DNA of 64,000 nucleotides, from NCBI RefSeq assembly GCF_016735515.1, contig NZ_JAERQZ010000001.1, positions 558,001 through 622,000 on the forward strand, given 5' to 3'. Under the pieces are notes generated by a model. That model saw nothing but the letters and a program-made list of their open reading frames with translations, was not told the origin of the DNA and did not search any database. Made by a program: the position numbers and the translations under genes. Below are positions 1-64,000 of the stretch, piece by piece; positions within the stretch are counted from its first letter, which is position 1, and every line of letters starts with the position of its first letter. This stretch comes from Piscinibacter sp. HJYY11 (GTDB taxonomy: Bacteria; Pseudomonadota; Gammaproteobacteria; Burkholderiales; Burkholderiaceae_C).

Positions 1-1334
1 CGGGTGTTGCCCTCGCTGGCGGCCTGTCGGCCCGCCTCTTCGAAGAGTCCCATGAACGCATCGAGCCGCGAGCGACGCAGCCACTGCTGCAACTCCGGCC
101 GCTGCGACCAGCGAAGCTGGTTGCCCGCGCTGTCGACGTGCATGCGCAGCCAGTCGATGGGCAGCTCGGGCACGCGCACCGGCCGGCAGAGCGCGTTTTT
201 CTCCTCGTCGGTTTCCACGGTGGCTTCGACGTGCGCAATGAACGCCGCACTGAACGACGGCGAACAGCGGCGCACGTACTGCGGCACGATGCGCTCGCCC
301 TGGAACACCGGCTCGATGGGCGCGCGCGGCAGGCCGGAGGTGCTGCAGTGCACGTGCACCGTGCCCGGCGTGGTGGCGAGCTCCCCCTGGGCGAAGACGA
401 TGCGGTCCCGCTCGATGGCCTGCACGCGGCCCAGCCGCACCACGCGCCTGATGCGCCGCAACTGCTCGAGCTCGGCTTCGCTGACGGTGGCGCAGCGGTA
501 CATCGTGGGCTCCACCTCCGGGTCGATGCGCAACAGCAGGCGGCGGGCTTCGAGCTTCGCAAACAGGTCTTGCACCGAGGCGGCGTCGCGCGCCACTTCC
601 AGCTCCGAGGTGATCGCTTCGAGCGTGGAATAGGCAAAGGGCAGGGTGGGCTGGATGTCGGCGCGGTTGAGCAGCCACGCGTCGCGCGGCCGGATCCAGG
701 TGATGCTGTCCGGGTCGGCACCGTGCTCCAGCAGCCACAGGGCGGTGTCGATCGAGGTCTTGCCGCCGCCCACGATCACGAATCCGCTCGCCGGCTCGGT
801 GAGACGCGTCAGCTCGGTCGGCGTCACCAGGCGCACGCCGTCGGCGACGCGGAAATTCGGCTTGTGCGTGGCCGGCACCTGGCTGTCCGCACGCGCCGCG
901 TCAACCCATTTGCGGCGCGCCTTGAGGCGGACGCGCCGCCCATTGACCAGCGAGGTGGCCACGCCATCGGCGCCGATCTCGTGCCGGCTCAGGTAGGTCA
1001 CGCGGCCGCTCGGCAAGAGGCGATGCTGCATCAGCCGGTCGAAGTAGGCGCAGATCTCCGGGCCGCTCGCCAGCTCGCTCAGGCCGCGGTTCAGGCCCAC
1101 GCTGTCGATCACGCCATGGCCCAGCGGCTGCGAGTTCACGCCGTACACCGCGGCAGCGCCGTGCAGGCGCACGAAGGGGTAGGCATCCAGCCAGTGGCCG
1201 CCCGGCCGGCTGCGGCGGTCGGCAATGACCATCGTGGCCGTGCTTTCACTGAGCAGCGTGTCGGCGAACGCCATGGCGGTCGTGCCCGCACCGGTGATGA
1301 CGTAGTCGGCTTCCAGGGTGTCTAGGTTTTCCAT
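1..1334 (-). CDS. FAD/NAD(P)-binding oxidoreductase, C-terminus outside window
   Basis: Reading leftward from the ATG at 1334 gives 444 codons with no stop before the window edge, so the gene is partial. The N-terminus carries a Rossmann dinucleotide fold (VITGAGTTAMAFAD, about residues 11-24) followed by DRRSRPGGHW, typical of FAD-dependent monooxygenase-like enzymes. A second nucleotide-binding motif, IVGGGKTSIDTA, lies near the middle and suggests NAD(P) binding. Substrate cannot be read from the sequence. It is divergent from the ThDP enzyme at 1483, with about 150 bp between the starts. Family call is firm; function is unknown. Confidence 0.8.
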   Translation of the reverse strand, partial: MENLDTLEADYVITGAGTTAMAFADTLLSESTATMVIADRRSRPGGHWLDAYPFVRLHGAAAVYGVNSQPLGHGVIDSVGLNRGLSELASGPEICAYFDRLMQHRLLPSGRVTYLSRHEIGADGVATSLVNGRRVRLKARRKWVDAARADSQVPATHKPNFRVADGVRLVTPTELTRLTEPASGFVIVGGGKTSIDTALWLLEHGADPDSITWIRPRDAWLLNRADIQPTLPFAYSTLEAITSELEVARDAASVQDLFAKLEARRLLLRIDPEVEPTMYRCATVSEAELEQLRRIRRVVRLGRVQAIERDRIVFAQGELATTPGTVHVHCSTSGLPRAPIEPVFQGERIVPQYVRRCSPSFSAAFIAHVEATVETDEEKNALCRPVRVPELPIDWLRMHVDSAGNQLRWSQRPELQQWLRRSRLDAFMGLFEEAGRQAASEGNT

Positions 1335-1482
1335 GTGAGGCTCCGTTGAGTTGCTTGCACGGAGACTGTCCCGGCGGAGCATGGAAAACCGCATGGGAGC
1401 CCGCGTGGGAATCCGCGTGGAAATTCGCTGTCGTCGCGAGGCCCACGGGAACCGGGGGCATGCCACTTGCCGCGCCACCGGC

Positions 1483-3273
1483 ATGAAGAAAACCGTCAGC
1501 GATCAACTGCTGGAGCGGCTGCACGCCTGGGGCGTGCGCCGCGTCTACGGCTATCCGGGCGATGGCATCAACGGCCTCATGGGGGCGTTCGGGCGCATTG
1601 GCGAGCGCATGGAATTCATCCAGGCGCGCCACGAGGAGCTCGCTGCCTTCATGGCGACCGCGCACGCCAAGTTCACCGGCGAGGTGGGCGTGTGCATGGC
1701 CACCTCTGGGCCGGGCGCCATCCACCTGCTCAACGGGCTCTACGACGCCCGTGCCGACCACCAGCCGGTGGTTGCGATCGTCGGCCAGCAGGCGCGTGCG
1801 GCGCTCGGCGGCGACTACCAGCAGGAGGTCGACCTGCTGAGCCTCTTCAAGGACGTGGCCCACGAGTACGTGCACATGGCGACCGTGCCGGCCCAGGTGC
1901 GCCACCTGGTCGACCGCGCGATGCGCATCGCGCAGGAGCGGCGTGCCGTCACCTGCATCGTGCTGCCGCACGACCTGCAGGAGATGGACGCGGTGGAGCA
2001 GCCCCCGCACGCACACGGCACGGTGCACTCGGGCATCGGCACCACCTACCGCGCCGCGGTGCCGGCCGAGCACGAGCTGCGTGCTGCGGCCGAGGTGCTC
2101 AATGCCGGCCGCAAGGTCGCGATCCTCGCCGGCGCGGGGGCGCTGCATGCCACCGACGAGCTGATCGCCGTGGCCGATCGGCTCGGTGCCGGCATCGCCA
2201 AGGCGTTGCTCGGCAAATTCGCCGTGCCCGACGAGCTGCCCTGCGTCACCGGCGCCATCGGCCTGCTGGGCACGGTGCCGAGCTACGAGCTGATGAGCCA
2301 GTGCGACACGCTGCTGATGGTCGGCACGAGCTTTCCGTATTCCGAATTCCTGCCGAAGGAAGGGCAGGCACGTGCAGTGCAGATCGACCTCGACCCCCGC
2401 AAGCTCTCGATCCGCTACCCGACCGAGGTGAACCTGGTCGGCGACAGCCGGCTCACCTTGCAGCAGCTTTTGCCGATGCTCGAGCCGCAGTCCGACGGCC
2501 GCTGGCGCGAGAAGGTGGAAGCCGACGTGCGCCAGTGGTGGCAGGTGCTGGAAAAACGCGCGATGAACCAGGCCACGCCGGTCAACCCGCAGCGCGTGTT
2601 CTGGGAACTCTCGCCGCGCCTGCCGACCGACGCGATCGTCACCTGCGACTCGGGCACCTCGGCCGCCTGGTATGCGCGCGACCTCAAGGCCCGGCGCGGC
2701 ATGATGGGCTCGCTCTCGGGTGGACTCGCGACCATGGGCAACGCGGTGCCCTATGCGACCGCTGCCAAGCTGTGCCACCCCGGCCGCCCGGTAGTGGCGC
2801 TGGTGGGCGATGGCGCGATGCAGATGCTCGGCATCAACGGTCTCATCACGATCGCCCACCGCTGGCGTGAGTGGCGCGACCCGCGGCTGGTCGTGATGGT
2901 GCTCCACAACGCCGACCTCAACATGGTGAGCTGGGAGCAGCGCATCACCGCGGGCGACCCCAAGTTCAGCGACTCGCAGGACCTGCCGGCCTTTGCCTAC
3001 GCCGAGTTCGCGCGCATGCTGGGCTTGCACGGCATCCGCGTCGACCGGCCCGAGGCGGTGGGCCCGGCCTGGGACGAAGCCTTTGCCGCCGACCGCCCCG
3101 TGCTGCTGGAAATGGTGACCGACCCGAACGTGCCGCCGCTGCCGCCGCACGTGACGCTGAAGCAGGCCACGCACTACCTGCGTGCGCTGTGGCACGGCGA
3201 CCCGGATGCACGTGCCATCGTGGTCGCGAGCATGCGCGAGGTGTGGGACGGGCTCGTCACGCGCAAGCCTTAG
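1483..3273 (+). CDS. Thiamine-pyrophosphate-dependent enzyme (pyruvate oxidase/acetolactate synthase family)
   Basis: A 596-residue protein with the three-domain layout of ThDP enzymes. The N-terminal PYR domain has the catalytic glutamate (QARHEELAAF, E51) and the SGPGAIHLLNGLYDA loop. The C-terminal PP domain carries the diphosphate/Mg motif GDGAMQMLGING (about 442) with the downstream Asn in HNADLN. Length and the order of motifs match pyruvate oxidase (PoxB-like) and acetolactate-synthase-like proteins; the exact substrate is not decidable. I start at ATG 1483 (MKKTVSDQ) because the in-frame residues before it are low-complexity and lack family similarity. Divergent from the flavoprotein. 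Confidence 0.88.
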   Translation: MKKTVSDQLLERLHAWGVRRVYGYPGDGINGLMGAFGRIGERMEFIQARHEELAAFMATAHAKFTGEVGVCMATSGPGAIHLLNGLYDARADHQPVVAIVGQQARAALGGDYQQEVDLLSLFKDVAHEYVHMATVPAQVRHLVDRAMRIAQERRAVTCIVLPHDLQEMDAVEQPPHAHGTVHSGIGTTYRAAVPAEHELRAAAEVLNAGRKVAILAGAGALHATDELIAVADRLGAGIAKALLGKFAVPDELPCVTGAIGLLGTVPSYELMSQCDTLLMVGTSFPYSEFLPKEGQARAVQIDLDPRKLSIRYPTEVNLVGDSRLTLQQLLPMLEPQSDGRWREKVEADVRQWWQVLEKRAMNQATPVNPQRVFWELSPRLPTDAIVTCDSGTSAAWYARDLKARRGMMGSLSGGLATMGNAVPYATAAKLCHPGRPVVALVGDGAMQMLGINGLITIAHRWREWRDPRLVVMVLHNADLNMVSWEQRITAGDPKFSDSQDLPAFAYAEFARMLGLHGIRVDRPEAVGPAWDEAFAADRPVLLEMVTDPNVPPLPPHVTLKQATHYLRALWHGDPDARAIVVASMREVWDGLVTRKP

Positions 3274-3343
3274 CGGTCGCGCAACCCGTACACGGCGGCG
3301 GCGTTCATCCACGGGGACAGGTTCTCGAGCATCGCGTCAGCTC

Positions 3344-3667
3344 CTAAGGCACGCAGGCCGGCAGCAACACCACCGGCACGCCCGACCAGGCCACGCCGAT
3401 GAGCGAGAGCAGGGCGCCCACGCGCCGCATGAGCTGGGCATGGCCGTTGAGGGACGAGGCCCGCCAAAGCATTGCCGCGAGCACCAGGAACGCCAGAGCG
3501 GTGGCGCCCAGCAGCACCGCGCGCAGCCCCTGCGGGTCGGGCGGTGCGCCCACGCAGGCCACGGCGATCGCCACGTAGCCGAAGGCGAAGTGCGCCGCCC
3601 ACACGACGAGCGGCGCCATGCCGGCCCACACGCCGGTGAAGAACGGAGCGGCTGGCGTCTGCTTCAT
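3344..3667 (-). CDS. Small integral membrane protein at the end of the oxidase operon
   Basis: A 107-residue protein with three predicted hydrophobic segments (about 14-40, 48-68, 84-104). Its ATG overlaps the stop of the oxidase subunit I gene by 4 nt (ATGA), so it is translationally coupled to it. The context suggests an accessory or assembly factor for the caa3-type oxidase, but I recognise no named family and assign no activity. Confidence 0.7.
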   Translation of the reverse strand: MKQTPAAPFFTGVWAGMAPLVVWAAHFAFGYVAIAVACVGAPPDPQGLRAVLLGATALAFLVLAAMLWRASSLNGHAQLMRRVGALLSLIGVAWSGVPVVLLPACVP

Positions 3668-6204
3668 GCCATGGCCCACACCATCGCGTGGGGCAGCAGG
3701 GCCACGATCGCCCCTTGCAGGCAGGCGCCCCACCACATCAGGCCGGTGTTGTCGAAGGTGGCGCGCTGGCGAGGGCGGGCCCAGCCACGGGCGATGCGCG
3801 CCGCGAGGAAGGCACCCATCACGAGCAGGATGCCGAAGTGGAAGCCCTGATAGAAGAGCATCGCCGCGATGCTCGCGGCCCAGCCGGTGGCCTTGGGCGC
3901 AAGCCCGGCATCGGCCATGCCGCCGACGAGGCCCCATGTGGCCGCCAAGGCTGATGCCAGAGCGAGGCCGAGCAGCAGCAACCGCCAGCGCGGCAAGGGT
4001 CGCTGGCCGATGCCCTTGCCGGTGAAGGCGTAGAGCCCTGCGCTGGCGGCGAAGCCCGCGGTGACGAGCAGCATGTCGCGCAGCGGCGGCAGCGCAGCGC
4101 CCGGCGGCGGGCACACGTCGAGCCGCATCGAGAGGTGGATGTGCGCGAAGGCCATCGAGGCCAGCACGGTGAAGTCGACGATCAGCAGGATGATGGTCGC
4201 CCACCACGAGTGCGAGGCCCACAGCGCGGCGCCCACCGGCACCTTGACCTCGCCCTGCGCGTTGCGGCCGATGGTGGCGCTGGGCGGCGTGTCGTGCGCG
4301 AGACGGTCGGCCTGCCACATCCAGGCCACCACCGAGACCACCGCCACGGCGCCAAAGGCAAAGGCCGTCACCACCCACTTGACGGTGAGCAGCAGGAAGA
4401 AGCCCGCCGTGCCGAGCGCGCCCAGCACCGGCCACCAGCTCGGGCCGGGCAGCACGATGAGGTGGCGGATGTCGGCGCGCCGTGCGCCGGTGACGAGCGT
4501 CTCGCGCAGCCCCGTGGCCGTGCCGGGCAGCCAGTGCTGACCGGCCACCACCTGCTGCGACAGGCCCGGCTGCTGCCAGAGCGGCCAGCGCGTCTCCACC
4601 TGCGCGATGCTGCGCGTGGCGTAGGTCTCGGACGGGATCCACTCCAGCGTAGGCGCGTGCCACGGGTTGCCGTGCTCGCGCGGCGGGCGGCGCACGGTGC
4701 GGATCACGTCCGCCGTGAGCATCAGCACGCCCGCGGCGAGCACCGCCGCGCCCGCGGTCGACAGCAGGTTGGGCCACTCCCAGCCGAGGCCGGCGTCGTA
4801 GGTGTACACGCGCCGTGGCATGCCCATCAGGCCGGCGATGTGCATCGGAAAGAACGCGAGGTGGAAGCCGCCGAACACCATCGCGAAGATCCAGCGCGCC
4901 CAGCGTTCGCTCAAGCGATGGCCGTTGAGCACCGGCAGCCAGTAGTAGAGCGCCGCGAACACCGGCATCACCATGCCGCCGATCAGCACGTAGTGCAGGT
5001 GCGCCACGATGAAGTAGCTGTCGTGCGCCTGCCAGTCGAAGGGCAGCACCGCCACCATCACGCCGGTCAGCCCGCCCATCACGAAGGTGACGAGAAAGCC
5101 GAGGATGAAGAGCGTGGGCCCGTTGGCGCGCACCTGCCCGCGCCAGAGCGTGGCGATCCACGCGAACACCTGCACGCCCGCCGGCACGGCGACCGCGAGG
5201 CTCGCCACCGACACCAGGCTCATCGACAGCGACCCGAGCCCCGCGGTGAACATGTGGTGCGCCCAGAGCGCGAAGCTGAAGAAGCCCACCGCGAAGAGCG
5301 CCGCCACGATCGCGCGGTGGCCCGCGAGCGGCTTGCCCACCAGCGCCGGCAGCATCGACGACACCATGCCCGCCGCCGGCAGGAAGATGATGTAGACCTC
5401 GGGGTGGCCGAAGAACCAGAAGAGGTGCTGCCAGAGGATGGGGTCGCCACCGCGCGTGGGGTCGAAGAGCGGCCAGTCGAAGGCACGCTCCATCTCCAGC
5501 AGCATGGTGCCCGCGATCACCGCCGGGAAGGCGAAGACGATCATGAAGCCCACGATCAGCATCGACCACGCGTACACCGGCATGCGCGACAGCGACATGC
5601 CCGGCGCGCGCGTCATCAGGATGCCGATGATGAGCTCGATGGCGCCGGCGATGGCCGAGATCTCGATGAAGCCGATGCCCAGCAGCCAGAAGTCGGCGTT
5701 GAGCCCGGGCGAGTAGACGCGGCTCGTGAGCGGCGGGTACATGAACCAGCCGCCATCGGGTGCGAGGCCCACGAAGAGGGTGCAGAAGAAGGCCAGCCCG
5801 CCGAAGGCGTAGGCCCAGAAGGCATAGGCCGACAGGCGCGGGAAGGGCAGGTCGCGCGCGCCCAGCATGTTGGGCAGCAGGTAGACGGCGACGGCCTCGA
5901 CGATGGGCACCGCGAAGAGGAACATCATCACCGTGCCGTGCATGGTGAAGAGCTGGTTGTAGGTGCCGGGCGTGACGAGTGTGGCGCCCGGCACGGCCAG
6001 CTGCGCGCGCATCAGGAGCGCGAGCGCCCCCGCCAGCAGCAGGAAGAGCAGCGCGGTCGCGATGTAGAGCTTGCCGATGTAGGTGTTGTTGACGGCGCTC
6101 ACGCTGCGCCAGCCGCGCGGCAGCCGCCACACGCGCTCCAGCTCGGCCAGATCGCCGGGCGGGCGGGGCAGCGCGTTCGGCAGCGATTCCGGCGGAGTGC
6201 TCAT
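3664..6204 (-). CDS. ctaD: Cytochrome c oxidase subunit I, fused to a subunit III-like C-terminal region
   Basis: An 846-residue polytopic haem-copper oxidase core. Visible ligands are His89 (MHGT, haem a), His267 with Tyr271 in GHPEVY (CuB and cross-linked Tyr), His316-His317 (AHHMF, CuB), and His402/His404 (AHLHYV, haems a3 and a). Ordinary subunit I is about 530-600 residues. The extra C-terminal ~250 residues hold further membrane helices (MLFYQGFHFGILL, MWWGACLQGAIVA) and look like a fused subunit III, as in Thermus caa3. No separate subunit III gene is present. It overlaps the subunit II stop and the next ATG by 4 nt each, so the operon runs cytochrome c, II, I/III, small protein. Confidence 0.9.
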   Translation of the reverse strand: MSTPPESLPNALPRPPGDLAELERVWRLPRGWRSVSAVNNTYIGKLYIATALLFLLLAGALALLMRAQLAVPGATLVTPGTYNQLFTMHGTVMMFLFAVPIVEAVAVYLLPNMLGARDLPFPRLSAYAFWAYAFGGLAFFCTLFVGLAPDGGWFMYPPLTSRVYSPGLNADFWLLGIGFIEISAIAGAIELIIGILMTRAPGMSLSRMPVYAWSMLIVGFMIVFAFPAVIAGTMLLEMERAFDWPLFDPTRGGDPILWQHLFWFFGHPEVYIIFLPAAGMVSSMLPALVGKPLAGHRAIVAALFAVGFFSFALWAHHMFTAGLGSLSMSLVSVASLAVAVPAGVQVFAWIATLWRGQVRANGPTLFILGFLVTFVMGGLTGVMVAVLPFDWQAHDSYFIVAHLHYVLIGGMVMPVFAALYYWLPVLNGHRLSERWARWIFAMVFGGFHLAFFPMHIAGLMGMPRRVYTYDAGLGWEWPNLLSTAGAAVLAAGVLMLTADVIRTVRRPPREHGNPWHAPTLEWIPSETYATRSIAQVETRWPLWQQPGLSQQVVAGQHWLPGTATGLRETLVTGARRADIRHLIVLPGPSWWPVLGALGTAGFFLLLTVKWVVTAFAFGAVAVVSVVAWMWQADRLAHDTPPSATIGRNAQGEVKVPVGAALWASHSWWATIILLIVDFTVLASMAFAHIHLSMRLDVCPPPGAALPPLRDMLLVTAGFAASAGLYAFTGKGIGQRPLPRWRLLLLGLALASALAATWGLVGGMADAGLAPKATGWAASIAAMLFYQGFHFGILLVMGAFLAARIARGWARPRQRATFDNTGLMWWGACLQGAIVALLPHAMVWAMA

Positions 6205-7124
6205 CGCAGCGACTCCAGGTAGGCCGAGAGCGCGTCGAGCGTCGCTGCGTCGAGCCGCGCATACGAAGGCATCTGCGCCCCCGGCTTCAACTGCTGCACG
6301 CCCACCAGCCAGCGCTTGTAGGCCCCGGCGTCGTTGCGCAGCACGCCGGCGCCAAGGTGGCTGCGCAAGGACACGCGCGCGAGGTTGGGGCCGAGGGCGG
6401 GTGCGGTGCTGGCCGGGTCGACGGCGTGGCAGACCGCGCAGCCCTGTTCCCTGAAAGCCTGCTCGCCCACGCGTGCGGCATCGCTTTGGGCGGCCATCGC
6501 CGTCTGTGCCCTCAGCCAGTCGTCGAATTCTCGCGGGGGCATCACCACCACGTGCAGCGCCATGCGCGCGTGCTGCTCGCCGCAGAACTCGGCGCACTGG
6601 CCGCGGTAGGTGCCGGCCTGCGTGGCGGTGATGACCAGGCGGTTGACGCGGCCGGGCACCAGGTCCATCTTGCCGCCGAGTTCGGGCACCCAGAAGCTGT
6701 GCACCACGTCGTCGGACTGCAGCCCGAGCTGCACCGTGCGGCCCTGCGGGATGCGCAGCTCGTTGGCGCTGCGCAGCTCGCGGCCGGTGGCCGGGTCACG
6801 GTAGCGCAGGTCCCACCACCACAGCCGCCCGGTGACCGAGACCACGAGGTCGGGGTTCGCCACGCCGACGTCGAGCCCGGCGGTGCGCAGCGTGCCGTAG
6901 AAGAGCAGGGCGGTCAGCACGACCACCGGGAAGGCCACGCCGCCGCCCCACAGCCACACCGCGCTCGACACCACCTGCCCACGCCCGCGGCGCAGCAGCC
7001 CGAGCACGAGCAGCACCATCACCAGCACGAAGATCAGCACGGCGCCGACGATCAGCACCCAGCTCACTTCGCTCAGGGCGGCGGCCTGCTCGCTCGCCGG
7101 TGAGAAGACCGAGGCGCGGCGCAT
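6201..7124 (-). CDS. ctaC: Cytochrome c oxidase subunit II with C-terminal cytochrome c domain (caa3-type)
   Basis: A 307-residue protein with two N-terminal membrane helices (about 20-44 and 56-76) and a cupredoxin domain with the complete CuA site: His142, then CAEFCGEQHARM (Cys177, Cys181, His185, Met188). A C-terminal haem c domain follows, with CAVCH (229-233) and a probable Met ligand in GAQMPSY. The fused cytochrome marks a caa3-type terminal oxidase that takes electrons from cytochrome c. The ATG at 7124 abuts the TGA of the upstream cytochrome gene; the stop overlaps the subunit I ATG. Confidence 0.92.
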   Translation of the reverse strand: MRRASVFSPASEQAAALSEVSWVLIVGAVLIFVLVMVLLVLGLLRRGRGQVVSSAVWLWGGGVAFPVVVLTALLFYGTLRTAGLDVGVANPDLVVSVTGRLWWWDLRYRDPATGRELRSANELRIPQGRTVQLGLQSDDVVHSFWVPELGGKMDLVPGRVNRLVITATQAGTYRGQCAEFCGEQHARMALHVVVMPPREFDDWLRAQTAMAAQSDAARVGEQAFREQGCAVCHAVDPASTAPALGPNLARVSLRSHLGAGVLRNDAGAYKRWLVGVQQLKPGAQMPSYARLDAATLDALSAYLESLR

Positions 7125-7528
7125 CACCGCAGCGTCATCAGGTAGGCGGCCATGTCGCGCGCGTCCGGGGTCGAGGCGCCCATGTCGGGCATGGCGGTGC
7201 CCGGCAGCAGCGACGACGGGGCCTCGATCCAGCGCGCGAGCGTGTCGGGCGCGTTGGGCAGGTTGCCCGCGATGTAGCTGCGGCGGGCATAGCGCTCGAG
7301 GCTCGGGCCGACGCGGCCGTCGGCGGCCTGCACCTCCGGGATCACGTGGCAGCTCCCACACTGGTAGTGCGACATGAGGCGGCGGCCACGCTCGGGGTCG
7401 GCGCCGGCCATGAGCGAGCCTGGCGGCGGCTCCGGCTTGCCGCACGCTGGCAGCAGGCAGGCAACCAGGCACGCGCTGATCAGTGCCCGCGCTGTATGTG
7501 GCGCGCGGCTTGCCGGCTGGCGGTCAAT
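7124..7528 (-). CDS. Monohaem cytochrome c, probable lipoprotein; start codon unclear
   Basis: The C-terminal ~95 residues are a class I cytochrome c: CGSCH haem site, IAGNLPNAP, and GTAMPDMG with the axial Met. Haem attachment needs export. The only in-frame signal-like segment (LISACLVACLLPACG, a convincing lipobox LPAC) lies upstream of the first ATG (7411) and has no ATG, GTG or TTG before it. Candidate starts are CTG at 7483 or ATT at 7528 (which adds a positively charged n-region). I give the longest plausible extent; a start at 7411 would leave no signal peptide. First gene of the oxidase operon, divergent from the dihaem cytochrome at 7550. Confidence 0.72.
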   Translation of the reverse strand: MDRQPASRAPHTARALISACLVACLLPACGKPEPPPGSLMAGADPERGRRLMSHYQCGSCHVIPEVQAADGRVGPSLERYARRSYIAGNLPNAPDTLARWIEAPSSLLPGTAMPDMGASTPDARDMAAYLMTLR

Positions 7529-7549
7529 CGTGTGCCTGCCGACAACGCC

Positions 7550-8416
7550 ATGAAGAACGTGCTGATCACCCTGCTCGCTGCCGCGCTCATGGGCGCGGCC
7601 TGCGCCACGTTCGTGCTCTGGCGTGGTTGGTACGACATCTCCGCCACCGGCGGGCACCTGCAGCCGGTGTACGACTTGCTCCACCTGGGGATGCGTCGCT
7701 CGGTCGGCTTTCGCGCCGCGAGCATGGAGGTCCCCGCGCTCGGCGCGCCCGAGCAGGTGGCGCGCGGCGCGGCCTGCTACCGCGACCATTGCGAGCAATG
7801 CCATGGCGGCCCTGGCGTGGCGCCAAGCGCGATCGGCATGAGCCTGGAGCCGCTGCCCGGCCCCTTGATCGATGCCGCCCGGCACTGGAAGCCCGCCGAG
7901 CTGTACTGGATCACGCGCCAGGGCATCAAGATGACGGGCATGCCGGGCTGGGAGCTGCGCCTGGGCGATGCCGACCTGTGGGCGCTGACGGCCTTCGTGC
8001 AGCACCTGCCGTCGCTCACGCCGCAGGCCTACCGCCAAGCCGCGCAGCCCGGCGCATGCCCGAGCGCGAGCGAGGCCTGCCAGGCCGGTGCGTGCCCCGA
8101 GGCCCCCACTGCCGACCTGGCCCCGCTGCAGCCACGCAACCGCGACGACGCCGCGCAGCTCGCGCTGCGCCAGTACGCGTGCGTGGCGTGCCACCGCATT
8201 CCCGGCGTGACCGGCCCGCAGACCGACGTGGGCCCGCCGCTGTCGGCCTGGCGCCGCCGCGAGCGCATCGCCGGCCGCCTGCCCAACACGGCCGACGCGC
8301 TGGTGCGCTTCATCCGCGATCCGCAGGGCATCGACCCCGGCACGGCCATGCCCGACCTGGGCGTGACCGAGCCGCACGCGCGGCTGATGGCGGAGTACCT
8401 GCTGAAACAGGACTGA
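7550..8416 (+). CDS. Dihaem cytochrome c, membrane-anchored or exported
   Basis: A 288-residue protein starting with a hydrophobic signal/anchor (about residues 4-23). The first haem site is CEQCH (81-85) with GMPGWE in place to supply a Met ligand. The second haem site is CVACH in the C-terminal third, with a GTAMPDLG Met motif very like that of the cytochrome encoded on the opposite strand at 7124. A Cys-rich linker (repeated A-C-P/A-C) joins the domains. It probably carries electrons to the adjacent oxidase or from the PQQ dehydrogenase that converges on it (stops 12 nt apart). Confidence 0.85.
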   Translation: MKNVLITLLAAALMGAACATFVLWRGWYDISATGGHLQPVYDLLHLGMRRSVGFRAASMEVPALGAPEQVARGAACYRDHCEQCHGGPGVAPSAIGMSLEPLPGPLIDAARHWKPAELYWITRQGIKMTGMPGWELRLGDADLWALTAFVQHLPSLTPQAYRQAAQPGACPSASEACQAGACPEAPTADLAPLQPRNRDDAAQLALRQYACVACHRIPGVTGPQTDVGPPLSAWRRRERIAGRLPNTADALVRFIRDPQGIDPGTAMPDLGVTEPHARLMAEYLLKQD

Positions 8417-8427
8417 CCGGGCGCATC

Positions 8428-10956
8428 TCATGAGGGCGGCAAGGCATAGGCGATGACGTGGTCGCCGGCCTGGGTGCCGAGCGAGCCGTGTCCACCCGCG
8501 ATCACCAGCAGGTACTGGCGGCCGTCACGGCCCTGGTAGGTCATGGGCGTGGCCTGACCGCCGGCCGGCAGGCGCGACTTCCACAGCTCGCGGCCGGTGG
8601 CGAGCTCATAGCCGCGCACGTAATAGTCCAGAGTGCCCGAGAGGAAGGCCACGCCGCCGGCCGTGACGACGGGCCCGCCCAGGTTGGGCACCCCCATGCG
8701 GAAAGGCAGCGGCACCGGCGCGAGGTCGCGCACCGTGCCGTTGCGGTGGCGCCAGGCGACCTGGCCGGTGGTCAGGTCCACGCCCGCCACATAGCCCCAG
8801 GGCGGCTGCTGGCAGGGCAGGCCGAGCGGCGAGGTGAAGGCGCCGAGCTTCACCGCGTAGGGCGCGCCGAAGTTCTCGTTCAGTGCGGGCAGCGGGTCGT
8901 GCGGGCGCGCCTTGCCCTGCACCACGGGCGTGGTGTTGTCGGGCCGCGGCACGAGCGTGGCGTGGAAGGCGAGGTAGGTCGGCGTCACGAAGGCGACCTG
9001 CCGCACCGGGTCGACCGCGATGCCGCCCCAGTTGAAGACGCCGAAGTTGCCCGGGTACACCAGCGTGCCGCCCGTGGTGGGCGGGGTGTAGCGGCCCTCG
9101 TAGCGCAGGCGCTTGAGCGCGATGCGGCAGCCCATCTGGTCGAACCAGGTGGCGCCCCACATGGCCGCGCCGGTGAGCGGCGGCGGGTCGAAGCTCAGGG
9201 CCGACACCGGCTGCGTGGGCGCGGTGCGGTCGCCGGCCGTGGCGCCCTGCGGCACTGGCCGCTCGGTCACCGGCAGCAGCGGTTGGCCGTTGCGCCGGTC
9301 GAGCACGAAGAGCTCGCCTTGCTTGGTGGCCTGCACGAGCGCCGGCACGCGGTTGCCGCTGAGGGTGAGGTCGATGAGGCTGGGCTGCGAGGGCACGTCG
9401 TAGTCCCACAGGTCGTGGTGCACGGTCTGGAAGACCCAGCGTTCGCGGCCGGTGGCCAGCTCGAGCGCGACCACGGCCGACGAGTAGCGCTCCACCTCCG
9501 GCGTGCGGCTCGCGCCCCACTGGTCGGGTGGCTGGTTGCCCATGGGCACGTAGACCAGGCCCAGCGCTTCGTCCACCGCCGAGATCGACCAGCTGTTGGG
9601 CGTGCTCTGCACGTAGGTCTGGCCCTCGGGCAGCGGCTCGGTCTGCTCGGGGCGGCCCGGGTCCCAGTTCCACACCAGCTCGCCGGTCTGCACGTCGAAG
9701 GCGCGGATCACGCCCGAGGGCTCGGTGGTCGACACGTTGTCGAGCACCGTGCCGCCCACGATGACGATCCGCTGCGTCACCACCGGCGGCGAGGTGGAGT
9801 AGTAGCCGCCGTGGCGCACGTGCGGCATGCCGCGCCACAGGTCGATCTGACCAGTGCCGCGACCGAAGTTGCGGCAGACGCTTCCGGTCGACGGGTCGAG
9901 CGCGATGATGCGGCCGTCGGCCGTGGGCATGAAGAGGCGCGCGCCACAGCGATCGGTGACCGGGCCCTCCGCCGTGGCCACGGGCAGCTCGGTCGGCGCG
10001 GGGGCCGAGGCCGCAGCGGGCGCATTGGCTGCCTCGGTCGGGCCGGGGTGGTAGGCGAGGCCGCGACAGGTGAGGTGCTGCAGCGCGAGGCCGCTCTTGA
10101 TGCGCGGGTCGTAGCGCCAGACCTGCTGGCCGGTCGTGGCATCGAGCGCGATCACCTGCTGGTGCGGCGTGCAGAGGAAGAGGCGATCGCCGATCTTGAG
10201 CGGCGTCACCTCGAAGGTGGTTTCTTCCGGGTCGCCCGCGCGCCCGCGCATGTCACCCGTGCGGAAGCTCCAGGCCACCTGCAGCCGCTCGACGTTCTCT
10301 GGCGTGATCTGCGTGAGCGGCGAGTAGCGCTGCCCGTGCCCCGTGCGACCGTAGGCGTGCCATTCGCCCGGGGGCGCGTCATGCGTGCCGGCCGAGCCGC
10401 TGGCCGCTGCAGGCGCGGCCGCCGCCATCGGTGCCGAGGCGAGCGTGCCGCTGCGGTCGTGCGGATCGTGGAGCCAGCTTGCCACCGCCACGCCCACGAA
10501 GACCAGCAGCGACACGGCCAACGCCACGCGCCCGGGGGCCCAGCCCGCACTGTCACGTCGGGCGGCCGACCAGCCCGGGTCGGCCTCGCGGCTGAGGAGC
10601 CTGCGCGCATACGGCGGCAGGAGCAGCAGCAGGCCGATGAGGAAGGGCACGTCGCAGCGGATCGCGATGGCCCACCAGTCGAGGCCTGCTTCCCACAGCG
10701 ACCAGGCGATCGTGGCCAGCAGCAGGAGCGCCTGCACCCACCAGGCCAGGCTGTTGCCACGCGCCAGCATCACGGCGCACAGCAGCAGCGCGGCCCCCGC
10801 GCCGAGGTAGAACCACGAACCCCCGAGCACCGCGAGCCAGGTGCCGCCGCCCACGAGCGCGAGGCCCATGAGCCCGAGCAGCACGGCGGTGGTGATCAGG
10901 AGCAGCGATCGGGAGCGAGGTGCGCGTGCCATGCCCCGAGGTGCGGCAAGGCGCAT
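8428..10956 (-). CDS. Membrane-bound PQQ-dependent dehydrogenase (glucose/quinate/shikimate family)
   Basis: An 842-residue protein. The N-terminal ~170 residues have five hydrophobic helices, as in membrane glucose dehydrogenase. The remainder is a periplasmic eight-bladed PQQ propeller with recurring A-x-D-x-x-T-G-x-x-x-W strands (e.g. ALDATTGQQVW, AFDVQTGELVW, ELATGRELW). The family oxidises sugars or cyclic polyols and passes electrons to ubiquinone; the substrate here is unknown. ATG at 10956 is used; an alternative ATG lies at 10932. Neither has a well-spaced ribosome site. Divergent from the HtrA gene. Confidence 0.88.
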   Translation of the reverse strand: MRLAAPRGMARAPRSRSLLLITTAVLLGLMGLALVGGGTWLAVLGGSWFYLGAGAALLLCAVMLARGNSLAWWVQALLLLATIAWSLWEAGLDWWAIAIRCDVPFLIGLLLLLPPYARRLLSREADPGWSAARRDSAGWAPGRVALAVSLLVFVGVAVASWLHDPHDRSGTLASAPMAAAAPAAASGSAGTHDAPPGEWHAYGRTGHGQRYSPLTQITPENVERLQVAWSFRTGDMRGRAGDPEETTFEVTPLKIGDRLFLCTPHQQVIALDATTGQQVWRYDPRIKSGLALQHLTCRGLAYHPGPTEAANAPAAASAPAPTELPVATAEGPVTDRCGARLFMPTADGRIIALDPSTGSVCRNFGRGTGQIDLWRGMPHVRHGGYYSTSPPVVTQRIVIVGGTVLDNVSTTEPSGVIRAFDVQTGELVWNWDPGRPEQTEPLPEGQTYVQSTPNSWSISAVDEALGLVYVPMGNQPPDQWGASRTPEVERYSSAVVALELATGRERWVFQTVHHDLWDYDVPSQPSLIDLTLSGNRVPALVQATKQGELFVLDRRNGQPLLPVTERPVPQGATAGDRTAPTQPVSALSFDPPPLTGAAMWGATWFDQMGCRIALKRLRYEGRYTPPTTGGTLVYPGNFGVFNWGGIAVDPVRQVAFVTPTYLAFHATLVPRPDNTTPVVQGKARPHDPLPALNENFGAPYAVKLGAFTSPLGLPCQQPPWGYVAGVDLTTGQVAWRHRNGTVRDLAPVPLPFRMGVPNLGGPVVTAGGVAFLSGTLDYYVRGYELATGRELWKSRLPAGGQATPMTYQGRDGRQYLLVIAGGHGSLGTQAGDHVIAYALPPS

Positions 10957-10997
10957 GCCCCTGGGATGAAGCTCTTGCGGCGGCAGCGGTCCGCGCC

Positions 10998-11011
10998 TTG
11001 ACTGGCATCAA
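10998..11011. promoter_or_regulatory. FNR/Anr-like box TTGAC-N4-ATCAA
   Basis: The 14-bp dyad TTGACTGGCATCAA differs by one base from the FNR consensus TTGAT-N4-ATCAA. Its centre (11004.5) is 41.5 bp upstream of the HtrA ATG and 48 bp upstream of the PQQ dehydrogenase start, so it could serve either. A GATAGA sequence at 11033-11038 is a possible -10 element for HtrA. Assignment is by pattern only. Confidence 0.6.
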
Positions 11012-11045
11012 GGTCCAGCCGATGGGCGCCTCGATAGAGTGGAGC

Positions 11046-12125
11046 ATGTACTGGCCTTCACCCGTTCCGAGCCTGAAGACCTGCAACACCGTTGCCACGG
11101 TGGCGGCGATGTGCCTGCGGTTTGCAGCGCTCATCTTCCCGGCCCAGGCCGCGGCGCACGGCGAGATGCCCGGCTTCTCAAGCGCCCTCCGGGGAGCGCT
11201 GCCGAGCATCGTCTCGGTGTATGGAGAGGGCCGCGAAGACCCACACGATGTCATCGAGTTCGAGAACCAGGGTGCCCGGCGCCCTCAACGGCTGGAGCGC
11301 TCGCCGTGGCGGGCGGACATCAGCCCCGCCACGATCGGTGCAGGATTCTTCCTCGACGCGCAGGGCGCCTTCGTGACGGCCGCGCATGTCGTGGCCGGCT
11401 CGCACCGTGTTCTGGTGAAGACGGCCGACCTTCAGGTGGCGGTCGCGGAAATCGTCGGGACCGACGAAGACACCGACATCGCCGTGCTCCGGGTTCGCGG
11501 GTTGGTGTCGGCCGTTCCCGCGTTTGGCCGGCCTGCGGCGTCCCGCCCCGGTGACTGGGTGCTGGCCGTGGGCGAACCGTTTGGCCTCCAGCGCTCCGTG
11601 GTCGCCGGCATCGTCTCCGGCCGCACGAGGCATCTGGCCGAAGACGCAGAAGGGTTCTTCATCCAGAGCGACATTGCCATGAACCCCGGGAACTCCGGCG
11701 GGCCGCTGCTCAACGCATCCGGCGCCATCATCGGCATGAACCTGCGAACCGTGGTCGGCCCCTACGGCACGGCTGGCGTCAGCCTCTCGATCCCGATCGA
11801 CATCGTGCTGCAGATCGCCGAGGAGATTCGACAAGGTGGCACCAGGCGGCCGAGGCTGGGCGCAACGTTCGAGGATGTTTCGCCGTCGGCCGCATTGGCG
11901 GCTGGAAGGCGCTACGCATCGGGTGCGTTCGTCACGGGCCTGCGCGACGCGGGACTCGGCCGCGCCATGGGCCTGCGGCTTGGAGACATCGTCATCGGCA
12001 TGAACGGCCAGCCGATCGAAGACAGCGCCGACCTGGCACGTTGGCTTCTGGCATGGCGAGAGGCCAGGGGAACCCGGCTCGTCGTCTGGCGCGAAGGCGC
12101 ATACCTCGCGCTGCGCCTGCCCTAA
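11046..12125 (+). CDS. Trypsin-like serine protease with C-terminal PDZ domain (HtrA/Deg family)
   Basis: A 359-residue protein with a signal-like N-terminus (hydrophobic about 17-37). The catalytic triad is complete: His114 (TAAHVV), Asp144 (DTDIAVL), Ser217 (NPGNSGGPL). A single C-terminal PDZ domain (about 270-355, LRLGDIVIGMNGQPI) binds substrate C-termini or regulates activity. This is the layout of DegS/DegP-type periplasmic proteases that handle envelope protein damage. Start ATG 11046 has GGAG at 11041-11044, very close, so a leaderless or nearly leaderless message is possible. It converges on the next gene with a 4-nt overlap. Confidence 0.87.
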   Translation: MYWPSPVPSLKTCNTVATVAAMCLRFAALIFPAQAAAHGEMPGFSSALRGALPSIVSVYGEGREDPHDVIEFENQGARRPQRLERSPWRADISPATIGAGFFLDAQGAFVTAAHVVAGSHRVLVKTADLQVAVAEIVGTDEDTDIAVLRVRGLVSAVPAFGRPAASRPGDWVLAVGEPFGLQRSVVAGIVSGRTRHLAEDAEGFFIQSDIAMNPGNSGGPLLNASGAIIGMNLRTVVGPYGTAGVSLSIPIDIVLQIAEEIRQGGTRRPRLGATFEDVSPSAALAAGRRYASGAFVTGLRDAGLGRAMGLRLGDIVIGMNGQPIEDSADLARWLLAWREARGTRLVVWREGAYLALRLP

Positions 12126-13246
12126 GGTCGCTCCGCCGCGGGCGAGGAAGGCAGCAGTTGTCGCATGCCCGCAAGGAACGGACCGAAGTCGATGGGCTTC
12201 GTCCAGTAGCGGGCAGCGCCTGCGGCGAGTGCCGCGGCCACTTGGTCGCCTGTGGCGCTGGCAGAGAGTGCCGCCACGCGAATGTGGCGAGTCGATGGTT
12301 GCTCGCGCAGGCGCTTGAGCACCTGCAGGCCGTGAAGATCCGGGAGGTGCATGTCGAGCAGGACGAGGTCGGGCTGCTCCGTGTGCGCCAGAGACAGCCC
12401 CGAGGCTCCGTCTTCCGCCACCGTCACGCGCACGGCGGGCCAGCAGCGCAGCAGCTCGGTCACGAGCAGTGCGTTGACCGGGTCGTCTTCGATGTAGAGC
12501 ACATGCCCCGTCGGATGGGTGTTCGACGGGGGCGAACTGACGGCCGGGCTCTGGACCGAGTGAACACCCAACGCCAGCATGTCGTCGATCAATGCGCGCA
12601 ACCGCTCCCCGGCAGTCAGCACCAGACGGAGTTGTTCGCGCTCCTGCTCGGAGAGGCGTTCAAGCGCGGAGGCCTGGACCAGGCGGGTCATCCCCAGGAC
12701 AGCGTTGAGCGGAGTCCGCAGCTCATGGCTCATGCGCGACATGAAGTCCGTCTTCGCGCGGTGCGCGGCCTCCGCGGCGACGTAGGCCTCGCGAGCGCGC
12801 TCGAGTGCCCGTTGTTCAGCCGCGTCCCGGATGACGGCCGTCATGAGGACACCGGCGCCTTCTCCCGCGCGCGAGATGGAAGCCTGGATGGCGAACTCGG
12901 TGCCGTCCGAGCGCAAGCCCGTGAGCATCTGCGTGGCACCCATGGCACGCGCGCTTGCGCCGGTGGCCGCGAACTGGCCGACCATCTGCGCATGCAGCGC
13001 CCGCGCTTCGGTCGGTATCAGGCAGGCCAACGGCTGTCCCAGCATGCTGGCGGGCTCGTAGCCGAACATGCTTCCCGCGGCGCGATTGAAAAGCCGGATC
13101 CGCTGCTGCACATCGATGGTGATCACGGCATCCAGGACGTTGTCGAGGATGCCCGCAACGAGCCGGTCGATCGGCTCGGCCTCCGGATAGGCGGCCTGCG
13201 GCGATGGGGGATCTGTTGCCACGGTTCGGGTCAGCGCACTCGACAT
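12122..13246 (-). CDS. PAS-HisKA-receiver protein lacking a histidine-kinase ATPase domain
   Basis: A 374-residue protein in three parts: a PAS domain (about 28-150; VLDAVITID, NRAAGSMFGYEP), a HisKA dimerisation helix with the phosphoacceptor His174 (SHELRTPLNAVLG), and a receiver domain (about 246-365; acidic pair YIEDDP, phospho-Asp298 in LLLDMHLPD, Lys in YWTKP). The N/G1/G2 boxes of an HATPase_c domain should lie between HisKA and REC, but only about 25 residues separate them. It cannot autophosphorylate as written and may be a phosphorelay intermediate or a dimerising sensor. Divergent from the quinone oxidoreductase; two FNR-like boxes lie between. Confidence 0.85.
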   Translation of the reverse strand: MSSALTRTVATDPPSPQAAYPEAEPIDRLVAGILDNVLDAVITIDVQQRIRLFNRAAGSMFGYEPASMLGQPLACLIPTEARALHAQMVGQFAATGASARAMGATQMLTGLRSDGTEFAIQASISRAGEGAGVLMTAVIRDAAEQRALERAREAYVAAEAAHRAKTDFMSRMSHELRTPLNAVLGMTRLVQASALERLSEQEREQLRLVLTAGERLRALIDDMLALGVHSVQSPAVSSPPSNTHPTGHVLYIEDDPVNALLVTELLRCWPAVRVTVAEDGASGLSLAHTEQPDLVLLDMHLPDLHGLQVLKRLREQPSTRHIRVAALSASATGDQVAAALAAGAARYWTKPIDFGPFLAGMRQLLPSSPAAERP

Positions 13247-13276
13247 CAGCCTACGGCTGCGCACCCGGTGTGGCGT

Positions 13277-13290
13277 TTGACCGGCGTCAA
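13277..13290. promoter_or_regulatory. FNR/Anr-like box TTGAC-N4-GTCAA
   Basis: The perfect dyad TTGACCGGCGTCAA sits between the sensor protein (start 13246) and the quinone oxidoreductase (start 13374). Its centre is 37 bp from the sensor start and 90 bp from the oxidoreductase start. It differs by one base per half-site from the FNR consensus. Confidence 0.55.
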
Positions 13291-13324
13291 AGCCTGGTTG
13301 CTGCCATTCCCTCCGGCCGCTTCG

Positions 13325-13338
13325 TTGATGCAGGTCAA
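13325..13338. promoter_or_regulatory. FNR/Anr-like box TTGAT-N4-GTCAA
   Basis: TTGATGCAGGTCAA has one perfect FNR half-site and one single mismatch. It is centred 42.5 bp upstream of the ATG at 13374, with TAGGCT (13360-13365) as a possible -10, so FNR-type activation would put the transcript start at or next to the start codon. Confidence 0.6.
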
Positions 13339-13373
13339 CGCTGCGCGCTGCGGCACGCCTAGGCTGCGTTCTC

Positions 13374-13973
13374 ATGAAAAGCGACTCGCCTCGGCGCATC
13401 CTCATCCTCCAAGGCCACCCGGACGGCAAGGAGCAGCACTTCTGCCACGCGCTGGCCTCGGCCTATGCCGCAGGTGCGCAAGCGGCCGGGCACGAGGTGA
13501 AGACCATCACCATCGCCGAGATCGACTTCCCCCTGCTGCGCAGCAAGCAGGACTGGGACAGCGGCGCGCTGCCGCCCGCACTGCTGCCGGCGCAGGAGGC
13601 GATCGCGTGGGCGCAGCACATCGTGCTCGTGTTCCCCTTGTGGCTGGGCGGCATGCCGGCGCTGGTGAAGGGGTTCCTCGAACAGGTGGCACGGCCGGGC
13701 TTCGCGCTGGAAAAAGTGGCGGGGCATCCGATGGCGAAGAAGCTTCTCACCGGGCGCTCGGCGCGCATCGTGGTCACGATGGGCATGCCGGCCCTGGTGT
13801 ACCGCTGGTACTTCCGCGCGCACAGCCTCAAGGCGCTGGAGCGCAACATCCTCGGCTTCGTCGGCATCGCGCCGATCCACGAAACGCTGGTCGGCCTGGT
13901 CGAGGGGCTGGACGATGCCGCACGAAGTGAATGGCTCGACAAGTTGCGAGCGCTCGGCCGGCGCGGCGCATGA
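13374..13973 (+). CDS. NAD(P)H oxidoreductase, flavodoxin-like fold (NQO/KefF/MdaB type)
   Basis: A 199-residue protein with the FMN-binding start ILILQGHPDGK, the HIVLVFPLWLGGMPALVKGFLEQV segment characteristic of NAD(P)H:quinone oxidoreductases, and GMPALVYRWYF in the later half. The family performs two-electron reduction of quinones or acts as a KefC-type channel partner; no Kef gene is adjacent, so quinone reduction is more likely. It runs into the MBL hydrolase gene (10 nt between stop and ATG). Confidence 0.85.
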   Translation: MKSDSPRRILILQGHPDGKEQHFCHALASAYAAGAQAAGHEVKTITIAEIDFPLLRSKQDWDSGALPPALLPAQEAIAWAQHIVLVFPLWLGGMPALVKGFLEQVARPGFALEKVAGHPMAKKLLTGRSARIVVTMGMPALVYRWYFRAHSLKALERNILGFVGIAPIHETLVGLVEGLDDAARSEWLDKLRALGRRGA

Positions 13974-13983
13974 GGAGGGCGGC

Positions 13984-15348
13984 ATGAAACTCACGTTTCT
14001 CGGCGGCACCGGCACCGTCACCGGCTCGAAGTACCTGCTGGAGCACGGCGGTCGCCACCTGATGATCGACTGCGGCCTGTTCCAGGGCCTCAAGCAGCTG
14101 CGGCTGCGCAACTGGGAGCCACTGCCGATCGCGCCCCGCGAGATCGACGCCATCGTGCTCACGCACGCCCACCTGGACCACAGCGGCTACATCCCCCGGC
14201 TCGACCACGCGGGCTTCAACGGCCACGTGCATTGCTCCGCGGCGACGCGCGACCTCTGCGGCCTGCTGCTGCCCGACTCGGGCCGCCTGCTGGAGGAAGA
14301 GGCCGAGTACGCGAACCGCCACGGTTTCTCCAGGCACCGGCCCGCCTTGCCGCTCTACACCGAGGACAACGCGCGTGCCGCGATGGCCGCGTTTCGAGAC
14401 GTCGGCTTCGGGGCGCCGTTCGAGCCGATCCCCGGGGTGTCGGTCACGCTGCGGCGCGCCGGCCACCTGCTGGGCGCGGCCAGCGTGCACGTGGCCTGGA
14501 AGGGTGGGTCGATCCTGTTCTCGGGCGACCTCGGCCGCCAGGAGGACCTGCTGATGGCCCCGCCGGCCCCGCCCGTCGCGTGCGACTGGCTGGTGGTCGA
14601 ATCCACCTACGGCGACCGTGCGCACTCGGCCACGGATGCGCTGGGCGCGCTGGCCGACATCGTGAGCCGCACCGCGGCACGTGGCGGGATCGTCGTGATC
14701 CCGGCCTTTGCCGTCGGGCGAGCCCAGGCGCTGATGTACGGGCTGCACCTGCTGCGCCAGCAGCACCGCATCCCCGACATCCCGGTGTTTCTCAACAGCC
14801 CGATGGCGGCCGACGCGACGCGCTTCTATCGCCAGCACCGGGCCGAGCACCGGCTCGACGAGGCGCAGTGCGAGGCGATGTACCACGCCGCGCGCATCGT
14901 CAACACGGTCGAGGAGTCCAAGCGCCTCAACGACCTTCGCGTGCCTTCCATCATCATCTCGGCGAGCGGCATGGCGTCCGGTGGGCGTGTGCTGCACCAC
15001 CTCAAGGCCTTCGCGCCGGACGGGCGCAACAGCATCGTCTTCGCCGGCTTCCAGGCCGCCGGCACGCGCGGGGCGGCCATGGTGGCGGCCGCCGAGTCGG
15101 TGAAGATCCACGGCCAGCACATCCCGGTGCGGGCCGAGGTGGCATGCCTCGACTCCCTGTCCGCGCATGCCGACCGTGACGAGCTCCTGCGCTGGGCCGG
15201 TGCGCTGCCGGCACGGCCGCGGCATGTGTTCGTCACCCACGGCGAGCCTGTGCCGGCCGACACCCTGCGCCAAGCGCTGGAGGAACGGCACGGCTTCACT
15301 TGCTCGGTGCCGGAGTACCGCGACGTCGTCGACCTCGATCGGCGTTGA
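13984..15348 (+). CDS. MBL-fold/beta-CASP metallohydrolase with RNA-specificity domain
   Basis: A 454-residue protein. The metal-binding motif HAHLDHSG lies near residue 60, preceded by IDCGLFQG; later metal ligands are in FSGDLG and VTHGEP. The insert between is a beta-CASP domain, with AFAVGRAQ and SASGMASGG. This is the architecture of bacterial RNase-like proteins related to CPSF/Ysh1 and to TTHA0252. The protein is probably cytoplasmic and acts on RNA. Start chosen at ATG 13984 (MKLTFLGGTGTVTGS), the usual family N-terminus, with GAGGAGGGC just upstream. Confidence 0.87.
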   Translation: MKLTFLGGTGTVTGSKYLLEHGGRHLMIDCGLFQGLKQLRLRNWEPLPIAPREIDAIVLTHAHLDHSGYIPRLDHAGFNGHVHCSAATRDLCGLLLPDSGRLLEEEAEYANRHGFSRHRPALPLYTEDNARAAMAAFRDVGFGAPFEPIPGVSVTLRRAGHLLGAASVHVAWKGGSILFSGDLGRQEDLLMAPPAPPVACDWLVVESTYGDRAHSATDALGALADIVSRTAARGGIVVIPAFAVGRAQALMYGLHLLRQQHRIPDIPVFLNSPMAADATRFYRQHRAEHRLDEAQCEAMYHAARIVNTVEESKRLNDLRVPSIIISASGMASGGRVLHHLKAFAPDGRNSIVFAGFQAAGTRGAAMVAAAESVKIHGQHIPVRAEVACLDSLSAHADRDELLRWAGALPARPRHVFVTHGEPVPADTLRQALEERHGFTCSVPEYRDVVDLDRR

Positions 15349-15355
15349 ACGCAGC

Positions 15356-16108
15356 TCAGAGCGAGAGGTAGCCGCCGTCGACCGGGAAGTACGCGCCGGT
15401 GCAGAACGAGGCACGGCTGGAGTTGAGCCACAGCACCAGTTCCGCCACTTCGCTTGCGTCGCCGATCCGGCCGATCGGGTGCCTGGACACCAGCAGCGCT
15501 TGCGTCGCCGGGTCCTCCTCCAGCCCCGCGATCATGGGCGTGTGGATGAAGGCGGGGCCGACGGCGTTGATGCGCACGCCGCGGGGCGAGTACTCCAGCG
15601 CCGCCGTCTTCGTGAGGCCGACCACGCCGTGCTTGGCAGCGGTATAGGCCGGCGCATTGGCGAAGCCCACGCTGCCCAGGATGGAGGCCACGTTGACGAT
15701 GCTGCCACCGGTCTTCAGCAGCTCGGGCAGCTCGTACTTCATGCAGTGGAAGACACCGGAGAGGTTGACGCCGATGACGCGTTGCCACGCGTCCAGCGGG
15801 TAGTCGGCGGTGGGCGCGAGATCGCCGCCGATGCCGGCGTTGTTGCAGGCCACGTCGAGTCGACCGAAGACCTCGACGCAGCGCGCCACCAGCCGCTCGC
15901 AGTCGGAGGCGACGCTGACGTCCGCGGGCACGAAGACCGCGTTCGTGTCCGACATGGCGCGCAGCAGCTCCACCGTCTCTTCGCCGCCGGCGACGTTGAC
16001 GTCAGACACCACCACCTTGGCGCGTTCGCGCCCATATGCGAGTGCGATGGCACGGCCGATGCCCGATGCCGCGCCCGTCACGAGACAGACCTTGTCCTTG
16101 AGTAGCAT
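15356..16108 (-). CDS. Short-chain dehydrogenase/reductase (SDR), glucose-dehydrogenase-like
   Basis: A 250-residue classical SDR: TGAASGIGRA for cofactor binding near the N-terminus, CNNAGIGG, the catalytic Ser-Tyr-Lys (S in NVASILG, YTAAK), and a C-terminal VDGG. An Asp after the second strand (VVSDVNVAG) favours NAD over NADP. Substrate unknown. It converges on the MBL gene (7 nt apart) and lies 97 bp downstream of the HlyD gene with a degenerate FNR-like box in front, so it probably has its own promoter. Confidence 0.88.
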   Translation of the reverse strand: MLLKDKVCLVTGAASGIGRAIALAYGRERAKVVVSDVNVAGGEETVELLRAMSDTNAVFVPADVSVASDCERLVARCVEVFGRLDVACNNAGIGGDLAPTADYPLDAWQRVIGVNLSGVFHCMKYELPELLKTGGSIVNVASILGSVGFANAPAYTAAKHGVVGLTKTAALEYSPRGVRINAVGPAFIHTPMIAGLEEDPATQALLVSRHPIGRIGDASEVAELVLWLNSSRASFCTGAYFPVDGGYLSL

Positions 16109-16167
16109 GGTGATCCCCTCTGGAGTGCTGCGATGCCCGATGGTCGGCGCAGGCCGCAAGGCGCGGT

Positions 16168-16181
16168 TTGATGCTGCGCAA
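16168..16181. promoter_or_regulatory. Degenerate FNR-like box TTGAT-N4-CGCAA
   Basis: TTGATGCTGCGCAA has one perfect half-site and one poor one. The centre is 66 bp upstream of the SDR ATG, which allows a class II position with a leader of about 25 nt. Weak on its own; its weight comes from the similar boxes nearby. Confidence 0.4.
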
Positions 16182-16205
16182 ACAAGGGCACGCCAGCCCG
16201 CGCGA

Positions 16206-17414
16206 TCAGACCTTACGAGCCTGCACCCGCGCGCCTTCGCGGACCGTGGGCGGCGGGTAGACCACCACCACGGCGCCGGGCGCGAGGCCCTTGCGCACCC
16301 AGGCATGGCTGGCATTGCGCGCGCCGATCTCCACCGGCACCAGGCGCGCGCGGCCGCCGTCGATGCGGAACACGCCGAACGCCGCTCGGCCGTCGGCATC
16401 GGTCAGCGGAAACACCGCGCTTGCCGGCACCTGCACCGCCTGCGACAGCGCGAGCATCACCACCCGCACCCCCACGCGATAGCCGTCGCCCAGGGCCGAC
16501 CACTCGCCCGCGGGGCTCGTGATGTCGATCACCACCTTCACCCGCTGCTCCTCGACGCCGAGTGCCGAGATCTTGGTGAAGGCGGAAGGCTCGATGCGGC
16601 GCACCTGCGCGTAGAGGGTGCCGTCGCCGCCCCAGCGTTCGATCAGCACGGGCGACCCCGGCCGCACCTTCAGGGCGTCAGTCGTCAGCAGCTCCGAGAC
16701 GATCTCGAGCGCCGCGGTGTCGCCCAGCTCCATCAGCGGCGCCCCGAGGGGAACCGCACTCTCGCTGACCTGCGCCAGCCGGAGCACGCGGCCGCCTGCC
16801 GGTGCGCGGACGCTGAAGACACGCCGGCCCGATGTCGTGCCCCGCATCGCCATCAAGGCCGCGCGCGCCTGCGCCACCTCATGCTCGGCCACGACGCGGG
16901 CCTGCTGCGAAGCATCGAGCTCCTTCTGCGCGGCCTCGACGGCGAGGCGGGTGGCCTCCAGCTTGTTGAGCGAGACGAAGCCCTGCGCGGCCAGTTGCTC
17001 CGAGCGCGTGGCCTCGTTGTTCGCCTGCTGCAGGCCGATGCGTGCGCCGTCGGCCTGTGTCTTCGTGCGCTCGCGCTGCGCCTCGGCGGCGGCCAGGCGG
17101 GCCTGCAGCTCCTTGAGCGTTCGCTCGTCGAGCATGGGGGCGAGCACCGGCGTGAGCTCGGCGACCACCGCGCCGGCCTCGACACGGTCGCCCTCGCGCA
17201 GCGTCACACGGCTGAGCTGCCCCGCGAGCGGCGCCGAGACGACGTAGCGGTCGCGCAGGCGTGTCTTGCCGTCCTCGTCGATGGTGGTCTGGAACGGCGC
17301 CTGCACGACCGTCGCCACTTCGACTTCGACAGGCCTCGGTGCAAAGGCCCAGACCAGCAGGCCGACGGCCGCCAGGGCCACGCCTGCCATCGTCACCACG
17401 GTAGAACGCTTCAT
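16206..17414 (-). CDS. HlyD-family periplasmic adaptor of an ABC efflux system
   Basis: A 402-residue membrane-fusion protein: one N-terminal anchor helix (about 8-25), a split lipoyl domain (VSAPLAGQLSRV and VRAPAGGRVLRL), a long alpha-hairpin between (about 105-200, rich in Ala/Glu/Gln), then a beta-barrel. It joins an inner-membrane pump to an outer-membrane channel. It follows the permease gene by 3 nt and is the last of an ATPase-permease-adaptor set; no TolC-like gene is present here. Confidence 0.88.
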   Translation of the reverse strand: MKRSTVVTMAGVALAAVGLLVWAFAPRPVEVEVATVVQAPFQTTIDEDGKTRLRDRYVVSAPLAGQLSRVTLREGDRVEAGAVVAELTPVLAPMLDERTLKELQARLAAAEAQRERTKTQADGARIGLQQANNEATRSEQLAAQGFVSLNKLEATRLAVEAAQKELDASQQARVVAEHEVAQARAALMAMRGTTSGRRVFSVRAPAGGRVLRLAQVSESAVPLGAPLMELGDTAALEIVSELLTTDALKVRPGSPVLIERWGGDGTLYAQVRRIEPSAFTKISALGVEEQRVKVVIDITSPAGEWSALGDGYRVGVRVVMLALSQAVQVPASAVFPLTDADGRAAFGVFRIDGGRARLVPVEIGARNASHAWVRKGLAPGAVVVVYPPPTVREGARVQARKV

Positions 17415-17417
17415 CGA

Positions 17418-19790
17418 TCAATCCCTCGTCTTCAAGGCCGACACCATGTCGAGCCGGTCGATGCGCCGACGCACCACGAGCGCACTGGCCACGCCCGCGG
17501 CCACCACGCAGAGCGCGGCCCACGCATAGGTGCGCGCACGGATCACCACCGGGAACAGGAACTGGTCGGACTTGAGCAGCTCCGTCACCGTGTGCGTCAA
17601 GCCCCAGCCGAGCAGCATGCCCAGCGGCAGCGCCAGCGCGATCACGAGCGCGAGTTCACCCAGCAGCAGGCCCGAGACCTCGCCGCGGGTGAAGCCCAGC
17701 ACGCGCAGGCTGGCCAGTTCCCAGGCGCGCTCGGCCAGTGCGATGCGCGCGTTGTTGTAGACCACGCCGACCGCGATCACGCTCGCGAAGGCGGTGAGGA
17801 TGGTGCTCATGATGCGCACGTTGCGTGCGCTGATCTCCTGCATGTTGCGCAGCATCGTGGTCTTGCTCCACGCCCCTGCGATGCGGGGCAGCGCCTTGCT
17901 GGCCTCCAGCGCCTGCGGCTCGGTGCCGCGTTCGAGCGCGAGCACGAAGCCGGTGGACAGGTCGCCTTCGCCGAGGGCGCGGTTGAGGGCCGTGCGGTCC
18001 ATGTAGGCGTTGAGGCCCATCATGTCGCGCACCGTCGCCCCGACCACGAGCTCGAGCGTGCGCTCGCGGCCTTCGAGGATCTTCACCCGCACCGGGTCGC
18101 CCACGCGCACGCCCAGCTTGTCGGCCAGGCGGTCGGTCAGCACCAGGCCGCGCCCGTCCAGGGCCAGCTCCTTGCCCGCCACGTCGATCAGGCGGTAGAG
18201 CTCGGGCCGTGCGGCGTAACCACGGATCAGGCTGCGCTCCTCGCGGTGCCCGCTGACGATGCTCACCGGCACGAAGCGCGAGGTCTCGACCGCCTTCACG
18301 CCCGGCAGCCGCGCGATCTCGAGCCGCACGGCGTCATCGACCGCCTCGGGCGTCCACACCGTGATGTCGCCGCGCAGGCTGAGCGTGAACTGCGTGTCCA
18401 CGATCACCTCGATCGCGTCGCGGAAGAAGTTGCCCATCACGACGATCGCCACCGCGGCGGCCACGCCGCCCACCGAGAGCGCGCTGCGCAAGGGCCGCCG
18501 CTCGACGTTCCTCACGATCATGCGCAGCGCCGGCGCCATGCGGTGCACGCCGATCCGTTCGAGCAGCGTGGGGCGGTAGCTGCCGGGCGCCGGCGGGCGC
18601 ATGGCCTCGGCCGGCGCGAGGCGCACGGTCGCGAGGATGGCGTTGAAGGTGCCCGCCACCGCGGTGGCCACCGCCACGCCGAAGCTCACCACCAGCAGCC
18701 ACGGGGCGATGCGGTGCTCGAAGCTCGGGAAGTGGAAGAACTCGGCGTACAGGCCGGTGAACATCGTGCCCAGCCGGTCGCCGAGCAGCACGCCCAGCAC
18801 CAGGCCCAGCAGCACCACCAGCAGCACGAGCTTGAGGTAGTGCAGCCCGATGCTGCGGTTGGGATAGCCCAGCGCCTTCAGCGCGGCGATCTGCTCGCGT
18901 TGCGTCGACACCAGCCGCGACACCACCACGTTCAGCAGGAAGGCCGCCACCGCGAGGAAGATCGCCGGCAGCACCGTGCCGAGCACGCGCTGCTCCTTGA
19001 TCTCGTTGTCGAGCATGGCGTGCGAGGTCTGCCGGTCGCGCCCGTTGGCCTCGCGCCCGCCGTAGGGCGAGAGCAGGCGCGAGAGCGCGTCCACCACCCG
19101 CTGCTCCGAGGCGCCGGGTGCGAGCTTGATCGCCACGCGGTTGAAGGCACCGTGCATGTCGTAGGCGGCGGCCAGCACGTCGTGGTCGAGCCAGAACACG
19201 CCGAAGCCGCGGGTGTCGGGCATGCCCCAGAGGCCGGCAAAGATGAATTCCGGCGACAAGGCCGTGCCCACGACGACGAGCACGCGCCGCCGGCCGTTGA
19301 TCTGCGCATCGAGCCGCGATCCCGGCACGAGGCCGCGCGCCTGGGCAAACCCTTCGGACACCAGCACCTCGATGCCGCCGCTGGCGCTGCCCGACTCGTT
19401 GCGCTCCGGCATTCGGCCGCGGCTCACTGACACGCGGTTCATGCGCGCCGCGTCGCCCACCTTCAGGCCGATCAGCTGGCCGATCACCGGGTCGGTCTGG
19501 CCGGCGATCTCGACCCGCACGATCTGCTCCAGAGTCGTCTGCACGTCGGCGACGCCGGGTACCTCGCGCAAGGTTTCGGCGAGCGCCGCCGGTGCGCGCT
19601 TCACCGACGCGAACACGTCGGCAAAACGGCCCTGGGTGTAGAACCGGTCGCGAGCGAGCGAGAGCGAGTCCACGGCCGACAGGCTGGTGATGAAGCCGCC
19701 GATGCCGCTGGCCACCACGAGGGCGATGGTCAGCGCCTGGCTCCACATGAGGCGCAGGTCGCGCAGCAGCTTGCGGTCGAGCGAGCGCAT
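17418..19790 (-). CDS. ABC transporter permease, FtsX/MacB type (duplicated)
   Basis: A 790-residue protein with two FtsX-like halves. Each half has an extracytoplasmic MacB-PCD-like region followed by three or so membrane helices (e.g. about 255-375 and 670-780). This duplicated form matches export permeases of the DevC/MacB type that work with a separate ATPase and an HlyD adaptor, both adjacent here. It likely exports a lipid, peptide or small hydrophobic compound; substrate is not visible. Start overlaps the ATPase stop by 1 nt. Confidence 0.87.
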   Translation of the reverse strand: MRSLDRKLLRDLRLMWSQALTIALVVASGIGGFITSLSAVDSLSLARDRFYTQGRFADVFASVKRAPAALAETLREVPGVADVQTTLEQIVRVEIAGQTDPVIGQLIGLKVGDAARMNRVSVSRGRMPERNESGSASGGIEVLVSEGFAQARGLVPGSRLDAQINGRRRVLVVVGTALSPEFIFAGLWGMPDTRGFGVFWLDHDVLAAAYDMHGAFNRVAIKLAPGASEQRVVDALSRLLSPYGGREANGRDRQTSHAMLDNEIKEQRVLGTVLPAIFLAVAAFLLNVVVSRLVSTQREQIAALKALGYPNRSIGLHYLKLVLLVVLLGLVLGVLLGDRLGTMFTGLYAEFFHFPSFEHRIAPWLLVVSFGVAVATAVAGTFNAILATVRLAPAEAMRPPAPGSYRPTLLERIGVHRMAPALRMIVRNVERRPLRSALSVGGVAAAVAIVVMGNFFRDAIEVIVDTQFTLSLRGDITVWTPEAVDDAVRLEIARLPGVKAVETSRFVPVSIVSGHREERSLIRGYAARPELYRLIDVAGKELALDGRGLVLTDRLADKLGVRVGDPVRVKILEGRERTLELVVGATVRDMMGLNAYMDRTALNRALGEGDLSTGFVLALERGTEPQALEASKALPRIAGAWSKTTMLRNMQEISARNVRIMSTILTAFASVIAVGVVYNNARIALAERAWELASLRVLGFTRGEVSGLLLGELALVIALALPLGMLLGWGLTHTVTELLKSDQFLFPVVIRARTYAWAALCVVAAGVASALVVRRRIDRLDMVSALKTRD

Positions 19791-20512
19791 CACCACGACA
19801 GCTCCGACGGCAGGCACTTGCGTGCATTGGTCTCGACCTTGAGCACGCGCCCGTCGCCCAGGTACACCACCCGATCGGCCATGCCCGCGATGGCGGCGTT
19901 GTGCGTGATCACGACGGTGGTGGTGCCCAGCTCCGCGTTGACGCGCGCGATGACCTCCAGCACCAGCTTGCCGGTCTGGTAGTCGAGCGCGCCGGTTGGC
20001 TCGTCGCACAGCAGCACCTGCGGCTGCTTGGCGATGGCGCGGGCGATCGCCACGCGCTGCTGCTCGCCGCCGGAGAGTTGCGCCGGGAAGTGGTCGCGCC
20101 GCGGCGTGAGGCCCACCCGCTCGATGGCATCGTCGACCGGCATCGGGTGGGGCACGATCTCGGTCACCAGCGCCACGTTCTCCCGCACCGTGAGGCTCGG
20201 GATCAGGTTGTAGAACTGAAACACGAAGCCCACGTGTTCGCGGCGATAGGTGGTCAGGGTGCCGTCATCGGCACGGCTCAGGTCCTGCTCGCCGAACCAG
20301 ACCTCGCCCGCGCTCGGCACGTCGAGCCCACCCAGGATGTTGAGCAGCGTCGACTTGCCGCTGCCGGAGGGGCCGAGCAAGACGATGAATTCGCCGCGGC
20401 CGATTTCCAGGTCGACGCCGCGCAGCGCGTCGACGCGCACGTCGCCACTGCCGTACCACTTCGACAGCCCTTGCGTCCGGAACACCGGCTGCAGGGCGGG
20501 GGCGCGGTCCAT
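19790..20512 (-). CDS. ABC transporter ATP-binding protein (MacB/LolD type)
   Basis: A 240-residue nucleotide-binding subunit with Walker [11 protein letters not shown]-loop [13 protein letters not shown], signature LSGGEQQR, Walker B VLLCDEPT and H-loop ITHN. Sequence style matches the MacB/LolD subfamily, in keeping with the FtsX-type permease that follows it. Its ATG overlaps the TGA of the upstream 73-codon gene, so the four genes form one operon. Confidence 0.92.
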
Positions 20513-20733
20513 CAGCCGTCGATCGGTGCGCCGCCGGCGAAGCGGCAGGCCCACTCGTCGAAGAGTTCCTGTCCTGTCGCGGCCAGCGAGCGCTGCCAGG
20601 CCATGCACGCGTCGAGCTGCAGTTGTTGCAGGCGCAGTGCGTTCTGCGCGAACAGGGTCGACAGGGTGAACAGCGGCTCGAAGCTGACGGCCGGCGAGAG
20701 AAGGGCGTCGGGGGTGGCAGATGCCTTGGGCAT
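20512..20733 (-). CDS. Small hypothetical protein, first gene of the ABC export operon
   Basis: A 73-residue, mostly helical protein with an amphipathic stretch ([17 protein letters not shown]) and no membrane segment. The pattern resembles the start of phasins, which coat PHA granules, and PHA synthase is encoded 3 kb away, but the similarity is too short to assign. It is coupled to the ABC ATPase by a 1-nt overlap. Confidence 0.6.
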
Positions 20734-20789
20734 GGTGGGTCTCCTGCAAAACTGACCTTCCCAGCCTAGGCCTCGCAACGGGGAAGCCC

Positions 20790-20803
20790 TTGACGTGGCG
20801 CAA
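20790..20803. promoter_or_regulatory. Degenerate FNR-like box TTGAC-N4-CGCAA
   Basis: TTGACGTGGCGCAA lies in the divergent region between the ABC export operon and the P-type ATPase. The centre is 41.5 bp from the ATPase ATG and 63 bp from the start at 20733. Two mismatches in the second half-site make it a weak candidate. Confidence 0.42.
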
Positions 20804-20837
20804 GCCCTCGCCCGATACCGCGTGCCAGCCTCGCGGC

Positions 20838-23315
20838 ATGAGCACGCTGCCAACACACCCTCCACGCGAATCGGGCCTGAGCGAGGCCGAAGCGGCGCTT
20901 CGCCTGCAGCGCGACGGCGCCAACCGATTGCCGTCTCCCGACCACCGGAGCGCCGCCGCCACGCTCGTCTCGGCGGCGCTGCAGCCGATGGTGATGCTAT
21001 TGCTGGCCTGCACGCTGCTCTACGCGCTGCTCGGCGAGCTGATGGACGGCGCGGCCTTGGGCGTGTCCATCGCCGTGGTGCTCGCCATCTCGGTCTACCA
21101 GGAGCTGCGGACGCAGCGCGTGCTGGAGGCCCTGCGCGACCTGGCCAGCCCGCGCAGCACGGTGATCCGTGATGGCGTGGTGCGCCGCATCTCCAGCCAG
21201 GAGCTGGTGGTGGGTGACCGGCTGCTGGTGGAAGAGGGCGACCGCCTGGCCTGCGACGCCGCGCTCGTGCAGGCGCATGCGCTGCGGGTCGACGAGTCGC
21301 TGCTGACCGGTGAATCGATGCCGGTCGACAAGCAGCCCGAGTCGCCCGGTGCCGAAGGCCAGCTGCATGCCGGCACGCTGGTGGTGCAGGGCGACGGTGT
21401 GGCTCTGGTCACTGCCACTGGGACGCGCACCACGCTCGGCCAGATTGGCGGCTCGATGGCGGCGCTGCCGGCGCGCGAGAGCCGGCTGCACCTCGACCTG
21501 AAGCGGCTCGTGCGCGGCGTGGCCTACCTGGCCTTGCTCGTCTGCCTGGTCGCGACGACGGTGTTCGCCTGGCGCGAAGGCTCGTGGACGGCCGGTCTGC
21601 TGGTGGGCCTGACGCTTGCGATGGCCACGGTGCCCGAAGAGTTCGCGGTGGTCTGGACGGTGATGCTCGCCATCGGCGCGTGGCGCCTCGCGCGGCTCAA
21701 GGTGCTCACGCGCCAGCCCCAGGCGATCGAGGCCCTGGGCAGCACCACGGTGCTGTGCGTTGACAAGACCGGCACGCTCACCTGCAACCAGATGGAAGTC
21801 GTCGGCCTGCAGACCGCCGATGGCGCGGCGGCGGAGCGTCGGCCGTCCGATGCGCCCGATCCGCGTTGGCAGGCCTTGATCGAGACCGCGGCGCTGGCCA
21901 GCGTGCGCGAAAGCCTGGAGCCGATGGACCAGGCGATCTTCCGCCTGTCGTCAGCCGACGGGACCGAGAGCAGGCTGAGCCTCGTCGCCCGCGACGGCGT
22001 GGCGCCGGGGCATCCGTTCGTGCGCCAGGTGTGGCGGCACGAAGCCACGCGCGAACAGTGGGCGGCACTCAAGGGGGCGCCCGAAGCGATCTTCTCGTTG
22101 TGTGCCCAGGTGCCCGAGGCCGTGCAGGCGCAGGCCGAGCGCTGGGCCAGCTCGGGCATGCGCGTCATCGCGGTGGCCCGCGCCGCGGGCTCGGAGCCGA
22201 GCTGCGAACTGCAGGGCCTGCTGGCGTTCGAAGACCCGTTGCGCGCCGATGTGCCCGCCGCCCTGACGGCCTGCCACGCCGCGGGCGTGCGGGTGGTGAT
22301 GATCACGGGCGATGCCCCGGCCACGGCGCTGTCGATCGCGCGACAGGCGGGCCTCGTGCGCGACGGCGCGCCAATGCAGGTGCTGACCGGAGCGCAGATC
22401 GACGCGATGAACGAAGCGCAGTTCGAAGGCGTGGTGATGCACGTCGCCGTGTTCGCCCGCATCGCACCAGCGCAGAAACTGCGCATCGTGCAGGCCCTGC
22501 AGCGGCGCGGAGAGGTGGTGGCGATGACCGGCGACGGCGTCAACGACGGGCCGGCGCTGCGGGCCGCCGACATCGGCGTCGCCATGGGCGCACGGGGCAC
22601 CGACGTGGCGCGCGAGGCCGCGTCGCTGGTGCTGCTCGACGACCGTTTCGCCTCGCTGGTCGATGCGCTGAGCGCGGGCCGGCGCATCTTCGACAACCTG
22701 CAGAAGGCCATCGGCTACCTTTTCGCCGTGCACGTGCCCATCGTCGGCCTGTCGCTGTTGCCGGTGCTCGGCGGCCCGGTGCTGCTGCTGCCGCTGCACG
22801 TGGTGCTGTTCGAGCTGATCATCGACCCGGCGTGTTCGCTGGTGTTCGAGGCCGAGCCCGCATCGCCCGAGGCGATGACGCGGCCGCCGCGGCCGTCCAG
22901 TGCCCGGCTCTTCGCGCCGCGCCGGGTCGCGCGGGCCTTGGGCGTGGGCCTGGTGGCGCTGGCGTTCGTCGCCGGCGTGCAGTGGATGGCGCGTGCCGCG
23001 GGGGCGACCGACGAGGAGCTGCGCCTGGCCGGCATCGCGTGCGTGGTGGTCGGCAATCTTGCGATGCTCCAGTGGTTCCGCGGTCGGGGCGCCGTGGGCC
23101 GGCCCAACCGGATGCTCCAGGTGCTGGTGCTCGCGGTCTGCGCCGCCGGGGCCTTGATCACGCTGGTGCCGGCCGTCTCGCTCGCGCTGGGCCTGCCCAC
23201 GCTCCAGGCCGGCGACGTGCTGATCGTGCTCGCGGCTCCGGCCCTGTGGGCTGCATGGCAACTGTGGCGGGGTCAGCTGCCGGATGGCGGGAAGCGCCGG
23301 TACCACGCGCCGTAG
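20838..23315 (+). CDS. Cation-translocating P-type ATPase (P2-like)
   Basis: An 825-residue pump with all P-type landmarks: cation-ATPase N-terminus, actuator motif LTGES (about 156-160), PEEF in the membrane ion site (266-269), phosphorylated Asp309 in DKTGTLT, and [10 protein letters not shown] in the hinge. There is no N-terminal heavy-metal-binding domain and no CPC motif, so it is closer to Ca/Mg-type (PacL/MgtA-like) pumps than to heavy-metal pumps. Ion specificity is not certain. The end overlaps the convergent DUF4395 gene by 43 bp. Confidence 0.9.
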
Positions 23316-23701
23316 ACCCAGCAGGCGGCGCAGAAGTCCAGCGCCCATTCCATGAATGAAAAGACGATCAGCAGCGTGCAGGGCACTTTCCAGAGCGGGC
23401 TGCCTGCAAGGAAGAGCAGCAAGGACACCGAACTGGCCACGAAGAGAATCTTGTTGGCGAACATCTTCGGCCCGGCGTCGGTTTTCTTGCCGGCGTGGCC
23501 CGTGGCGACGAAGACTTTCTGCCAGAGCAGGTGCGATGGGCATCGCATGTGGCCGGCGAAGCCGCGGACGGCGCCCTGAAGCACCAGCAGCACCATCACC
23601 CACGGTGACAGCAGCAGCGCGAGCAGGCACACCGTGAAGGTGATGAAGGCCTCCCAGCGCACGACGTTGGACCACACCTGGGGCAGATCGAATCTCAGCA
23701 T
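23273..23701 (-). CDS. DUF4395 family membrane protein
   Basis: A 142-residue protein with several hydrophobic segments (about 20-45, 88-105, 110-125) and conserved motifs of DUF4395: FDLPQVWSNVVRWEAF at the start, ANKILF and a C-x-x-C-W near the end. Function unknown. It lies 14 nt after phaC on the same strand and is probably the last gene of the hemerythrin-usp-acs-phaC operon. ATG 23701 (MLRFDLP) was chosen over an upstream ATG. Confidence 0.78.
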   Translation of the reverse strand: MLRFDLPQVWSNVVRWEAFITFTVCLLALLLSPWVMVLLVLQGAVRGFAGHMRCPSHLLWQKVFVATGHAGKKTDAGPKMFANKILFVASSVSLLLFLAGSPLWKVPCTLLIVFSFMEWALDFCAACWVYGAWYRRFPPSGS

Positions 23702-23715
23702 GATGGCTCTCTCTC

Positions 23716-25497
23716 TCAACGTTGATGGACATAGTGGCCTGGGCCCCGATCATCCGCAGGCAGACCCGGCAGACCCATGCGTGGCGCCGCGCCGCGCCGG
23801 CCCGAGTGTTTGGCAAGCCACGACGACCACGCCTCCCACCACGACCCTGCCGTCAGCGGCGTGGCCTGCAGCCACTCGTCGGGCGTCAGCAGCGGGTCGT
23901 CGGCATGCCGGGTGTGCACCCGGTAGCTCGACGGCACCGGGTTGCCAGGTGGGTTGACGATGCCCACGTTGTGGCCGCCGGCGGTCAGCACGAAGGTCTG
24001 CTCGGCATCGCACAGGGCGTGGAGCTTGTAGACCGAGCGCCACGGTGCCACGTGGTCCTGCACCGTGCCGACGTTGAAGACCGGCACGCGGATGTCCGAC
24101 AGGTGCACCGGCGAGCCCTGCACGCGCCACTCGCCGCGCGCGAGCGCATTGCGCAGGAAGAAGCTCTGCAGGTATTCCATGTGCATGCGGTAGGGCAGGC
24201 GGGTGCCGTCGGCGTTCCAGGCCATCAGGTCGGTCAGCGTCTCGCGCTCGCCGAGCAGGTGGCTGCGCAGCCGGTGCGACCACACCAGGTCGTTGGAACG
24301 CAGCAGCTGGAAGGTGGCCCGCATCTGCCGCTTGTCGAGGTAGCCGTGGCGGGACATCAGGCGCTCCAGGTAGGCGACCTGCGCTTCGTCGACAAAGAGC
24401 GCGAGCTCGCCCGGCTCGGTGAAATCGGTCTGCGCGGCGAGCAGGGTCAGCGTCTTCAGCGAAGCCCGGCGTTGGCGGCCCAGCCAGGCCGCGACGGTCG
24501 AAAGCAGCGTGCCGCCGAGGCAGTAGCCGGCCGCATGCACCGGCTTGCCCGGCACGATGCGCGCGATGGTGTCGAGCGCCTCCAGCACGCCCAGATGGGC
24601 GTAGTCGTCCATCCCGAGCTCGCGGTCGCCGCTGTCGGGGTTCTTCCACGAGATGGCGAAGACGGTGAACCCCTTCGACACCAGGTAGCGCACCAGCGAA
24701 TTCGACGGTGACAGGTCGAGCACGTAGTACTTCATGATCCACGCGGGCACCAGCAGCACCGGCTCGGGATGCACGCTCGGGGTGCTGGGCTCGTACTGGA
24801 TGAGCTCCATCAGCCGGTTGCGGTGGACGACGCGGCCCGGTGTGACGGCCACGTGCACACCCGGCGTGAAGTTCTCGGCGCCGAGGGGCGGCAGGTCGGC
24901 GATGTCGCGCTGCAGGTCGTCCAGTGCGTGCAGGGCGCCTCGCCACAGGTTGTGGCCGCCTTGCTCGACGGTGCGCTGGCGCACCACCGGGTTGGTGGAG
25001 ATGAAGTTCGAGGGCGCCACCATGTCGAGCCACTGGCGTGCGGCAAAGCTCACCATGTCCTCGTGGTGGCGGCTGATGCCCGGCACGCCGGTCGTGGCCC
25101 GGTGCCACCAGCGCTGCCACAGCTGGAACACCTGCGCCATCGCGTGGTACGGCGGCGCCTGCCAGGCCGGGTCGGCGAAGCGCTTGTCCTGCGGGAGCGG
25201 CTCCACCACGCTCTGGCCGCTGCAGACGCGCCAGGTGTCTGCGGCGAGCCTTCCGCTCTCGGTGGCCAGCTCGAGCTGCTTGGCCGGCGAGGCAGCGAGG
25301 TTCATCCACCAGTCGAGGTACGCACCGAGCGCGGTGGTGGGCGCCACCGTGGTGGGAAAAGCCCCCGGGGCCGACCAGGCGGCATCGAGGCCTGGAGATG
25401 GCGTGGCGGTGTGCACGGGTCGTGCATCGGCCTCGCGCAACCACGGGCTGCCGCGCCGCTCTCGCAGCCCGCGGAGTGGCGCCGAATCGGTCTTCAT
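23716..25497 (-). CDS. phaC: Class I poly(3-hydroxyalkanoate) synthase
   Basis: A 593-residue PHA polymerase. An N-terminal PhaC_N domain is followed by an alpha/beta-hydrolase core with the lipase-like box GYCLGG; Cys326 is the catalytic nucleophile. The catalytic Asp (DHVAPW) and His (GGHNVGIVN) follow at the expected spacing. It polymerises hydroxyacyl-CoA into storage granules. Translation is coupled to the upstream acetate-CoA ligase gene by a 4-nt overlap (ATGA). No phaA or phaB is beside it. Confidence 0.93.
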   Translation of the reverse strand: MKTDSAPLRGLRERRGSPWLREADARPVHTATPSPGLDAAWSAPGAFPTTVAPTTALGAYLDWWMNLAASPAKQLELATESGRLAADTWRVCSGQSVVEPLPQDKRFADPAWQAPPYHAMAQVFQLWQRWWHRATTGVPGISRHHEDMVSFAARQWLDMVAPSNFISTNPVVRQRTVEQGGHNLWRGALHALDDLQRDIADLPPLGAENFTPGVHVAVTPGRVVHRNRLMELIQYEPSTPSVHPEPVLLVPAWIMKYYVLDLSPSNSLVRYLVSKGFTVFAISWKNPDSGDRELGMDDYAHLGVLEALDTIARIVPGKPVHAAGYCLGGTLLSTVAAWLGRQRRASLKTLTLLAAQTDFTEPGELALFVDEAQVAYLERLMSRHGYLDKRQMRATFQLLRSNDLVWSHRLRSHLLGERETLTDLMAWNADGTRLPYRMHMEYLQSFFLRNALARGEWRVQGSPVHLSDIRVPVFNVGTVQDHVAPWRSVYKLHALCDAEQTFVLTAGGHNVGIVNPPGNPVPSSYRVHTRHADDPLLTPDEWLQATPLTAGSWWEAWSSWLAKHSGRRGAAPRMGLPGLPADDRGPGHYVHQR

Positions 25498-28166
25498 ACC
25501 GAGGCCGAGACTGGTTGGAGCGGCAGCACGAGCCGCAGGGTGCCGGGGTCGGACCAGGTGCGATCGGCGACAAAGCCGCGTTCGAGGGCGAGGTCGCGCA
25601 TGGCGCTGTTGTCGCGCAGCACGATGGCCACCAGCCGTTGTGTGCCGCGCGCGGTGAGGTGGGCCACCAGCTTGTCGAGCAGCAGGGTGCCGAGCCCTTG
25701 CCCCTTGAGATCGGATCGCACGATCACGCCCAGCTCGGCGTCCACGTTGTCGGGGTCGCAGGCCGCCCGCGCGACGCCCAGGATCTCGGGCCGCACGCCA
25801 TCCGGCTCGAAGGCGATGAACGCCATCTCGCGGTCGTAGTCGATCTGCGTCAGCCGCGCCAGCTCGCTCGGCGACAGTTCGCGCCGCGCGCTGAAGAAGC
25901 GCAGGCGCAGGTCTTCCGGGGTGAGGCGGGCGACGAATTCGCTGTGGAGTTCGGCGTCCTCCGGCTTGATCGGGCGCAGCTGGATCGGGTGGCCGCGCCA
26001 CGAGACGGCTTGTGCCAGGCCGTCCGGATACGGCGCGATGGCGAAGCGACTGGCGCCGGCCACCGGCGTCGGGCTCAGGCGCACGCGCGCATCGAGCGCG
26101 ATGGCGCCGCTGGCATCGGCCCAGATCGGATTGATGTCGAGCTCGGCGATCTCCGGCAGGTCGGCGAGCATGCGCGAAACGGCAATCAGCACGTCGCACA
26201 CTGCGTCGAGATCGGCCGGCGGGCGGTCGCGGTAGCTCGCCAGCAGGCGCGACACGCGGGTGCGCGAGATCAGGTCCCGGGCCAGCACGCGGTTGAGCGG
26301 GGGCAGCGCGAGCGCACGGTCGGCCACGACCTCGACCGCGGTGCCGCCGTGGCCGAACAGGATCACCGGTCCGAACACGGGGTCAACGCTCGCGCCGACG
26401 ATGAGCTCTTGTGCCTGGGGCCGCGCCACCATCGGTTGCACGGTGAAGCCTTCGATGCGCGCTCGAGGCTGGCGCGCGCGGAGGGTGTCGAGCATGCGCT
26501 GCGCGGCATCGCGCAGCTCGTCGGCATCGTGCAGACCGAGTCGCACACCGCCGGCGTCGGACTTGTGGCTGATGTCGGGCGACAGAATCTTCAAGGCCAC
26601 CGGGTAACCCAGGCGGGAGGCTGCATCCACCGCGGCCTGGGCCTCCGGCGCGACTGCGACCGTCTCGACGGTGGCGATCCCGTAGGCGCTCAACAGCGCC
26701 TTGGCCGACGCTTCGTCCAGCAGCAGCTGTGACGACCCGATCGCCTGCGAGACGATCGCCCGGGCCCGCGCCAGCGCCGGCTCGCCCGGCTTGCCGGCCG
26801 CGGGCGCTTCGAGCAGCAAGGCCTGGTTCTGCCAGTAGGTGGCGAGCATCGCGAAGGCGTTCACCGCCTGCTCTGGAGTGGCGTAGTCGGCGATGCCGGC
26901 CTCTTCGAACAAACGGCGTGCGGGCCGCACGGCATCGTCGCCGAGCCAGCACGACAGCAGCCGGCCGCTCGCACCCTTGGCGATCGGCAGGCAGGCCTGC
27001 GCGATGTCGTCGCTGCGCACGATGGCCGTGGGCGCGTGGATGAAGAGGATGGCGCCGGTGTCGCGCTGTGCCAGCAGGGCATTCAGCGTGTCGACGTAGC
27101 GCTGCGCGGGGGCGTCTCCGATGATGTCCACCGGGTTGCGGCGCGACCAGGTGGCGGGCAGGGCCTGGTCGAGTGTCGCCAGCACCGCCGGGCTGAGTTC
27201 GACCAGCGGCACGCCGGCGGCTTCGGCCGCATCGGCGGCCATCACGCCGGCGCCGCCGCCGTTGGTCATGATGGTCAGCGCAGTGTCGCGGTTGCGGCCG
27301 AAGCGGGTGAGGGTTTCGGCGGCGACGAAGAGGTCTGCCAGGTTGAAGACGCGCAGCATGCCGGCACGGCGGATGGCGGCGTCGTAGACGAGGTCGGAGC
27401 CGGCGAGGGCGCCGGTGTGCGAGGCCGCCGCGGCCGCGCCCTTGGCGCCACGGCCCGCCTTGACGACGACGACCGGCTTGTTGCGCGCAGCCGCGCGGGC
27501 GGCCGACATGAACTTGCGCGGCGATTCGATCGACTCGATGTACAGCAGGATCGAGCGCGTGTGCGGGTCGCTGGCCAGGTGGTCGAGCAGGTCGCCGAAG
27601 TCGACGTCGGCGTGCTCGCCGAGCGAGATCATGTGCGAGAAGCCGATGCCGCGGGGCCGTGCCCAGTCGAGCACCGCCGTCACGAGCGCGCCCGATTGCG
27701 ACACGAAGGCCAGGTCGCCAGCCCGTGCGTCGATGTGCGCGAAGCTCGCGTTGAGCCCGATGTGTGGCGACAGCAGGCCGAGGCAATTGGGCCCCAGCAC
27801 GCGCAGCAGGTACGGCTTGGCCTTGGACAACATGGCCGCGCGCGTCTCGCCGTCGATGCCTGCGGTCATCACGATCGCGGCACGCGTACCGAGCCGGCCG
27901 AGCGCCTCGATCAGACCGGGCACGGTGCGCGCTGGCGTGCAGATGACCGCGAGGTCGGGTGCGGCGGGCAGGTCTCCGACCGAGTCGAACACGGGCGCAT
28001 TGCCCAGCGTGCGGTGCTTCAGGTTCACCGGCCACACGGGGCCGGCGAACGCGCCGCTGCGCAGGTTGCGCCACACCGTCGCGCCCACGCTGCCCGGCCG
28101 CTCCGAGGCGCCGATGACGGCAACGGACTTCGGCGTGAGGAGCAGGTCGAGGTGGCGGATGCTCAT
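25494..28166 (-). CDS. Bifunctional acetate-CoA ligase (ADP-forming)-like/GNAT acetyltransferase
   Basis: An 890-residue fusion in the PatZ/Pka order: CoA-binding domain (about 1-130, SVAVIGASERPGSVG), succinyl-CoA-ligase-like domain (about 140-460), ATP-grasp domain (about 490-700, with HKSDAGGVRLGL and PMV), then a C-terminal GNAT domain (about 725-880, containing the acetyl-CoA loop GQGLGTLLL). Such proteins acetylate lysines of acetyl-CoA synthetase and other enzymes, or act as ligases. Its ATG overlaps the stop of the disrupted Usp gene, so it was the second or third gene of that operon and has lost its native upstream sequence. Confidence 0.88.
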   Translation of the reverse strand: MSIRHLDLLLTPKSVAVIGASERPGSVGATVWRNLRSGAFAGPVWPVNLKHRTLGNAPVFDSVGDLPAAPDLAVICTPARTVPGLIEALGRLGTRAAIVMTAGIDGETRAAMLSKAKPYLLRVLGPNCLGLLSPHIGLNASFAHIDARAGDLAFVSQSGALVTAVLDWARPRGIGFSHMISLGEHADVDFGDLLDHLASDPHTRSILLYIESIESPRKFMSAARAAARNKPVVVVKAGRGAKGAAAAASHTGALAGSDLVYDAAIRRAGMLRVFNLADLFVAAETLTRFGRNRDTALTIMTNGGGAGVMAADAAEAAGVPLVELSPAVLATLDQALPATWSRRNPVDIIGDAPAQRYVDTLNALLAQRDTGAILFIHAPTAIVRSDDIAQACLPIAKGASGRLLSCWLGDDAVRPARRLFEEAGIADYATPEQAVNAFAMLATYWQNQALLLEAPAAGKPGEPALARARAIVSQAIGSSQLLLDEASAKALLSAYGIATVETVAVAPEAQAAVDAASRLGYPVALKILSPDISHKSDAGGVRLGLHDADELRDAAQRMLDTLRARQPRARIEGFTVQPMVARPQAQELIVGASVDPVFGPVILFGHGGTAVEVVADRALALPPLNRVLARDLISRTRVSRLLASYRDRPPADLDAVCDVLIAVSRMLADLPEIAELDINPIWADASGAIALDARVRLSPTPVAGASRFAIAPYPDGLAQAVSWRGHPIQLRPIKPEDAELHSEFVARLTPEDLRLRFFSARRELSPSELARLTQIDYDREMAFIAFEPDGVRPEILGVARAACDPDNVDAELGVIVRSDLKGQGLGTLLLDKLVAHLTARGTQRLVAIVLRDNSAMRDLALERGFVADRTWSDPGTLRLVLPLQPVSASV

Positions 28167-28425
28167 CAGTGCGACATCAGGACCGGCACGGTCATCGTGG
28201 CCAGGATGCCGCGCGTGGCGCCGCCCATCAGGCGCTCCGTCCAGCGGGTGTGGCCGTAGCCGCCCATCACCAGCAGGTCGGTGTCGAGGTCGGCCGAGCG
28301 GGAGAGGATGGCGTCGGCGATGGGGGTGGACGCCACCTCGCTGCGCACGTCGGCCGAGACGCCGTGCCGCAGCAGCCATTCGCGCACCTCTTCCAGCTCG
28401 GCATTCGGTGTGGCGTCGGCCAGCA
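28166..28425 (-). pseudogene. Universal stress protein gene, 3' half (split by the transposon)
   Basis: The fragment encodes the C-terminal ~86 residues of a Usp domain: ADATPNAELEEVREWLL, then the ATP-loop motif MGGYGHTRWTERLMGG and TVPVLMSH. The N-terminal half is at 60699-61286 on the same strand. Joining 60699 to 28420 through one copy of CAGCA restores a 281-codon frame (588 + 255 nt) for a two-domain 280-residue UspA. The open frame continues a little way into the transposon, so a hybrid short protein from 28534 is possible. Confidence 0.88.
28421..28425. repeat. Target-site duplication, left copy (CAGCA)
   Basis: CAGCA directly precedes the left inverted repeat and recurs in the same orientation directly after the right inverted repeat (60699-60703). 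Five base pairs is the usual Tn3-family duplication, and removing one copy with the element restores the Usp reading frame. Confidence 0.9.
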
Positions 28426-28471
28426 GAGGGTTGGCCGGGATTCGAGATTTTTTCGCCAAAAAATGAGCTAA
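28426..28471 (+). repeat. Left terminal inverted repeat of the transposon
   Basis: Begins GAGGGTTGGCCGGGATTC. Compared with the reverse complement of 60653-60698, the outer 35 bp match at 33 positions and the whole 46 bp at about 40 without gaps. The ends begin GAGGG rather than the GGGG common in Tn3 relatives. Confidence 0.9.
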
Positions 28472-28720
28472 ACCGTTGAGGGAGTTGACAAAATCGACCT
28501 CAAATCTATTCCCGTAGATTGGCTTGAATGACACTTTCCATCGCGGGTTAGCAGGGATGAATCAGGAGTCTCGCTAGGACTACGTTCTGAACGTCTGCCG
28601 GATACTCAGAAAAATCTCCTAAAAAACGTGGCCACTCGTCGCGGCCATAAGAGGACACGACGCAAATGCGAGCTGGTCAGTCATACTCGGATCCCATGCC
28701 GACTTGAGCAAGCCACCCAC
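28472..28720. other. Left-end subterminal region without a gene
   Basis: Visibly more AT-rich than the host flank. I see no convincing coding sequence. It should hold the promoter for the kinase gene at 28721; GAGGAC at 28650-28655 is too far upstream to be its ribosome site. No clear repeats were seen. Confidence 0.5.
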
Positions 28721-29650
28721 ATGAGTCGCAACTCCTCTGCGGATCTGGAGTCTTGGAGAGCGCCTCCGGTGTACCGGCTCCTCTCCTCAGGTATGCCCCT
28801 CGTAGGAAACCACACCCATAAGGTTTGGCGTGGCTTGGCTCATCCGCAAGGCGGAGCAGAAACTGGCGTTCCGATGATCGTCAAGTGGCTACCCAAGCCG
28901 GTGGCCCTCGCTACCGAACTGGCCTGCGCTATGGCTGGGCAAGCGCTTCGACTACCGATTCCTCGTGCATCCCTAGTGCTTGCTGATGCGGATCAACTTC
29001 CTGGAATTCCACGACGCCTTGAGGGGCGCACCCTCGCTTGTTTCGGCAGTCACCTTCAGTTTCCCGATGACACCTTTGTTCGATTGATCGAAGGCGACGC
29101 AGCTGTCGAAGAATTGATCTGGCAGCGCCTCTGCGACAAGGCCGAAGGACCAGCTGGCGCTGCGTGGGACGAGCTTGTGGCAAACGATGACAGGCACCAT
29201 GAAAACGTCGTCTTTGACGGGGATAAGTGGTGGCTCTTTGACCACGAGGAGGCACTCGAGCCTATTGCCCGTGTGATGAAGAGATTCGCCGCACAGGCGA
29301 CGCGCCTTGAGCTGGCCGAGCATCAGGCGAAGGGCAATACGCTTGCGGCCCAAATGGCGATGAGGCGTCCAAACGATCATGGTATTGAAGGGGTCCCTGC
29401 AAGCTTGATGACTTTGCGGAAACGGCTTCAATGGATGGCGGATGCCATTCGGAATTGGCGCACGAATAGCGCGGAGGTTGACCAAACGTTCGCCGTCGCA
29501 GAAGTAGTATTGCGGTCCATCGATCTGCGCATGCCCGCGCTGGCATTGCATTTACATCGGCGCTTGTCCCGACCTGAAGGAGACACTTTGTGGAGCTCGT
29601 CGAAGTCGCCAACGCGCAATCGACCCCGTTCGCGACCCCGCCCTGCGTAG
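28721..29650 (+). CDS. HipA-like kinase family protein
   Basis: A 309-residue protein. The central part carries a HipA/PI4K-like catalytic loop NDDRHHEN (Asp and Asn for catalysis and metal binding) followed by a DFG-like WLFDHEEAL, and an ATP-site Lys candidate in MIVKWL. It lacks the full-length HipA N-terminal domain and the adjacent HipB of toxin-antitoxin loci. Composition is lower in GC than the host genes. The last ~60 bp overlap the next gene. The C-terminal tail (SRPRPA-type Arg/Pro) may be an artefact of that overlap. Start at ATG 28721; an in-frame start at 28628 is possible. Confidence 0.72.
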   Translation: MSRNSSADLESWRAPPVYRLLSSGMPLVGNHTHKVWRGLAHPQGGAETGVPMIVKWLPKPVALATELACAMAGQALRLPIPRASLVLADADQLPGIPRRLEGRTLACFGSHLQFPDDTFVRLIEGDAAVEELIWQRLCDKAEGPAGAAWDELVANDDRHHENVVFDGDKWWLFDHEEALEPIARVMKRFAAQATRLELAEHQAKGNTLAAQMAMRRPNDHGIEGVPASLMTLRKRLQWMADAIRNWRTNSAEVDQTFAVAEVVLRSIDLRMPALALHLHRRLSRPEGDTLWSSSKSPTRNRPRSRPRPA

Positions 29651-30525
29651 CCCGCTACGCACCGGTCTTCTGGGAGCCTCTCCCTGGTACTGGAGAGCGT
29701 GTGGTCGCGCTCGTGGCGCTGGAGCCTCACGAGGCCAGTATTCAATCGCTTACAGCGGCGACCTATCCTGTCCTTCGGTTGAATCGACTAAGAGCGATGC
29801 TTGGTCGTCAGAGGGCCAACGCCGCACAGGGTGTTCTTCGCGAAGTGGCGGACTTCATGTCCACTCGTCAGCGAGCGGGCCTTCCCATCTCAGAATTGCG
29901 CCCGCCATTCCATGGTTTTTCGGTCGGACCGACGTTTGTCGGGCGCGGCTTCTCTTTAGAACAGCTTCTTGATGCAGCAGTACGAAGCGTCACCGCTTTC
30001 GGAAGTGCTGACGAAATGATCGAGGAAGAGGAAGCGTCCGCCGCGCCGAGACACACGTTGCGTACATCCGGTTTTCTGGCGAGGCTGAAACGTCACCTGG
30101 CCGGGGACAACGAAGATTTACGCAAGCGATTCGAGCGGCGTTTGCAGCTGCCCGGTGACACGCCGGAAGTGACAGTCGACTACGCTCACGAGCGTTGGCT
30201 AGTTCAAATCACTAGTTTGCCTACGACGCAGCGTCAGGCTATGAACGCGCAGCGGGAGGCCCAGAGCAAGTTGTTTGAGTTGGAACTGGCCCGACGCGCA
30301 ATGGACGGCAACCTTGTACTACCCGTTCTTCTTCTCAATGAGGATGGGTTGAACGACGCCGGTACTGACGAATCACGCGCTGAGGGAGCACGAATGCAAG
30401 AACGCCTCGTGCAGTTGTCCAAGAGCTTCGACACACAGTTGCTTCACGCTGCTTCTGCTGAACAAGGTGCACGATTGCTTTTCGACCTTGCCCCCCCTTC
30501 AGACAGGCGTTTCGCGGTTCTTTAG
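29590..30525 (+). CDS. Unknown protein paired with the HipA-like kinase
   Basis: A 311-residue protein starting at GTG 29590, supported by AAGGAG at 29575-29580. The N-terminus has RYAPVFWEPLPGTGERVVALVAL, loosely like the start of DUF3037 proteins that often accompany HipA-like kinases; the rest is helical with charged stretches and no membrane segment. The 61-nt overlap with the kinase gene and the shared base composition suggest they act together, perhaps as kinase and substrate or toxin and antitoxin. I do not recognise the family with confidence. Confidence 0.62.
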   Translation: MELVEVANAQSTPFATPPCVARYAPVFWEPLPGTGERVVALVALEPHEASIQSLTAATYPVLRLNRLRAMLGRQRANAAQGVLREVADFMSTRQRAGLPISELRPPFHGFSVGPTFVGRGFSLEQLLDAAVRSVTAFGSADEMIEEEEASAAPRHTLRTSGFLARLKRHLAGDNEDLRKRFERRLQLPGDTPEVTVDYAHERWLVQITSLPTTQRQAMNAQREAQSKLFELELARRAMDGNLVLPVLLLNEDGLNDAGTDESRAEGARMQERLVQLSKSFDTQLLHAASAEQGARLLFDLAPPSDRRFAVL

Positions 30526-30548
30526 TGCCCAGCCCGACGCCATCCGTC

Positions 30549-31045
30549 TTAATCGACCGTGATCAAGATGGGTGGCACGAACGCGGCCTGGATGGCAGAT
30601 TCGTCTGGAAGCGACTTCACGTGCCAGCGGAGGAGTCGGAGACCCGCAGCCGCGGTAGCTCGGTCCTTCTTCTGGTCCGTGTCTGCGCGGTCGGGGTTGT
30701 CGTGCGACTGGTCGTCTAGTTCGATGACGGCCAGGACGGAGGCGTCCTTGCCGCAGAGCACGAAGTCGTAGCTCAGGCGATTGATTCGGTTGTTCCACGC
30801 AAGGAAGTTGAAGCCCTTCTTTACGCCCAGCACACGTGACACCTGCACTTGTGCAAGCACCATGTGCTCGGGCAGCGCCTTGACCAATCGATGGTAGAGA
30901 ACTTGTTCCGGCTGAGACAGCAGAATCGCTTGGCGTAAAACGGCCATTCTGCGGAAGCTCCGGCAGAGCTCGCCTTCCGACGCAGAAGGGTCAGAAAGAC
31001 CAGTCCAACGAAAAGCAGTGCGACGACTAAGCCCAGCGTCTTCAT
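30549..31045 (-). pseudogene. DUF2726 protein gene with a frameshift
   Basis: The first frame from ATG 31045 gives a membrane anchor (LVVALLFVGLVFLTLLRRK) and WPFYAKR. The typical DUF2726 core then continues in another frame: LLSQPEQVLYHRLVKALPEH, VLGVKKG, NRINRLSYDFVLC, and the nuclease-like VIELDDQSHDNPDR. One missing base near 30920-30930 separates the two frames. DUF2726 resembles PD-(D/E)XK-type nuclease domains. Either the gene is inactivated or a sequencing deletion or ribosomal frameshift is involved. Confidence 0.72.
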
Positions 31046-31159
31046 GGTTAGGCCTTTTTGGTGAGGGAATGAGGCTTGAGGAGATCTTGATCATCTTGGG
31101 GCGCCATGCCGCGGCCACGTCGTCCTGTGGCTTTACGGCTCCTCCAGGATCGCATCGGG

Positions 31160-32182
31160 CTACGACGCAGGCTTGCGCCGGCTCGACTTCACAGCCGCCG
31201 CAGGTGCTGGGTTGAGACGCTGCAGCAGCGCCTGGACCGTTTCCGCTTCCGTGCGGTATTTGGTGGCCTCCTGCTGGCTGGCTTGCAGCTGGTCTCGCAG
31301 CTGTGCCACCTGGTGCTGAAGTGCCTCGTTGTCGATACCTCGGCGCTGGGTCGCCGCCTGTAACGCGTCGACCCTGGACTGCAACCGAGCCGTGATTTCG
31401 GCTTGTGCCAGTTCCTTCTGGCGCCCCTGTGCCTCCTGGGTCGCCATCTGGCCACGCAACGCCTCTGCTAGCTTGTCTGCCTTGGTACGCGCTTGGCGCT
31501 CCTGCTCGACTTCCAGCAAGGCCCGGCGTTCAGCAGCTGCAGCTCGTTGGTCAGCCTGGGCGACAGCATCGCGGACTTTGGCCAGTTCGGCGCTGAACCC
31601 ATCCTGGAGGCGCTGCTGCTGCTCGCGGGCCTGGCCAAGCTGGGTTTGCACTTCCTGCAGCCTGGCCGCGGTACCCGCATGTGCGCGGCGCTCGGCCTCA
31701 AGGTCATTGCGCACCGCCTGGGTCGCAGCTTTGGCCGCGCCCAGCTGATTGAGCAGCTCTTCGCCCCGCAGTCGCGCTGCCTCGACGGCCGCATTGCCCT
31801 CCTGAAGCTCGCGCCGCGCCTGCTCAAGATCAGCGCGCGCCTCGATCCGCAACGCCTCCAACTCGCCCCGAGCTGACGCGGTGGCGTGACGCCAGATCCC
31901 GGCGATGGCCTCAGCGGCGGTGGCCTTGAGTTCCACCGGTAGGTCGGGGTGATCGATTTCGACCCGAGCTTTGCTGCGGAGCTCGTCCCAAAACCTGCCG
32001 AGCGCCTCGGCCGGTGTGCTCATCGTGCCCTTGCGGACGTACTGGTAGAGCTTGTTCGTCGTGGGTGTGATGCCGTAGCGGAAGAACAGCAGTGCGCAGA
32101 CTTCGCGGTAGAGCGATTTCGTATCGCTGAAACGGGCCTTTAGCGTATCGACTTCGGCCAGGATCTCGTTTTCAGTGCTCAT
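31160..32182 (-). CDS. tnpT: KfrA-N-type DNA-binding coiled-coil protein, TnpT-like cointegrate resolution factor
   Basis: A 340-residue protein. The N-terminal ~115 residues form a KfrA-like helical DNA-binding domain (LYQYVRKGTMSTPAEALGRFWDELR). From about 120 to the end it is a long Ala/Glu/Gln/Arg-rich coiled coil, ending in a basic tail (SSRRKPAS). Divergent placement next to a tyrosine recombinase with dyads between matches the TnpS/TnpT system of Tn4651, where TnpT aids resolution at the site between the genes. Start ATG 32182 is preferred over upstream in-frame codons, which would run through the dyads. Confidence 0.78.
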   Translation of the reverse strand: MSTENEILAEVDTLKARFSDTKSLYREVCALLFFRYGITPTTNKLYQYVRKGTMSTPAEALGRFWDELRSKARVEIDHPDLPVELKATAAEAIAGIWRHATASARGELEALRIEARADLEQARRELQEGNAAVEAARLRGEELLNQLGAAKAATQAVRNDLEAERRAHAGTAARLQEVQTQLGQAREQQQRLQDGFSAELAKVRDAVAQADQRAAAAERRALLEVEQERQARTKADKLAEALRGQMATQEAQGRQKELAQAEITARLQSRVDALQAATQRRGIDNEALQHQVAQLRDQLQASQQEATKYRTEAETVQALLQRLNPAPAAAVKSSRRKPAS

Positions 32183-32185
32183 GCG

Positions 32186-32258
32186 TTGATAGTACGACGT
32201 AATACGTTGACTATCAAACGGCTGCGCCGCATCTCTGGACATAATCTTTCTAATGTCC
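32186..32258. promoter_or_regulatory. Candidate cointegrate resolution site (rst/res) between tnpT and tnpS
   Basis: The 110-bp divergent spacer has two dyads: TTGATAGT (32186-32193) with ACTATCAA (32210-32217), and GGACAT (32237-32242) with ATGTCC (32253-32258). The second, with about 10 bp between arms, fits the spacing of a tyrosine-recombinase core site; the first may bind TnpT or repress the two promoters. Confidence 0.65.
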
Positions 32259-32292
32259 ATAATCTTGATGTCGCTGCTCAAAATCGCCGCTT

Positions 32293-33489
32293 GTGCCCGA
32301 TCTCGTCACGCTCGACAGACTTCAAATCCCTGCCACCGTCTCGGGCGTCGGCGGCGCCAATCGAGCACGCGGTCGGAGCCAGATTGCCGCGCTTGACGAT
32401 CGCTCGGCGGTTTTAAGCTGGCTCGCGCGCTTCACCGACTCACCGGCGACGCTGGCGAGCTACCGCAAGGAATCCGAGCGGCTGCTTCTGTGGTGTGTGC
32501 TCCAGCACCGCCGGGCGCTGTCTGACCTGACGCACGAAGATCTGCTTGTCTTCCAGCGCTTCCTCGCCGATCCCCAACCCGCCGAGCGCTGGGTGATGGC
32601 GCCGGGGGCTCGCCAGCCGCGCTCCTCACCGCTGTGGAGGCCATTCGCCGGGCCGCTGAGCCCGGCCTCGCAACGCCAAGCACTGTCGATCCTCAACGGC
32701 CTTTTCAACTGGCTGGTCGAAGCTGGCTATCTGACGGGCAATCCGCTCGCGCTCGGACGCCGCAAGGCAGCTCCGCGAGCTGCCCGCATGAGCCGTTTCC
32801 TGCCGCATGAGCATTGGCAGGAGGTCAAGACAACCATCCATGCGTTGCCGACCCTGTCGGAGCGCGACGCCGCGCGTGCGGCGCGCACGCGCTGGTTGTT
32901 CTCGTTGCTCTACCTTGGCGGGCTGCGTGTGACGGAAGCGTGCGTGACCACGATGCAGGGCTTCTTTTGCCGACGCAGCGCCGATGGGCGTGAGCGTTGG
33001 TGGCTCGAGGTGACCGGCAAGGGTGGCAAAGCTCGCCTGATACCGGCCACCGATGAGTTGATGTCCGAGCTAGTCCGCTACCGGCGCAGCTGTGGCCTGC
33101 GTGCCCTGCTGATGGCTGGCGACAACTCGCCGCTTTTGCGATCGCTGATCGGCGAGCCGAAGGCGCTGGCGCGCAGCGCGGTGCACGAAATCGTCAAGGA
33201 CATCGTTCGCCAGACCGCCGCCCGGTTGCGCGCTCGCGGACCGGAGCACGAGGCTGCGGCCGCACACATCGATCGCGTGTCCTCCCATTGGCTGCGTCAC
33301 ACCGCCGGCAGTCACCAGAGCGACTCGGTGGACCTGAAAGTCGTGCGCGACAACCTTGGACACAGCAACATTGCCACCACCAGCATCTATGTGCACTCGG
33401 AAGACGACGCGCGGCACGACGCCACCAACGCCGGTCACCGGGTTAACTGGGAATTAGAGTGGGCCTCCACGCCGCGGGGAGCGGGCTGA
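32293..33489 (+). CDS. tnpS: Tyrosine recombinase (TnpS-like cointegrate resolvase)
   Basis: A 398-residue site-specific recombinase starting at GTG 32293. The N-terminal SAM-like core-binding domain spans about 35-160 (SPATLASYRKESERLLLW, LSPASQRQALSILNGLFNWL). The catalytic domain shows the first Arg in GLRVTEA, Lys in the TGKGGKAR beta-hairpin, HWLRH (H-x-x-R), and LGHSNIATTSIYVH with the nucleophilic Tyr. Partnered with TnpT; it should resolve transposition cointegrates at the spacer dyads. Confidence 0.87.
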   Translation: MPDLVTLDRLQIPATVSGVGGANRARGRSQIAALDDRSAVLSWLARFTDSPATLASYRKESERLLLWCVLQHRRALSDLTHEDLLVFQRFLADPQPAERWVMAPGARQPRSSPLWRPFAGPLSPASQRQALSILNGLFNWLVEAGYLTGNPLALGRRKAAPRAARMSRFLPHEHWQEVKTTIHALPTLSERDAARAARTRWLFSLLYLGGLRVTEACVTTMQGFFCRRSADGRERWWLEVTGKGGKARLIPATDELMSELVRYRRSCGLRALLMAGDNSPLLRSLIGEPKALARSAVHEIVKDIVRQTAARLRARGPEHEAAAAHIDRVSSHWLRHTAGSHQSDSVDLKVVRDNLGHSNIATTSIYVHSEDDARHDATNAGHRVNWELEWASTPRGAG

Positions 33490-33755
33490 CGACATTCACC
33501 CACTCGGTGATTTCAGGAGGGATGCTCCGCTTGGTCCCACTTCGCATGTCGTAGGCCTGTTACAGGCCAATCTGAACGCGGCTCGATCTTTTTTAGGGCT
33601 GGCTCGGGCGGGGGTGCTTCGATTGGCGATGGAGGCCGAGGCGTCCGGGGTTCGAACCCAAAACTTTTATCCTGTTGGTGTCCAAATGCGCCCCTTCCAG
33701 ACGTCATAGGATGCCCTGCGCTTTTGCGGCGGCGTCAACTTTGGGAGATCTCCAC
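33490..33755. other. Gap between tnpS and the YciI gene
   Basis: 266 bp without a credible gene. It contains the 12-bp palindrome GGGTTCGAACCC at 33649-33660, which recalls a tRNA T-arm, but no acceptor or anticodon arm can be built around it. The YciI promoter should lie at the right end; GGGAGA at 33743-33748 is its ribosome site. Confidence 0.5.
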
Positions 33756-34091
33756 ATGCCTAAATACCTCTGCCTGCAAAGGCCACTGCCTGGTGCGAAT
33801 GAACCGCAGCTGTCACCGGGGGAAATGCAATCGATGTACGCGCGGTTCAACGAATGGCGCGAGCAGTTCCAGAATCACCTGACGGACGTGGGAGGCCGGC
33901 TGGGGGGGGCACGGCTAGTGGGGACGCAGGCCGGGCCGGACGCGCCGCTGGTGGAAGTCAAGGAACTGGTCGGCGGGTACATGATCGTGACCGCCTCCGA
34001 TTTCGACGAGGCCATCCGCATCGCGAGCGCCTGCCCGGGGCTGATCGGCCCGCGCTCGGGAGTCGAAGTGATCGAGATCCAGACCCCTTGA
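33756..34091 (+). CDS. YciI-family (DGPF) protein
   Basis: A 111-residue ferredoxin-fold protein: MPKYLCLQR start, SPGEMQSMYARFNEW, the DAPLVEVKELVGGYMIV strand with the variant of the DGPF motif, and a C-terminal GPRSGVEVIEI. Such small proteins are regularly encoded just before ECF42-type sigma factors. Its TGA overlaps the TTG start of the sigma factor gene, supporting joint translation. Biochemical role unknown. Confidence 0.85.
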   Translation: MPKYLCLQRPLPGANEPQLSPGEMQSMYARFNEWREQFQNHLTDVGGRLGGARLVGTQAGPDAPLVEVKELVGGYMIVTASDFDEAIRIASACPGLIGPRSGVEVIEIQTP

Positions 34092-35338
34092 CAACGCAGC
34101 TCGCCGAGCATTTCTTCAGGCACGAGTACGCGAGGCTCGTGGCCTTGTTGAGCCGCCGCGTCGGCCTGCAGCACCTGGACGCCGTGGAAGACGCCGTGCA
34201 AGGCGCATTGGTCGCGGGCTTGGAGGCCTGGAAGCGTGTAGGGCCGCCCGACAACCCCACCGCTTGGCTGTACCGGGTCGCCTACAACCAAGTGATTGGC
34301 GAGCTGCGCCAGGAAGCTCGGCGCCGAAGGCTAGCGGACCAGCATGGTGCTTCGTGGGCAGAACTGGCCGAGGAGGCTCCTGACATCCAGCTGCTGGCGG
34401 ACGTGCATGACGTCGAGCTTCGAATGCTCTTCGTCTGCTGCGACCCTGGCATTCCTGCGGAGTCGCAGCTGGTGTTCGCGCTCAAGACGCTCTGCGGGTC
34501 CAACGTGCACGAGATCGCACAGCGACTTTTTGCCACCGAGGCCAGCGTCTACAAGCGGCTGAGCCGCGCCAGAAGCCACTTGGCGACGTTGCGGCCTTCG
34601 CTCGACGATCTGGAAGCTTCGACGATCACTTCACGCTTGCCGGCGGTCCAGTCGATCCTGTACACGATGTTCACTGAGGGGCATCTGTCGTCCCATGCCT
34701 CGAGGCCTCTCCGTCGCGAGTTGTGCGATGAAGCCAAACGGCTGGCGCTACTGCTGGCATTGCACCCACTGGCCGGCACGCCCGAAACCTTTGCCTTGCT
34801 GGCTCTGATGCACCTGCACACGGCGCGAATGGCGGCAAGAGAGTGCGGGGCCCACGAGCTCCTGTTATTGAACGAGCAGGACCGGTCGTCATGGGACCGG
34901 GCCGAGATGGCCCTGGGGATGTCCTGGCTGGCGGCCTCGGCACAGGGGCCGGCCTTCTCGCGCTATCACGCCGAGGCGGGCATCGCTGCCGAGCACTGCC
35001 TATCGCCTTCGCTCGCAGAAACGCGCTGGGACCGCATCGTCGACTGCTACGAGTTGCTGGAGCGCGTCGCACCGTCGACGCTTCACGCACTCGGGAAAGC
35101 GCTGGCGGTCGCCGAGTGGCGCGGGCCGGAGCAGGGACTGGTCGCGCTGGAGCAGTTCGATCCGCCGGGGGCCATGGCCGACTCCTATGTGTGCCATGCG
35201 GTGCTGGCCGATCTGCACCGCCGATGTGGGCGGCTTGAGGCCTGTGAACGCCACAGCAAGTGGGCCATCGCGGGAGCGCCGTCGCCAGCGATCAAGGCCG
35301 CATTGGTGAGGAGACTCACCATTGAGCGACAGCATTAG
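34088..35338 (+). CDS. ECF RNA polymerase sigma factor with DUF6596-like C-terminal extension (ECF42 type)
   Basis: A 416-residue protein. The N-terminal ~170 residues hold sigma region 2 (DAVEDAVQGALVAGLEAWKRVG and PTAWLYRVAYNQVIG) and region 4 (VHEIAQRLFATEASVYKRLSRARSHL). The remaining ~240 residues are a helical TPR-like extension that in this group replaces a cognate anti-sigma factor. TTG 34088 is the start that fits both the family N-terminus and the 4-nt overlap with the YciI stop. Confidence 0.87.
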   Translation: MTTQLAEHFFRHEYARLVALLSRRVGLQHLDAVEDAVQGALVAGLEAWKRVGPPDNPTAWLYRVAYNQVIGELRQEARRRRLADQHGASWAELAEEAPDIQLLADVHDVELRMLFVCCDPGIPAESQLVFALKTLCGSNVHEIAQRLFATEASVYKRLSRARSHLATLRPSLDDLEASTITSRLPAVQSILYTMFTEGHLSSHASRPLRRELCDEAKRLALLLALHPLAGTPETFALLALMHLHTARMAARECGAHELLLLNEQDRSSWDRAEMALGMSWLAASAQGPAFSRYHAEAGIAAEHCLSPSLAETRWDRIVDCYELLERVAPSTLHALGKALAVAEWRGPEQGLVALEQFDPPGAMADSYVCHAVLADLHRRCGRLEACERHSKWAIAGAPSPAIKAALVRRLTIERQH

Positions 35339-35386
35339 CTCAGCGATCCGACCTCGTCGTCAAAACCCAGCGTGAACTCCCGGACC

Positions 35387-36061
35387 TCATATCCAGCCGT
35401 TGACGAGAAACTCTTCCAGATAATACAGCCGCTGTTCGAGTGGCTGTTGGGAAATCGCCCTGATGACCTGGGCGACGCCCGATGCGTAGGGCGAAGCGCC
35501 GAGAACGGTTGCCTCCAGGCGAATCGTGCAAGACCCCTCCTGCACGTCAATCCGGTGGAAGGCATGGCGGGCCAGGTTTTCTGCGGGGATTCCGAGTCGT
35601 GTCGCCTGCTGTTCTGCGTCACGTACGGAGGTGATTTGACTTGGCAACAAGCCCAGCGACCGTGCCAACGCAATGGCGGTACCAGGAGCTGAGGTCTTCG
35701 TGGATTGATGCGATTCAGTCAGGGCAATTTGATGTCGTTGGAAGAGATGTCCGCTTCTCTCGACCATGTGCATGAATTTCAACATCAGTATGTTCGCGTT
35801 CGGACACAAGACAACCGGAATGCCCGGCGCTTGGTTCTCGAGCATCGAGCCGGTTGCGAGCTCCACGAGCACTGAACCCGAGTCCCGGCACCATGACACA
35901 ACCTCGCTAAGTTCCCGGCCGGATCCGGCGTGCACCACGATTGCCTGACTGTCCAGCGCAGATCGACTTCTCCACTGTTGGACCTGCAAAGGCGGAGCTA
36001 CCTTCAGCGAAGAGAGAAGCTCTTCAGCAAGCTTGCCCGAACCGACGATGAACACCTGCAT
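35387..36061 (-). CDS. Dihydrodipicolinate reductase (DapB)-like protein
   Basis: A 224-residue protein with an N-terminal Rossmann motif (MQVFIVGSGKLAEELL), VVHAGSG and PVVLCPNANILMLKFMHMVE, all matching DapB's NAD(P)-binding and lid regions, and a C-terminal RHAFHRIDV-type DapB_C segment. It is shorter than the ~265-residue biosynthetic enzyme, and the lysine-pathway GSGT(T/S) signature is not obvious. It may therefore act on another substrate. Stands alone between two opposed transcription units. Confidence 0.7.
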   Translation of the reverse strand: MQVFIVGSGKLAEELLSSLKVAPPLQVQQWRSRSALDSQAIVVHAGSGRELSEVVSWCRDSGSVLVELATGSMLENQAPGIPVVLCPNANILMLKFMHMVERSGHLFQRHQIALTESHQSTKTSAPGTAIALARSLGLLPSQITSVRDAEQQATRLGIPAENLARHAFHRIDVQEGSCTIRLEATVLGASPYASGVAQVIRAISQQPLEQRLYYLEEFLVNGWI

Positions 36062-36161
36062 GTAATTCCACACGGTTACGTAAATGAGGGGCACGCGATC
36101 AACTCAGCGCCATCGGCTGTACGCGTTGCCAGCGTTGCGAGCAATTGAGCGGGCAGCGCTC

Positions 36162-36764
36162 CTAATGCCCAGTTCTCACGAGTGCGGACAAACGCTTCAG
36201 TCCGCGGTGGACCTGCACCTTGATCGCCGACTCCGATGCGCCCGTGCGTTGCGCCGCTTCCAGCACCGATAGACCTTCCACCTTCGTCAAGACGATGGCC
36301 GTGCGCTGAGCGACAGGCAATTGCTCCAGGAGCGTGCCCAGGTCGCGCTGCGTCTCCCCAGCATCTTCTACGGCGACCAGCGCCTCACCCTCGACCCCAT
36401 CCAGCGGTTCGTCGTGGTCTTCGCGCCGCCCGCGTCGGCGGTAGAGATCCACCAGCTTGTGCCGGGCAATCGCGAGGACCCAGGCCGTGACTGGCAGCGC
36501 CGGCAGGTGAGTGCCTCGGTTCAGATGAATCGCCAGCAAAACCTCCTGCACCAGATCTTCGATCTCCTGCGGCAGCCGTTGCAGGCGCCTGCGGAAATAG
36601 GGCCGCAGCCGGGCGGCAATGCGCAAGAGCGAATCACGGTACGCGGCCTCGTCCCCGGCCTGCGCTCGCAGCCAGAGCGGCTTCAGTTCAGATTCGAAGT
36701 CATCGCGAGTGCCTTGGGCCATCGTGTCAGCTGCCGGTGCAGCTTCGCTCGACAAAGCTGGCAT
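36162..36764 (-). CDS. ECF sigma factor paired with NrsF
   Basis: A 200-residue group 4 sigma factor: region 2 (IEDLVQEVLLAIHLNRGTHL, WVLAIARHKLVDLYRRRGRR) and region 4 (LPVAQRTAIVLTKVEGLSVLEAAQRTGASESAIKVQVHRGLKRL). It follows the NrsF (DUF1109) gene by 15 nt, the reverse of the commoner sigma-first order. Caulobacter SigF/NrsF is the known model and responds to heavy metals. An alternative ATG lies at 36722. It probably acts at both promoters in 37476-37564. Confidence 0.88.
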   Translation of the reverse strand: MPALSSEAAPAADTMAQGTRDDFESELKPLWLRAQAGDEAAYRDSLLRIAARLRPYFRRRLQRLPQEIEDLVQEVLLAIHLNRGTHLPALPVTAWVLAIARHKLVDLYRRRGRREDHDEPLDGVEGEALVAVEDAGETQRDLGTLLEQLPVAQRTAIVLTKVEGLSVLEAAQRTGASESAIKVQVHRGLKRLSALVRTGH

Positions 36765-36779
36765 TCTGACGCCGTGGGT

Positions 36780-37418
36780 TCACCACCGCAGTAGTCGCTG
36801 CCCCAGCGCGGCACCTAGCAGGCCGGCCAGTCCGATGCCGAGCGTGTACCAGATGGTGACGAAAGCCATCGACGACTCGGGGCACGCCAGGGCATAACCG
36901 AAAGCGCCCACAGCGCCGGCCAGGACGCCGGCCGAGAAGCCCGCCATGCGAGGGCGTGTGGGCGCGAGGCCGCGCATGGCCCACAACGACAGGCCGAGCG
37001 CCGGCAGCGACAGCACGAGCACCGCCAACGGGCACACCTGCCACGACGCACCCAGGATCGCTTCAGCACGGTTGTCAGGTGCCGTTCGAAACACCAGCGC
37101 CGCCGTGGCGATCGCTGCCATGGCAAGCACCACCGCCAGCACCGCCAGCCCTGCAGGGGCTGTTGACGCAGCTGGCCGCGCGGCTCGGGTGGCCATCCAG
37201 CAGGCAGCTACGGCCAATGCGCCGGTGTAGGCGAGCTTCATCCACGGGTAGCCAGCGTCAAAGGCGGATGCGGGCAGGCGCCCGATCAACGTCACCGCCA
37301 GCAATGCGCTGCAAAGCAGGCCGCCCAGCGCAGCCGGCGCAAACCGGCGTGCTGCGACTGCACGCGGAGCCGGACCGGCGCTTCGGGCCAGCATGTCTAC
37401 CCATGTTTCCGTCTTCAC
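36780..37418 (-). CDS. nrsF: NrsF-type (DUF1109) membrane anti-sigma factor
   Basis: A 212-residue protein with six predicted helices (about 27-48, 58-76, 88-110, 125-147, 160-180, 187-205) and almost no soluble domain, as in DUF1109/NrsF. In Caulobacter this membrane protein holds an ECF sigma factor inactive until metal or redox stress. Several Cys residues sit in or beside helices (SWQVCPLAV, ALACPES) where a sensor could act. GTG 37418 is supported by AAGGAG 9 nt upstream. Confidence 0.85.
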   Translation of the reverse strand: MKTETWVDMLARSAGPAPRAVAARRFAPAALGGLLCSALLAVTLIGRLPASAFDAGYPWMKLAYTGALAVAACWMATRAARPAASTAPAGLAVLAVVLAMAAIATAALVFRTAPDNRAEAILGASWQVCPLAVLVLSLPALGLSLWAMRGLAPTRPRMAGFSAGVLAGAVGAFGYALACPESSMAFVTIWYTLGIGLAGLLGAALGQRLLRW

Positions 37419-37475
37419 GGCCGCACTCCTTACGAGTAATGACCACGCACGCTGCGTGTCCTCTCACCAGTCTTA

Positions 37476-37501
37476 TTCGCCGCCACCGGCGCTGCGGTTA
37501 C
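37476..37501 (-). promoter_or_regulatory. Predicted ECF promoter of nrsF-sigma (GTAACC-N16-CGAA)
   Basis: Read on the minus strand: GTAACC at 37501-37496, a 16-nt spacer, then CGAA at 37479-37476. This equals the SigF/NrsF consensus as I recall it. It would start transcription about 50 nt before the nrsF GTG, making the pair autoregulated. Confidence 0.72.
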
Positions 37502-37538
37502 ACCGGCCGGTGGCGCGGATCAATATTTTCTTGTGTCT

Positions 37539-37564
37539 GTAACCCTCATGCCGCCGCCAGCGAC
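37539..37564 (+). promoter_or_regulatory. Predicted ECF promoter of the arsenosugar-type operon (GTAACC-N16-CGAC)
   Basis: GTAACC at 37539-37544, a 16-nt spacer, then CGAC at 37561-37564, back to back with the nrsF promoter. The start site would fall within a few nt of the DUF3047 ATG (37576), giving a very short leader or a leaderless message. Confidence 0.7.
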
Positions 37565-37575
37565 TATGTGGACAG

Positions 37576-38346
37576 ATGAAACCCATGAACTCCCCCACTT
37601 CGAGCGTTCCATGGGGCCGCGCGATTCTCGGCTGCTTGGCGATGCTCGGAGCGCTGCCGGCCGCGGCCGCGCCGCTGGCCGACGAGGCCGTGTGGGTCGG
37701 TCGTTTTCAGCGAGACCTCGCGCCCTGGCAGGAGGTGCGCCTGAACGACAAGCTCCGCCCCAACGAATTCAGTCTGCGCGACTGGGACGGTGCCTCGGCG
37801 CTCGAAGTGCGTTCATCGGGCAGCATGTCGCTGCTCGCCCGGCCAGTCGAGATCGACCTGCAGCGCACGCCGGTGCTGTGCTGGCGATGGCGCATCGACG
37901 CGCCGCTCAAGAAAGCAGACATGACGCAACGCAGCGGTGACGACTACGCCGCGCGCCTTTACGTGAGCCTGGCCCTGCCGGAGCGCGACAAGAGCTTCGG
38001 CCTGCGGGCGCAACTGAGCATGGCGCGCTCCATCTGGGGCCCGTCGGTGCCCGACGCCGCGGTGAACTATGTCTGGGACAACCAGAACCCTGTCGGCACC
38101 GAGCGGCCGAACGCCTACACCGACCGAACCACGATGATCGTGCTGCGCAGCGGCGCAGGCGATGCCGGCCGCTGGGTGCAGGAGCGGCGCAACGTTGGCC
38201 GCGATGTCGCCCGGCTTTATGGCGCATCGACCAGGCCGGTGCAACTCGCCCTCACTGCAGACACCGACAACACCGGCGAAACGGCACGGGCCGGCTTTGC
38301 CGATCTTCATTGGGTGCCAGAGCAGGCGCCCTGCTACAGCGGCTGA
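37576..38346 (+). CDS. DUF3047 protein, exported
   Basis: A 256-residue protein with a signal peptide (about 14-32, ending AAAA) and the DUF3047 core: VLCWRWRIDAPL, DDYAARLYVSL, NYVWDN, RNVGRDVARLYG, ALTADTDNTGE. Function is not established; the fold is probably a periplasmic beta-sandwich. First gene of the operon led by the GTAACC promoter. ATG 37585 (MNSPTSS) is an equally good start. Confidence 0.82.
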   Translation: MKPMNSPTSSVPWGRAILGCLAMLGALPAAAAPLADEAVWVGRFQRDLAPWQEVRLNDKLRPNEFSLRDWDGASALEVRSSGSMSLLARPVEIDLQRTPVLCWRWRIDAPLKKADMTQRSGDDYAARLYVSLALPERDKSFGLRAQLSMARSIWGPSVPDAAVNYVWDNQNPVGTERPNAYTDRTTMIVLRSGAGDAGRWVQERRNVGRDVARLYGASTRPVQLALTADTDNTGETARAGFADLHWVPEQAPCYSG

Positions 38347-38398
38347 CCCGCGCCGCTGTTGTTCACAGACCCTGACCAAAACACACGAGGCCTTCGAG

Positions 38399-39412
38399 AT
38401 GCACGCCACCCTCCCGCTGCTCGCAGCCACCGACTTCCCGCCCATCCGCCGCCGGCGTCTCGATACGCTCCAGGTGAACCTCGGCTACAAGTGCAATCAG
38501 AGTTGCCTGCACTGCCACGTGGCGGCCAGCCCGCAGCGCACTGAAATGATGGACGCCGAGCACGTAGCGCTCGTACTGCAGGTACTGCAGGCACGCGGCA
38601 TCGCCACGCTCGACCTGACGGGTGGCGCGCCGGAACTGAACGTGCACTTCCGCGAACTGGTGCAGGGAGCACGTGCCCTCGGCGTGCGGGTCATCGACCG
38701 CTGCAACCTGACCATCCTCTCGGAGCCCGGCCAGCACGACTTAGCGGCGTTCCTGGCGGCGCAAGGCGTGGAAGTGACGGCCTCGCTACCTTGCTACTCG
38801 CCGGCCAACGTTGATCGCCAGCGCGGCGATGGTGTGTTCGACCGCAGCATCGCCGGCCTTTGCGAGCTCAATGCCCTCGGCTACGGCCAGGGCGACGGCA
38901 AACTCGTTTTGAATCTCGTCTACAACCCGCAAGGCCCGTCGCTGCCGCCGCCACAGGCCGCCCTCGAAGCCGACTACAAGCGCGAGCTGCTCCAGCATTT
39001 CGGCATCCGGTTCGACCACCTGTTCGCACTGACCAACATGCCGGTGCAGCGCTTCGGCAGCACGCTCGTCAGCAAGGGCACGTTCGCCAGCTACATGGCG
39101 CTGCTTCGCGGCGCGTACCAGGCCGACAACCTCGACACTGTCATGTGCCGCAGCATGGTGAGCGTGGATTGGCAAGGCGACCTGTACGACTGCGACTTCA
39201 ACCAGATGCTCGGGCTGCACGCTCGGCTGGAGCGGGTCGCACGCCCCCATCTGCGCGATCTGCTCACGCACGACCCCGAGGGTGAGGACATCCGCATCGC
39301 CGACCACTGCTACGGCTGCACCGCCGGCCAGGGCAGCAGTTGCGGCGGCGCGCTGGAGGCGCCCGTGCCCCAGACGGTGGTGATCCAGTTCGCCGGCAAG
39401 GGCACGCGTTGA
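38399..39412 (+). CDS. arsS: ArsS-type radical SAM/Cys-rich protein
   Basis: A 337-residue radical SAM enzyme. The [4Fe-4S] motif is CNQSCLHC (C-x3-C-x2-C); LTGGAPELN follows as the SAM-binding GGE-like element. The C-terminus carries YDCDFNQMLGL and the Cys-rich CYGCTAGQGSSCGG typical of the family named rSAM_SeCys and later ArsS. ArsS proteins join the 5'-deoxyadenosyl radical to dimethylarsenite, giving an arsenical nucleoside that precedes arsenosugars. No arsM methyltransferase is in the window. Start at ATG 38399 with ACGAGG upstream; the TGA shares 1 nt with the next ATG. Confidence 0.87.
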   Translation: MHATLPLLAATDFPPIRRRRLDTLQVNLGYKCNQSCLHCHVAASPQRTEMMDAEHVALVLQVLQARGIATLDLTGGAPELNVHFRELVQGARALGVRVIDRCNLTILSEPGQHDLAAFLAAQGVEVTASLPCYSPANVDRQRGDGVFDRSIAGLCELNALGYGQGDGKLVLNLVYNPQGPSLPPPQAALEADYKRELLQHFGIRFDHLFALTNMPVQRFGSTLVSKGTFASYMALLRGAYQADNLDTVMCRSMVSVDWQGDLYDCDFNQMLGLHARLERVARPHLRDLLTHDPEGEDIRIADHCYGCTAGQGSSCGGALEAPVPQTVVIQFAGKGTR

Positions 39413-41589
39413 TGCCCGCCGCGCGGCTGCGGCTTTGGATCGGGGTGGCGCTTGCGGCCATCCTCTTGGTCGTGCTCTACCGGCACTACGACCTCGGGCA
39501 GTGGCTGACGATCGAGAACCTCAAGGCCAGCCGCGACGCCCTGGTGAGCCGCTACCAGGCGCAGCCGCTCGCGACCCTGGCCGTGTTCTTCGGCATCTAC
39601 GTCGTCGCCACGGCGCTGTCGGTGCCAGGAGCCACTGTGCTCACGCTGGCGGCGGGGGCCATCTTCGGCCTGGCCATGGGTCTGCTGGTCGTGTCGTTTG
39701 CTTCGAGCCTGGGGGCGCTGCTGGCATTTCTCGGCTCGCGCTACTTGTTGCGCGACATGGTGCAAGCGCGGTTCGGCAAGCGCCTCGCGCCGATCAACGA
39801 GGGGCTGAAGCGCGATGGCGTCTGGTACCTGCTCACGCTGCGCCTGGTGCCGCTGTTTCCGTTCTGGCTGGTCAACCTGCTGATGGGGCTGACAGCGATG
39901 CCGGCGGCGCGCTTCTACCTCGCGAGCCAGGTCGGCATGCTGGCGGGCACCGCTGTCTACGTGAACGCCGGCACGCAGCTGGCGGCGATCGACCAGCCCG
40001 GCGACGTGTTCTCGCTGCCGCTGCTTGGCAGCTTCGTGTTGCTCGGGCTGTTTCCGCTCATCGCCAAGGCCGTGGTGGGCGCATTGCAGCGGCGCAAACG
40101 CTACGCGGGCTGGAAGAAGCCGGCGCACTTCGACCGCAACCTCGTCGTCATCGGCGCCGGCTCGGGCGGCCTCGTCAGCGCGTACATCGCCGCGGTGGTG
40201 AAGGCGAAGGTGACGCTTGTCGAAGGCCACAAGATGGGCGGCGATTGCCTCAACACCGGCTGCGTGCCCAGCAAGGCGCTCATCCGCAGCGCCAAGCTGA
40301 TGCGCCACCTCCGCGACGCCGAGCGTTTCGGCGTGGTTGGCGCACGCGGTTCGGTCGATTTTGCTGCCGTGATGCAGCGCGTCTCGTCCGTCATTCGCGC
40401 CATCGAGCCGCACGATTCGGTGGAACGCTACACCGGGCTGGGCGTGGAAGTGCTGCAGGGCCATGCCCGCATCACCAGTCCCTGGAGCGTGGACGTGGCG
40501 CTCGCCGAAGGCGGCAGCCGCACGCTGACCACGCGAAGCATCGTGATCGCCGCCGGGGCCAGCCCGTTCGTGCCGCCGATCCCGGGTTTGCAGGAAGCGG
40601 GCGTGCTGACCAGCGACACGGTGTGGGGCTTGACCGAGCTGCCGCGGCGCCTGCTCGTGCTGGGCGGCGGGCCGATCGGCAGCGAACTCGCTCAAGCCTT
40701 CGCGCGCCTGGGCAGCCAGGTCACGCAGGTCGAGATGGCCGACCGTGTGCTGGTGCGCGAAGACACCGAGGTGTCGGCCCTGGTGGCGGCATCGCTGCGC
40801 GAAGACGGTGTCACCGTGCTCACCGGGCATGAGGCGCTGCGCGTCGAGTTGGGCAGCCCCGCAGACGGCGCCTCTGAGAAGCGCCTCGTCGCGCGCCATG
40901 CCGGCCAGGAGGTCGCCATCGCGTTCGACCAGATCCTGTGCGCGGTGGGCCGCACCCCCCGCGTCACCGGCTACGGCCTCGAAGAGCTCAACATGCCGCT
41001 CACCGAACGCAAGACCATCGAGACCGATGCCTACCTGCGCACTCACTACCCGAACATCTACGCGGTAGGCGACGTGGCGGGGCCTTTCCAGTTCACGCAC
41101 ACCGCGGCGCACCAGGCCTGGTATGCGGCCGTCAATGCGCTCTTCGGCCGCCTGCGCCGGTTCAAGGCCGACTACTCGGTGATTCCCTGGACCACGTTCA
41201 CGTCTCCCGAGGTGGCACGCGTGGGCCTGTCGGAGAGTGAGGCCAAGGCCCAGGGCATCGCCGTCGAGGTCACCCGCTATGACCTTGCAGACCTCGACCG
41301 CGCCATTGCCGATGGCACCAACCACGGCTTCGTGAAGGTGCTCTCCGTGCCGGGGCGCGACAAGATCCTGGGAGTGACCATCGTCGGCGAGCACGCCGGT
41401 GACTTGCTCGCCGAGTACGTGCTGGCGATGAAGCACAACCTGGGGCTGAACAAGATCCTCGGCACCATCCACACCTACCCCACGCTCGCCGAAGCCAACA
41501 AGTACGCCGCAGGCGAGTGGAAACGAGCCCACGCCCCCCAGCGGCTGCTGCGCTGGGTGGAGCGCTTTCACGCCTGGGAACGCGCCTGA
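39412..41589 (+). CDS. TVP38/TMEM64 membrane domain fused to a mercuric-reductase-like flavin disulfide oxidoreductase
   Basis: A 725-residue fusion. Residues about 1-230 form a TVP38/DedA-like membrane domain (helix at 6-22, GATVLTLAAGAIFG, RLVPLFPFWLVN). Residues about 245-725 are a class I pyridine-nucleotide-disulfide oxidoreductase: FAD motif GAGSGGLVSAY, redox pair GGDCLNTGC, NADH motif LGGGPIGSELAQ, AVGDV, and the C-terminal HTYPTLAEA. There is no N-terminal HMA domain and no C-terminal Cys pair like MerA's, so mercury reduction is not implied. The membrane tether suggests redox work on a transported or lipid-linked substrate. Confidence 0.87.
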   Translation: MPAARLRLWIGVALAAILLVVLYRHYDLGQWLTIENLKASRDALVSRYQAQPLATLAVFFGIYVVATALSVPGATVLTLAAGAIFGLAMGLLVVSFASSLGALLAFLGSRYLLRDMVQARFGKRLAPINEGLKRDGVWYLLTLRLVPLFPFWLVNLLMGLTAMPAARFYLASQVGMLAGTAVYVNAGTQLAAIDQPGDVFSLPLLGSFVLLGLFPLIAKAVVGALQRRKRYAGWKKPAHFDRNLVVIGAGSGGLVSAYIAAVVKAKVTLVEGHKMGGDCLNTGCVPSKALIRSAKLMRHLRDAERFGVVGARGSVDFAAVMQRVSSVIRAIEPHDSVERYTGLGVEVLQGHARITSPWSVDVALAEGGSRTLTTRSIVIAAGASPFVPPIPGLQEAGVLTSDTVWGLTELPRRLLVLGGGPIGSELAQAFARLGSQVTQVEMADRVLVREDTEVSALVAASLREDGVTVLTGHEALRVELGSPADGASEKRLVARHAGQEVAIAFDQILCAVGRTPRVTGYGLEELNMPLTERKTIETDAYLRTHYPNIYAVGDVAGPFQFTHTAAHQAWYAAVNALFGRLRRFKADYSVIPWTTFTSPEVARVGLSESEAKAQGIAVEVTRYDLADLDRAIADGTNHGFVKVLSVPGRDKILGVTIVGEHAGDLLAEYVLAMKHNLGLNKILGTIHTYPTLAEANKYAAGEWKRAHAPQRLLRWVERFHAWERA

Positions 41590-41590
41590 G

Positions 41591-42268
41591 ATGGAGCCCA
41601 CGCTGTCCATCATCGTGCCGGTGTTGAACGAAGCCGCCGGCATCGAGGCCACTTTGCGGGCGCTGGCGCCGCTGCGCGCGCGTGGGGCCGAGGTGATCGT
41701 GGCCGATGGCGGCAGCCACGATGCCACTGTCACGCTCGCCAGGTCCTTGTGCGAGCGCGTTCTGATCACGCCGGCCGGGCGAGCCCGACAGATGAACGCC
41801 GGGGCTGAGGTGGCGCGGGCCGACGTGTTGCTCTTCCTGCATGCCGACACCCAGTTGCCCGAGGGAGCTGACCACCTCGTGCGGCGTGCGCTCACGGCAG
41901 GTGCTGCATGGGGCCGCTTCGATGTGCGCATCAGTGGCCGGCCCGCGATGCTGCGCGTGGTTGCCACGCTCATGAACCTGCGCTCGCGTTGGACGGGCAT
42001 CGCCACCGGCGACCAAGGCCTATTCGTCACCCGTACCGCCTTCGAGCGGGCGGGACGCTTCCCCGATCAGCCGCTGATGGAGGACGTGGAAATCTCGCGC
42101 CGCCTTTGCGCCATTTCCCACCCTGCCTGCCTGCGTGCGCGCGTCATGACGTCCGGCCGGCGCTGGGAAACGCGCGGCGTGTGGCGAACCATCTTCCTCA
42201 TGTGGCGGCTGCGCTGGCGCTACTGGCGCGGCACGCCGGCGCAGGCCTTGGCCGAGGCCTACCGGTGA
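41591..42268 (+). CDS. TIGR04283-family glycosyltransferase (rSAM-associated transferase 2)
   Basis: A 225-residue GT2-type enzyme: LSIIVPVLNEAAGIEATL, VADGGSHDAT, ARQMNAGAEVARADVLLFLHADT (metal-binding D-x-D-like), and GDQGLFVTR with PLMEDVEISRRL. It matches the transferase that recurs beside ArsS-type radical SAM genes. The role may be transfer of the arsenoribosyl group or a lipid head-group sugar. It starts 1 nt after the previous stop. Confidence 0.85.
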   Translation: MEPTLSIIVPVLNEAAGIEATLRALAPLRARGAEVIVADGGSHDATVTLARSLCERVLITPAGRARQMNAGAEVARADVLLFLHADTQLPEGADHLVRRALTAGAAWGRFDVRISGRPAMLRVVATLMNLRSRWTGIATGDQGLFVTRTAFERAGRFPDQPLMEDVEISRRLCAISHPACLRARVMTSGRRWETRGVWRTIFLMWRLRWRYWRGTPAQALAEAYR

Positions 42269-42891
42269 AGCGCCGCGCCGTCATCGTCTTCGCCAAGGCG
42301 CCGGTGGCTGGCCTGGCCAAGACGCGGCTCATCCCGGCACTGGGTGCGGCTGGCGCCGCCACCTTGGCCGAGCGCATGCTGGCCCACACCGCCGCTGCGG
42401 CGGCCGCGTCGGAGTCCGACACGGTGGAGCTTTGCGCCGCACCCGATGCGGAGCACCCTGCATTCCAGACGCTGGCAAGAACGCATGCGCTGCGTTTGGC
42501 CGTGCAGGGCGAAGGCGACCTCGGGCAGCGCATGCACCGCGCTTTCGCGCGCGTGCTGGGCACCCACACGCACGTGGTCCTGATCGGCACCGACGCCCCG
42601 GCGCTTGACGCTGCTTGCCTGGCCCGCGCACACGCGGCGCTCGACGAACACGATGCCGTGTTCGTGCCGGCGCTCGACGGTGGCTATGCGCTCATCGGCC
42701 TGCGTGCCCCACAGGCGTCGCTGTTCGAAGGCATCGCGTGGAGCACCGCCGCCGTGATGTCGCAGACCCGCGAGCGCCTGCGCGCCGCAAAGTTGCGATG
42801 GGAAGAACTGCAGCCTGTGGCCGACGTGGACGAACCGGCCGATCTGGTGCACCTGCCGGCCGGGTGGCTGCCGGCTGGGAGCATGAAATGA
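42265..42891 (+). CDS. TIGR04282-family transferase (rSAM-associated transferase 1)
   Basis: A 208-residue nucleotidyl/glycosyltransferase-like protein: VIVFAKAPVAGLAKTRLIPALG, QGEGDLGQRMHRAF, LIGTDAPALD, FVPALDGGYALIGL, DVDEPADL. These are the hallmark segments of the family found with ArsS. GTG 42265 overlaps the preceding TGA by 4 nt and begins with MKRRAVIVFAKAP, the expected N-terminus. Confidence 0.86.
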   Translation: MKRRAVIVFAKAPVAGLAKTRLIPALGAAGAATLAERMLAHTAAAAAASESDTVELCAAPDAEHPAFQTLARTHALRLAVQGEGDLGQRMHRAFARVLGTHTHVVLIGTDAPALDAACLARAHAALDEHDAVFVPALDGGYALIGLRAPQASLFEGIAWSTAAVMSQTRERLRAAKLRWEELQPVADVDEPADLVHLPAGWLPAGSMK

Positions 42892-44057
42892 AGCGGCTGG
42901 TTCTCGCCGGCGCCGGCCATGCACATGCCCGAGTGCTGGTCGACTGGGCGCGCGAGCCGCTGCGCGGGGTCGAACTGGTGGTGGTGTCGCCGCACGCGCT
43001 GGCGCCTTACTCGGGCATGGTGCCCGGATGGCTCGCTGGGCGGTATCGCCTGGATGAGATGGTCATCGACTTCGCCGCGTTGTGTGCTGCCGCCGGCTGC
43101 CGTTGGGTGCAAGCGGAAATGCTGGGACTCGACCCCGACCGGCGCGAGCTCCGCTTGTCCACCGGCGAAGTGCTGGGCTACGACCTGCTGTCGCTCAACG
43201 TCGGGTCGACCTTGCGGCCTCCCGACGGCGCGGGTGGCCATGTGCTGGCGATGAGGCCCCTCTCCGAATTGCCCACGACCTACGAGACGGTGTTGGCCGA
43301 CTGGCGACAACATTCCGCGCACACACCCTGGACTGTGACGGCCGTTGGCGGCGGCCCGGCCGGCGTCGAATCGCTGCTCGCCGTGCTCGCGCGACTGCGG
43401 CAGCTGCGCCCGGAGCGCGCCGTGCACGGCGGCCTGGTGACGCAAGACATGCAGCTGCTGCCGACGGTGTCGTCCGGCGCGCGTCGTGCGGCCGCACGCG
43501 CACTGGGCCGTGCCGGGGTGACCCTCCGGCTGGGCAGCACGTGGTGTGACACCATGGCCCGAACCAGCCAGCTCGTCCTGTGGGCGACCGGGGCGCAGGC
43601 CCATGACTGGCAACGCGACGTCTTGCGGCGTGGCCGGCTGGCAGTGAGTGAACAGGGCTTCGTGCGCATCGATGCCCACTTGCGATCGGTGTCGCACCCC
43701 CATGTCTTCGCCACGGGCGACTGCGCCCACTGGGAGGCTGGCACGCAGCCGCTTCCCAAGGCCGGCGTGGTGGCGGTGCGCATGGCGCCGGTCCTGTCGC
43801 ACAACCTGCGCGTGGTGCTCGGGGCCCCCGGCCGTGTCGTTCCGTACCGACCTCAACGACAGTTCCTCGTGCTGATGGCCACCGGGGACGGCCGTGCCAT
43901 CGCCTCGCGCGGGCCGTTCAGCGCCGCTGGGGCCTGGGCCTGGCGCTTGAAGGACTACATCGACCGCCGCTTCGTCACACGCCACACGCTGCCCAGCGCG
44001 ACCGCGGTTTCCAAGCTCTCCACCGCTTCCAACACTCAAGAAAGGGACCCTGCATGA
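42888..44057 (+). CDS. FAD/NAD-dependent oxidoreductase of the SelD-N-terminal type
   Basis: A 389-residue flavoprotein: LVLAGAGHAHARVL for FAD binding (the HAH form typical of the family found fused to SelD), SPYSGMVPGWLAG-like motif (ALAPYSGMVPGWLAG), VGGGPAGVESL for NAD, and VFATGDCAHW. The whole protein resembles type II NADH dehydrogenases. It may reduce quinone or an oxidised pathway intermediate. Its ATG overlaps the stop of the transferase gene (ATGA), as does the next gene's. Confidence 0.83.
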   Translation: MKRLVLAGAGHAHARVLVDWAREPLRGVELVVVSPHALAPYSGMVPGWLAGRYRLDEMVIDFAALCAAAGCRWVQAEMLGLDPDRRELRLSTGEVLGYDLLSLNVGSTLRPPDGAGGHVLAMRPLSELPTTYETVLADWRQHSAHTPWTVTAVGGGPAGVESLLAVLARLRQLRPERAVHGGLVTQDMQLLPTVSSGARRAAARALGRAGVTLRLGSTWCDTMARTSQLVLWATGAQAHDWQRDVLRRGRLAVSEQGFVRIDAHLRSVSHPHVFATGDCAHWEAGTQPLPKAGVVAVRMAPVLSHNLRVVLGAPGRVVPYRPQRQFLVLMATGDGRAIASRGPFSAAGAWAWRLKDYIDRRFVTRHTLPSATAVSKLSTASNTQERDPA

Positions 44058-44944
44058 ACGTCCTGCGCCGCCGGCTCGTGGCCGGCATTTCCGCTGCACT
44101 CGCGCTCCTGCCGGTGATGGCACACGCCCAGACCGCTCCGCTGAAGTTGGGCGTGGGCATGTTCCAGCCCGATCGCGAGAAGAACGACGCCACCTACCGA
44201 CCGCTGGCGCAGCACCTGTCGCAGCGCCTCGGCCGCCCCGTCGAGCTGCGCACCGTCGACAGCTGGGAAGGGCTCGCCAAGAGCCTCGCCAATGGCGAGA
44301 CCGACATCGCGCTGATGGGGCCGTGGGGTTACGTGCTCGCCCATCACCATGCCGGGGCGCAGGTGGTGTCGACCATCCTCTACCAGGGCAAGCCGGAGTA
44401 CTTCGCGATGATCGTGACGCACCCGGATTCCGGCCTCACCACCGTGCAGGACCTGCTCGGCGCCAAGGGCAAGGGCCGCAGCTTCGCCTTCGGCGACAAG
44501 GGCTCGACCTCGGGCTACCTGATCCCGCTGCACTTCTTCATGCAGCAAGGAATCGACCCCGAAAAGCATTTCGGCCGCGTGCTGTACACCAAGCATCAGG
44601 CCATCCAGACGCAGGTGACCGCGGGCCAGCTCGACGCGGGAGCCGACTACAACCGCAACCGCACGGCCATGATCGAGCAGGGCTTGATCCGCGCCGAGCG
44701 AAGCAAGGTGATCTGGCAGTCGGCACCGCTGCCCAACGACGCCGTTGCCGTGAGCGCCGCGCTGCACCAGGACGCCGCCTTCGTTCGCCGCCTGCAGGCT
44801 GCGCTCGATGAGGTGGGCCCGTTGCTCAAGTCGCAGCCTCAGTTGCTGCCAGCCAACTACACCGGCTTCATTGCGTCCGACAACACGTTCTACAAGCCCA
44901 TCCGAGATGCCGGTCTCACAACCGGCAAGCTGGGGGCGAAGTGA
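44054..44944 (+). CDS. phnD: Phosphate/phosphonate-type ABC transporter substrate-binding protein
   Basis: A 296-residue PhnD-like periplasmic protein with a cleavable signal peptide (about 1-26, ending AHAQ). The core has LKLGVGMFQPDREKNDATYRPLAQHLSQRL, SLANGETDIALMGPWGYV and FGDKGSTSGYLIP, the Ser/Thr-rich loop that binds the oxyanion. Family members bind phosphonates, phosphite or methylphosphonate. Its place in an ArsS operon raises the possibility of a methylated arsenic oxyanion as ligand. Coupled to the flavoprotein gene by a 4-nt overlap. Confidence 0.85.
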   Translation: MNVLRRRLVAGISAALALLPVMAHAQTAPLKLGVGMFQPDREKNDATYRPLAQHLSQRLGRPVELRTVDSWEGLAKSLANGETDIALMGPWGYVLAHHHAGAQVVSTILYQGKPEYFAMIVTHPDSGLTTVQDLLGAKGKGRSFAFGDKGSTSGYLIPLHFFMQQGIDPEKHFGRVLYTKHQAIQTQVTAGQLDAGADYNRNRTAMIEQGLIRAERSKVIWQSAPLPNDAVAVSAALHQDAAFVRRLQAALDEVGPLLKSQPQLLPANYTGFIASDNTFYKPIRDAGLTTGKLGAK

Positions 44945-44963
44945 ACGCACGGAGCACCAGCCG

Positions 44964-45857
44964 ATGACCCACGCGGTGATGCCTGCCGTGAAGGCGCCCG
45001 CAGCGCGTGGCCGGCTCGCGTTCCTCGCACTGGTTGCGCTCTATGCCGCCGTGGTGCTTGGCTGCCTGTACACGCTCGCCGCGGCCGGCGATCTTTCACT
45101 GGGCCGCAACCCATGGCAGAACCTCGTGAAGTCCCTCGGCGACTTCTCGCGGCCCAGTTTTCTGGACGTCTGGTTCGGCCCCGAGCGGCTCGAATACCGC
45201 AGCGACGACGGCACGGTGCTGCGCGTGGAGAACCGCCGCGAACTGGAGGCCCAGTTCCTGGCCGGCCTGGCGCGCGCAGCGTGGACCACCTTTCAGATAG
45301 CCACCCTGGGCTCGCTGCTCGCCGCGGTGCTGGCGCTGCCGTTGTCGATGGCGGTGGCGCGCAACCTGCGCGCGCCGCGTGCAGTCGCATGGGCAGCCAA
45401 GGCGGTGCTCGACGTGGCGCGCTCGGTCCACACGCTTGTCTTCGGGCTGGTGCTGGTGGGCATCGTCGGGCTGGGGCCGACGGCCGGCATCCTCGCGATT
45501 GCGCTGCATTCGATGGGCACCTACGGCAAGCTCTACGCCGAGAGCATCGAGGCGATCGACATGGGTTCGGTCGAGGCGGTGCGACTGACCGGGGCGTCGG
45601 GGGCGCAGGTCTTCTTCCACGGGGTGTGGCCCTCGGTGCTGCCGCAGTTCGTGAGCCACCACCTCTACGTGTGGGAGTTCAACATCCGCGACTCGACCAT
45701 CCTCGGGCTCATCGGCGCGGGTGGACTGGGGCTCCTGATCAGCGAAGCGGTGAGCCTCTTCCAGTGGAGCCGGCTGGCCACGATCCTGATCGTGGTGGTG
45801 GCGTTGGTGATGGCGTTCGACGCGTTGTCGCGCCGCATCCGTGAGGCCTTGCTGTGA
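44964..45857 (+). CDS. phnE: Phosphonate-type ABC transporter permease
   Basis: A 297-residue binding-protein-dependent permease with about six helices. The EAA loop reads ESIEAIDMGSVEAVRLTGASG. Between the first helix and the rest lies a soluble stretch of about 60 residues (around 45-105). It would form the membrane channel for the PhnD-like protein. Starts at ATG 44964, 19 nt after the previous stop, the largest gap downstream of arsS in this operon. Confidence 0.85.
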   Translation: MTHAVMPAVKAPAARGRLAFLALVALYAAVVLGCLYTLAAAGDLSLGRNPWQNLVKSLGDFSRPSFLDVWFGPERLEYRSDDGTVLRVENRRELEAQFLAGLARAAWTTFQIATLGSLLAAVLALPLSMAVARNLRAPRAVAWAAKAVLDVARSVHTLVFGLVLVGIVGLGPTAGILAIALHSMGTYGKLYAESIEAIDMGSVEAVRLTGASGAQVFFHGVWPSVLPQFVSHHLYVWEFNIRDSTILGLIGAGGLGLLISEAVSLFQWSRLATILIVVVALVMAFDALSRRIREALL

Positions 45858-46678
45858 GTGAGCCCCGCACGCCGGTGGACGATGGCCTCGCCGCGGTGTG
45901 GCTAGATCGTGTCCACGTCGAGACAGCAGGCCGAGTGCTCCTGCGTGTGGACCGGCTCACCGTGCAACATGGCGAGCGTCTGGCCATCGTCGGGCCCAAC
46001 GGCGCGGGCAAGAGCACGCTGCTGCGGCTGCTGGCGGGGCTGGTGCCGGCGGCCTCCGGCGAGGTGCGCGTGCTGGGCAAGGCGCTGCACGAAGTGGCGC
46101 GTCACGAGGTCGGCCTCGTGATGCAGAGCCTGCACCTCGTGCCACGGCTCAGTGCGCGCGAAAACGTGATCGTGGGGGCACTGGCCCGCCTGGGCGGCGG
46201 GGATGCACTGCGCAGCTGGCTGCGCCTCTACCCACCCGCGCTCGTGCATGAGGCCAATGCGGCATTGGCGGCATTGGGCCTCCGTGAACGGGCTGACGCG
46301 CGCGCCGACAGCCTGTCCGGCGGCGAGCGGCAGAAGGTCGCGCTCGCGCGGTTGCAACTGCAGCGGCCACGGCTCGTGCTGGCCGACGAGCCCACTGCCG
46401 CGCTCGACCCGAGCGCCACGCAACAGGTCTGCGATGCCTTGGCAGCGCTCGCCGAACCGGCGGGCCGCACGCTGGTGAGCGTGGTCCATGACCCCGAACT
46501 GTTGCCGCGGCTCGCCACGCGCGTCATCGGCATCGCCGCTGGCGAGGTGCAGTGGGACCTGCCCCTGCAGGAGCTCGACCCCGGTCGCCTCGCCTCGCTC
46601 TACCGGCCGCGCAGCGCCACGCAAACCCCTGTGGCACGACCCTCCGGGCTCGTCCACCAACTCAGGAGATCCACATGA
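45854..46678 (+). CDS. ABC transporter ATP-binding protein (phosphonate importer)
   Basis: A 274-residue ATPase with Walker A GPNGAGKST, Q-loop VMQSLHLVPRLS, signature LSGGERQK, Walker B LVLADEPT and H-loop VVHD. It resembles PhnC. GTG 45854 overlaps the permease stop by 4 nt; its own end overlaps the next ATG by 4 nt. The C-terminal ~35 residues are an extension beyond the usual domain. Confidence 0.87.
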   Translation: MSEPRTPVDDGLAAVWLDRVHVETAGRVLLRVDRLTVQHGERLAIVGPNGAGKSTLLRLLAGLVPAASGEVRVLGKALHEVARHEVGLVMQSLHLVPRLSARENVIVGALARLGGGDALRSWLRLYPPALVHEANAALAALGLRERADARADSLSGGERQKVALARLQLQRPRLVLADEPTAALDPSATQQVCDALAALAEPAGRTLVSVVHDPELLPRLATRVIGIAAGEVQWDLPLQELDPGRLASLYRPRSATQTPVARPSGLVHQLRRST

Positions 46679-47640
46679 ACGCCGGCCGCAGCTGCCCTCT
46701 GCACTACCAATACGGCCCCGACACCTTCGTGCGCCCACCCGAGCTGACGGCGATCGACACGCTCTATGTCGTGGGCGGTCTCTACGGCAACGAACTCGCG
46801 TTGAACCGGGTGCTCGACCTGTTCGCGGCCGAACCGGGTCGCACCCGGCTTGTCTTCAACGGCGACTTCCACTGGTTCGACATCGACTCGGCGATCTTCG
46901 CCCGGGTGCAGGCCAAGGTGCTGGCCCACACGGCGCTGCGTGGCAACGTCGAGACCGAGCTGGCGGCCGAGCCGGCCACCGACGAGGAAGACGCCGGCTG
47001 CGGCTGCGCCTATCCCGACTGGGTGGGCGACGCCGTGGTGGAACGATCCAACCGGATCCTGCGGCAACTGCGCACCGCTGCCACGCCGGCCCAACGCGCG
47101 CAGCTTGCTGCCTTGCCGATGACGTTGCGCGCCGACGTGGGCGGGCTTCGCCTTGGCATAGTGCACGGCGATGCCCAGTCGCTGGCCGGCTGGGGCTTCG
47201 CCCAGGAGCACCTGCGCGATGTGGAGCACCGCGCCACCGTGCGTGGCTGGTTCGAGCGCGCGCAGGTCGACGCGTTTGCCTGCACGCACACGTGCCTGCC
47301 GGTCTTCCAAGGGCTCCGGGCTGCGGGCCCGGCGGATGGGGCCAGCCCCCGCTGGATCCTCAACAACGGTGCTGCCGGCATGCCCAACTTCGCGGGCGAT
47401 GCAGCGGGCCTTCTGACGCGTGTCGCCTTGCGCCCGTTCAACGGTCCGGAGCGACGCTTCGGCGTGCAGGTCCGCGACGCCTTCATCGACGCGATCGCCA
47501 TCGACACCGATGCGACGCTCGCGCAGATTCAGTTCCTGAACCAATGGGCCGAGGGCAGCGATGCCCACGCTTCCTATTTCCACCGCATCGCCCACGGCCC
47601 CACCTATGGCCTGGGCGAAGCCATCCGACTTGAGGAGTGA
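46675..47640 (+). CDS. Metallophosphoesterase family protein
   Basis: A 321-residue protein with a calcineurin-like arrangement: VVGGLYGNELAL in place of the usual GDxHG, VFNGDFHWFD (GD motif), LRGNVETEL (GN), GIVHGDAQ (H-G-D) and FACTHTCLP (final metal His). An acidic/Cys segment (DEEDAGCGC) may bind metal. It probably removes phosphate from a pathway intermediate; substrate unknown. AGGAG at 46663-46667 supports ATG 46675. Confidence 0.8.
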   Translation: MNAGRSCPLHYQYGPDTFVRPPELTAIDTLYVVGGLYGNELALNRVLDLFAAEPGRTRLVFNGDFHWFDIDSAIFARVQAKVLAHTALRGNVETELAAEPATDEEDAGCGCAYPDWVGDAVVERSNRILRQLRTAATPAQRAQLAALPMTLRADVGGLRLGIVHGDAQSLAGWGFAQEHLRDVEHRATVRGWFERAQVDAFACTHTCLPVFQGLRAAGPADGASPRWILNNGAAGMPNFAGDAAGLLTRVALRPFNGPERRFGVQVRDAFIDAIAIDTDATLAQIQFLNQWAEGSDAHASYFHRIAHGPTYGLGEAIRLEE

Positions 47641-48491
47641 ACGACATGCTGGCCATCATCGGAGGCACCGGCCTCTACGACTTGCAGGGGCTCGACATCG
47701 ACGAGCGCCTTGGCGGCGACACACCGTTCGGCACGCCGTCCGGCGAGATCCTCAAAGGACGCCTGCACGGCCGAAGCCTGTTGTTCCTTGCGCGCCACGG
47801 TGCTGGCCACCGACTGCTGCCGCACGAGGTGAACTACCGCGCCAACATCTTCGCGCTCAAGCGTGCTGGCGCGACGCAACTGCTCGGCTTCTCCGCCGTG
47901 GGCAGTCTCGCCCTCGACGTGGCGCCAGGAACGCTCGCGATGCCGGAGCAGTACATCGATTGGACGCGCGGCCAGCGCGACCGTACGTTCTTCGGTGGCG
48001 GCGTGGCGGCCCACGTCTCCACGGCGCGGCCCGTCAGTCCCGCACTTGTGACCGCCGTGCAGGCGGCGGGAGGGCGTGCCGGCGTGGCCGTGAAACGCGG
48101 CCTGACCTACGCCTGCGTCGAAGGGCCTCGGCTGGGCACCCAGGCCGAGAGCCACCTGCTGCGGCAGGTCGGTTGCCACCTCGTGGGCATGACCAACGTG
48201 CCCGAGGTCTTCCTCGCACGCGAGGCGCAGATGGCTTACGCCACGGTTGGACTGGTCACCGACTACGACTGCTGGCTCGAAGACCCGGCGCTACACGTGA
48301 GCGTGGGCGCCATCTTCGAGCGCTATGGCCAGACACTTGCGCTCGCCCGGCAGGTGCTGGATGCGTTGCTGCTGGCCGACCCGCCACAGCCTGAGGCAGA
48401 AAGCCGTGAAGCCCTGCGATCGGCATTGCTCACGCCCGATGCAGCCATGTCGCCGGACCAGCAGGAGTGGCTTCGGGTGCTGCGCGCGTGA
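47637..48491 (+). CDS. S-methyl-5'-thioadenosine/thioinosine phosphorylase-family protein
   Basis: A 284-residue (GTG 47637) or 281-residue (ATG 47646) purine-nucleoside phosphorylase of the MTAP type: IIGGTGLYDL for phosphate binding, ARHGAGHRLLPHEVNYRANIFALK, VGSLALDVAPGTL, YACVEGPRLGTQAE, VGMTNVPEVFLAREA and TDYDCW. MTAP cleaves 5'-methylthioadenosine to base and ribose-1-phosphate. ArsS product is a 5'-arsino analogue of that nucleoside, so this enzyme may release adenine from it. Last gene of the operon; overlaps the previous stop. Confidence 0.88.
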   Translation: MNDMLAIIGGTGLYDLQGLDIDERLGGDTPFGTPSGEILKGRLHGRSLLFLARHGAGHRLLPHEVNYRANIFALKRAGATQLLGFSAVGSLALDVAPGTLAMPEQYIDWTRGQRDRTFFGGGVAAHVSTARPVSPALVTAVQAAGGRAGVAVKRGLTYACVEGPRLGTQAESHLLRQVGCHLVGMTNVPEVFLAREAQMAYATVGLVTDYDCWLEDPALHVSVGAIFERYGQTLALARQVLDALLLADPPQPEAESREALRSALLTPDAAMSPDQQEWLRVLRA

Positions 48492-48523
48492 GTGCGGTGG
48501 TCGTGGACCGTCCGAGGCACCCA

Positions 48524-49429
48524 TCACAACGCCGTCTTGAACACTTGCTCCAGCGAGTCCAGAAATGCGGACATTCGCGGGAGCCGTGCGGTGCCGGACG
48601 GCATCAGTGCGTACACGTCGAGTGGCTCAAATCGATACTCGGGAAGTACGTGAACGAGCGTGCCGCGTGCGACTGCGTCCAACAGTTCGCGCTGCGGGCG
48701 TATGCCGATCCCGATGCCGGCGTATGTCGCATCGGACAAGGCACGGGAGTCGTCAGACTCGAAGTTGCCCCGTACAGCGACCCGATGAAGGGTTCCGCTT
48801 GCGTCGGTGAGGGTCCAGTGGTCTTGCGCAACATCGCTCGCGATACGGAGGCACCGATGAGCGCGCAGGTCGTCTGGCGATCGAGGCATTTCTCGCCCGG
48901 CGGCAAAGTAGGAAGGAGCAGCCGCCAGAAGCCAGGAAGCACGGGCAAGGTGCCTTGCAACGAGCCGGCTGTCTTGCGGGGGACCCACATGAAGCGCAAT
49001 GTCCAGGCCACCCCCGATCGGGTCTGCCGCTCGATTCGTGATCAGCACTTGCAAGCGAAGATCGGGGTGCTCGTCCAAGAGCTGACCGATCCCGCCGAGC
49101 ACCGCCACGCTGCAGGCTCCACCCGAGAGACCCACGCGGATCAATCCTTTCAAAGCGCCACCGGTGCCGCGAACTTCCTCCTCTGCGGCGTCGAGAACCG
49201 CCAGCACCTGGCGAGCCCGTTCGTACAGCAGCCTCCCTTCGTCAGTCACGGAGGCCGCCCGGGTCGAGCGCCGGAGAAGCTTGACTCCGAGATTCATCTC
49301 CAGGCGCATGACTCGCCGGCTTACGGCGTTGACCGTGACTTGGAGCGCACGAGCAGCAGCAGACAAGCTTCCGCATTCAACAACCTGGACGAAAGTCTTC
49401 AGATCTTCTAAGTTGTCGAAGACTCCCAT
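48524..49429 (-). CDS. LysR-family transcriptional regulator
   Basis: A 301-residue LTTR: N-terminal winged helix (LKTFVQVVECGSLSAAARALQVTVNAVSRRVMRLEMNLGVKLLRR, written here in part) followed by a substrate-binding co-inducer domain. It is divergent from the SRPBCC gene at 49478 with 48 bp between starts, so it likely controls that gene. ATG 49429 gives the standard N-terminus. Confidence 0.9.
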   Translation of the reverse strand: MGVFDNLEDLKTFVQVVECGSLSAAARALQVTVNAVSRRVMRLEMNLGVKLLRRSTRAASVTDEGRLLYERARQVLAVLDAAEEEVRGTGGALKGLIRVGLSGGACSVAVLGGIGQLLDEHPDLRLQVLITNRAADPIGGGLDIALHVGPPQDSRLVARHLARASWLLAAAPSYFAAGREMPRSPDDLRAHRCLRIASDVAQDHWTLTDASGTLHRVAVRGNFESDDSRALSDATYAGIGIGIRPQRELLDAVARGTLVHVLPEYRFEPLDVYALMPSGTARLPRMSAFLDSLEQVFKTAL

Positions 49430-49477
49430 TGCCCCGCTCCTTTTGTAATCACTTCCCCGGCTTCTGCCGCAAAGATC

Positions 49478-49975
49478 ATGATCGACTTGCACGCCTCCGC
49501 CTGTATCAATGCCGATGCCTCACGCATATGGAAACAATTGACGGCCCTGGATGAGATTCCATTGTGGTCGCACGCTGTGCTCACTGCGGCTTGTCCGCCC
49601 GGTCACTCAGAAGGTGTCGGCGCAATCCGCCACTGCACCCTGAGAGGCGGTATTCGACTTGAAGAACACTGGGTGGGATGGGACTCTGTCGGACGCTGGT
49701 TCCAGTACGAGGCCAAAGGTCTGCCAATGGTCGCGCATGCTTCCAACCGCTGGCAGGTGGAATCGGTGGATTCTGAGACGTCGTTGCTGCGCACTCATGC
49801 CCAGGTTCGGCTGAAAGGCGGTGTATTTGTCGAGCGAATGCTGGGTGGCGTTTTGCGACGACGTTCCGACGAGATGGCAAGTCGCGCGCTGGCGGCATTC
49901 AAGTACCTGGTCGAAACGGGCGTTCCCTACCGGGGACGCCCGTCAGACCTTCAGCCTGCGCCGGCGACGTGTTGA
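49478..49975 (+). CDS. SRPBCC (START/Bet v1-like) family protein
   Basis: A 165-residue protein with the family pattern: ACINADASRIWKQLTALDEIPLWSHAVLTA at the start, then alternating strands and a C-terminal helix (RRSDEMASRALAAFKYLVE). Such proteins bind hydrophobic ligands or serve as cyclase/hydrolase scaffolds. Probably the target of the adjacent LysR. Confidence 0.8.
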   Translation: MIDLHASACINADASRIWKQLTALDEIPLWSHAVLTAACPPGHSEGVGAIRHCTLRGGIRLEEHWVGWDSVGRWFQYEAKGLPMVAHASNRWQVESVDSETSLLRTHAQVRLKGGVFVERMLGGVLRRRSDEMASRALAAFKYLVETGVPYRGRPSDLQPAPATC

Positions 49976-49991
49976 CTTGTCCGCGGTTGCA

Positions 49992-50237
49992 TCAGCTTCT
50001 GGGCTTGCCCGATATCGGACAGGTCGAAAAGCCGAGCAGATAGTAGATGCTGCAGGAGCCGGTGAGCGACGTCACCAGCAGCATCGCAGAGATGATTCCC
50101 AGTACCCATGCAGCCGCCCCCTGCAGTTGGCCCGTGTAGACGAACGAGGCGACGGCAACACTCGGGAGCGCCCTGGCAAAGCGATCGAGAGTCCCGACGT
50201 TCCGGGTGGTCATCATCCTGCTTACAAGATTGGTCAT
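49992..50237 (-). CDS. DUF2892 (YgaP membrane-domain-like) protein
   Basis: An 81-residue protein with two membrane helices (about 25-45 and 48-66) and NVGTLDRFARALPSVAV at the start, matching the inner-membrane part of YgaP/DUF2892. C-terminal GSCSIYYLLGFSTCP supplies two Cys. GAGGA precedes the ATG. It lies 18 nt after another SRPBCC gene, and the two are likely co-transcribed. Confidence 0.8.
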   Translation of the reverse strand: MTNLVSRMMTTRNVGTLDRFARALPSVAVASFVYTGQLQGAAAWVLGIISAMLLVTSLTGSCSIYYLLGFSTCPISGKPRS

Positions 50238-50255
50238 GTTGTGGTCCTCGATGCG

Positions 50256-50648
50256 TTACTGGGCACCGACCCGTGCGGTCAGCTGTTCGAACAATTGGTC
50301 GAAGAGCGGCGCAAGAGACTCTTTGAGCGCATCCGGCTTCAGGTCTGTCGTCCACTCCAGACGGCATCCGTTCGCCTCCGGCACCACGCGCATTGAGGCA
50401 GCGTGGTACTCCAATGGAAACGGTGAGTCGGTGATCGAGTAGGCCAGACGCATCAACTCAGCGTCGACAGAAATGATCCGCTCGGTGAGCTGACCGCCGT
50501 CCGCGAAGGTGCAAAGGCGCTTGTCACCATCGAGTCGGCACTCGACCACTGAAGGCAGAATGTCGTGAACTTTGCCAACATCGGCTATGCGTCCCCACAC
50601 CTTGCGCGGGTCCGCATTGATTTGTGCGGTCTTGTGTACGGTGGTCAT
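50256..50648 (-). CDS. SRPBCC family protein (polyketide-cyclase-like)
   Basis: A 130-residue protein: MTTVHKTAQINADPRKVWGRIADVG, ECRLDGDKRLCTFADGGQLTERI, and EYHAASMRVVP, ending in an amphipathic helix. Typical of small START-like proteins. Start ATG 50648 is preferred because GGAAGGAGCTCACG lies just upstream. Confidence 0.8.
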   Translation of the reverse strand: MTTVHKTAQINADPRKVWGRIADVGKVHDILPSVVECRLDGDKRLCTFADGGQLTERIISVDAELMRLAYSITDSPFPLEYHAASMRVVPEANGCRLEWTTDLKPDALKESLAPLFDQLFEQLTARVGAQ

Positions 50649-50733
50649 CGTGAGCTCCTTCCCGGAAAGTTGTGCCGCAGCGGCATGCTCACAATGTCGT
50701 CGCTGATATCGCAAGTGGGTAGCCTAGGAGCCG

Positions 50734-51087
50734 TTGATTGAGTTTCACCGCCACGGTGAAATGCCGAGACGAACCGGTGGTGTCACGTCGCATGTTCAGA
50801 TTCATTTCATACGGCTGAATGAGATGCCTGCGGACAGATTGCCTGGATTCGGACCCAAGAGCACGCTGGCCTTGCGCAAGATCGGAATTGAGTCACTGGC
50901 TCAGCTTCGTGAGCGCGATGCATATGAGGTCTATGCGCTTCTGAAACGGCAAATTCCCGGAACGAGCCTTAACTTTCTGTATGGGCTGCTTGCTGCTCAG
51001 GAGGGAGTCGATTGGCGGGAAATAGCTCGAAGTCGCCGTACTGAGATTTTGCTGAGGCTGGACGACATCGGCTTGGCACCAAAGTGA
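50734..51087 (+). CDS. TfoX C-terminal domain protein
   Basis: A 117-residue protein. Residues about 33-105 match TfoX_C: LPGFGPKSTLALRKIGIESLAQL, AYEVYALLKRQIPGTSLNFLYGLLAA and DWREIAR. The TfoX N-terminal domain that marks the Sxy competence regulator is missing. TTG 50734 follows AGGAG closely (50725-50729); ATG 50761 is an alternative. Confidence 0.78.
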   Translation: MIEFHRHGEMPRRTGGVTSHVQIHFIRLNEMPADRLPGFGPKSTLALRKIGIESLAQLRERDAYEVYALLKRQIPGTSLNFLYGLLAAQEGVDWREIARSRRTEILLRLDDIGLAPK

Positions 51088-51153
51088 TTCCCTCGGACCT
51101 ACACCGACGAAGAGCCACTGTCGGCGGCGGAACCGCCCACACCTCCAGCCCAT

Positions 51154-51480
51154 TTAGTTACGACGGGAAGCGCCCTTGCCACTGCCGAATCGGCTTCTTG
51201 CTAACGCATGCTCGACCTGGCGCACCAAGGCGTGGCCTTCAATTTCTAGCGCGGCGGCCATCTTGAGGATGACGAACAGAGTCGGCTGGCTTTCGCCTCG
51301 TTCGATGCTGCCGCAATACGAACGCCCGACGTTGGCCATGTCTGCCAGAGTCTCCTGAGAAAGGCCTGCAGTCAAGCGCAGCTTGCGGATCACGTCGCCC
51401 ACGACGAAAGCGACGTCCGCGTCGAAGCTACCCGCGCCACGCGGCCTGCCAGTCTTCGGTTTTCCGACACGTGTGGACAT
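51154..51480 (-). CDS. Xre-family helix-turn-helix regulator (larger)
   Basis: A 108-residue DNA-binding protein: HTH about 28-82 with LRLTAGLSQETLADMANVGRSYCGSIERGES. Basic N- and C-terminal tails flank it. A TATATAAAGG sequence at 51519-51528 on the plus strand lies in its upstream region. Confidence 0.82.
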   Translation of the reverse strand: MSTRVGKPKTGRPRGAGSFDADVAFVVGDVIRKLRLTAGLSQETLADMANVGRSYCGSIERGESQPTLFVILKMAAALEIEGHALVRQVEHALARSRFGSGKGASRRN

Positions 51481-51543
51481 CCGCCGGAGAGTCCGGCATT
51501 AGCCCCGATTGATCCACGCTATATAAAGGTGGAGATCAGACGT

Positions 51544-51885
51544 CTATCGCCTGCGCCGGCGCTCCGAGGATGCGAGCTCCACCAGCGGCTTGGCGAGGGG
51601 CTCGGCAAACGGAAACCGGAGGACTGAGGCCAACACGGCCGAATCGCCGAGCCGCCGGTCGAGCTCGTTCATAAAGGTCGGGAAGTCGACCCCAAGCGCT
51701 GCCAGCCACTGACGCAACTGCAGAACATCCAGACGGCGTTCTCCCGATTCGACTCTGCTCACGGTCGCCTGATGCCGGCCGAGGAGATGCGCCAGATCCG
51801 ACTGGCGCAGCTGCACGGACTCCCGACTGTCGCGTAGCAGCGCCAGAAAGATCTCGTTGTGTCGGCTGTAGAGGGACTTGGGCAT
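51544..51885 (-). CDS. Xre-family helix-turn-helix regulator (smaller)
   Basis: A 113-residue protein: HTH about 24-75 with LRQSDLAHLLGRHQATVSRVESGERR. A short C-terminal segment ends in a run of Arg. It is divergent from the unknown gene at 51992, with 106 bp between starts, so it may repress that gene. ATG 51885 (MPKSLYSRHNEIF) is preferred; an upstream in-frame extension exists. Confidence 0.8.
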   Translation of the reverse strand: MPKSLYSRHNEIFLALLRDSRESVQLRQSDLAHLLGRHQATVSRVESGERRLDVLQLRQWLAALGVDFPTFMNELDRRLGDSAVLASVLRFPFAEPLAKPLVELASSERRRRR

Positions 51886-51991
51886 CAGGATGTTCCGCCG
51901 CCAGCCTATCCGTAGGCCGTCCATATGCCGAATGGGCATCTGGGACGCTAGAGACGACACTCTCTCCAGCCTATATATCGCAGGAGTTTTG

Positions 51992-52900
51992 ATGTTCGTG
52001 GCGCATGAGAGTTACGAGGATCCTCTGATGTCGGCGCTGGCCGGACAAGGCGAGCATTGCTTCCGCGCCTTGCACCTGTCGATCCGGGTGCCGTGGTTCA
52101 TCGTGACGTGCCTGGTCTCGGGTGACGACATCGACATGCAGCGCTCCGTCTGCTGCGCCTGGGATGTGGACCTGCGCGAACTGCTGAAGGTCGAGAAGAC
52201 GCGGCGGCCGGTGAGCCTGCAGCAGATGAACCCTTCTCACGAGGGCGATGGCCGATGGGAAGCGCTGCAGATCGAGCGCGTCTGGAAAGTCCAACATCCC
52301 GACGGGCACAGCGTGCTGGTGTTCCAGGACTTCGAAGGTACCGAGTTCACCAACACACTCGATGGGGACGCCGAAGACCGCCAGGGTGACCGCACGCTGG
52401 TCTTCGAGGCACACCCGCCGAAGCCGCGCGGCAAGAGGAAGTTCGCCAGGCCTGCGCCCAAGACCCAAGTGCCGGTGTTCTCGGGCGAGGCGGATCCGTT
52501 CTCACCAGTCAGCGCCTGGGATCTGGCGGTGCAACTCGGAACGTCGGTGGAGGACGTGCGGCGGCGGGCGGCCCAAGGGCAGCTCTTCACCGCCGGGCCC
52601 GTGGTGGGTGGTGAACCCCGCTATCCGCGCTACCAGGCGTTGCCGGTGCTCGCCGGAGGCAAGCTCGAGGCCCTGTTGGCCGTGCTCGCGCAGACCGATG
52701 GGCACCCACAGCTGTTCTTTGCGGGGGAATGCCCGGAACTGGGGCTCCTGTCGCCGGTCGAAGTGCTGCTCGGCGCCGCGGTCAAGCAGCGCGGGTTTGA
52801 GCCGGAAGCCAAGGTCATCCTGTCGTCCGACCCGACGAAGCGCTTCGAGCACGTGATGGAGGCCGCCCAGGCCTACGTGGCCGCCACGTCGGGCTGGTAG
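51992..52900 (+). CDS. Unknown protein divergent from an Xre regulator
   Basis: A 302-residue soluble protein preceded by CAGGAG at 51981-51986 and a TATATA stretch at 51972-51977. Recognisable features are few: a compact first ~100 residues, a Lys/Arg/Pro-rich linker (KPRGKRKFARPAPK, about 145-160), and a C-terminal domain of about 125 residues with an MerR/Xre-like helix (SAWDLAVQLGTSVEDVRRRAAQGQLF). I know no family. The next gene starts 3 nt later. Confidence 0.65.
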   Translation: MFVAHESYEDPLMSALAGQGEHCFRALHLSIRVPWFIVTCLVSGDDIDMQRSVCCAWDVDLRELLKVEKTRRPVSLQQMNPSHEGDGRWEALQIERVWKVQHPDGHSVLVFQDFEGTEFTNTLDGDAEDRQGDRTLVFEAHPPKPRGKRKFARPAPKTQVPVFSGEADPFSPVSAWDLAVQLGTSVEDVRRRAAQGQLFTAGPVVGGEPRYPRYQALPVLAGGKLEALLAVLAQTDGHPQLFFAGECPELGLLSPVEVLLGAAVKQRGFEPEAKVILSSDPTKRFEHVMEAAQAYVAATSGW

Positions 52901-52903
52901 TCC

Positions 52904-53155
52904 ATGCGCCGACAACGCATGTTCGTTCTGCGAACTTCGCACGAACCCGATGAGCGGGAGCTGCGACGCGCCCGCCTGAGGATCAGGGGCGCCGGCGGCA
53001 CCATCCTCCGCTGCATCGCAGGCACCTTCCTTGTGGAAGGCCCTCCGAATCTGGGTGAGGCGCTTGCCAAGGTGCTGCCGGCTTGGCGCTACACGGTGAA
53101 CTTCAGTTCGACTCGCTTGCCGGAGCACAGCTTGCGACCCTGGATGCGACGCTGA
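52904..53155 (+). CDS. Small unknown protein following the gene at 51992
   Basis: An 83-residue basic protein (many Arg), with RARLRIRGAGGTILRCIAGTFLVEG and ALAKVLPAWRYTVNF, suggesting an alpha/beta fold of a ferredoxin-like type. It begins 3 nt after the previous stop, which supports a real second gene in the operon. No family recognised. Confidence 0.55.
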   Translation: MRRQRMFVLRTSHEPDERELRRARLRIRGAGGTILRCIAGTFLVEGPPNLGEALAKVLPAWRYTVNFSSTRLPEHSLRPWMRR

Positions 53156-53427
53156 TGGGCTGGGCAGTGACGCGGGTCGCGGGAGTTCTTCATCACTGTG
53201 ATGTGAACCTGCCCCCGTCCAAAGGCTGGCGCACCGGTGAGCCAGCTGACTGCAAAGACGCGGGGTGCGGGGGACTACCCGTTCGACTCAAGCGGGCACC
53301 GAACGCGTCACTTGAGCGTGAGTCGTGCCAACACGGGCGCCTTGCCCGCGAGCACCACGCTCGCCATGGCCTTCCGCGGTATTGGCCCAGGTGGCTCGTT
53401 CAGCTGGCCATCTGTTGCTAGACACGG
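53156..53427. other. Non-coding gap before the DUF6527 gene
   Basis: 272 bp with no convincing gene on either strand; open frames here lack good starts. The region separates two convergent units. I saw no strong terminator hairpin. Confidence 0.5.
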
Positions 53428-53898
53428 CTATCGGTCGTGCCACCAAGCCGTCAGGCGAGACCAAAGGCCGCGGCGCGGTACTTCTGCCCCGCTTTCCTCA
53501 GGTTGTAGTGCCCGCATTTTGGGATCGCTCGACGCGAGCCGATCACCAAAGTGTGCCGCTTTCAATAGACGATCACGAGCCCGTCCAGCATCAATTAATT
53601 GCTGTGGCATATCGCCGCACCAATTGACTCGGTTGCGCTCGATCACGTAGTGGGCGCGGCAAGGAAAGCTCCAGTTTCCAACGGACGGCCAGAGGGAGAT
53701 CGATTCGCCGTTGAACGTCAGCTGCCAATCCGTGGGAGACAGCGGCGTCACCACTTCTCGGCCGCAGCCGCAAAGGCAGCGGTGCGCCGCCGTTGCATAC
53801 GTGGTCGAAACGTACAAAACGCCTTCTTGCAGCTTGTCAGGGATGAACTCGACAAACTCATGCGACACCATTCGCCTGCCAGTTGCTCGCTTGGTCAT
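53428..53898 (-). CDS. DUF6527 family protein
   Basis: A 156-residue protein with a zinc-ribbon-like pattern: HRCLCGCGREVVTPLS (C-x-C-G-C), then SFPCRAHYVI and VNWC. Arg/Gly/Trp-rich tail at the C-terminus. DUF6527 proteins occur next to ThiF-type E1 and multiubiquitin-domain genes; they may recognise or cleave the conjugate, which is not established here. Its ATG overlaps the ThiF stop by 4 nt, giving the third gene of a coupled operon. Confidence 0.8.
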   Translation of the reverse strand: MTKRATGRRMVSHEFVEFIPDKLQEGVLYVSTTYATAAHRCLCGCGREVVTPLSPTDWQLTFNGESISLWPSVGNWSFPCRAHYVIERNRVNWCGDMPQQLIDAGRARDRLLKAAHFGDRLASSDPKMRALQPEESGAEVPRRGLWSRLTAWWHDR

Positions 53899-55076
53899 GG
53901 CACGTCGTCCCCGGTGAGCAGGTTGCAATTGGTGCTGTACGTGCTGTCGTGCTCGTGCTCGAGATCCTGATAGAAGCCACAGAATTTTTTCCACCTGATC
54001 ACCGCGTAGGCAGCGGTCAAGGCGTTCAGGTCGGCGATCTGAATGTTGCGTTCGTAGTCACCGTCCTCGTCCGGTACCGCGAATGAAATACGGCGGGCGA
54101 CATGATCTTGCTTTGCCGGTGTGCTGGTGGTCACGCGGCAGATGGCCCACAGTTCCAGGCTGTCCTCGAGCATCTGCACACCCAAGCCAGTGTCGATGAA
54201 TGGCGTATTGGCGGCGTGAAGGGCATCGATGATGAGCTTCTTGGCCGGCCCGGTATCCATGCACAGAAACACAAAGTCGAAGCCCTGCAGCTGCGAGACA
54301 TTGTCTTCACCGATGTACTCGCGGTGCGCGTGAATTCCACGGCGCATCTGGGCGTAGTTCGCGCGGTGATAAGCCACCTTGCTGGGACGGTCCCGCAACT
54401 CCTCGATCGACGCGGCTCCGGGTGCTCGGAAAGCGTTGTGCTGCAGGAAGAGGTCACCGTCATAGAGATGGATCTCTTGAACCGGTGTTTTTGCCAACAG
54501 ATCAAGTAGGAACGAGCCTGTCCCACCCAGCCCGACGATGGCCACGCGCCGCATGGCAAGTTTGGCGGTGATCGCGCCGATCCCGGCTCGGGTGGAAGCG
54601 GTGTCCACGTAGTTGAAGACACCGTCGTCGGCCGCGGCCTCGATGACCTTGTAGGTGCGAGGCGTTACGTCAGTGCGAAGTGACATCGCCGGCGCACTGA
54701 TGATCTCGATGTAGCGCGTCATCTTCTCGTAGTAGTCCGCGTAGCCTTGTGGCGGCTTGTTGGAGAACGAATGCTGCGCAACCAGGTCGGCGGCCAGTGC
54801 CATGGTGTGGCTCTGGTGCTTGATCTGCAGGATTTCGCTGCCGTCGCGATTGCAGGGGTGCTCGCCGACGAACATCACGATGTGGCTGCCGGGACGACTC
54901 GTCACGTCACCCGCAAGGGTGAGTTCCGAAACCGCGCAGCCCAGGGCGATTTCGCCCCGCGCGTTGACATAGGGCACCGAGTGCACCAGCAGATGCCCTG
55001 ACCGAACATCTACCTCGTACCCATCGTTCTGCAGGCGCAGCAGATCAGGACTACGACTTATCAGTGCGCGCGACAT
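53895..55076 (-). CDS. ThiF-family E1-like adenylyltransferase with N-terminal DUF6791-like domain
   Basis: A 393-residue protein. Residues about 1-155 form a domain like DUF6791 (GSHIVMFVGEHPCNRDGSEI, KPPQGYADYYEKMTRYIEII), possibly E2-like. Residues about 165-390 are a ThiF/E1 fold: ATP motif VGLGGTGSFLLD, IHLYDGD, NAFR with the Arg finger, LCMD, and DTGLGVQ. Cys in LWAICRVTT is a candidate active-site residue. It should adenylate the C-terminus of the Ubl encoded upstream. The start overlaps the Ubl gene by 26 nt. Confidence 0.83.
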   Translation of the reverse strand: MSRALISRSPDLLRLQNDGYEVDVRSGHLLVHSVPYVNARGEIALGCAVSELTLAGDVTSRPGSHIVMFVGEHPCNRDGSEILQIKHQSHTMALAADLVAQHSFSNKPPQGYADYYEKMTRYIEIISAPAMSLRTDVTPRTYKVIEAAADDGVFNYVDTASTRAGIGAITAKLAMRRVAIVGLGGTGSFLLDLLAKTPVQEIHLYDGDLFLQHNAFRAPGAASIEELRDRPSKVAYHRANYAQMRRGIHAHREYIGEDNVSQLQGFDFVFLCMDTGPAKKLIIDALHAANTPFIDTGLGVQMLEDSLELWAICRVTTSTPAKQDHVARRISFAVPDEDGDYERNIQIADLNALTAAYAVIRWKKFCGFYQDLEHEHDSTYSTNCNLLTGDDVP

Positions 55077-55353
55077 TGAAGATCATCCCTTCTTTGACCT
55101 TGACGGTTTCACCTTCCACCAGCGTGCCTTCCGGCTTGTCGCCGTGGCCGCGCTTGAAAGTGATCGTGTAGATCGTCACCTCGTTGAACACCGCGTCATC
55201 GAATGCCAGGCGCACCACGTCCTGGAAGCTCAGCTCCTTGGCCGAGGTTTCCTTCTGGCGCCCGTTGACGATGATCTTGGTGGGCTTGGCAGGCGGATCG
55301 CCCTTTCCGTCGTGTCCGGGTTCGTCCCGGTCGGGAGTTGCAGCGTGCTGCAT
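55051..55353 (-). CDS. Ubiquitin-like (multiubiquitin-type, single domain) protein
   Basis: A 100-residue protein. After an acidic, Pro-rich N-terminal tail (1-25), residues about 26-95 form a beta-grasp domain of the multiubiquitin family: KIIVNGRQKETSAKELSFQDVV, YTITFKRGHG, and GMIFNVARTDKS at the end. Most relatives carry several copies; this has one. It ends in T-D-K-S rather than Gly-Gly, so any conjugation would use a non-canonical C-terminus. First gene of the E1/DUF6527 operon, divergent from the sigma-like gene at 55509. Confidence 0.82.
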   Translation of the reverse strand: MQHAATPDRDEPGHDGKGDPPAKPTKIIVNGRQKETSAKELSFQDVVRLAFDDAVFNEVTIYTITFKRGHGDKPEGTLVEGETVKVKEGMIFNVARTDKS

Positions 55354-55508
55354 GGATAATTTCCTTTACAGGTTCGCGTGCCTCCGGAAGTGGTGCCCGC
55401 TTACCAGGTAGGACTCCTGAGGCGCGCTCCGTGGATGCCGCCCAAAAAATATTTCCCGCCAGCGTCCACAGGGGGACGGCGGGGAGTCCAAGCGTGGGAG
55501 AGCAAAAA

Positions 55509-56099
55509 ATGACTTCGCCACCACCACCTGACGACTGCCTGAGCCCGGCCGAGGTCGACGCCGTGCTGCGGGCGCTGTCGCCGGCAGATTGGGAGCGGGC
55601 TCTTCGCCTGGCCCGGTTCCGCGCCAGCGGCTTGACCGACTGGACACCTGAATCCTTGCTTGCTGAGGCGCTGGCCAAGCTGCTTGCTGGCGAGCGGGTC
55701 TGGAAACGCGGCGTATCAGCGCTCCAGACGCTCAAGAACGTCCTGCACAGCCTGGCCAGCAATGACCGGAAGAAGCAAAAAGGTGCCCCGATCGATCGGT
55801 TTGCGACCGTCGACGTTGGTGCAGGCGAGGAGGACGGGGAAGACCGCGTTCCCGGCGTTGCTGCTGTAGACGATCGTTCTCCCGAGCGCATCATGGACGG
55901 CCGAAGCCAGCTGGCAGCCATTGAGAAGCTGGTAGCAGACGATGAGGACGCTCAGATGGTCCTCCTGGCCTGGTCAGAAGGAATTCGAGGCAAGGCGGCG
56001 GCCGACGACCTGGGCTTCGACCCAAAGCGCTACGACGCGGCAAGGCAGCGTCTCATGCGCAAGTTGGAGCCCATCGCGAATCTGAGGAAGAACAAATGA
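55509..56099 (+). CDS. RNA polymerase sigma-like DNA-binding protein
   Basis: A 196-residue protein. Residues about 10-80 resemble sigma region 2 (LSPADWERALRLARFRASGLTDWTPESLLAEALAKLLAGERVW), and the C-terminus resembles region 4 (DEDAQMVLLAWSEGIRGKAAADDLGFDPKRYDAARQRLMRKL). It may be a sigma factor or a sigma-derived regulator of the module. GGGAG precedes ATG 55509. Its last 4 nt overlap the next gene. Confidence 0.75.
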   Translation: MTSPPPPDDCLSPAEVDAVLRALSPADWERALRLARFRASGLTDWTPESLLAEALAKLLAGERVWKRGVSALQTLKNVLHSLASNDRKKQKGAPIDRFATVDVGAGEEDGEDRVPGVAAVDDRSPERIMDGRSQLAAIEKLVADDEDAQMVLLAWSEGIRGKAAADDLGFDPKRYDAARQRLMRKLEPIANLRKNK

Positions 56100-56515
56100 C
56101 TGCCACGCCCAAGCCCGATCCGATGGATGTTCTGATGGACACCTATCTCGCCGAACTCACAGAGATGAGCGACGAGGCCGTGCTCGATGGCAAGGATCCA
56201 GACTCGGTGCTGGCTGCCGGCGTGCAGCTACTGGACGGTGCACGTGCGGAAGCCGGTCGCCGTCGGTTGGCGGCAGCACGTCAGAAACTGCAAGCCAAGA
56301 CCGAAACGCCGAGTGGTGCCCAACTCGAATCCCATATCTCAGCGTTCGATGCTCGAGCTGCGCTGCGGCAGGCGGCTGCCACCAACGACGGTCGCTACAC
56401 CCTGGCTGCTCGCCAGCTGGATGAGATGGCGGATGAAGACGTGATCCGTGCCTACAGGCAGCTTCGGCGACTTGAATCAGAAGGCGACCCCGGCACCCCA
56501 GGTGCGGTTGAATGA
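56096..56515 (+). CDS. Small helical protein between sigma-like and ImmA/IrrE genes
   Basis: A 139-residue, mostly helical, Ala/Glu/Arg-rich protein without membrane segments. The pattern DVLMDTYLAELTEMSDEAVLDG at the start recurs in genes placed before ImmA/IrrE peptidases. It may be the substrate or partner of the peptidase. Overlaps both neighbours by 4 nt. Confidence 0.65.
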   Translation: MTATPKPDPMDVLMDTYLAELTEMSDEAVLDGKDPDSVLAAGVQLLDGARAEAGRRRLAAARQKLQAKTETPSGAQLESHISAFDARAALRQAAATNDGRYTLAARQLDEMADEDVIRAYRQLRRLESEGDPGTPGAVE

Positions 56516-57342
56516 CGCCGGGTCAGCGCGCCGAATCGCGCATTGCCAGTCTGGGAATCATCGATCCGCGCGATCTCGACGTGGACCTCATCGCCATGGA
56601 CGCCAACATGGAGGTGGTCTACGAACCGCTGAAGGGCTGCGAGGCAACGCTCATCGGTGTCGGCAATCGCGCAGTCGCTACCGTACGCCGCTCGTCGGTG
56701 CGTGGCCGAGAGCGGTTCTCTGTCGGCCACGAGCTGGGGCATTGGGACATGCATCGCGGCCGATCCTTTCGATGCCGCCTCGACGAGCCCGACCAAAACT
56801 GGGCGTCTGACGTCCACCTGGAGAAGGAGGCGGACATTTACGCCTCACACCTCTTGATGCCGTCTACGATGTTCAACCCGCGCGTCCAAGCGCTGGGTAG
56901 GCCGGGCTTTAGGGAAATCGAAGATCTGGCGGACGTCTTTGCTACCAGTGTGCTCGCCACCTGTATGCGGCTCGCCGACATCAACAAGCTGCCAGTGATT
57001 CTTGCGTGCTACAACGCGCAAGGAATTCGCCGGTGGCACAAGCCCGCGGCAGACATTCCACGTCGTTGGTGGCTTCGCAAGCAGATCGATGACGACAGTT
57101 TCGCCTTTGATCTCCTGCGCAACGGCAAGGCTCATCCGAGCGTTGGAAAGCAGCCTGCCGAAGTCTGGTTCGAGAACCTAGACGCAGACAGGTACGAGAT
57201 GTCCGAGTGCTGCATTGCCGGCCGCGACGGCGAAGTGGTGGTTCTGCTCTACCTTGGATCCTCCATGCTGGACGCAGGGTTCGATCCTGACGTTGGCCAT
57301 CGCACCTACAACGAGCACGGCTCCCGGTTCACCCCCCGGTAG
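56512..57342 (+). CDS. ImmA/IrrE-family metallopeptidase
   Basis: A 276-residue protein. The zinc-binding helix is GHELGHWDMH (H-E-x-x-H) at about residues 73-82, with the third ligand in EKEADIYASHLLMP. Members cleave repressors: ImmA in ICEBs1, IrrE against DdrO. A C-terminal extension of ~110 residues is unlike IrrE's GAF domain. Tail of a three-gene coupled operon divergent from the Ubl/E1/DUF6527 genes. Confidence 0.87.
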   Translation: MTPGQRAESRIASLGIIDPRDLDVDLIAMDANMEVVYEPLKGCEATLIGVGNRAVATVRRSSVRGRERFSVGHELGHWDMHRGRSFRCRLDEPDQNWASDVHLEKEADIYASHLLMPSTMFNPRVQALGRPGFREIEDLADVFATSVLATCMRLADINKLPVILACYNAQGIRRWHKPAADIPRRWWLRKQIDDDSFAFDLLRNGKAHPSVGKQPAEVWFENLDADRYEMSECCIAGRDGEVVVLLYLGSSMLDAGFDPDVGHRTYNEHGSRFTPR

Positions 57343-57426
57343 TTTCAACGGCATTGGGTTGGCGCCACGCCAACGCCACGCCGGTAGACCCGCTGCAGAG
57401 CAATTTCAGTAGACATCATCGATCCC

Positions 57427-57452
57427 AAGTGTCCAACCACCTTTGGACACTT
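57427..57452. repeat. Inverted repeat AAGTGTCCAA-N6-TTGGACACTT
   Basis: Two perfect 10-nt arms flank a 6-nt loop. It could act as a terminator for the ImmA/IrrE operon (no long T-run follows) or as a dimeric protein-binding site for transposase regulation. Confidence 0.75.
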
Positions 57453-57497
57453 CCTCCTAAGTGGGAGAGCGACGCGTGCAGTCATCCTTCTTGCCTT

Positions 57498-57533
57498 AGC
57501 TAGCTGCAAGCTTGCAGCTAGCTGATAGCTATC
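57498..57533. repeat. 26-bp perfect palindrome followed by GATAGCTATC
   Basis: 57498-57523 reads identically on both strands, centred on AAG|CTT and built from AGCTAGCTGC arms; the 10-bp palindrome GATAGCTATC (57524-57533) abuts it. Such a perfect long palindrome is rare by chance and suggests an operator or recombination site. Confidence 0.8.
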
Positions 57534-57534
57534 T

Positions 57535-57562
57535 GGTAGCCATCGGGTACCACACGGCTACC
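57535..57562. repeat. Inverted repeat GGTAGCC-N14-GGCTACC
   Basis: GGTAGCC at 57535-57541 and GGCTACC at 57556-57562, arms 7 bp, separated by 14 bp. It lies immediately before the likely tnpA promoter region. Confidence 0.6.
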
Positions 57563-57632
57563 CAGAAGCCTGCACGTAGGCGAACGGGCTCATATCCGCT
57601 ACGCTGAGCGGTTTTGTCAGCCTTCGTCGAGC

Positions 57633-60602
57633 ATGAGTTCTGTTGAAGAAACTGCCTACCCTCGCTTGCGCGAGGAGGTCTCCGCGGAAGAGTTGGAGCA
57701 GCTGTACACCCCAACCGCGAAAGAGCGACGCTTCGTGTCCGATGCGTACCGACGGGCGGCGCCGCAAGCGATGCTCATGCTGCAGATCAAGCTCGTGCAG
57801 CGGCTCGGTTACTCGGTCACCATGGGCGAAGTACCCATGCCCATCATCGTGCACGTGTGCCGCAAGCTAAGGGTTGCTCGACCCACGCGCGAGCAGCTTG
57901 ATCGCTATGACGAATCAGGCGAGAAGGGGCGGCACTTCCGGCAGGTGCTGGAATTTCTGAACTTGCGGCAATTGGATGCACCGGCGGAAGCCTGGCTTGC
58001 CGAGAGAGCGCTTGACGCTGCCCGGACCAAGCAGGAGCTGCCTGACATCATCAACGTCCTGCTGGAAGAACTGGTCAGCAAGGGCTACGTGCTGCCCGGC
58101 TTCACCTTCCTGGACAAGCTGGCCCGATCTTCTCGAGAAGCGGTGAACAGTGCCATCTACGAGCGCGTATTCCTTGCCCTGAAACCCGAGCTGCGCGGCC
58201 GCCTCGATAGCCTGCTGGTGTCCGACGGTGGCAAAACGGATTGGGATCGGCTGAAGAAGGAGCCCGGACGTCCCACCACGCGGGAAGTGGCCAGCTTTCT
58301 GCAGCACATCCACTGGCTGGCAGAGCTGGCCGACGGGCTGCCCAGCCTGTCTGACATTGCCGCCACCAAGCTCTCGCAGCTCACGCTGGAGGCGCGAGCC
58401 TTGGACGCACCCGACATGCGTGGCACACAGATCCGCAAGCGCTACACGCTGGCTGTCCTTCTCATTCAGTCGCAGCTGCGCAAGTCGACCGATGACGTCG
58501 CCGAGATGTTCATCAAGACGGTTCGCAAGCTCGACTCTGACGCCAACAAGCGGCTGCAGGCCTATCACCTAGATCAAGTGAAGCAGGTCGACCGCTTGGT
58601 CGGGCAACTGCGCGACATGCTGTCGGCGTATCAGACGGAGGACGAGAAGATCGACCGGCTGGCTGCCATCCAGGCCAGCCTCAAGGACCTGCCGCAGCGA
58701 CTCATCGAGGAATGCGATGAATACATGGCCTTCGCCGGCAACAACTACTTCCCGTTCATGCTGCCGCTGTACCGGACGAAGCGGGCCTTGCTCTTTGATT
58801 GCCTGGAGGTGATGCAGCCGCAGCCGACCTACAAGGATGGTGCTTTCGCGCTGTCGGTGACCTGGCTGCTCGCGCATCGCAACAGCCACAAGGAGTACCT
58901 CAGCAGCACCCTGGGTGACGCGGAGTTGGATCTCCGCTGGTTGCCGGAGAAGTGGCGCAAGCTGGTGGTGAGCAAAGACGAAGCAGGGCAACCCCGCGTG
59001 CACCGCAAGTTCCTTGAACTCAGCATCTTCGAGCGGGTGCAGGAGGAACTGCAGTCGGGCGACCTCTTTATCTCGGACAGTGACCAGTACGACGACTACC
59101 GCGAACACTTCGTCGACGATGAGACGCTCGAGCGGGAGTTGCCGGCCTATGCTGCGATGCTCGATATCCCGATCGATGGAGCAAGTTTCGTATCGGAACT
59201 CAAGTCGACTTTCGAAGGGCTGACGGAGGAGATCGACGAGGCCTTCCCCAAGAACAACTCTGTGGCCTGGGGACCGAATGGCCTGACCATTCGGAAGCCG
59301 GCGACCGACACACCGCCAGACGGGCTGGACGCTCTCGACTACGAGATCAATGAGCGGCTGGGCTTCCACAGTGTTCTCGACGTTCTGGTACAGACCGAGA
59401 AATGGCTCGACCTGCACAAGCTCTTTGGCCCGTTGTCGGGATACGAGTCGAAGATCGATGACCCGCGTGCGCGATGCGTCGCGACCTTGTTCTGCTATGG
59501 ATTCAATATGGGCGCGAGCCAAACGGCGAGAAGCCTCAAGGGCTTCAGCCGCAAGCAGATCGCCTGGCTCAATCTGCACAACATTACCGAAGAGCGGCTG
59601 GACAAGGCGATCGTGAAGACGGTCAACGCCTACAACCGGTTTGGGCTTCCCAAGTACTGGGGCACTGGCAAGACCGCTTCTGCAGACGGCACCAAGTGGA
59701 CGATGTACGAACAGAACCTGCTATCGGAGTACCACATCCGGTACGGTGGCTACGGCGGCATCGGCTACTACCATGTGTCTGACACCTACATCGCACTCTT
59801 CAGCCACTTCATTCCCTGTGGCGTCTATGAAGCGGTCTACATCCTCGACGGGTTGATCCGCAACGAGTCGGACATCAAGCCAGACACGTTGCATGGCGAC
59901 ACCCAGGCACAGAACACGCCAGTGTTTGGCTTGGCGCACTTGCTGGGCATCGACCTGATGCCTCGGATTCGCAACATCAAGGACCTGATCTTCTACCGGC
60001 CCAACCGCGAGGGCCGGTATCAGAACATTCAGCCACTCTTTGCAGGGCAATCGGTGGACTGGGAATTGATCGAGCGGCACTACGAGGACATGCTGCGCGT
60101 GGCCGTGTCGATCAAGGCCGGCAAGATCACGCCGTCAACGCTACTGCGGCGCCTGGGCAGTGCGAGCCGCAAGAACAAGCTGTACTTCGCCTTCAGAGAA
60201 CTTGGGCGTGCCCGGCGCACCATGTTCCTGCTGCGCTACATCAGCGATCCACAGCTGCGCAAAACCATCAATGCCGCCACCAACAAGAGCGAGGAGTTCA
60301 ACAACTTCGCGCAGTGGACATTCTTCGGCAATCAGGGAGTGATCGCCGAGAACGTGCGGCATGAGCAGCGCAAGGTGGTCAAGTACAACCACCTGGTCTC
60401 CAACATGCTGATCCTGAACAACGTGCACCGGATGTCAGGCGTGCTGGCGGAGCTGAAGAAGGAGGGGAGGCATCAGATCGATGAGAAAACGCTGGGAGCG
60501 TTGTCGCCGTACCGGAACATCCACCTGAACCGCTATGGCGACTACACGATGGATCTGCGGATGCCTGTCGAGCCAATGAACGTTAAGGTGAAGATCCTCT
60601 GA
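57633..60602 (+). CDS. tnpA: Tn3-family transposase
   Basis: A 989-residue transposase of full Tn3-family length. The N-terminal part is a DUF4158-like domain (about 1-165, starting near SAEELEQLYTPTAKE). The C-terminal DDE domain holds catalytic Asp in ASADGTKW, Asp in LLGIDLMPR and Glu in NKSEEFNNFAQW. It ends 50 nt before the right inverted repeat, as usual in this family. It should perform replicative transposition; the cointegrate is then resolved by TnpS/TnpT. Confidence 0.95.
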   Translation: MSSVEETAYPRLREEVSAEELEQLYTPTAKERRFVSDAYRRAAPQAMLMLQIKLVQRLGYSVTMGEVPMPIIVHVCRKLRVARPTREQLDRYDESGEKGRHFRQVLEFLNLRQLDAPAEAWLAERALDAARTKQELPDIINVLLEELVSKGYVLPGFTFLDKLARSSREAVNSAIYERVFLALKPELRGRLDSLLVSDGGKTDWDRLKKEPGRPTTREVASFLQHIHWLAELADGLPSLSDIAATKLSQLTLEARALDAPDMRGTQIRKRYTLAVLLIQSQLRKSTDDVAEMFIKTVRKLDSDANKRLQAYHLDQVKQVDRLVGQLRDMLSAYQTEDEKIDRLAAIQASLKDLPQRLIEECDEYMAFAGNNYFPFMLPLYRTKRALLFDCLEVMQPQPTYKDGAFALSVTWLLAHRNSHKEYLSSTLGDAELDLRWLPEKWRKLVVSKDEAGQPRVHRKFLELSIFERVQEELQSGDLFISDSDQYDDYREHFVDDETLERELPAYAAMLDIPIDGASFVSELKSTFEGLTEEIDEAFPKNNSVAWGPNGLTIRKPATDTPPDGLDALDYEINERLGFHSVLDVLVQTEKWLDLHKLFGPLSGYESKIDDPRARCVATLFCYGFNMGASQTARSLKGFSRKQIAWLNLHNITEERLDKAIVKTVNAYNRFGLPKYWGTGKTASADGTKWTMYEQNLLSEYHIRYGGYGGIGYYHVSDTYIALFSHFIPCGVYEAVYILDGLIRNESDIKPDTLHGDTQAQNTPVFGLAHLLGIDLMPRIRNIKDLIFYRPNREGRYQNIQPLFAGQSVDWELIERHYEDMLRVAVSIKAGKITPSTLLRRLGSASRKNKLYFAFRELGRARRTMFLLRYISDPQLRKTINAATNKSEEFNNFAQWTFFGNQGVIAENVRHEQRKVVKYNHLVSNMLILNNVHRMSGVLAELKKEGRHQIDEKTLGALSPYRNIHLNRYGDYTMDLRMPVEPMNVKVKIL

Positions 60603-60652
60603 CGAAACAGGGCAGGGACTTTGGTGCCGTTTTTATCAATGCTAATAGGCAC

Positions 60653-60698
60653 TTAGCTGCTCATTTGGCGAAAAAATCCTGAATCCCGGCCAACCCTC
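60653..60698 (-). repeat. Right terminal inverted repeat of the transposon
   Basis: The reverse complement begins GAGGGTTGGCCGGGATTC, identical over 18 bp to the left end; of the outer 35 bp, 33 match. The inner 11 bp differ more and align better with two compensating 3-nt gaps. Confidence 0.9.
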
Positions 60699-60703
60699 CA
60701 GCA
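60699..60703. repeat. Target-site duplication, right copy (CAGCA)
   Basis: Direct repeat of 28421-28425, adjoining the right inverted repeat. Confidence 0.9.
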
Positions 60704-61286
60704 GGCCCTTTTCCTGCCAGGCCACGAGGTCCACCCGCCGTGCCTTGCGCAGCAGCGGCAGCGCATCGGCGATGGCACGGTCGGCCTCGCGGCTGCCGTC
60801 CCAGGCCACGAGGACGTTCTGGTAGGGCGCATCGAACGAACCCGCATAGGGCAGCAGCAAGGTCGGCCGCGCGCTGAAGAGCACGAGGCGCTCGACGACC
60901 ACTTTGCGCGCCGCGTAGCCCGGCGCCTGCGGATCGGGCTGGCTCAGCACGAGGAGGTCGTGGCTGTGCGTCTGCTGCAGCAACCCGCCCGCCACGTCGC
61001 ACTCCATCACGACCGACTGGCAGGCGTTGAACCTTGCGGCCTCGCAGGCCTTCTCGAAGGCCTGGGCCGCGGACCGTGCCCGCTCGCCGAGCTCGACGCG
61101 CGCGAGCTGCGCAAACTCGGCCATCGACGCGGCCGCGCCCACGGTGTTGGGCAGCTCCAGCAGGCCGGTGGGCGCGAAACCCGTGAGCTGCGCGTCAAAG
61201 CTCCTGGCCAGCGCAATGGCGGTCTGGATACGACGCTCGCACAAGGGGTCGTCATCCACGAGAACGAGCAGGCTGCGGTAGGTCAT
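60699..61286 (-). pseudogene. Universal stress protein gene, 5' part (split by the transposon)
   Basis: From ATG 61286 the gene encodes the N-terminal Usp domain (YRSLLVLVDDDPLCERRIQTA) and the start of the second (NVLVAWDGSREADRAIADALPLL). It then reads into the transposon end and stops near 60642, giving a truncated ~214-residue product. The missing part is at 28166-28425. It follows the hemerythrin gene by 29 nt, which places the pair in one operon. Confidence 0.88.
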
Positions 61287-61315
61287 GGCGAATCTCCAGG
61301 CAGGGTTGTGGACGG

Positions 61316-61894
61316 TCAGGCGCCGAGCCCGATGGGTGCGGGCACGAGGTTGACGATCCGGGTGAACAAGGCGGCGTAGTCGATGGGCGGCGGGGCGCCG
61401 GTGAGAGGGTCCTCGTTCGCCAGGAACGCTGCGTCGAGCTGAGCCCAGTCGTCTGGGGTCAGCACCTTCTCGGCCAGCGGCAGGATCTCCCGCTCCTCGA
61501 GGCTCATGTGCGACAGGTAGAAGTCGACGTAGCCCGCGACAGCCTTCTCGAAGGCTTCGCGGCGCGGCTCGCCGAGCATCTCGAAGCCGGTCAGCGCGTG
61601 TTCGAGCTCGCGGATCTTGCGCTCGCCGCACGCGTGGTCGCCGTCGAGGTGGTCGAGCAGGGGGCGTGCGAGCGGCGTGCGTGCGCGCAACTTGGGAAAC
61701 AGCAGCTCCGACTCCATGCGGTGGTGCCGCTTCTCCGGAAACTCCTCCAAGTAGAAGAGCATCGCGCGCAGGGCGGTGAAGTCGGGCAGGGTCGAGCCCT
61801 TGCGGTGCTGCGCCAGCAGGAGCAGCAGCGAGCGCAGCATGGCCGACAAGGCGGCATGCTCGGAACGGATGATCTTGAGGGCAGCGTGGGTCAT
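61316..61894 (-). CDS. Hemerythrin-domain protein
   Basis: A 192-residue four-helix bundle with metal ligand positions in IRSEHAALSAML, HRMESELLFP (H-x3-E), HLDGDH and YLSHMSLEEREILP (H-x3-E). These di-iron proteins bind O2 or sense NO/iron-sulfur damage. ATG 61894 is preferred. A degenerate FNR-like box lies 70 bp upstream. First gene of the operon now broken by the transposon. Confidence 0.88.
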   Translation of the reverse strand: MTHAALKIIRSEHAALSAMLRSLLLLLAQHRKGSTLPDFTALRAMLFYLEEFPEKRHHRMESELLFPKLRARTPLARPLLDHLDGDHACGERKIRELEHALTGFEMLGEPRREAFEKAVAGYVDFYLSHMSLEEREILPLAEKVLTPDDWAQLDAAFLANEDPLTGAPPPIDYAALFTRIVNLVPAPIGLGA

Positions 61895-61956
61895 CGTGGT
61901 GGTCTCCGAGGTGCTTCCGGATACCCGCAGGTTCACATGCCGGACCGTCCGCCGAC

Positions 61957-61970
61957 TTGCGCGGGATCAA
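61957..61970. promoter_or_regulatory. Degenerate FNR-like box TTGCG-N4-ATCAA
   Basis: TTGCGCGGGATCAA has one perfect half-site. Its centre is 69.5 bp upstream of the hemerythrin ATG and 42.5 bp upstream of the AarF ATG, so it could serve both divergent units. Confidence 0.42.
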
Positions 61971-62005
61971 TCCAACCGACGCAGCCGCACATCAGACTGC
62001 CCCGC

Positions 62006-63709
62006 ATGAACACGAGGGCATCCCGGCACGCACCCGGCGCCACGCGCGAGCTCGGTCGCCTGCAGGAGATCGTGGCGGTGCTGGTGCGCCATGGCCTGGG
62101 CGACGCGGTGCGGCGCATGGGCTGGGCCGACCTGCTGGAGAAGGCCGGCCGGCTGGTGCACTGGAACAGCGCCGCGGAGCTCGCGCGCCTGCCGCCGCCG
62201 CTGCAGGTGCGCCGCGCGCTCGAGGAGCTGGGGCCGACCTTCGTCAAGCTCGGGCAGATCCTCGCCGGACGCGCAGACCTCCTCGGCCCGGAATGGATCA
62301 CCGAGTTCGAGAAGCTGCACAGCCGCGTGCCGGCGGTTCCCTTCGAGGAGCTGCATGCCCAGCTGGTCGAAGACCTGGGAGGCGAGCCGTCGCAGGTCTT
62401 TGCCTGGTTCGACGAACAGCCGCTGGCGGCTGCCTCGATCGCGCAGGTGCACCGTGCGCGCCTGCACGACGGCAGCGAGGTGGTGGTGAAGATCCGCCGG
62501 CCCGGCATCCGCCCGGTGATCGAAGCCGACCTGCGCCTGCTGGAGCGGCTGGCCGGCATCGCCGCGAACCGCTGGCCGGACCTGCGGCCCTACGGGCCGG
62601 TGGCGCTCGTGCAGGAGTTCGGCCGCTCGCTGCGCCGAGAGCTCGACCTCGCGCATGAATGCCGGCAAGCCGAGCGCATCGCCGCCAACTTCAGCGGCCA
62701 GGCTGAGATCGTGATCCCGAAGGTCTACTGGGAGTGGACGCACGAGCGGGTCAACGTGCAGCAGTTCATCGACGGGCTGCCCGGCAGTGCGCTCGAGCGC
62801 GCCGAAAGCGAAGGCCTCGACCGCAAGCTGCTGGCCCAACGCGGCGCGAAGGCGGTGTTGAAGATGGTGGTGGAAGACGGCCTCTTCCACGCCGATCCTC
62901 ACCCCGGCAACGTGTTCTACCTGCCGGGCAACCGCATCGCCTTCATCGACTTCGGGATGGTGGGGCGGCTGTCCATGCAGCGCCGCGACGAGCTGCTCAA
63001 GCTGATGCTCGGCCTGGTGCAGCGCGACCCGTCGGCGGTGGCCGATGTGCTGCTGGAGTGGGCCGATGGCTCGGCCGAGGAAGAGATGCTGCTGAACGCC
63101 GACATCGAGGCCTTCGTCGACACCTACCACGGCGTGCCGCTGGCGCAGCTGAGCCTGGCTGCCATGCTGGCCGACGTGACCGCCATCCTGCGCCGCCACA
63201 AGCTGAGCCTGCCGTCGGACCTGGCGCTGCTCATCAAGGCTTTCATCTCGACCGAGGGCATGGGCCGTGGTCTCGACCCCGATTTCCACATGGCCGCCGA
63301 GGCCCTGCCGCTGCTCAGGCGTGCGCTGCGGGCGCGCTACCACCCGAAGGCGGTGATGCGGCGTGGCTGGCAGGCGCTGAGCCGCATGGCCGGGCTGCTG
63401 GGTGCGGTGCCGGACGACCTGGCACGGCTGCTGCGCCACGTGCGCCATGGTGGCGTGCAGGTCCACATCGACGTGCACCACCTGGACCGCGTGGGCGATC
63501 AACTCGACCGTGCCGCCAGCCGCCTCACCGTGGGTCTGGTCGTGGCCGCGCTCATCGTCGGTTCGTCGATCGTGATGACGGTGCGCGGCGGCCCGATGCT
63601 GCTCGGGCTGCCGGCCTTCGGCCTGCTGGGATTCGTCGGCGCTTGCGCGGGGGCGGTGTGGCTGCTGCGCTCGATCTGGCGCAGCGGACACCACGAGCCG
63701 AGGGAGTGA
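62006..63709 (+). CDS. ABC1/AarF/UbiB-family atypical kinase
   Basis: A 567-residue protein. The family KxGQ motif is FVKLGQILAGR; AAASIAQVHRA takes the place of the P-loop; VVVKIRRPG has the ATP-site Lys; the catalytic loop is DPHPGNV and the metal Asp is in FIDFGMVGRL. Two C-terminal helices (about 510-555) anchor it in the membrane. UbiB homologues aid ubiquinone synthesis or lipid transport. ATG 62006 is the only start near the conserved N-terminus. Confidence 0.92.
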   Translation: MNTRASRHAPGATRELGRLQEIVAVLVRHGLGDAVRRMGWADLLEKAGRLVHWNSAAELARLPPPLQVRRALEELGPTFVKLGQILAGRADLLGPEWITEFEKLHSRVPAVPFEELHAQLVEDLGGEPSQVFAWFDEQPLAAASIAQVHRARLHDGSEVVVKIRRPGIRPVIEADLRLLERLAGIAANRWPDLRPYGPVALVQEFGRSLRRELDLAHECRQAERIAANFSGQAEIVIPKVYWEWTHERVNVQQFIDGLPGSALERAESEGLDRKLLAQRGAKAVLKMVVEDGLFHADPHPGNVFYLPGNRIAFIDFGMVGRLSMQRRDELLKLMLGLVQRDPSAVADVLLEWADGSAEEEMLLNADIEAFVDTYHGVPLAQLSLAAMLADVTAILRRHKLSLPSDLALLIKAFISTEGMGRGLDPDFHMAAEALPLLRRALRARYHPKAVMRRGWQALSRMAGLLGAVPDDLARLLRHVRHGGVQVHIDVHHLDRVGDQLDRAASRLTVGLVVAALIVGSSIVMTVRGGPMLLGLPAFGLLGFVGACAGAVWLLRSIWRSGHHEPRE

Positions 63710-63739
63710 CCAGCCCCGCTGGGGGCAGGGCAGCCGATC

Positions 63740-64000
63740 TCAAGCGCGCGGCGGCGGGATGACCACCACCGGCACCGGCGCGCTCGCCAGCACGCGTGAC
63801 ACCACCGACCCCAGTGCAAGCTGCCCGATGGCACCGTGGCCCCGCGAGCCCATGACGATCATGTCGGCGTGCCACTGCGTCGCCTGCTCGACGATCACGT
63901 TCGCGGCCGGGCCCTCGTTGTGGAAATACTCCGCCCTGATGCCGTGACGCTCGAGGAAGATCCGCACCGGGCGGAACACGTCATTCGCCTCCGAGATGCG
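63740..64000 (-). CDS. Universal stress protein, N-terminus outside window
   Basis: The last 87 codons of a Usp: FLERHGIRAEYFHNEG, then the ATP-binding MGSRGHGAIGQLALGSVVSRVL and APVPVVVI. The frame stays open to the window edge, so the gene is partial. It converges on the AarF gene with 30 nt between. A different Usp from the split one. Confidence 0.87.
   Translation of the reverse strand, partial: RISEANDVFRPVRIFLERHGIRAEYFHNEGPAANVIVEQATQWHADMIVMGSRGHGAIGQLALGSVVSRVLASAPVPVVVIPPPRA

Follow-up and report, generated by a model that had tools for sequence, protein, structure and literature searches.

A CapP-type peptidase and an ECF-like sigma protein as a candidate controller of a ubiquitin-like operon and of other immune operons

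Organisation of the locus

What switches on a compact ubiquitin-like operon, and is the operon that diverges from it its controller? The question is raised by a six-gene region at positions 53428-57342 of the window, by which we mean the whole 64,000-nt stretch analysed (Piscinibacter sp. HJYY11, assembly GCF_016735515.1, contig NZ_JAERQZ010000001.1, positions 558,001-622,000 of the forward strand), where a minus-strand operon for a ubiquitin-like protein (Ubl) is divergent from a plus-strand operon, Table 1. The initial annotation had read the three coupled minus-strand genes as Ubl, E1 and DUF6527, which domain matches to Multi_ubiq, to DUF6791 with ThiF and to DUF6527 bear out. Its reading of the three coupled plus-strand genes as a sigma-like protein, a predicted all-helical protein of 139 aa (protein B) and an HExxH IrrE-type metallopeptidase held as well, as did the absence of a separate E2 or JAB, with zero Prok-E2 or JAB domains among the ten proteins scanned in and around the locus. 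A longer, 253-aa ORF from 55338 would overlap the Ubl gene, and the sigma start was set at the ATG at 55509; for DUF6527 we took the ATG at 53898, which overlaps the E1 stop, and not the GTG at 53994.

Table 1 Features of the two divergent operons (positions in the window)
Feature	Position	Strand	Basis
DUF6527 protein, 156 aa, third gene of the operon	53428..53898	-	PF20137 4.3e-24
E1-like enzyme	53895..55076	-	DUF6791 PF20590 3.8e-57 (residues 10-159), ThiF PF00899 3.1e-16
Ubl	55051..55353	-	Multi_ubiq PF14452 9.8e-18; one beta-grasp domain
Predicted sigma-dependent promoter toward the Ubl operon	55411..55438	-	-35 GCATCCA, 15 bp, -10 GAGTCC (minus-strand reading)
AT-rich centre AAAAAATATTT between both -35 elements	55439..55461	.	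sequence
Predicted sigma-dependent promoter toward the sigma operon (autoregulation)	55462..55489	+	-35 GCGTCCA, 15 bp, -10 GAGTCC
ECF-like sigma protein, 196 aa	55509..56099	+	family Sigma70 matches; ATG 55509
Protein B, 139 aa, all-helical by prediction; predicted anti-sigma and substrate of CapP	56096..56515	+	AF2; PADLOC capH 41/62
CapP-type IrrE metallopeptidase, 276 aa, HELGH	56512..57342	+	PADLOC capP 1.4e-58; PDB 7t5t CapP 6.4e-9

A conserved cassette with exchangeable neighbours

With the sigma protein as bait, tblastn gave matches at E<=0.001 in 3 of the 369 class genomes, its own included (the match in G237, at 9.6e-4, contains internal stops), none in plasmids and none in viral contigs, and because so few relatives were found, CapP was chosen as bait. 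Among the best 80 of at least 289 CapP relatives, 72 loci contain sigma, B and CapP in the same order and on the same strand. The HExxH motif is kept in all 82 cassettes, and in 67 of them the B gene, directly after the sigma gene, has an in-frame start that overlaps the sigma stop by 4 bp (taking the B start nearest to that position). The payload beside this conserved cassette is swapped: its neighbours are Ubl operons, CBASS and small DUF genes, and the 116 neighbouring proteins scanned contain the domains Multi_ubiq (17), ThiF (15), SMODS (11), Prok-E2_E (10), DUF2188 (9), DUF6791 (8), SAVED (5) and DUF3892 (5). The plus-strand operon is, in our judgement, probably a portable, sigma-based controller of immune operons that is gated by CapP. 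No description of a sigma-B-CapP cassette was found in the titles and abstract openings of the papers listed from the open-licence PMC literature, which is no proof of novelty.

Whether the six genes occur together elsewhere received a divided answer. The full arrangement is also present in L015, L016, L025, L038, L052, L059, L062 and L172, and because of this recurrence we take it to be above chance. Seen from the E1, Ubl-E1-DUF6527 is intact in 11 of 11 loci (the window and 10 others), and the controller beside it is the sigma cassette in two, a CapH-like XRE protein with CapP in two, a weak CapP alone in one and none of these in the other six (CapW and CapKS being outside the test). The Ubl operon and the sigma cassette are separable modules.

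Sigma protein and paired promoters

The assignment of the first gene of the cassette comes from its family. Among the 69 of 73 family proteins that were aligned, Pfam matches at E<=0.01 were found to Sigma70_r2 (14), Sigma70_r4_2 (2) and Sigma70_ECF (2), and two relatives are annotated as sigma-70 family; the window protein itself has no Pfam match, and reaches 0.013 with the SigH model and 0.065 with a PDB SigH profile. This family support is modest, with region 2 in 14 of the 69, and speaks against the sigma reading.

The 155-bp gap between the divergent operons contains two promoter-like arms. The sigma-side arm agrees with the consensus at 12 of 12 positions and the Ubl-side arm at 11 of 12 (the consensus was derived from the same set), each a level reached in 0 of 100 shuffles, and the AT-rich centre between them is possibly a shared UP element. 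Across the genome from which the window comes, only these two arms show the pattern at a 15-bp spacer; two extra matches appear at spacer 14, and a reversed-pattern control likewise gives two. Since a fixed beta-proteobacterial consensus is effective for close relatives only, we used consensus-free tests. A mirrored composite was found at p<=0.05 in 52 of 81 regions, the mirror test alone giving p 0.066 for the window and p 1.0 for L016. L002 and L013, repeats of other loci, were excluded before the consensus and mirror tests, L066 and regions under 150 bases additionally before the mirror test, and L066 and L082 (near-duplicates) together with L031 and L072 (short sigma matches) before the tests of arm agreement and relaxed pattern described below.

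When the -35 core alone decided the pairing, 49 of 78 regions had a pair; the 29 without one include the window, whose left arm reads GCATCCA. In these 49, the two arms agree at offsets 20-26 by 85% within a locus, as against 43% across loci and 31% in the spacer; 39 of the 49 have arms identical at six or more of the seven positions (spacer, 0 of 49), and the best 7-base match begins at offset 18-21 in 35. The -10 element thus varies from locus to locus, the two arms of any given locus agreeing with each other. A relaxed test was passed by 42 and failed by 36 of the 78 regions, by 0.06% of mononucleotide shuffles and by 0 of 13 loci without a cassette. L172 is a true cassette and scores 1/7 here because one of its two spacers is a base longer than the other. 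L172 is apparently near L016.

One could also speculate that the sigma-like protein is a repressor with sigma-type DNA-binding domains that works without polymerase and binds the mirrored motif as its operator, and that CapP cleaves it or B to bring about derepression of both operons, as in CapH+CapP. The weak sigma-region matches and the mirror repeat would suit such an arrangement, and the damage-responsive controllers of immune operons listed by PMC13373217, namely CapW, CapH+CapP and CapK+CapS, all act via repressors. We nevertheless consider it fairly unlikely: the block distance within each arm is near-constant and the inter-arm distance spreads over 4-38 bp (4-40 allowed), so that two independent promoters fit better than one dimeric operator; the family has matches to both region 2 and region 4; and the -35 core lies at a median of 53.5 bp before the sigma start (46 regions measured), the expected place for a promoter. 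The sigma and promoter logic, as read from sequence, we regard as well supported. The central idea of the initial proposal, a damage- or phage-responsive switch beside the Ubl operon, fits, the peptidase being a relative of CapP, which ssDNA is reported to activate (PMC13373217, PMC10904395), but activation of a dedicated promoter by a sigma factor looks likelier than simple derepression.

The ubiquitin-like operon

The Ubl matches the multi-ubiquitin protein of PDB 9cd2 (2.8e-13) and ends in ...RTDKS, without di-glycine, the final Ser being present in 8 of 8 aligned. The AF2 model of the E1 (pLDDT 84, pTM 0.59, 11 sequences) finds Citrobacter BubCD as its best fold match in the PDB, with UBA5 and others next. 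By hhalign it aligns with JAB-ThiF proteins over their E1 domain (8.5e-20), and the N-terminal regions of the two gave no alignment. DUF6791 takes the place of Prok-JAB at the E1 N-terminus. Between DUF6791 and Prok-E2_E, hhalign gave P 0.027 at a probability of 1.8% (reversed control P 0.32), and in the AF2 model DUF6791 has a helix followed by four strands, a topology that we take to resemble the beginning of a UBC fold; the 50 Foldseek matches listed for the E1 model are mainly E1-type proteins. In the DUF6527 protein CxCGC and CxxHY are conserved (alignment of 8) and may form a zinc site, and a homologue is present in fuller Bub-type operons (hhalign 7.9e-17). No paper naming DUF6527 was found among the open-licence PMC literature. 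On sequence grounds, the minus-strand operon is related to the Bub conjugation operons, but it lacks the Prok-E2_E and JAB that these have as separate parts.

The same pair could instead be a sulfur-transfer or peptide-modifying E1 and carrier of the ThiF/ThiS or MccB type, with no conjugation at all. The E1 model does resemble the MccB, ThiF and MoeB folds, no separate E2 is present and the Ubl has no di-glycine; with BubCD as the top fold match, and with DUF6527 and Multi_ubiq also occurring in Bub-type operons that bear E2 and JAB and have this same controller, we consider this distinctly unlikely and retain the relation to Bub conjugation.

Protein B and its relation to CapH

For the alignment of B, 62 of 73 proteins from the window and L015-L094 were used (left out were L055, L062, L066, L068, L073, L077, L082, L088, L089, L090 and L094); Arg106 is invariant across them, and the most conserved segment falls in the register of the CapH C-termini. 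Some similarity to CapH is seen: the PADLOC capH model matches 41 of the 62 at E<=0.01, at best with 1.9e-8. In the window protein the match runs over positions 27-102 of 103 (31-99 in L121), and so does not alone locate the similarity in the tail. Outside PADLOC the similarity is weak (hhalign probability 4.6%, P 0.0088). An HMM of CapH tails gave a best B match of E 0.36, yet B proteins make up 27 of its 124 matches, with 82 B among 10,538 ORFs; it was built from 16 of 27 excised tails, several of the 27 out of frame, and of the source loci L149 had no CapP found adjacent and L151 a weak CapP only (5.9e-5). Pfam finds no HTH domain in the window B, and its predicted structure has 0 matches in the PDB at E<=0.001, with no known anti-sigma fold. 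We infer that B is an anti-sigma protein and that CapP cleaves it.

The locus might, on the other hand, be nothing more than CapH+CapP as already published; B would then be a CapH that has diverged, and the sigma-like gene would be incidental. PMC13373217 counts CapW or CapH+CapP at 219 of 544 Bub operons, and loci of this type may be included in that number. Beyond those counts, CapP is clear and the PADLOC matches of B point the same way. Four CapH proteins from two-gene systems, however, have an XRE HTH and near-complete capH matches (2e-22 to 4.6e-36), against a best E of 1.9e-8 for B; the sigma gene is found in 72 of the best 80 loci; and the mirrored promoter was not found in 6 of 6 CapH+CapP regions. 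We hold this to be quite improbable. In a whole-genome search the capH model matches 220 of 398 genomes, many of the matches probably being generic XRE proteins.

Genomic setting

A full-length Tn3-family tnpA (57633-60602) starts 290 bp past capP, and the G+C of the region is below that of its flanks. The location on a transposon given in the initial annotation is nevertheless unproven: 38-bp stretches from the 120 bases past tnpA had no inverted match of at least 24 positions within 40.0-57.6 kb, tnpA is present in one copy in the genome at the DNA level, and the flanks examined of other cassette loci contain no close tnpA, with one 23% match (L075). Cassette and Ubl operon could instead serve a Tn3-type element, as its stability or addiction function, and be neither a defence nor a stress system. 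This would agree with the adjacent tnpA and the lower G+C but is very improbable, given the missing ends in the stretch searched, the single-copy tnpA, the loci with cassette and Ubl operon and no nearby tnpA in the flanks examined (e.g. L015, L016), and the cassette relatives that adjoin CBASS and other operons.

Proposed mechanism

In the unstressed cell, B would be co-translated with the ECF-like sigma protein and hold it as an anti-sigma. DNA damage or phage infection would generate ssDNA and so activate CapP, which would cut B in its C-terminal segment, at or next to the invariant Arg106; this position is predicted because Arg118 of DdrO is required for cleavage by PprI. The released sigma protein, with core polymerase, would then fire the two mirror-image promoters, of the Ubl-E1-DUF6527 operon and of its own operon. 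The ThiF E1 would activate the Ubl for conjugation, the fused DUF6791 domain perhaps serving as E2. The ssDNA trigger, the Ubl conjugation and an anti-phage role of this locus we infer.

We lean towards regarding the cassette as an additional class among the controllers through which immune operons respond to damage, in which a private sigma factor is freed by ssDNA-activated CapP and co-evolves, locus by locus, with its two mirrored promoters. Such an activator would be insulated, free of cross-talk, and could be moved beside any payload, be it Ubl conjugation, CBASS, DUF2188, DUF3892 or another. If so, a protease-gated sigma factor would be the activator counterpart of the repressor-type controllers, and the locus-specific -10 elements would supply many orthogonal sigma/promoter pairs. 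Since the cassette is portable, its uncharacterised neighbours are flagged as candidate immune effectors, among them the 314-aa genes of L018, L020, L022 and L023, as well as DUF2188 or DUF3892 genes that stand alone; the trigger of the Ubl operon becomes directly testable by reporter.

Comparison with known systems

The CapH+CapP controllers, which govern CBASS and further immune operons, were reportedly described by Lau in 2022. They share with the cassette CapP, a place next to the payload and divergent from it in the loci examined, and mixed payloads including Ubl and CBASS (besides some similarity of CapH to B), but have an HTH repressor where the cassette has an ECF-like sigma gene, a helical B and predicted paired sigma-type promoters. 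In those ECF sigma/anti-sigma pairs that are subject to regulated proteolysis, the two genes form one operon with an autoregulated promoter and sigma is released by proteolysis. The cassette is alike in its co-operonic sigma and putative inhibitor, its predicted autoregulated promoter and the presumed proteolytic release; these ECF pairs use membrane site-1/site-2 proteases, whereas the cassette has a cytoplasmic IrrE-type peptidase and, in the genome of the window, a strict promoter pattern matched at its own two arms only. According to PMC13373217, CapH+CapP adjoins Bub and CBASS operons, and CapK+CapS, which is likewise damage-responsive and lies beside Bub, CBASS and a YegP-like gene, consists of the kinase CapK and the STAS-wHTH repressor CapS, without peptidase or sigma factor. 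In IrrE/PprI-DdrO of Deinococcus (PMC10904395), ssDNA likewise activates the metallopeptidase PprI, and the R118A variant of DdrO shows that an Arg in the cleaved region is required; DdrO is a repressor of many damage-response genes, whereas the predicted target in the cassette is B.

The Bub operons have the Multi_ubiq Ubl, the ThiF E1 and the DUF6527 partner in common with the operon described here, and differ in having a separate Prok-E2_E and a Prok-JAB, the latter joined to the E1 in the Bub-type operons examined, where this operon has DUF6791 on the N-terminus of its E1. The Bub pathway reportedly involves oxyester chemistry and a serine protease, and is treated in Gong 2025 and Ye 2026; the Bub entries 9ea4-9eav of the PDB were among our search results.

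Gene layout of the locus

The locus holds six genes on two strands within 3.9 kb (see table). Three coupled minus-strand genes and a divergent coupled trio on the plus strand had been proposed in the initial annotation, and both are borne out: the Ubl, E1 and DUF6527 reading frames overlap and carry the expected Pfam domains, and the sigma/B and B/peptidase genes overlap by 4 bp each. The sigma gene begins 155 bp from the minus-strand operon. The suggested location on a transposon fared less well: a Tn3-family tnpA lies 290 bp beyond the peptidase gene, yet a search of the adjoining stretch revealed neither transposon ends nor inverted repeats, and its own genome has a single copy at the DNA level. 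No close tnpA copy was found beside other cassettes within their examined flanks.

Features of the locus and its flanks
Feature	Position	Strand	Description
Outer flank	51154-52900		Just outside Ubl operon; two HTH genes, and an ORF of 340 aa that matches no Pfam family
Ubl-E1-DUF6527 operon	53428-55353	minus	Payload
Ubl		minus	One Multi_ubiq domain (Pfam)
E1		minus	393 aa; DUF6791 and ThiF (Pfam)
DUF6527 protein		minus	Pfam assignment
Sigma-like protein	55509-56099	plus	ATG at 55509 is the best start
Protein B	56096-56515	plus	139 aa; second cassette gene
Peptidase	56512-57342	plus	IrrE-type; third cassette gene
Palindromes	57499-57540		Overlapping, AGCT-rich; between capP and tnpA
tnpA	57633-60602		Full-length, Tn3 family

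Conservation of the cassette and alternative controllers

Judged by its sequence, the peptidase is CapP. A scan with a CapP alignment, using one genome per species, gave at least 289 relatives, of which the best 80 loci (L-numbers) were kept, so the sample is tilted to close relatives. Of these best 80 of at least 289, 72 have consecutive genes for a sigma-like protein, B and CapP on one strand (with a short sigma hit in L031 and L072 and a short CapP in L026); the remaining eight start at a contig end (L037, L040, L079) or have no sigma hit (L021, L042, L049, L064, L086). Together with L003, the window and eight loci on plasmids, the cassettes number 82. A tandem pair of B-type genes occurs in the cassette of L081 (1042-1933).

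Two-gene CapH+CapP controllers also occur, at L120, L122, L123 and L124; there CapH carries an XRE HTH and matches almost the entire CapH model. At L123, on a Cupriavidus plasmid, the same Ubl-E1-DUF6527 trio adjoins CapH+CapP, from which it is separated by a hypothetical gene and DUF3892; one payload can therefore carry either controller. Among 11 loci centred on E1, the trio is adjoined by the sigma cassette in two, by a CapH-like XRE protein with CapP in two, by a weak CapP alone in one and by none of these controllers in six. The trio itself is intact in 11/11, and the two operons can occur apart.

The damage-responsive controllers named in PMC13373217 are repressor systems, and titles and abstract openings in the open-licence literature, a scope that leaves the key Bub/CapH papers outside, contain no apparent description of the sigma-B-CapP cassette; some such loci may have been counted earlier as CapH+CapP. 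We file the cassette as a variant among known controllers, and the attached operon as a variant of Bub-like conjugation operons.

Predicted divergent promoters between the operons

The window's intergenic gap contains GGACTC-N15-TGGATGC, an AT-rich centre and GCGTCCA-N15-GAGTCC, that is, two mirror-image arms, each made up of a -35 block and a -10 block. The right arm matches 12/12 and the left 11/12 positions of a consensus derived from the window and its close relatives themselves, either score being reached by 0/100 shuffles. In a consensus-free test against 60 dinucleotide shuffles per region, 52 of 81 regions had a mirrored two-block composite at p<=0.05. The window gave p 0.066, and the failures included L016, where both arms are good against the consensus, as well as L018 and L025, where one arm is clear.

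When arm pairs were picked by the -35 core alone, 49 of 78 regions qualified, the window being excluded by its left core GCATCC. At offsets 20-26, the arms of one locus agree at 85% of positions in these 49 regions, versus 43% across loci and 31% in spacer; agreement at 6/7 positions or more is seen in 39/49 arm pairs and in 0/49 in spacer, and in 35/49 the 7-base block that matches best begins at offset 18-21. The -10 varies between loci and is common to both arms of one locus, as expected if a single sigma reads both. The variable inter-arm distance (4-38 bp, with 4-40 permitted) favours two promoters over one operator.

A relaxed arm test was passed by 42 of 78 regions, by 0.06% of mononucleotide shuffles and by none of 13 loci without the cassette (11 without any divergent core pair, two scoring 3/7 and 4/7); L172, a genuine cassette, scores 1/7 owing to a one-base difference between its two spacers. 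Across the window's own genome, the 15-bp-spacer pattern matches only these two arms; a 14-bp spacer adds two matches, and a control pattern also gave two.

Protein B and a proposed mechanism

AlphaFold2 predicts a helical B in the window (pLDDT 86, pTM 0.45), for which a fold search gave no PDB match at E<=0.001. Its sole invariant residue (62 aligned of 73 listed) is Arg106, within LTLAARxG...SDxD...DLxELG. The C-termini of CapH proteins adjoining CapP read AFFRKYxxL...KxxIxxMI or similar, and the XRE proteins of L149 (no CapP found nearby) and L151 (weak CapP), both capH-model matches, contain LAARELSKLKPxDLERLL, a tail that falls against the conserved segment of B in the register given by the profile alignment. 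With a cutoff of E<=0.01, the PADLOC capH model matched 41 of the 62 aligned B proteins, the window member over positions 27-102 of 103; the profile-profile score of B versus CapH is weak (P 0.0088, probability 4.6%). For DdrO, PMC10904395 reports that PprI cleavage with ssDNA needs an Arg in the cleavage loop. Most simply, B would be the substrate of CapP and, since its gene directly follows that of sigma, the inhibitor of sigma.

In the proposed mechanism, ssDNA would activate CapP, which would cut B and so free sigma to fire both divergent promoters, and expression of the Ubl pathway and the cassette would increase in concert. Sequence evidence supports the sigma/promoter step well; B cleavage, the ssDNA trigger and an anti-phage role are inferred from what has been published on CapP and PprI.

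The Ubl operon and Bub pathways

NCBI names such genes multiubiquitin domain protein, ThiF family adenylyltransferase and DUF6527 family protein. The window Ubl matches 9cd2, a solved multi-ubiquitin protein, and Citrobacter BubCD is the nearest fold to the predicted E1 structure (Foldseek 7.1e-12), ahead of UBA5 and others. In L019, a fuller Bub-type operon with the same controller, four genes carry by Pfam Multi_ubiq, Prok-E2_E, a Prok-JAB-ThiF fusion and DUF6527; L056, also with this controller, has that set in three, with Ubl and E2 fused. By similarity, L024, L045, L054, L055, L065 and L067, beside the same cassette, resemble these two, L054 and L055 sharing the fusion. Between the window type and this fuller type, the E1 domains (8.5e-20) and the DUF6527 proteins (7.9e-17) can be aligned; the window operon thus looks like a reduced Bub pathway, with neither the JAB domain nor the separate E2 of the fuller form. 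The N-terminal domains of the two E1 types gave no alignment. DUF6791 may supply the E2 role, and His65 and Ser105 are invariant across 11 aligned DUF6791-ThiF E1s; a profile comparison of DUF6791 with Prok-E2_E gave P 0.027 and a probability of 1.8%, against P 0.32 for a reversed control.

The full-length E1 is found sporadically: at E<=1e-40 and with its own genome counted, it occurs in 4/60 relatives and 8/398 genomes of the phylum, and in 0/10 other genomes of the genus. Plasmid records gave 123 E1 matches in 72,556, of which 108 cover at least 80% of its length. Since the authors of PMC13373217 state that phage protection by Bub operons has not been demonstrated, the Ubl payload may act in stress responses more broadly.

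Other payloads facing the cassette

Pfam searches of 116 divergent-side proteins gave Multi_ubiq 17, ThiF 15, SMODS (CBASS synthases) 11, Prok-E2_E 10, DUF2188 9, DUF6791 8, SAVED 5 and DUF3892 5, counts that are approximate because genes came from a simple ORF rule, some of them were exchanged manually for annotated or better ORFs, and certain loci were omitted. A very small protein comes first on the divergent side in several loci, either DUF2188 (L063, scanned; L003, L032 and L080, by similarity) or DUF3892 (L026, scanned; L007, annotated; L027); CapKS likewise adjoins a YegP-like gene, according to PMC13373217. A 313-314 aa gene, a candidate immune effector, faces the cassette in L018 (4918-5862), L020, L022 and L023; the L018 product has no Pfam match. 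A 92-108 aa protein (VIYAINYDL...) is the first divergent product in L008 (3570-3848), where it precedes CBASS genes, and in L029, L036 and L051; the L008 product, without a Pfam match, looks Cas2/SinR-like.
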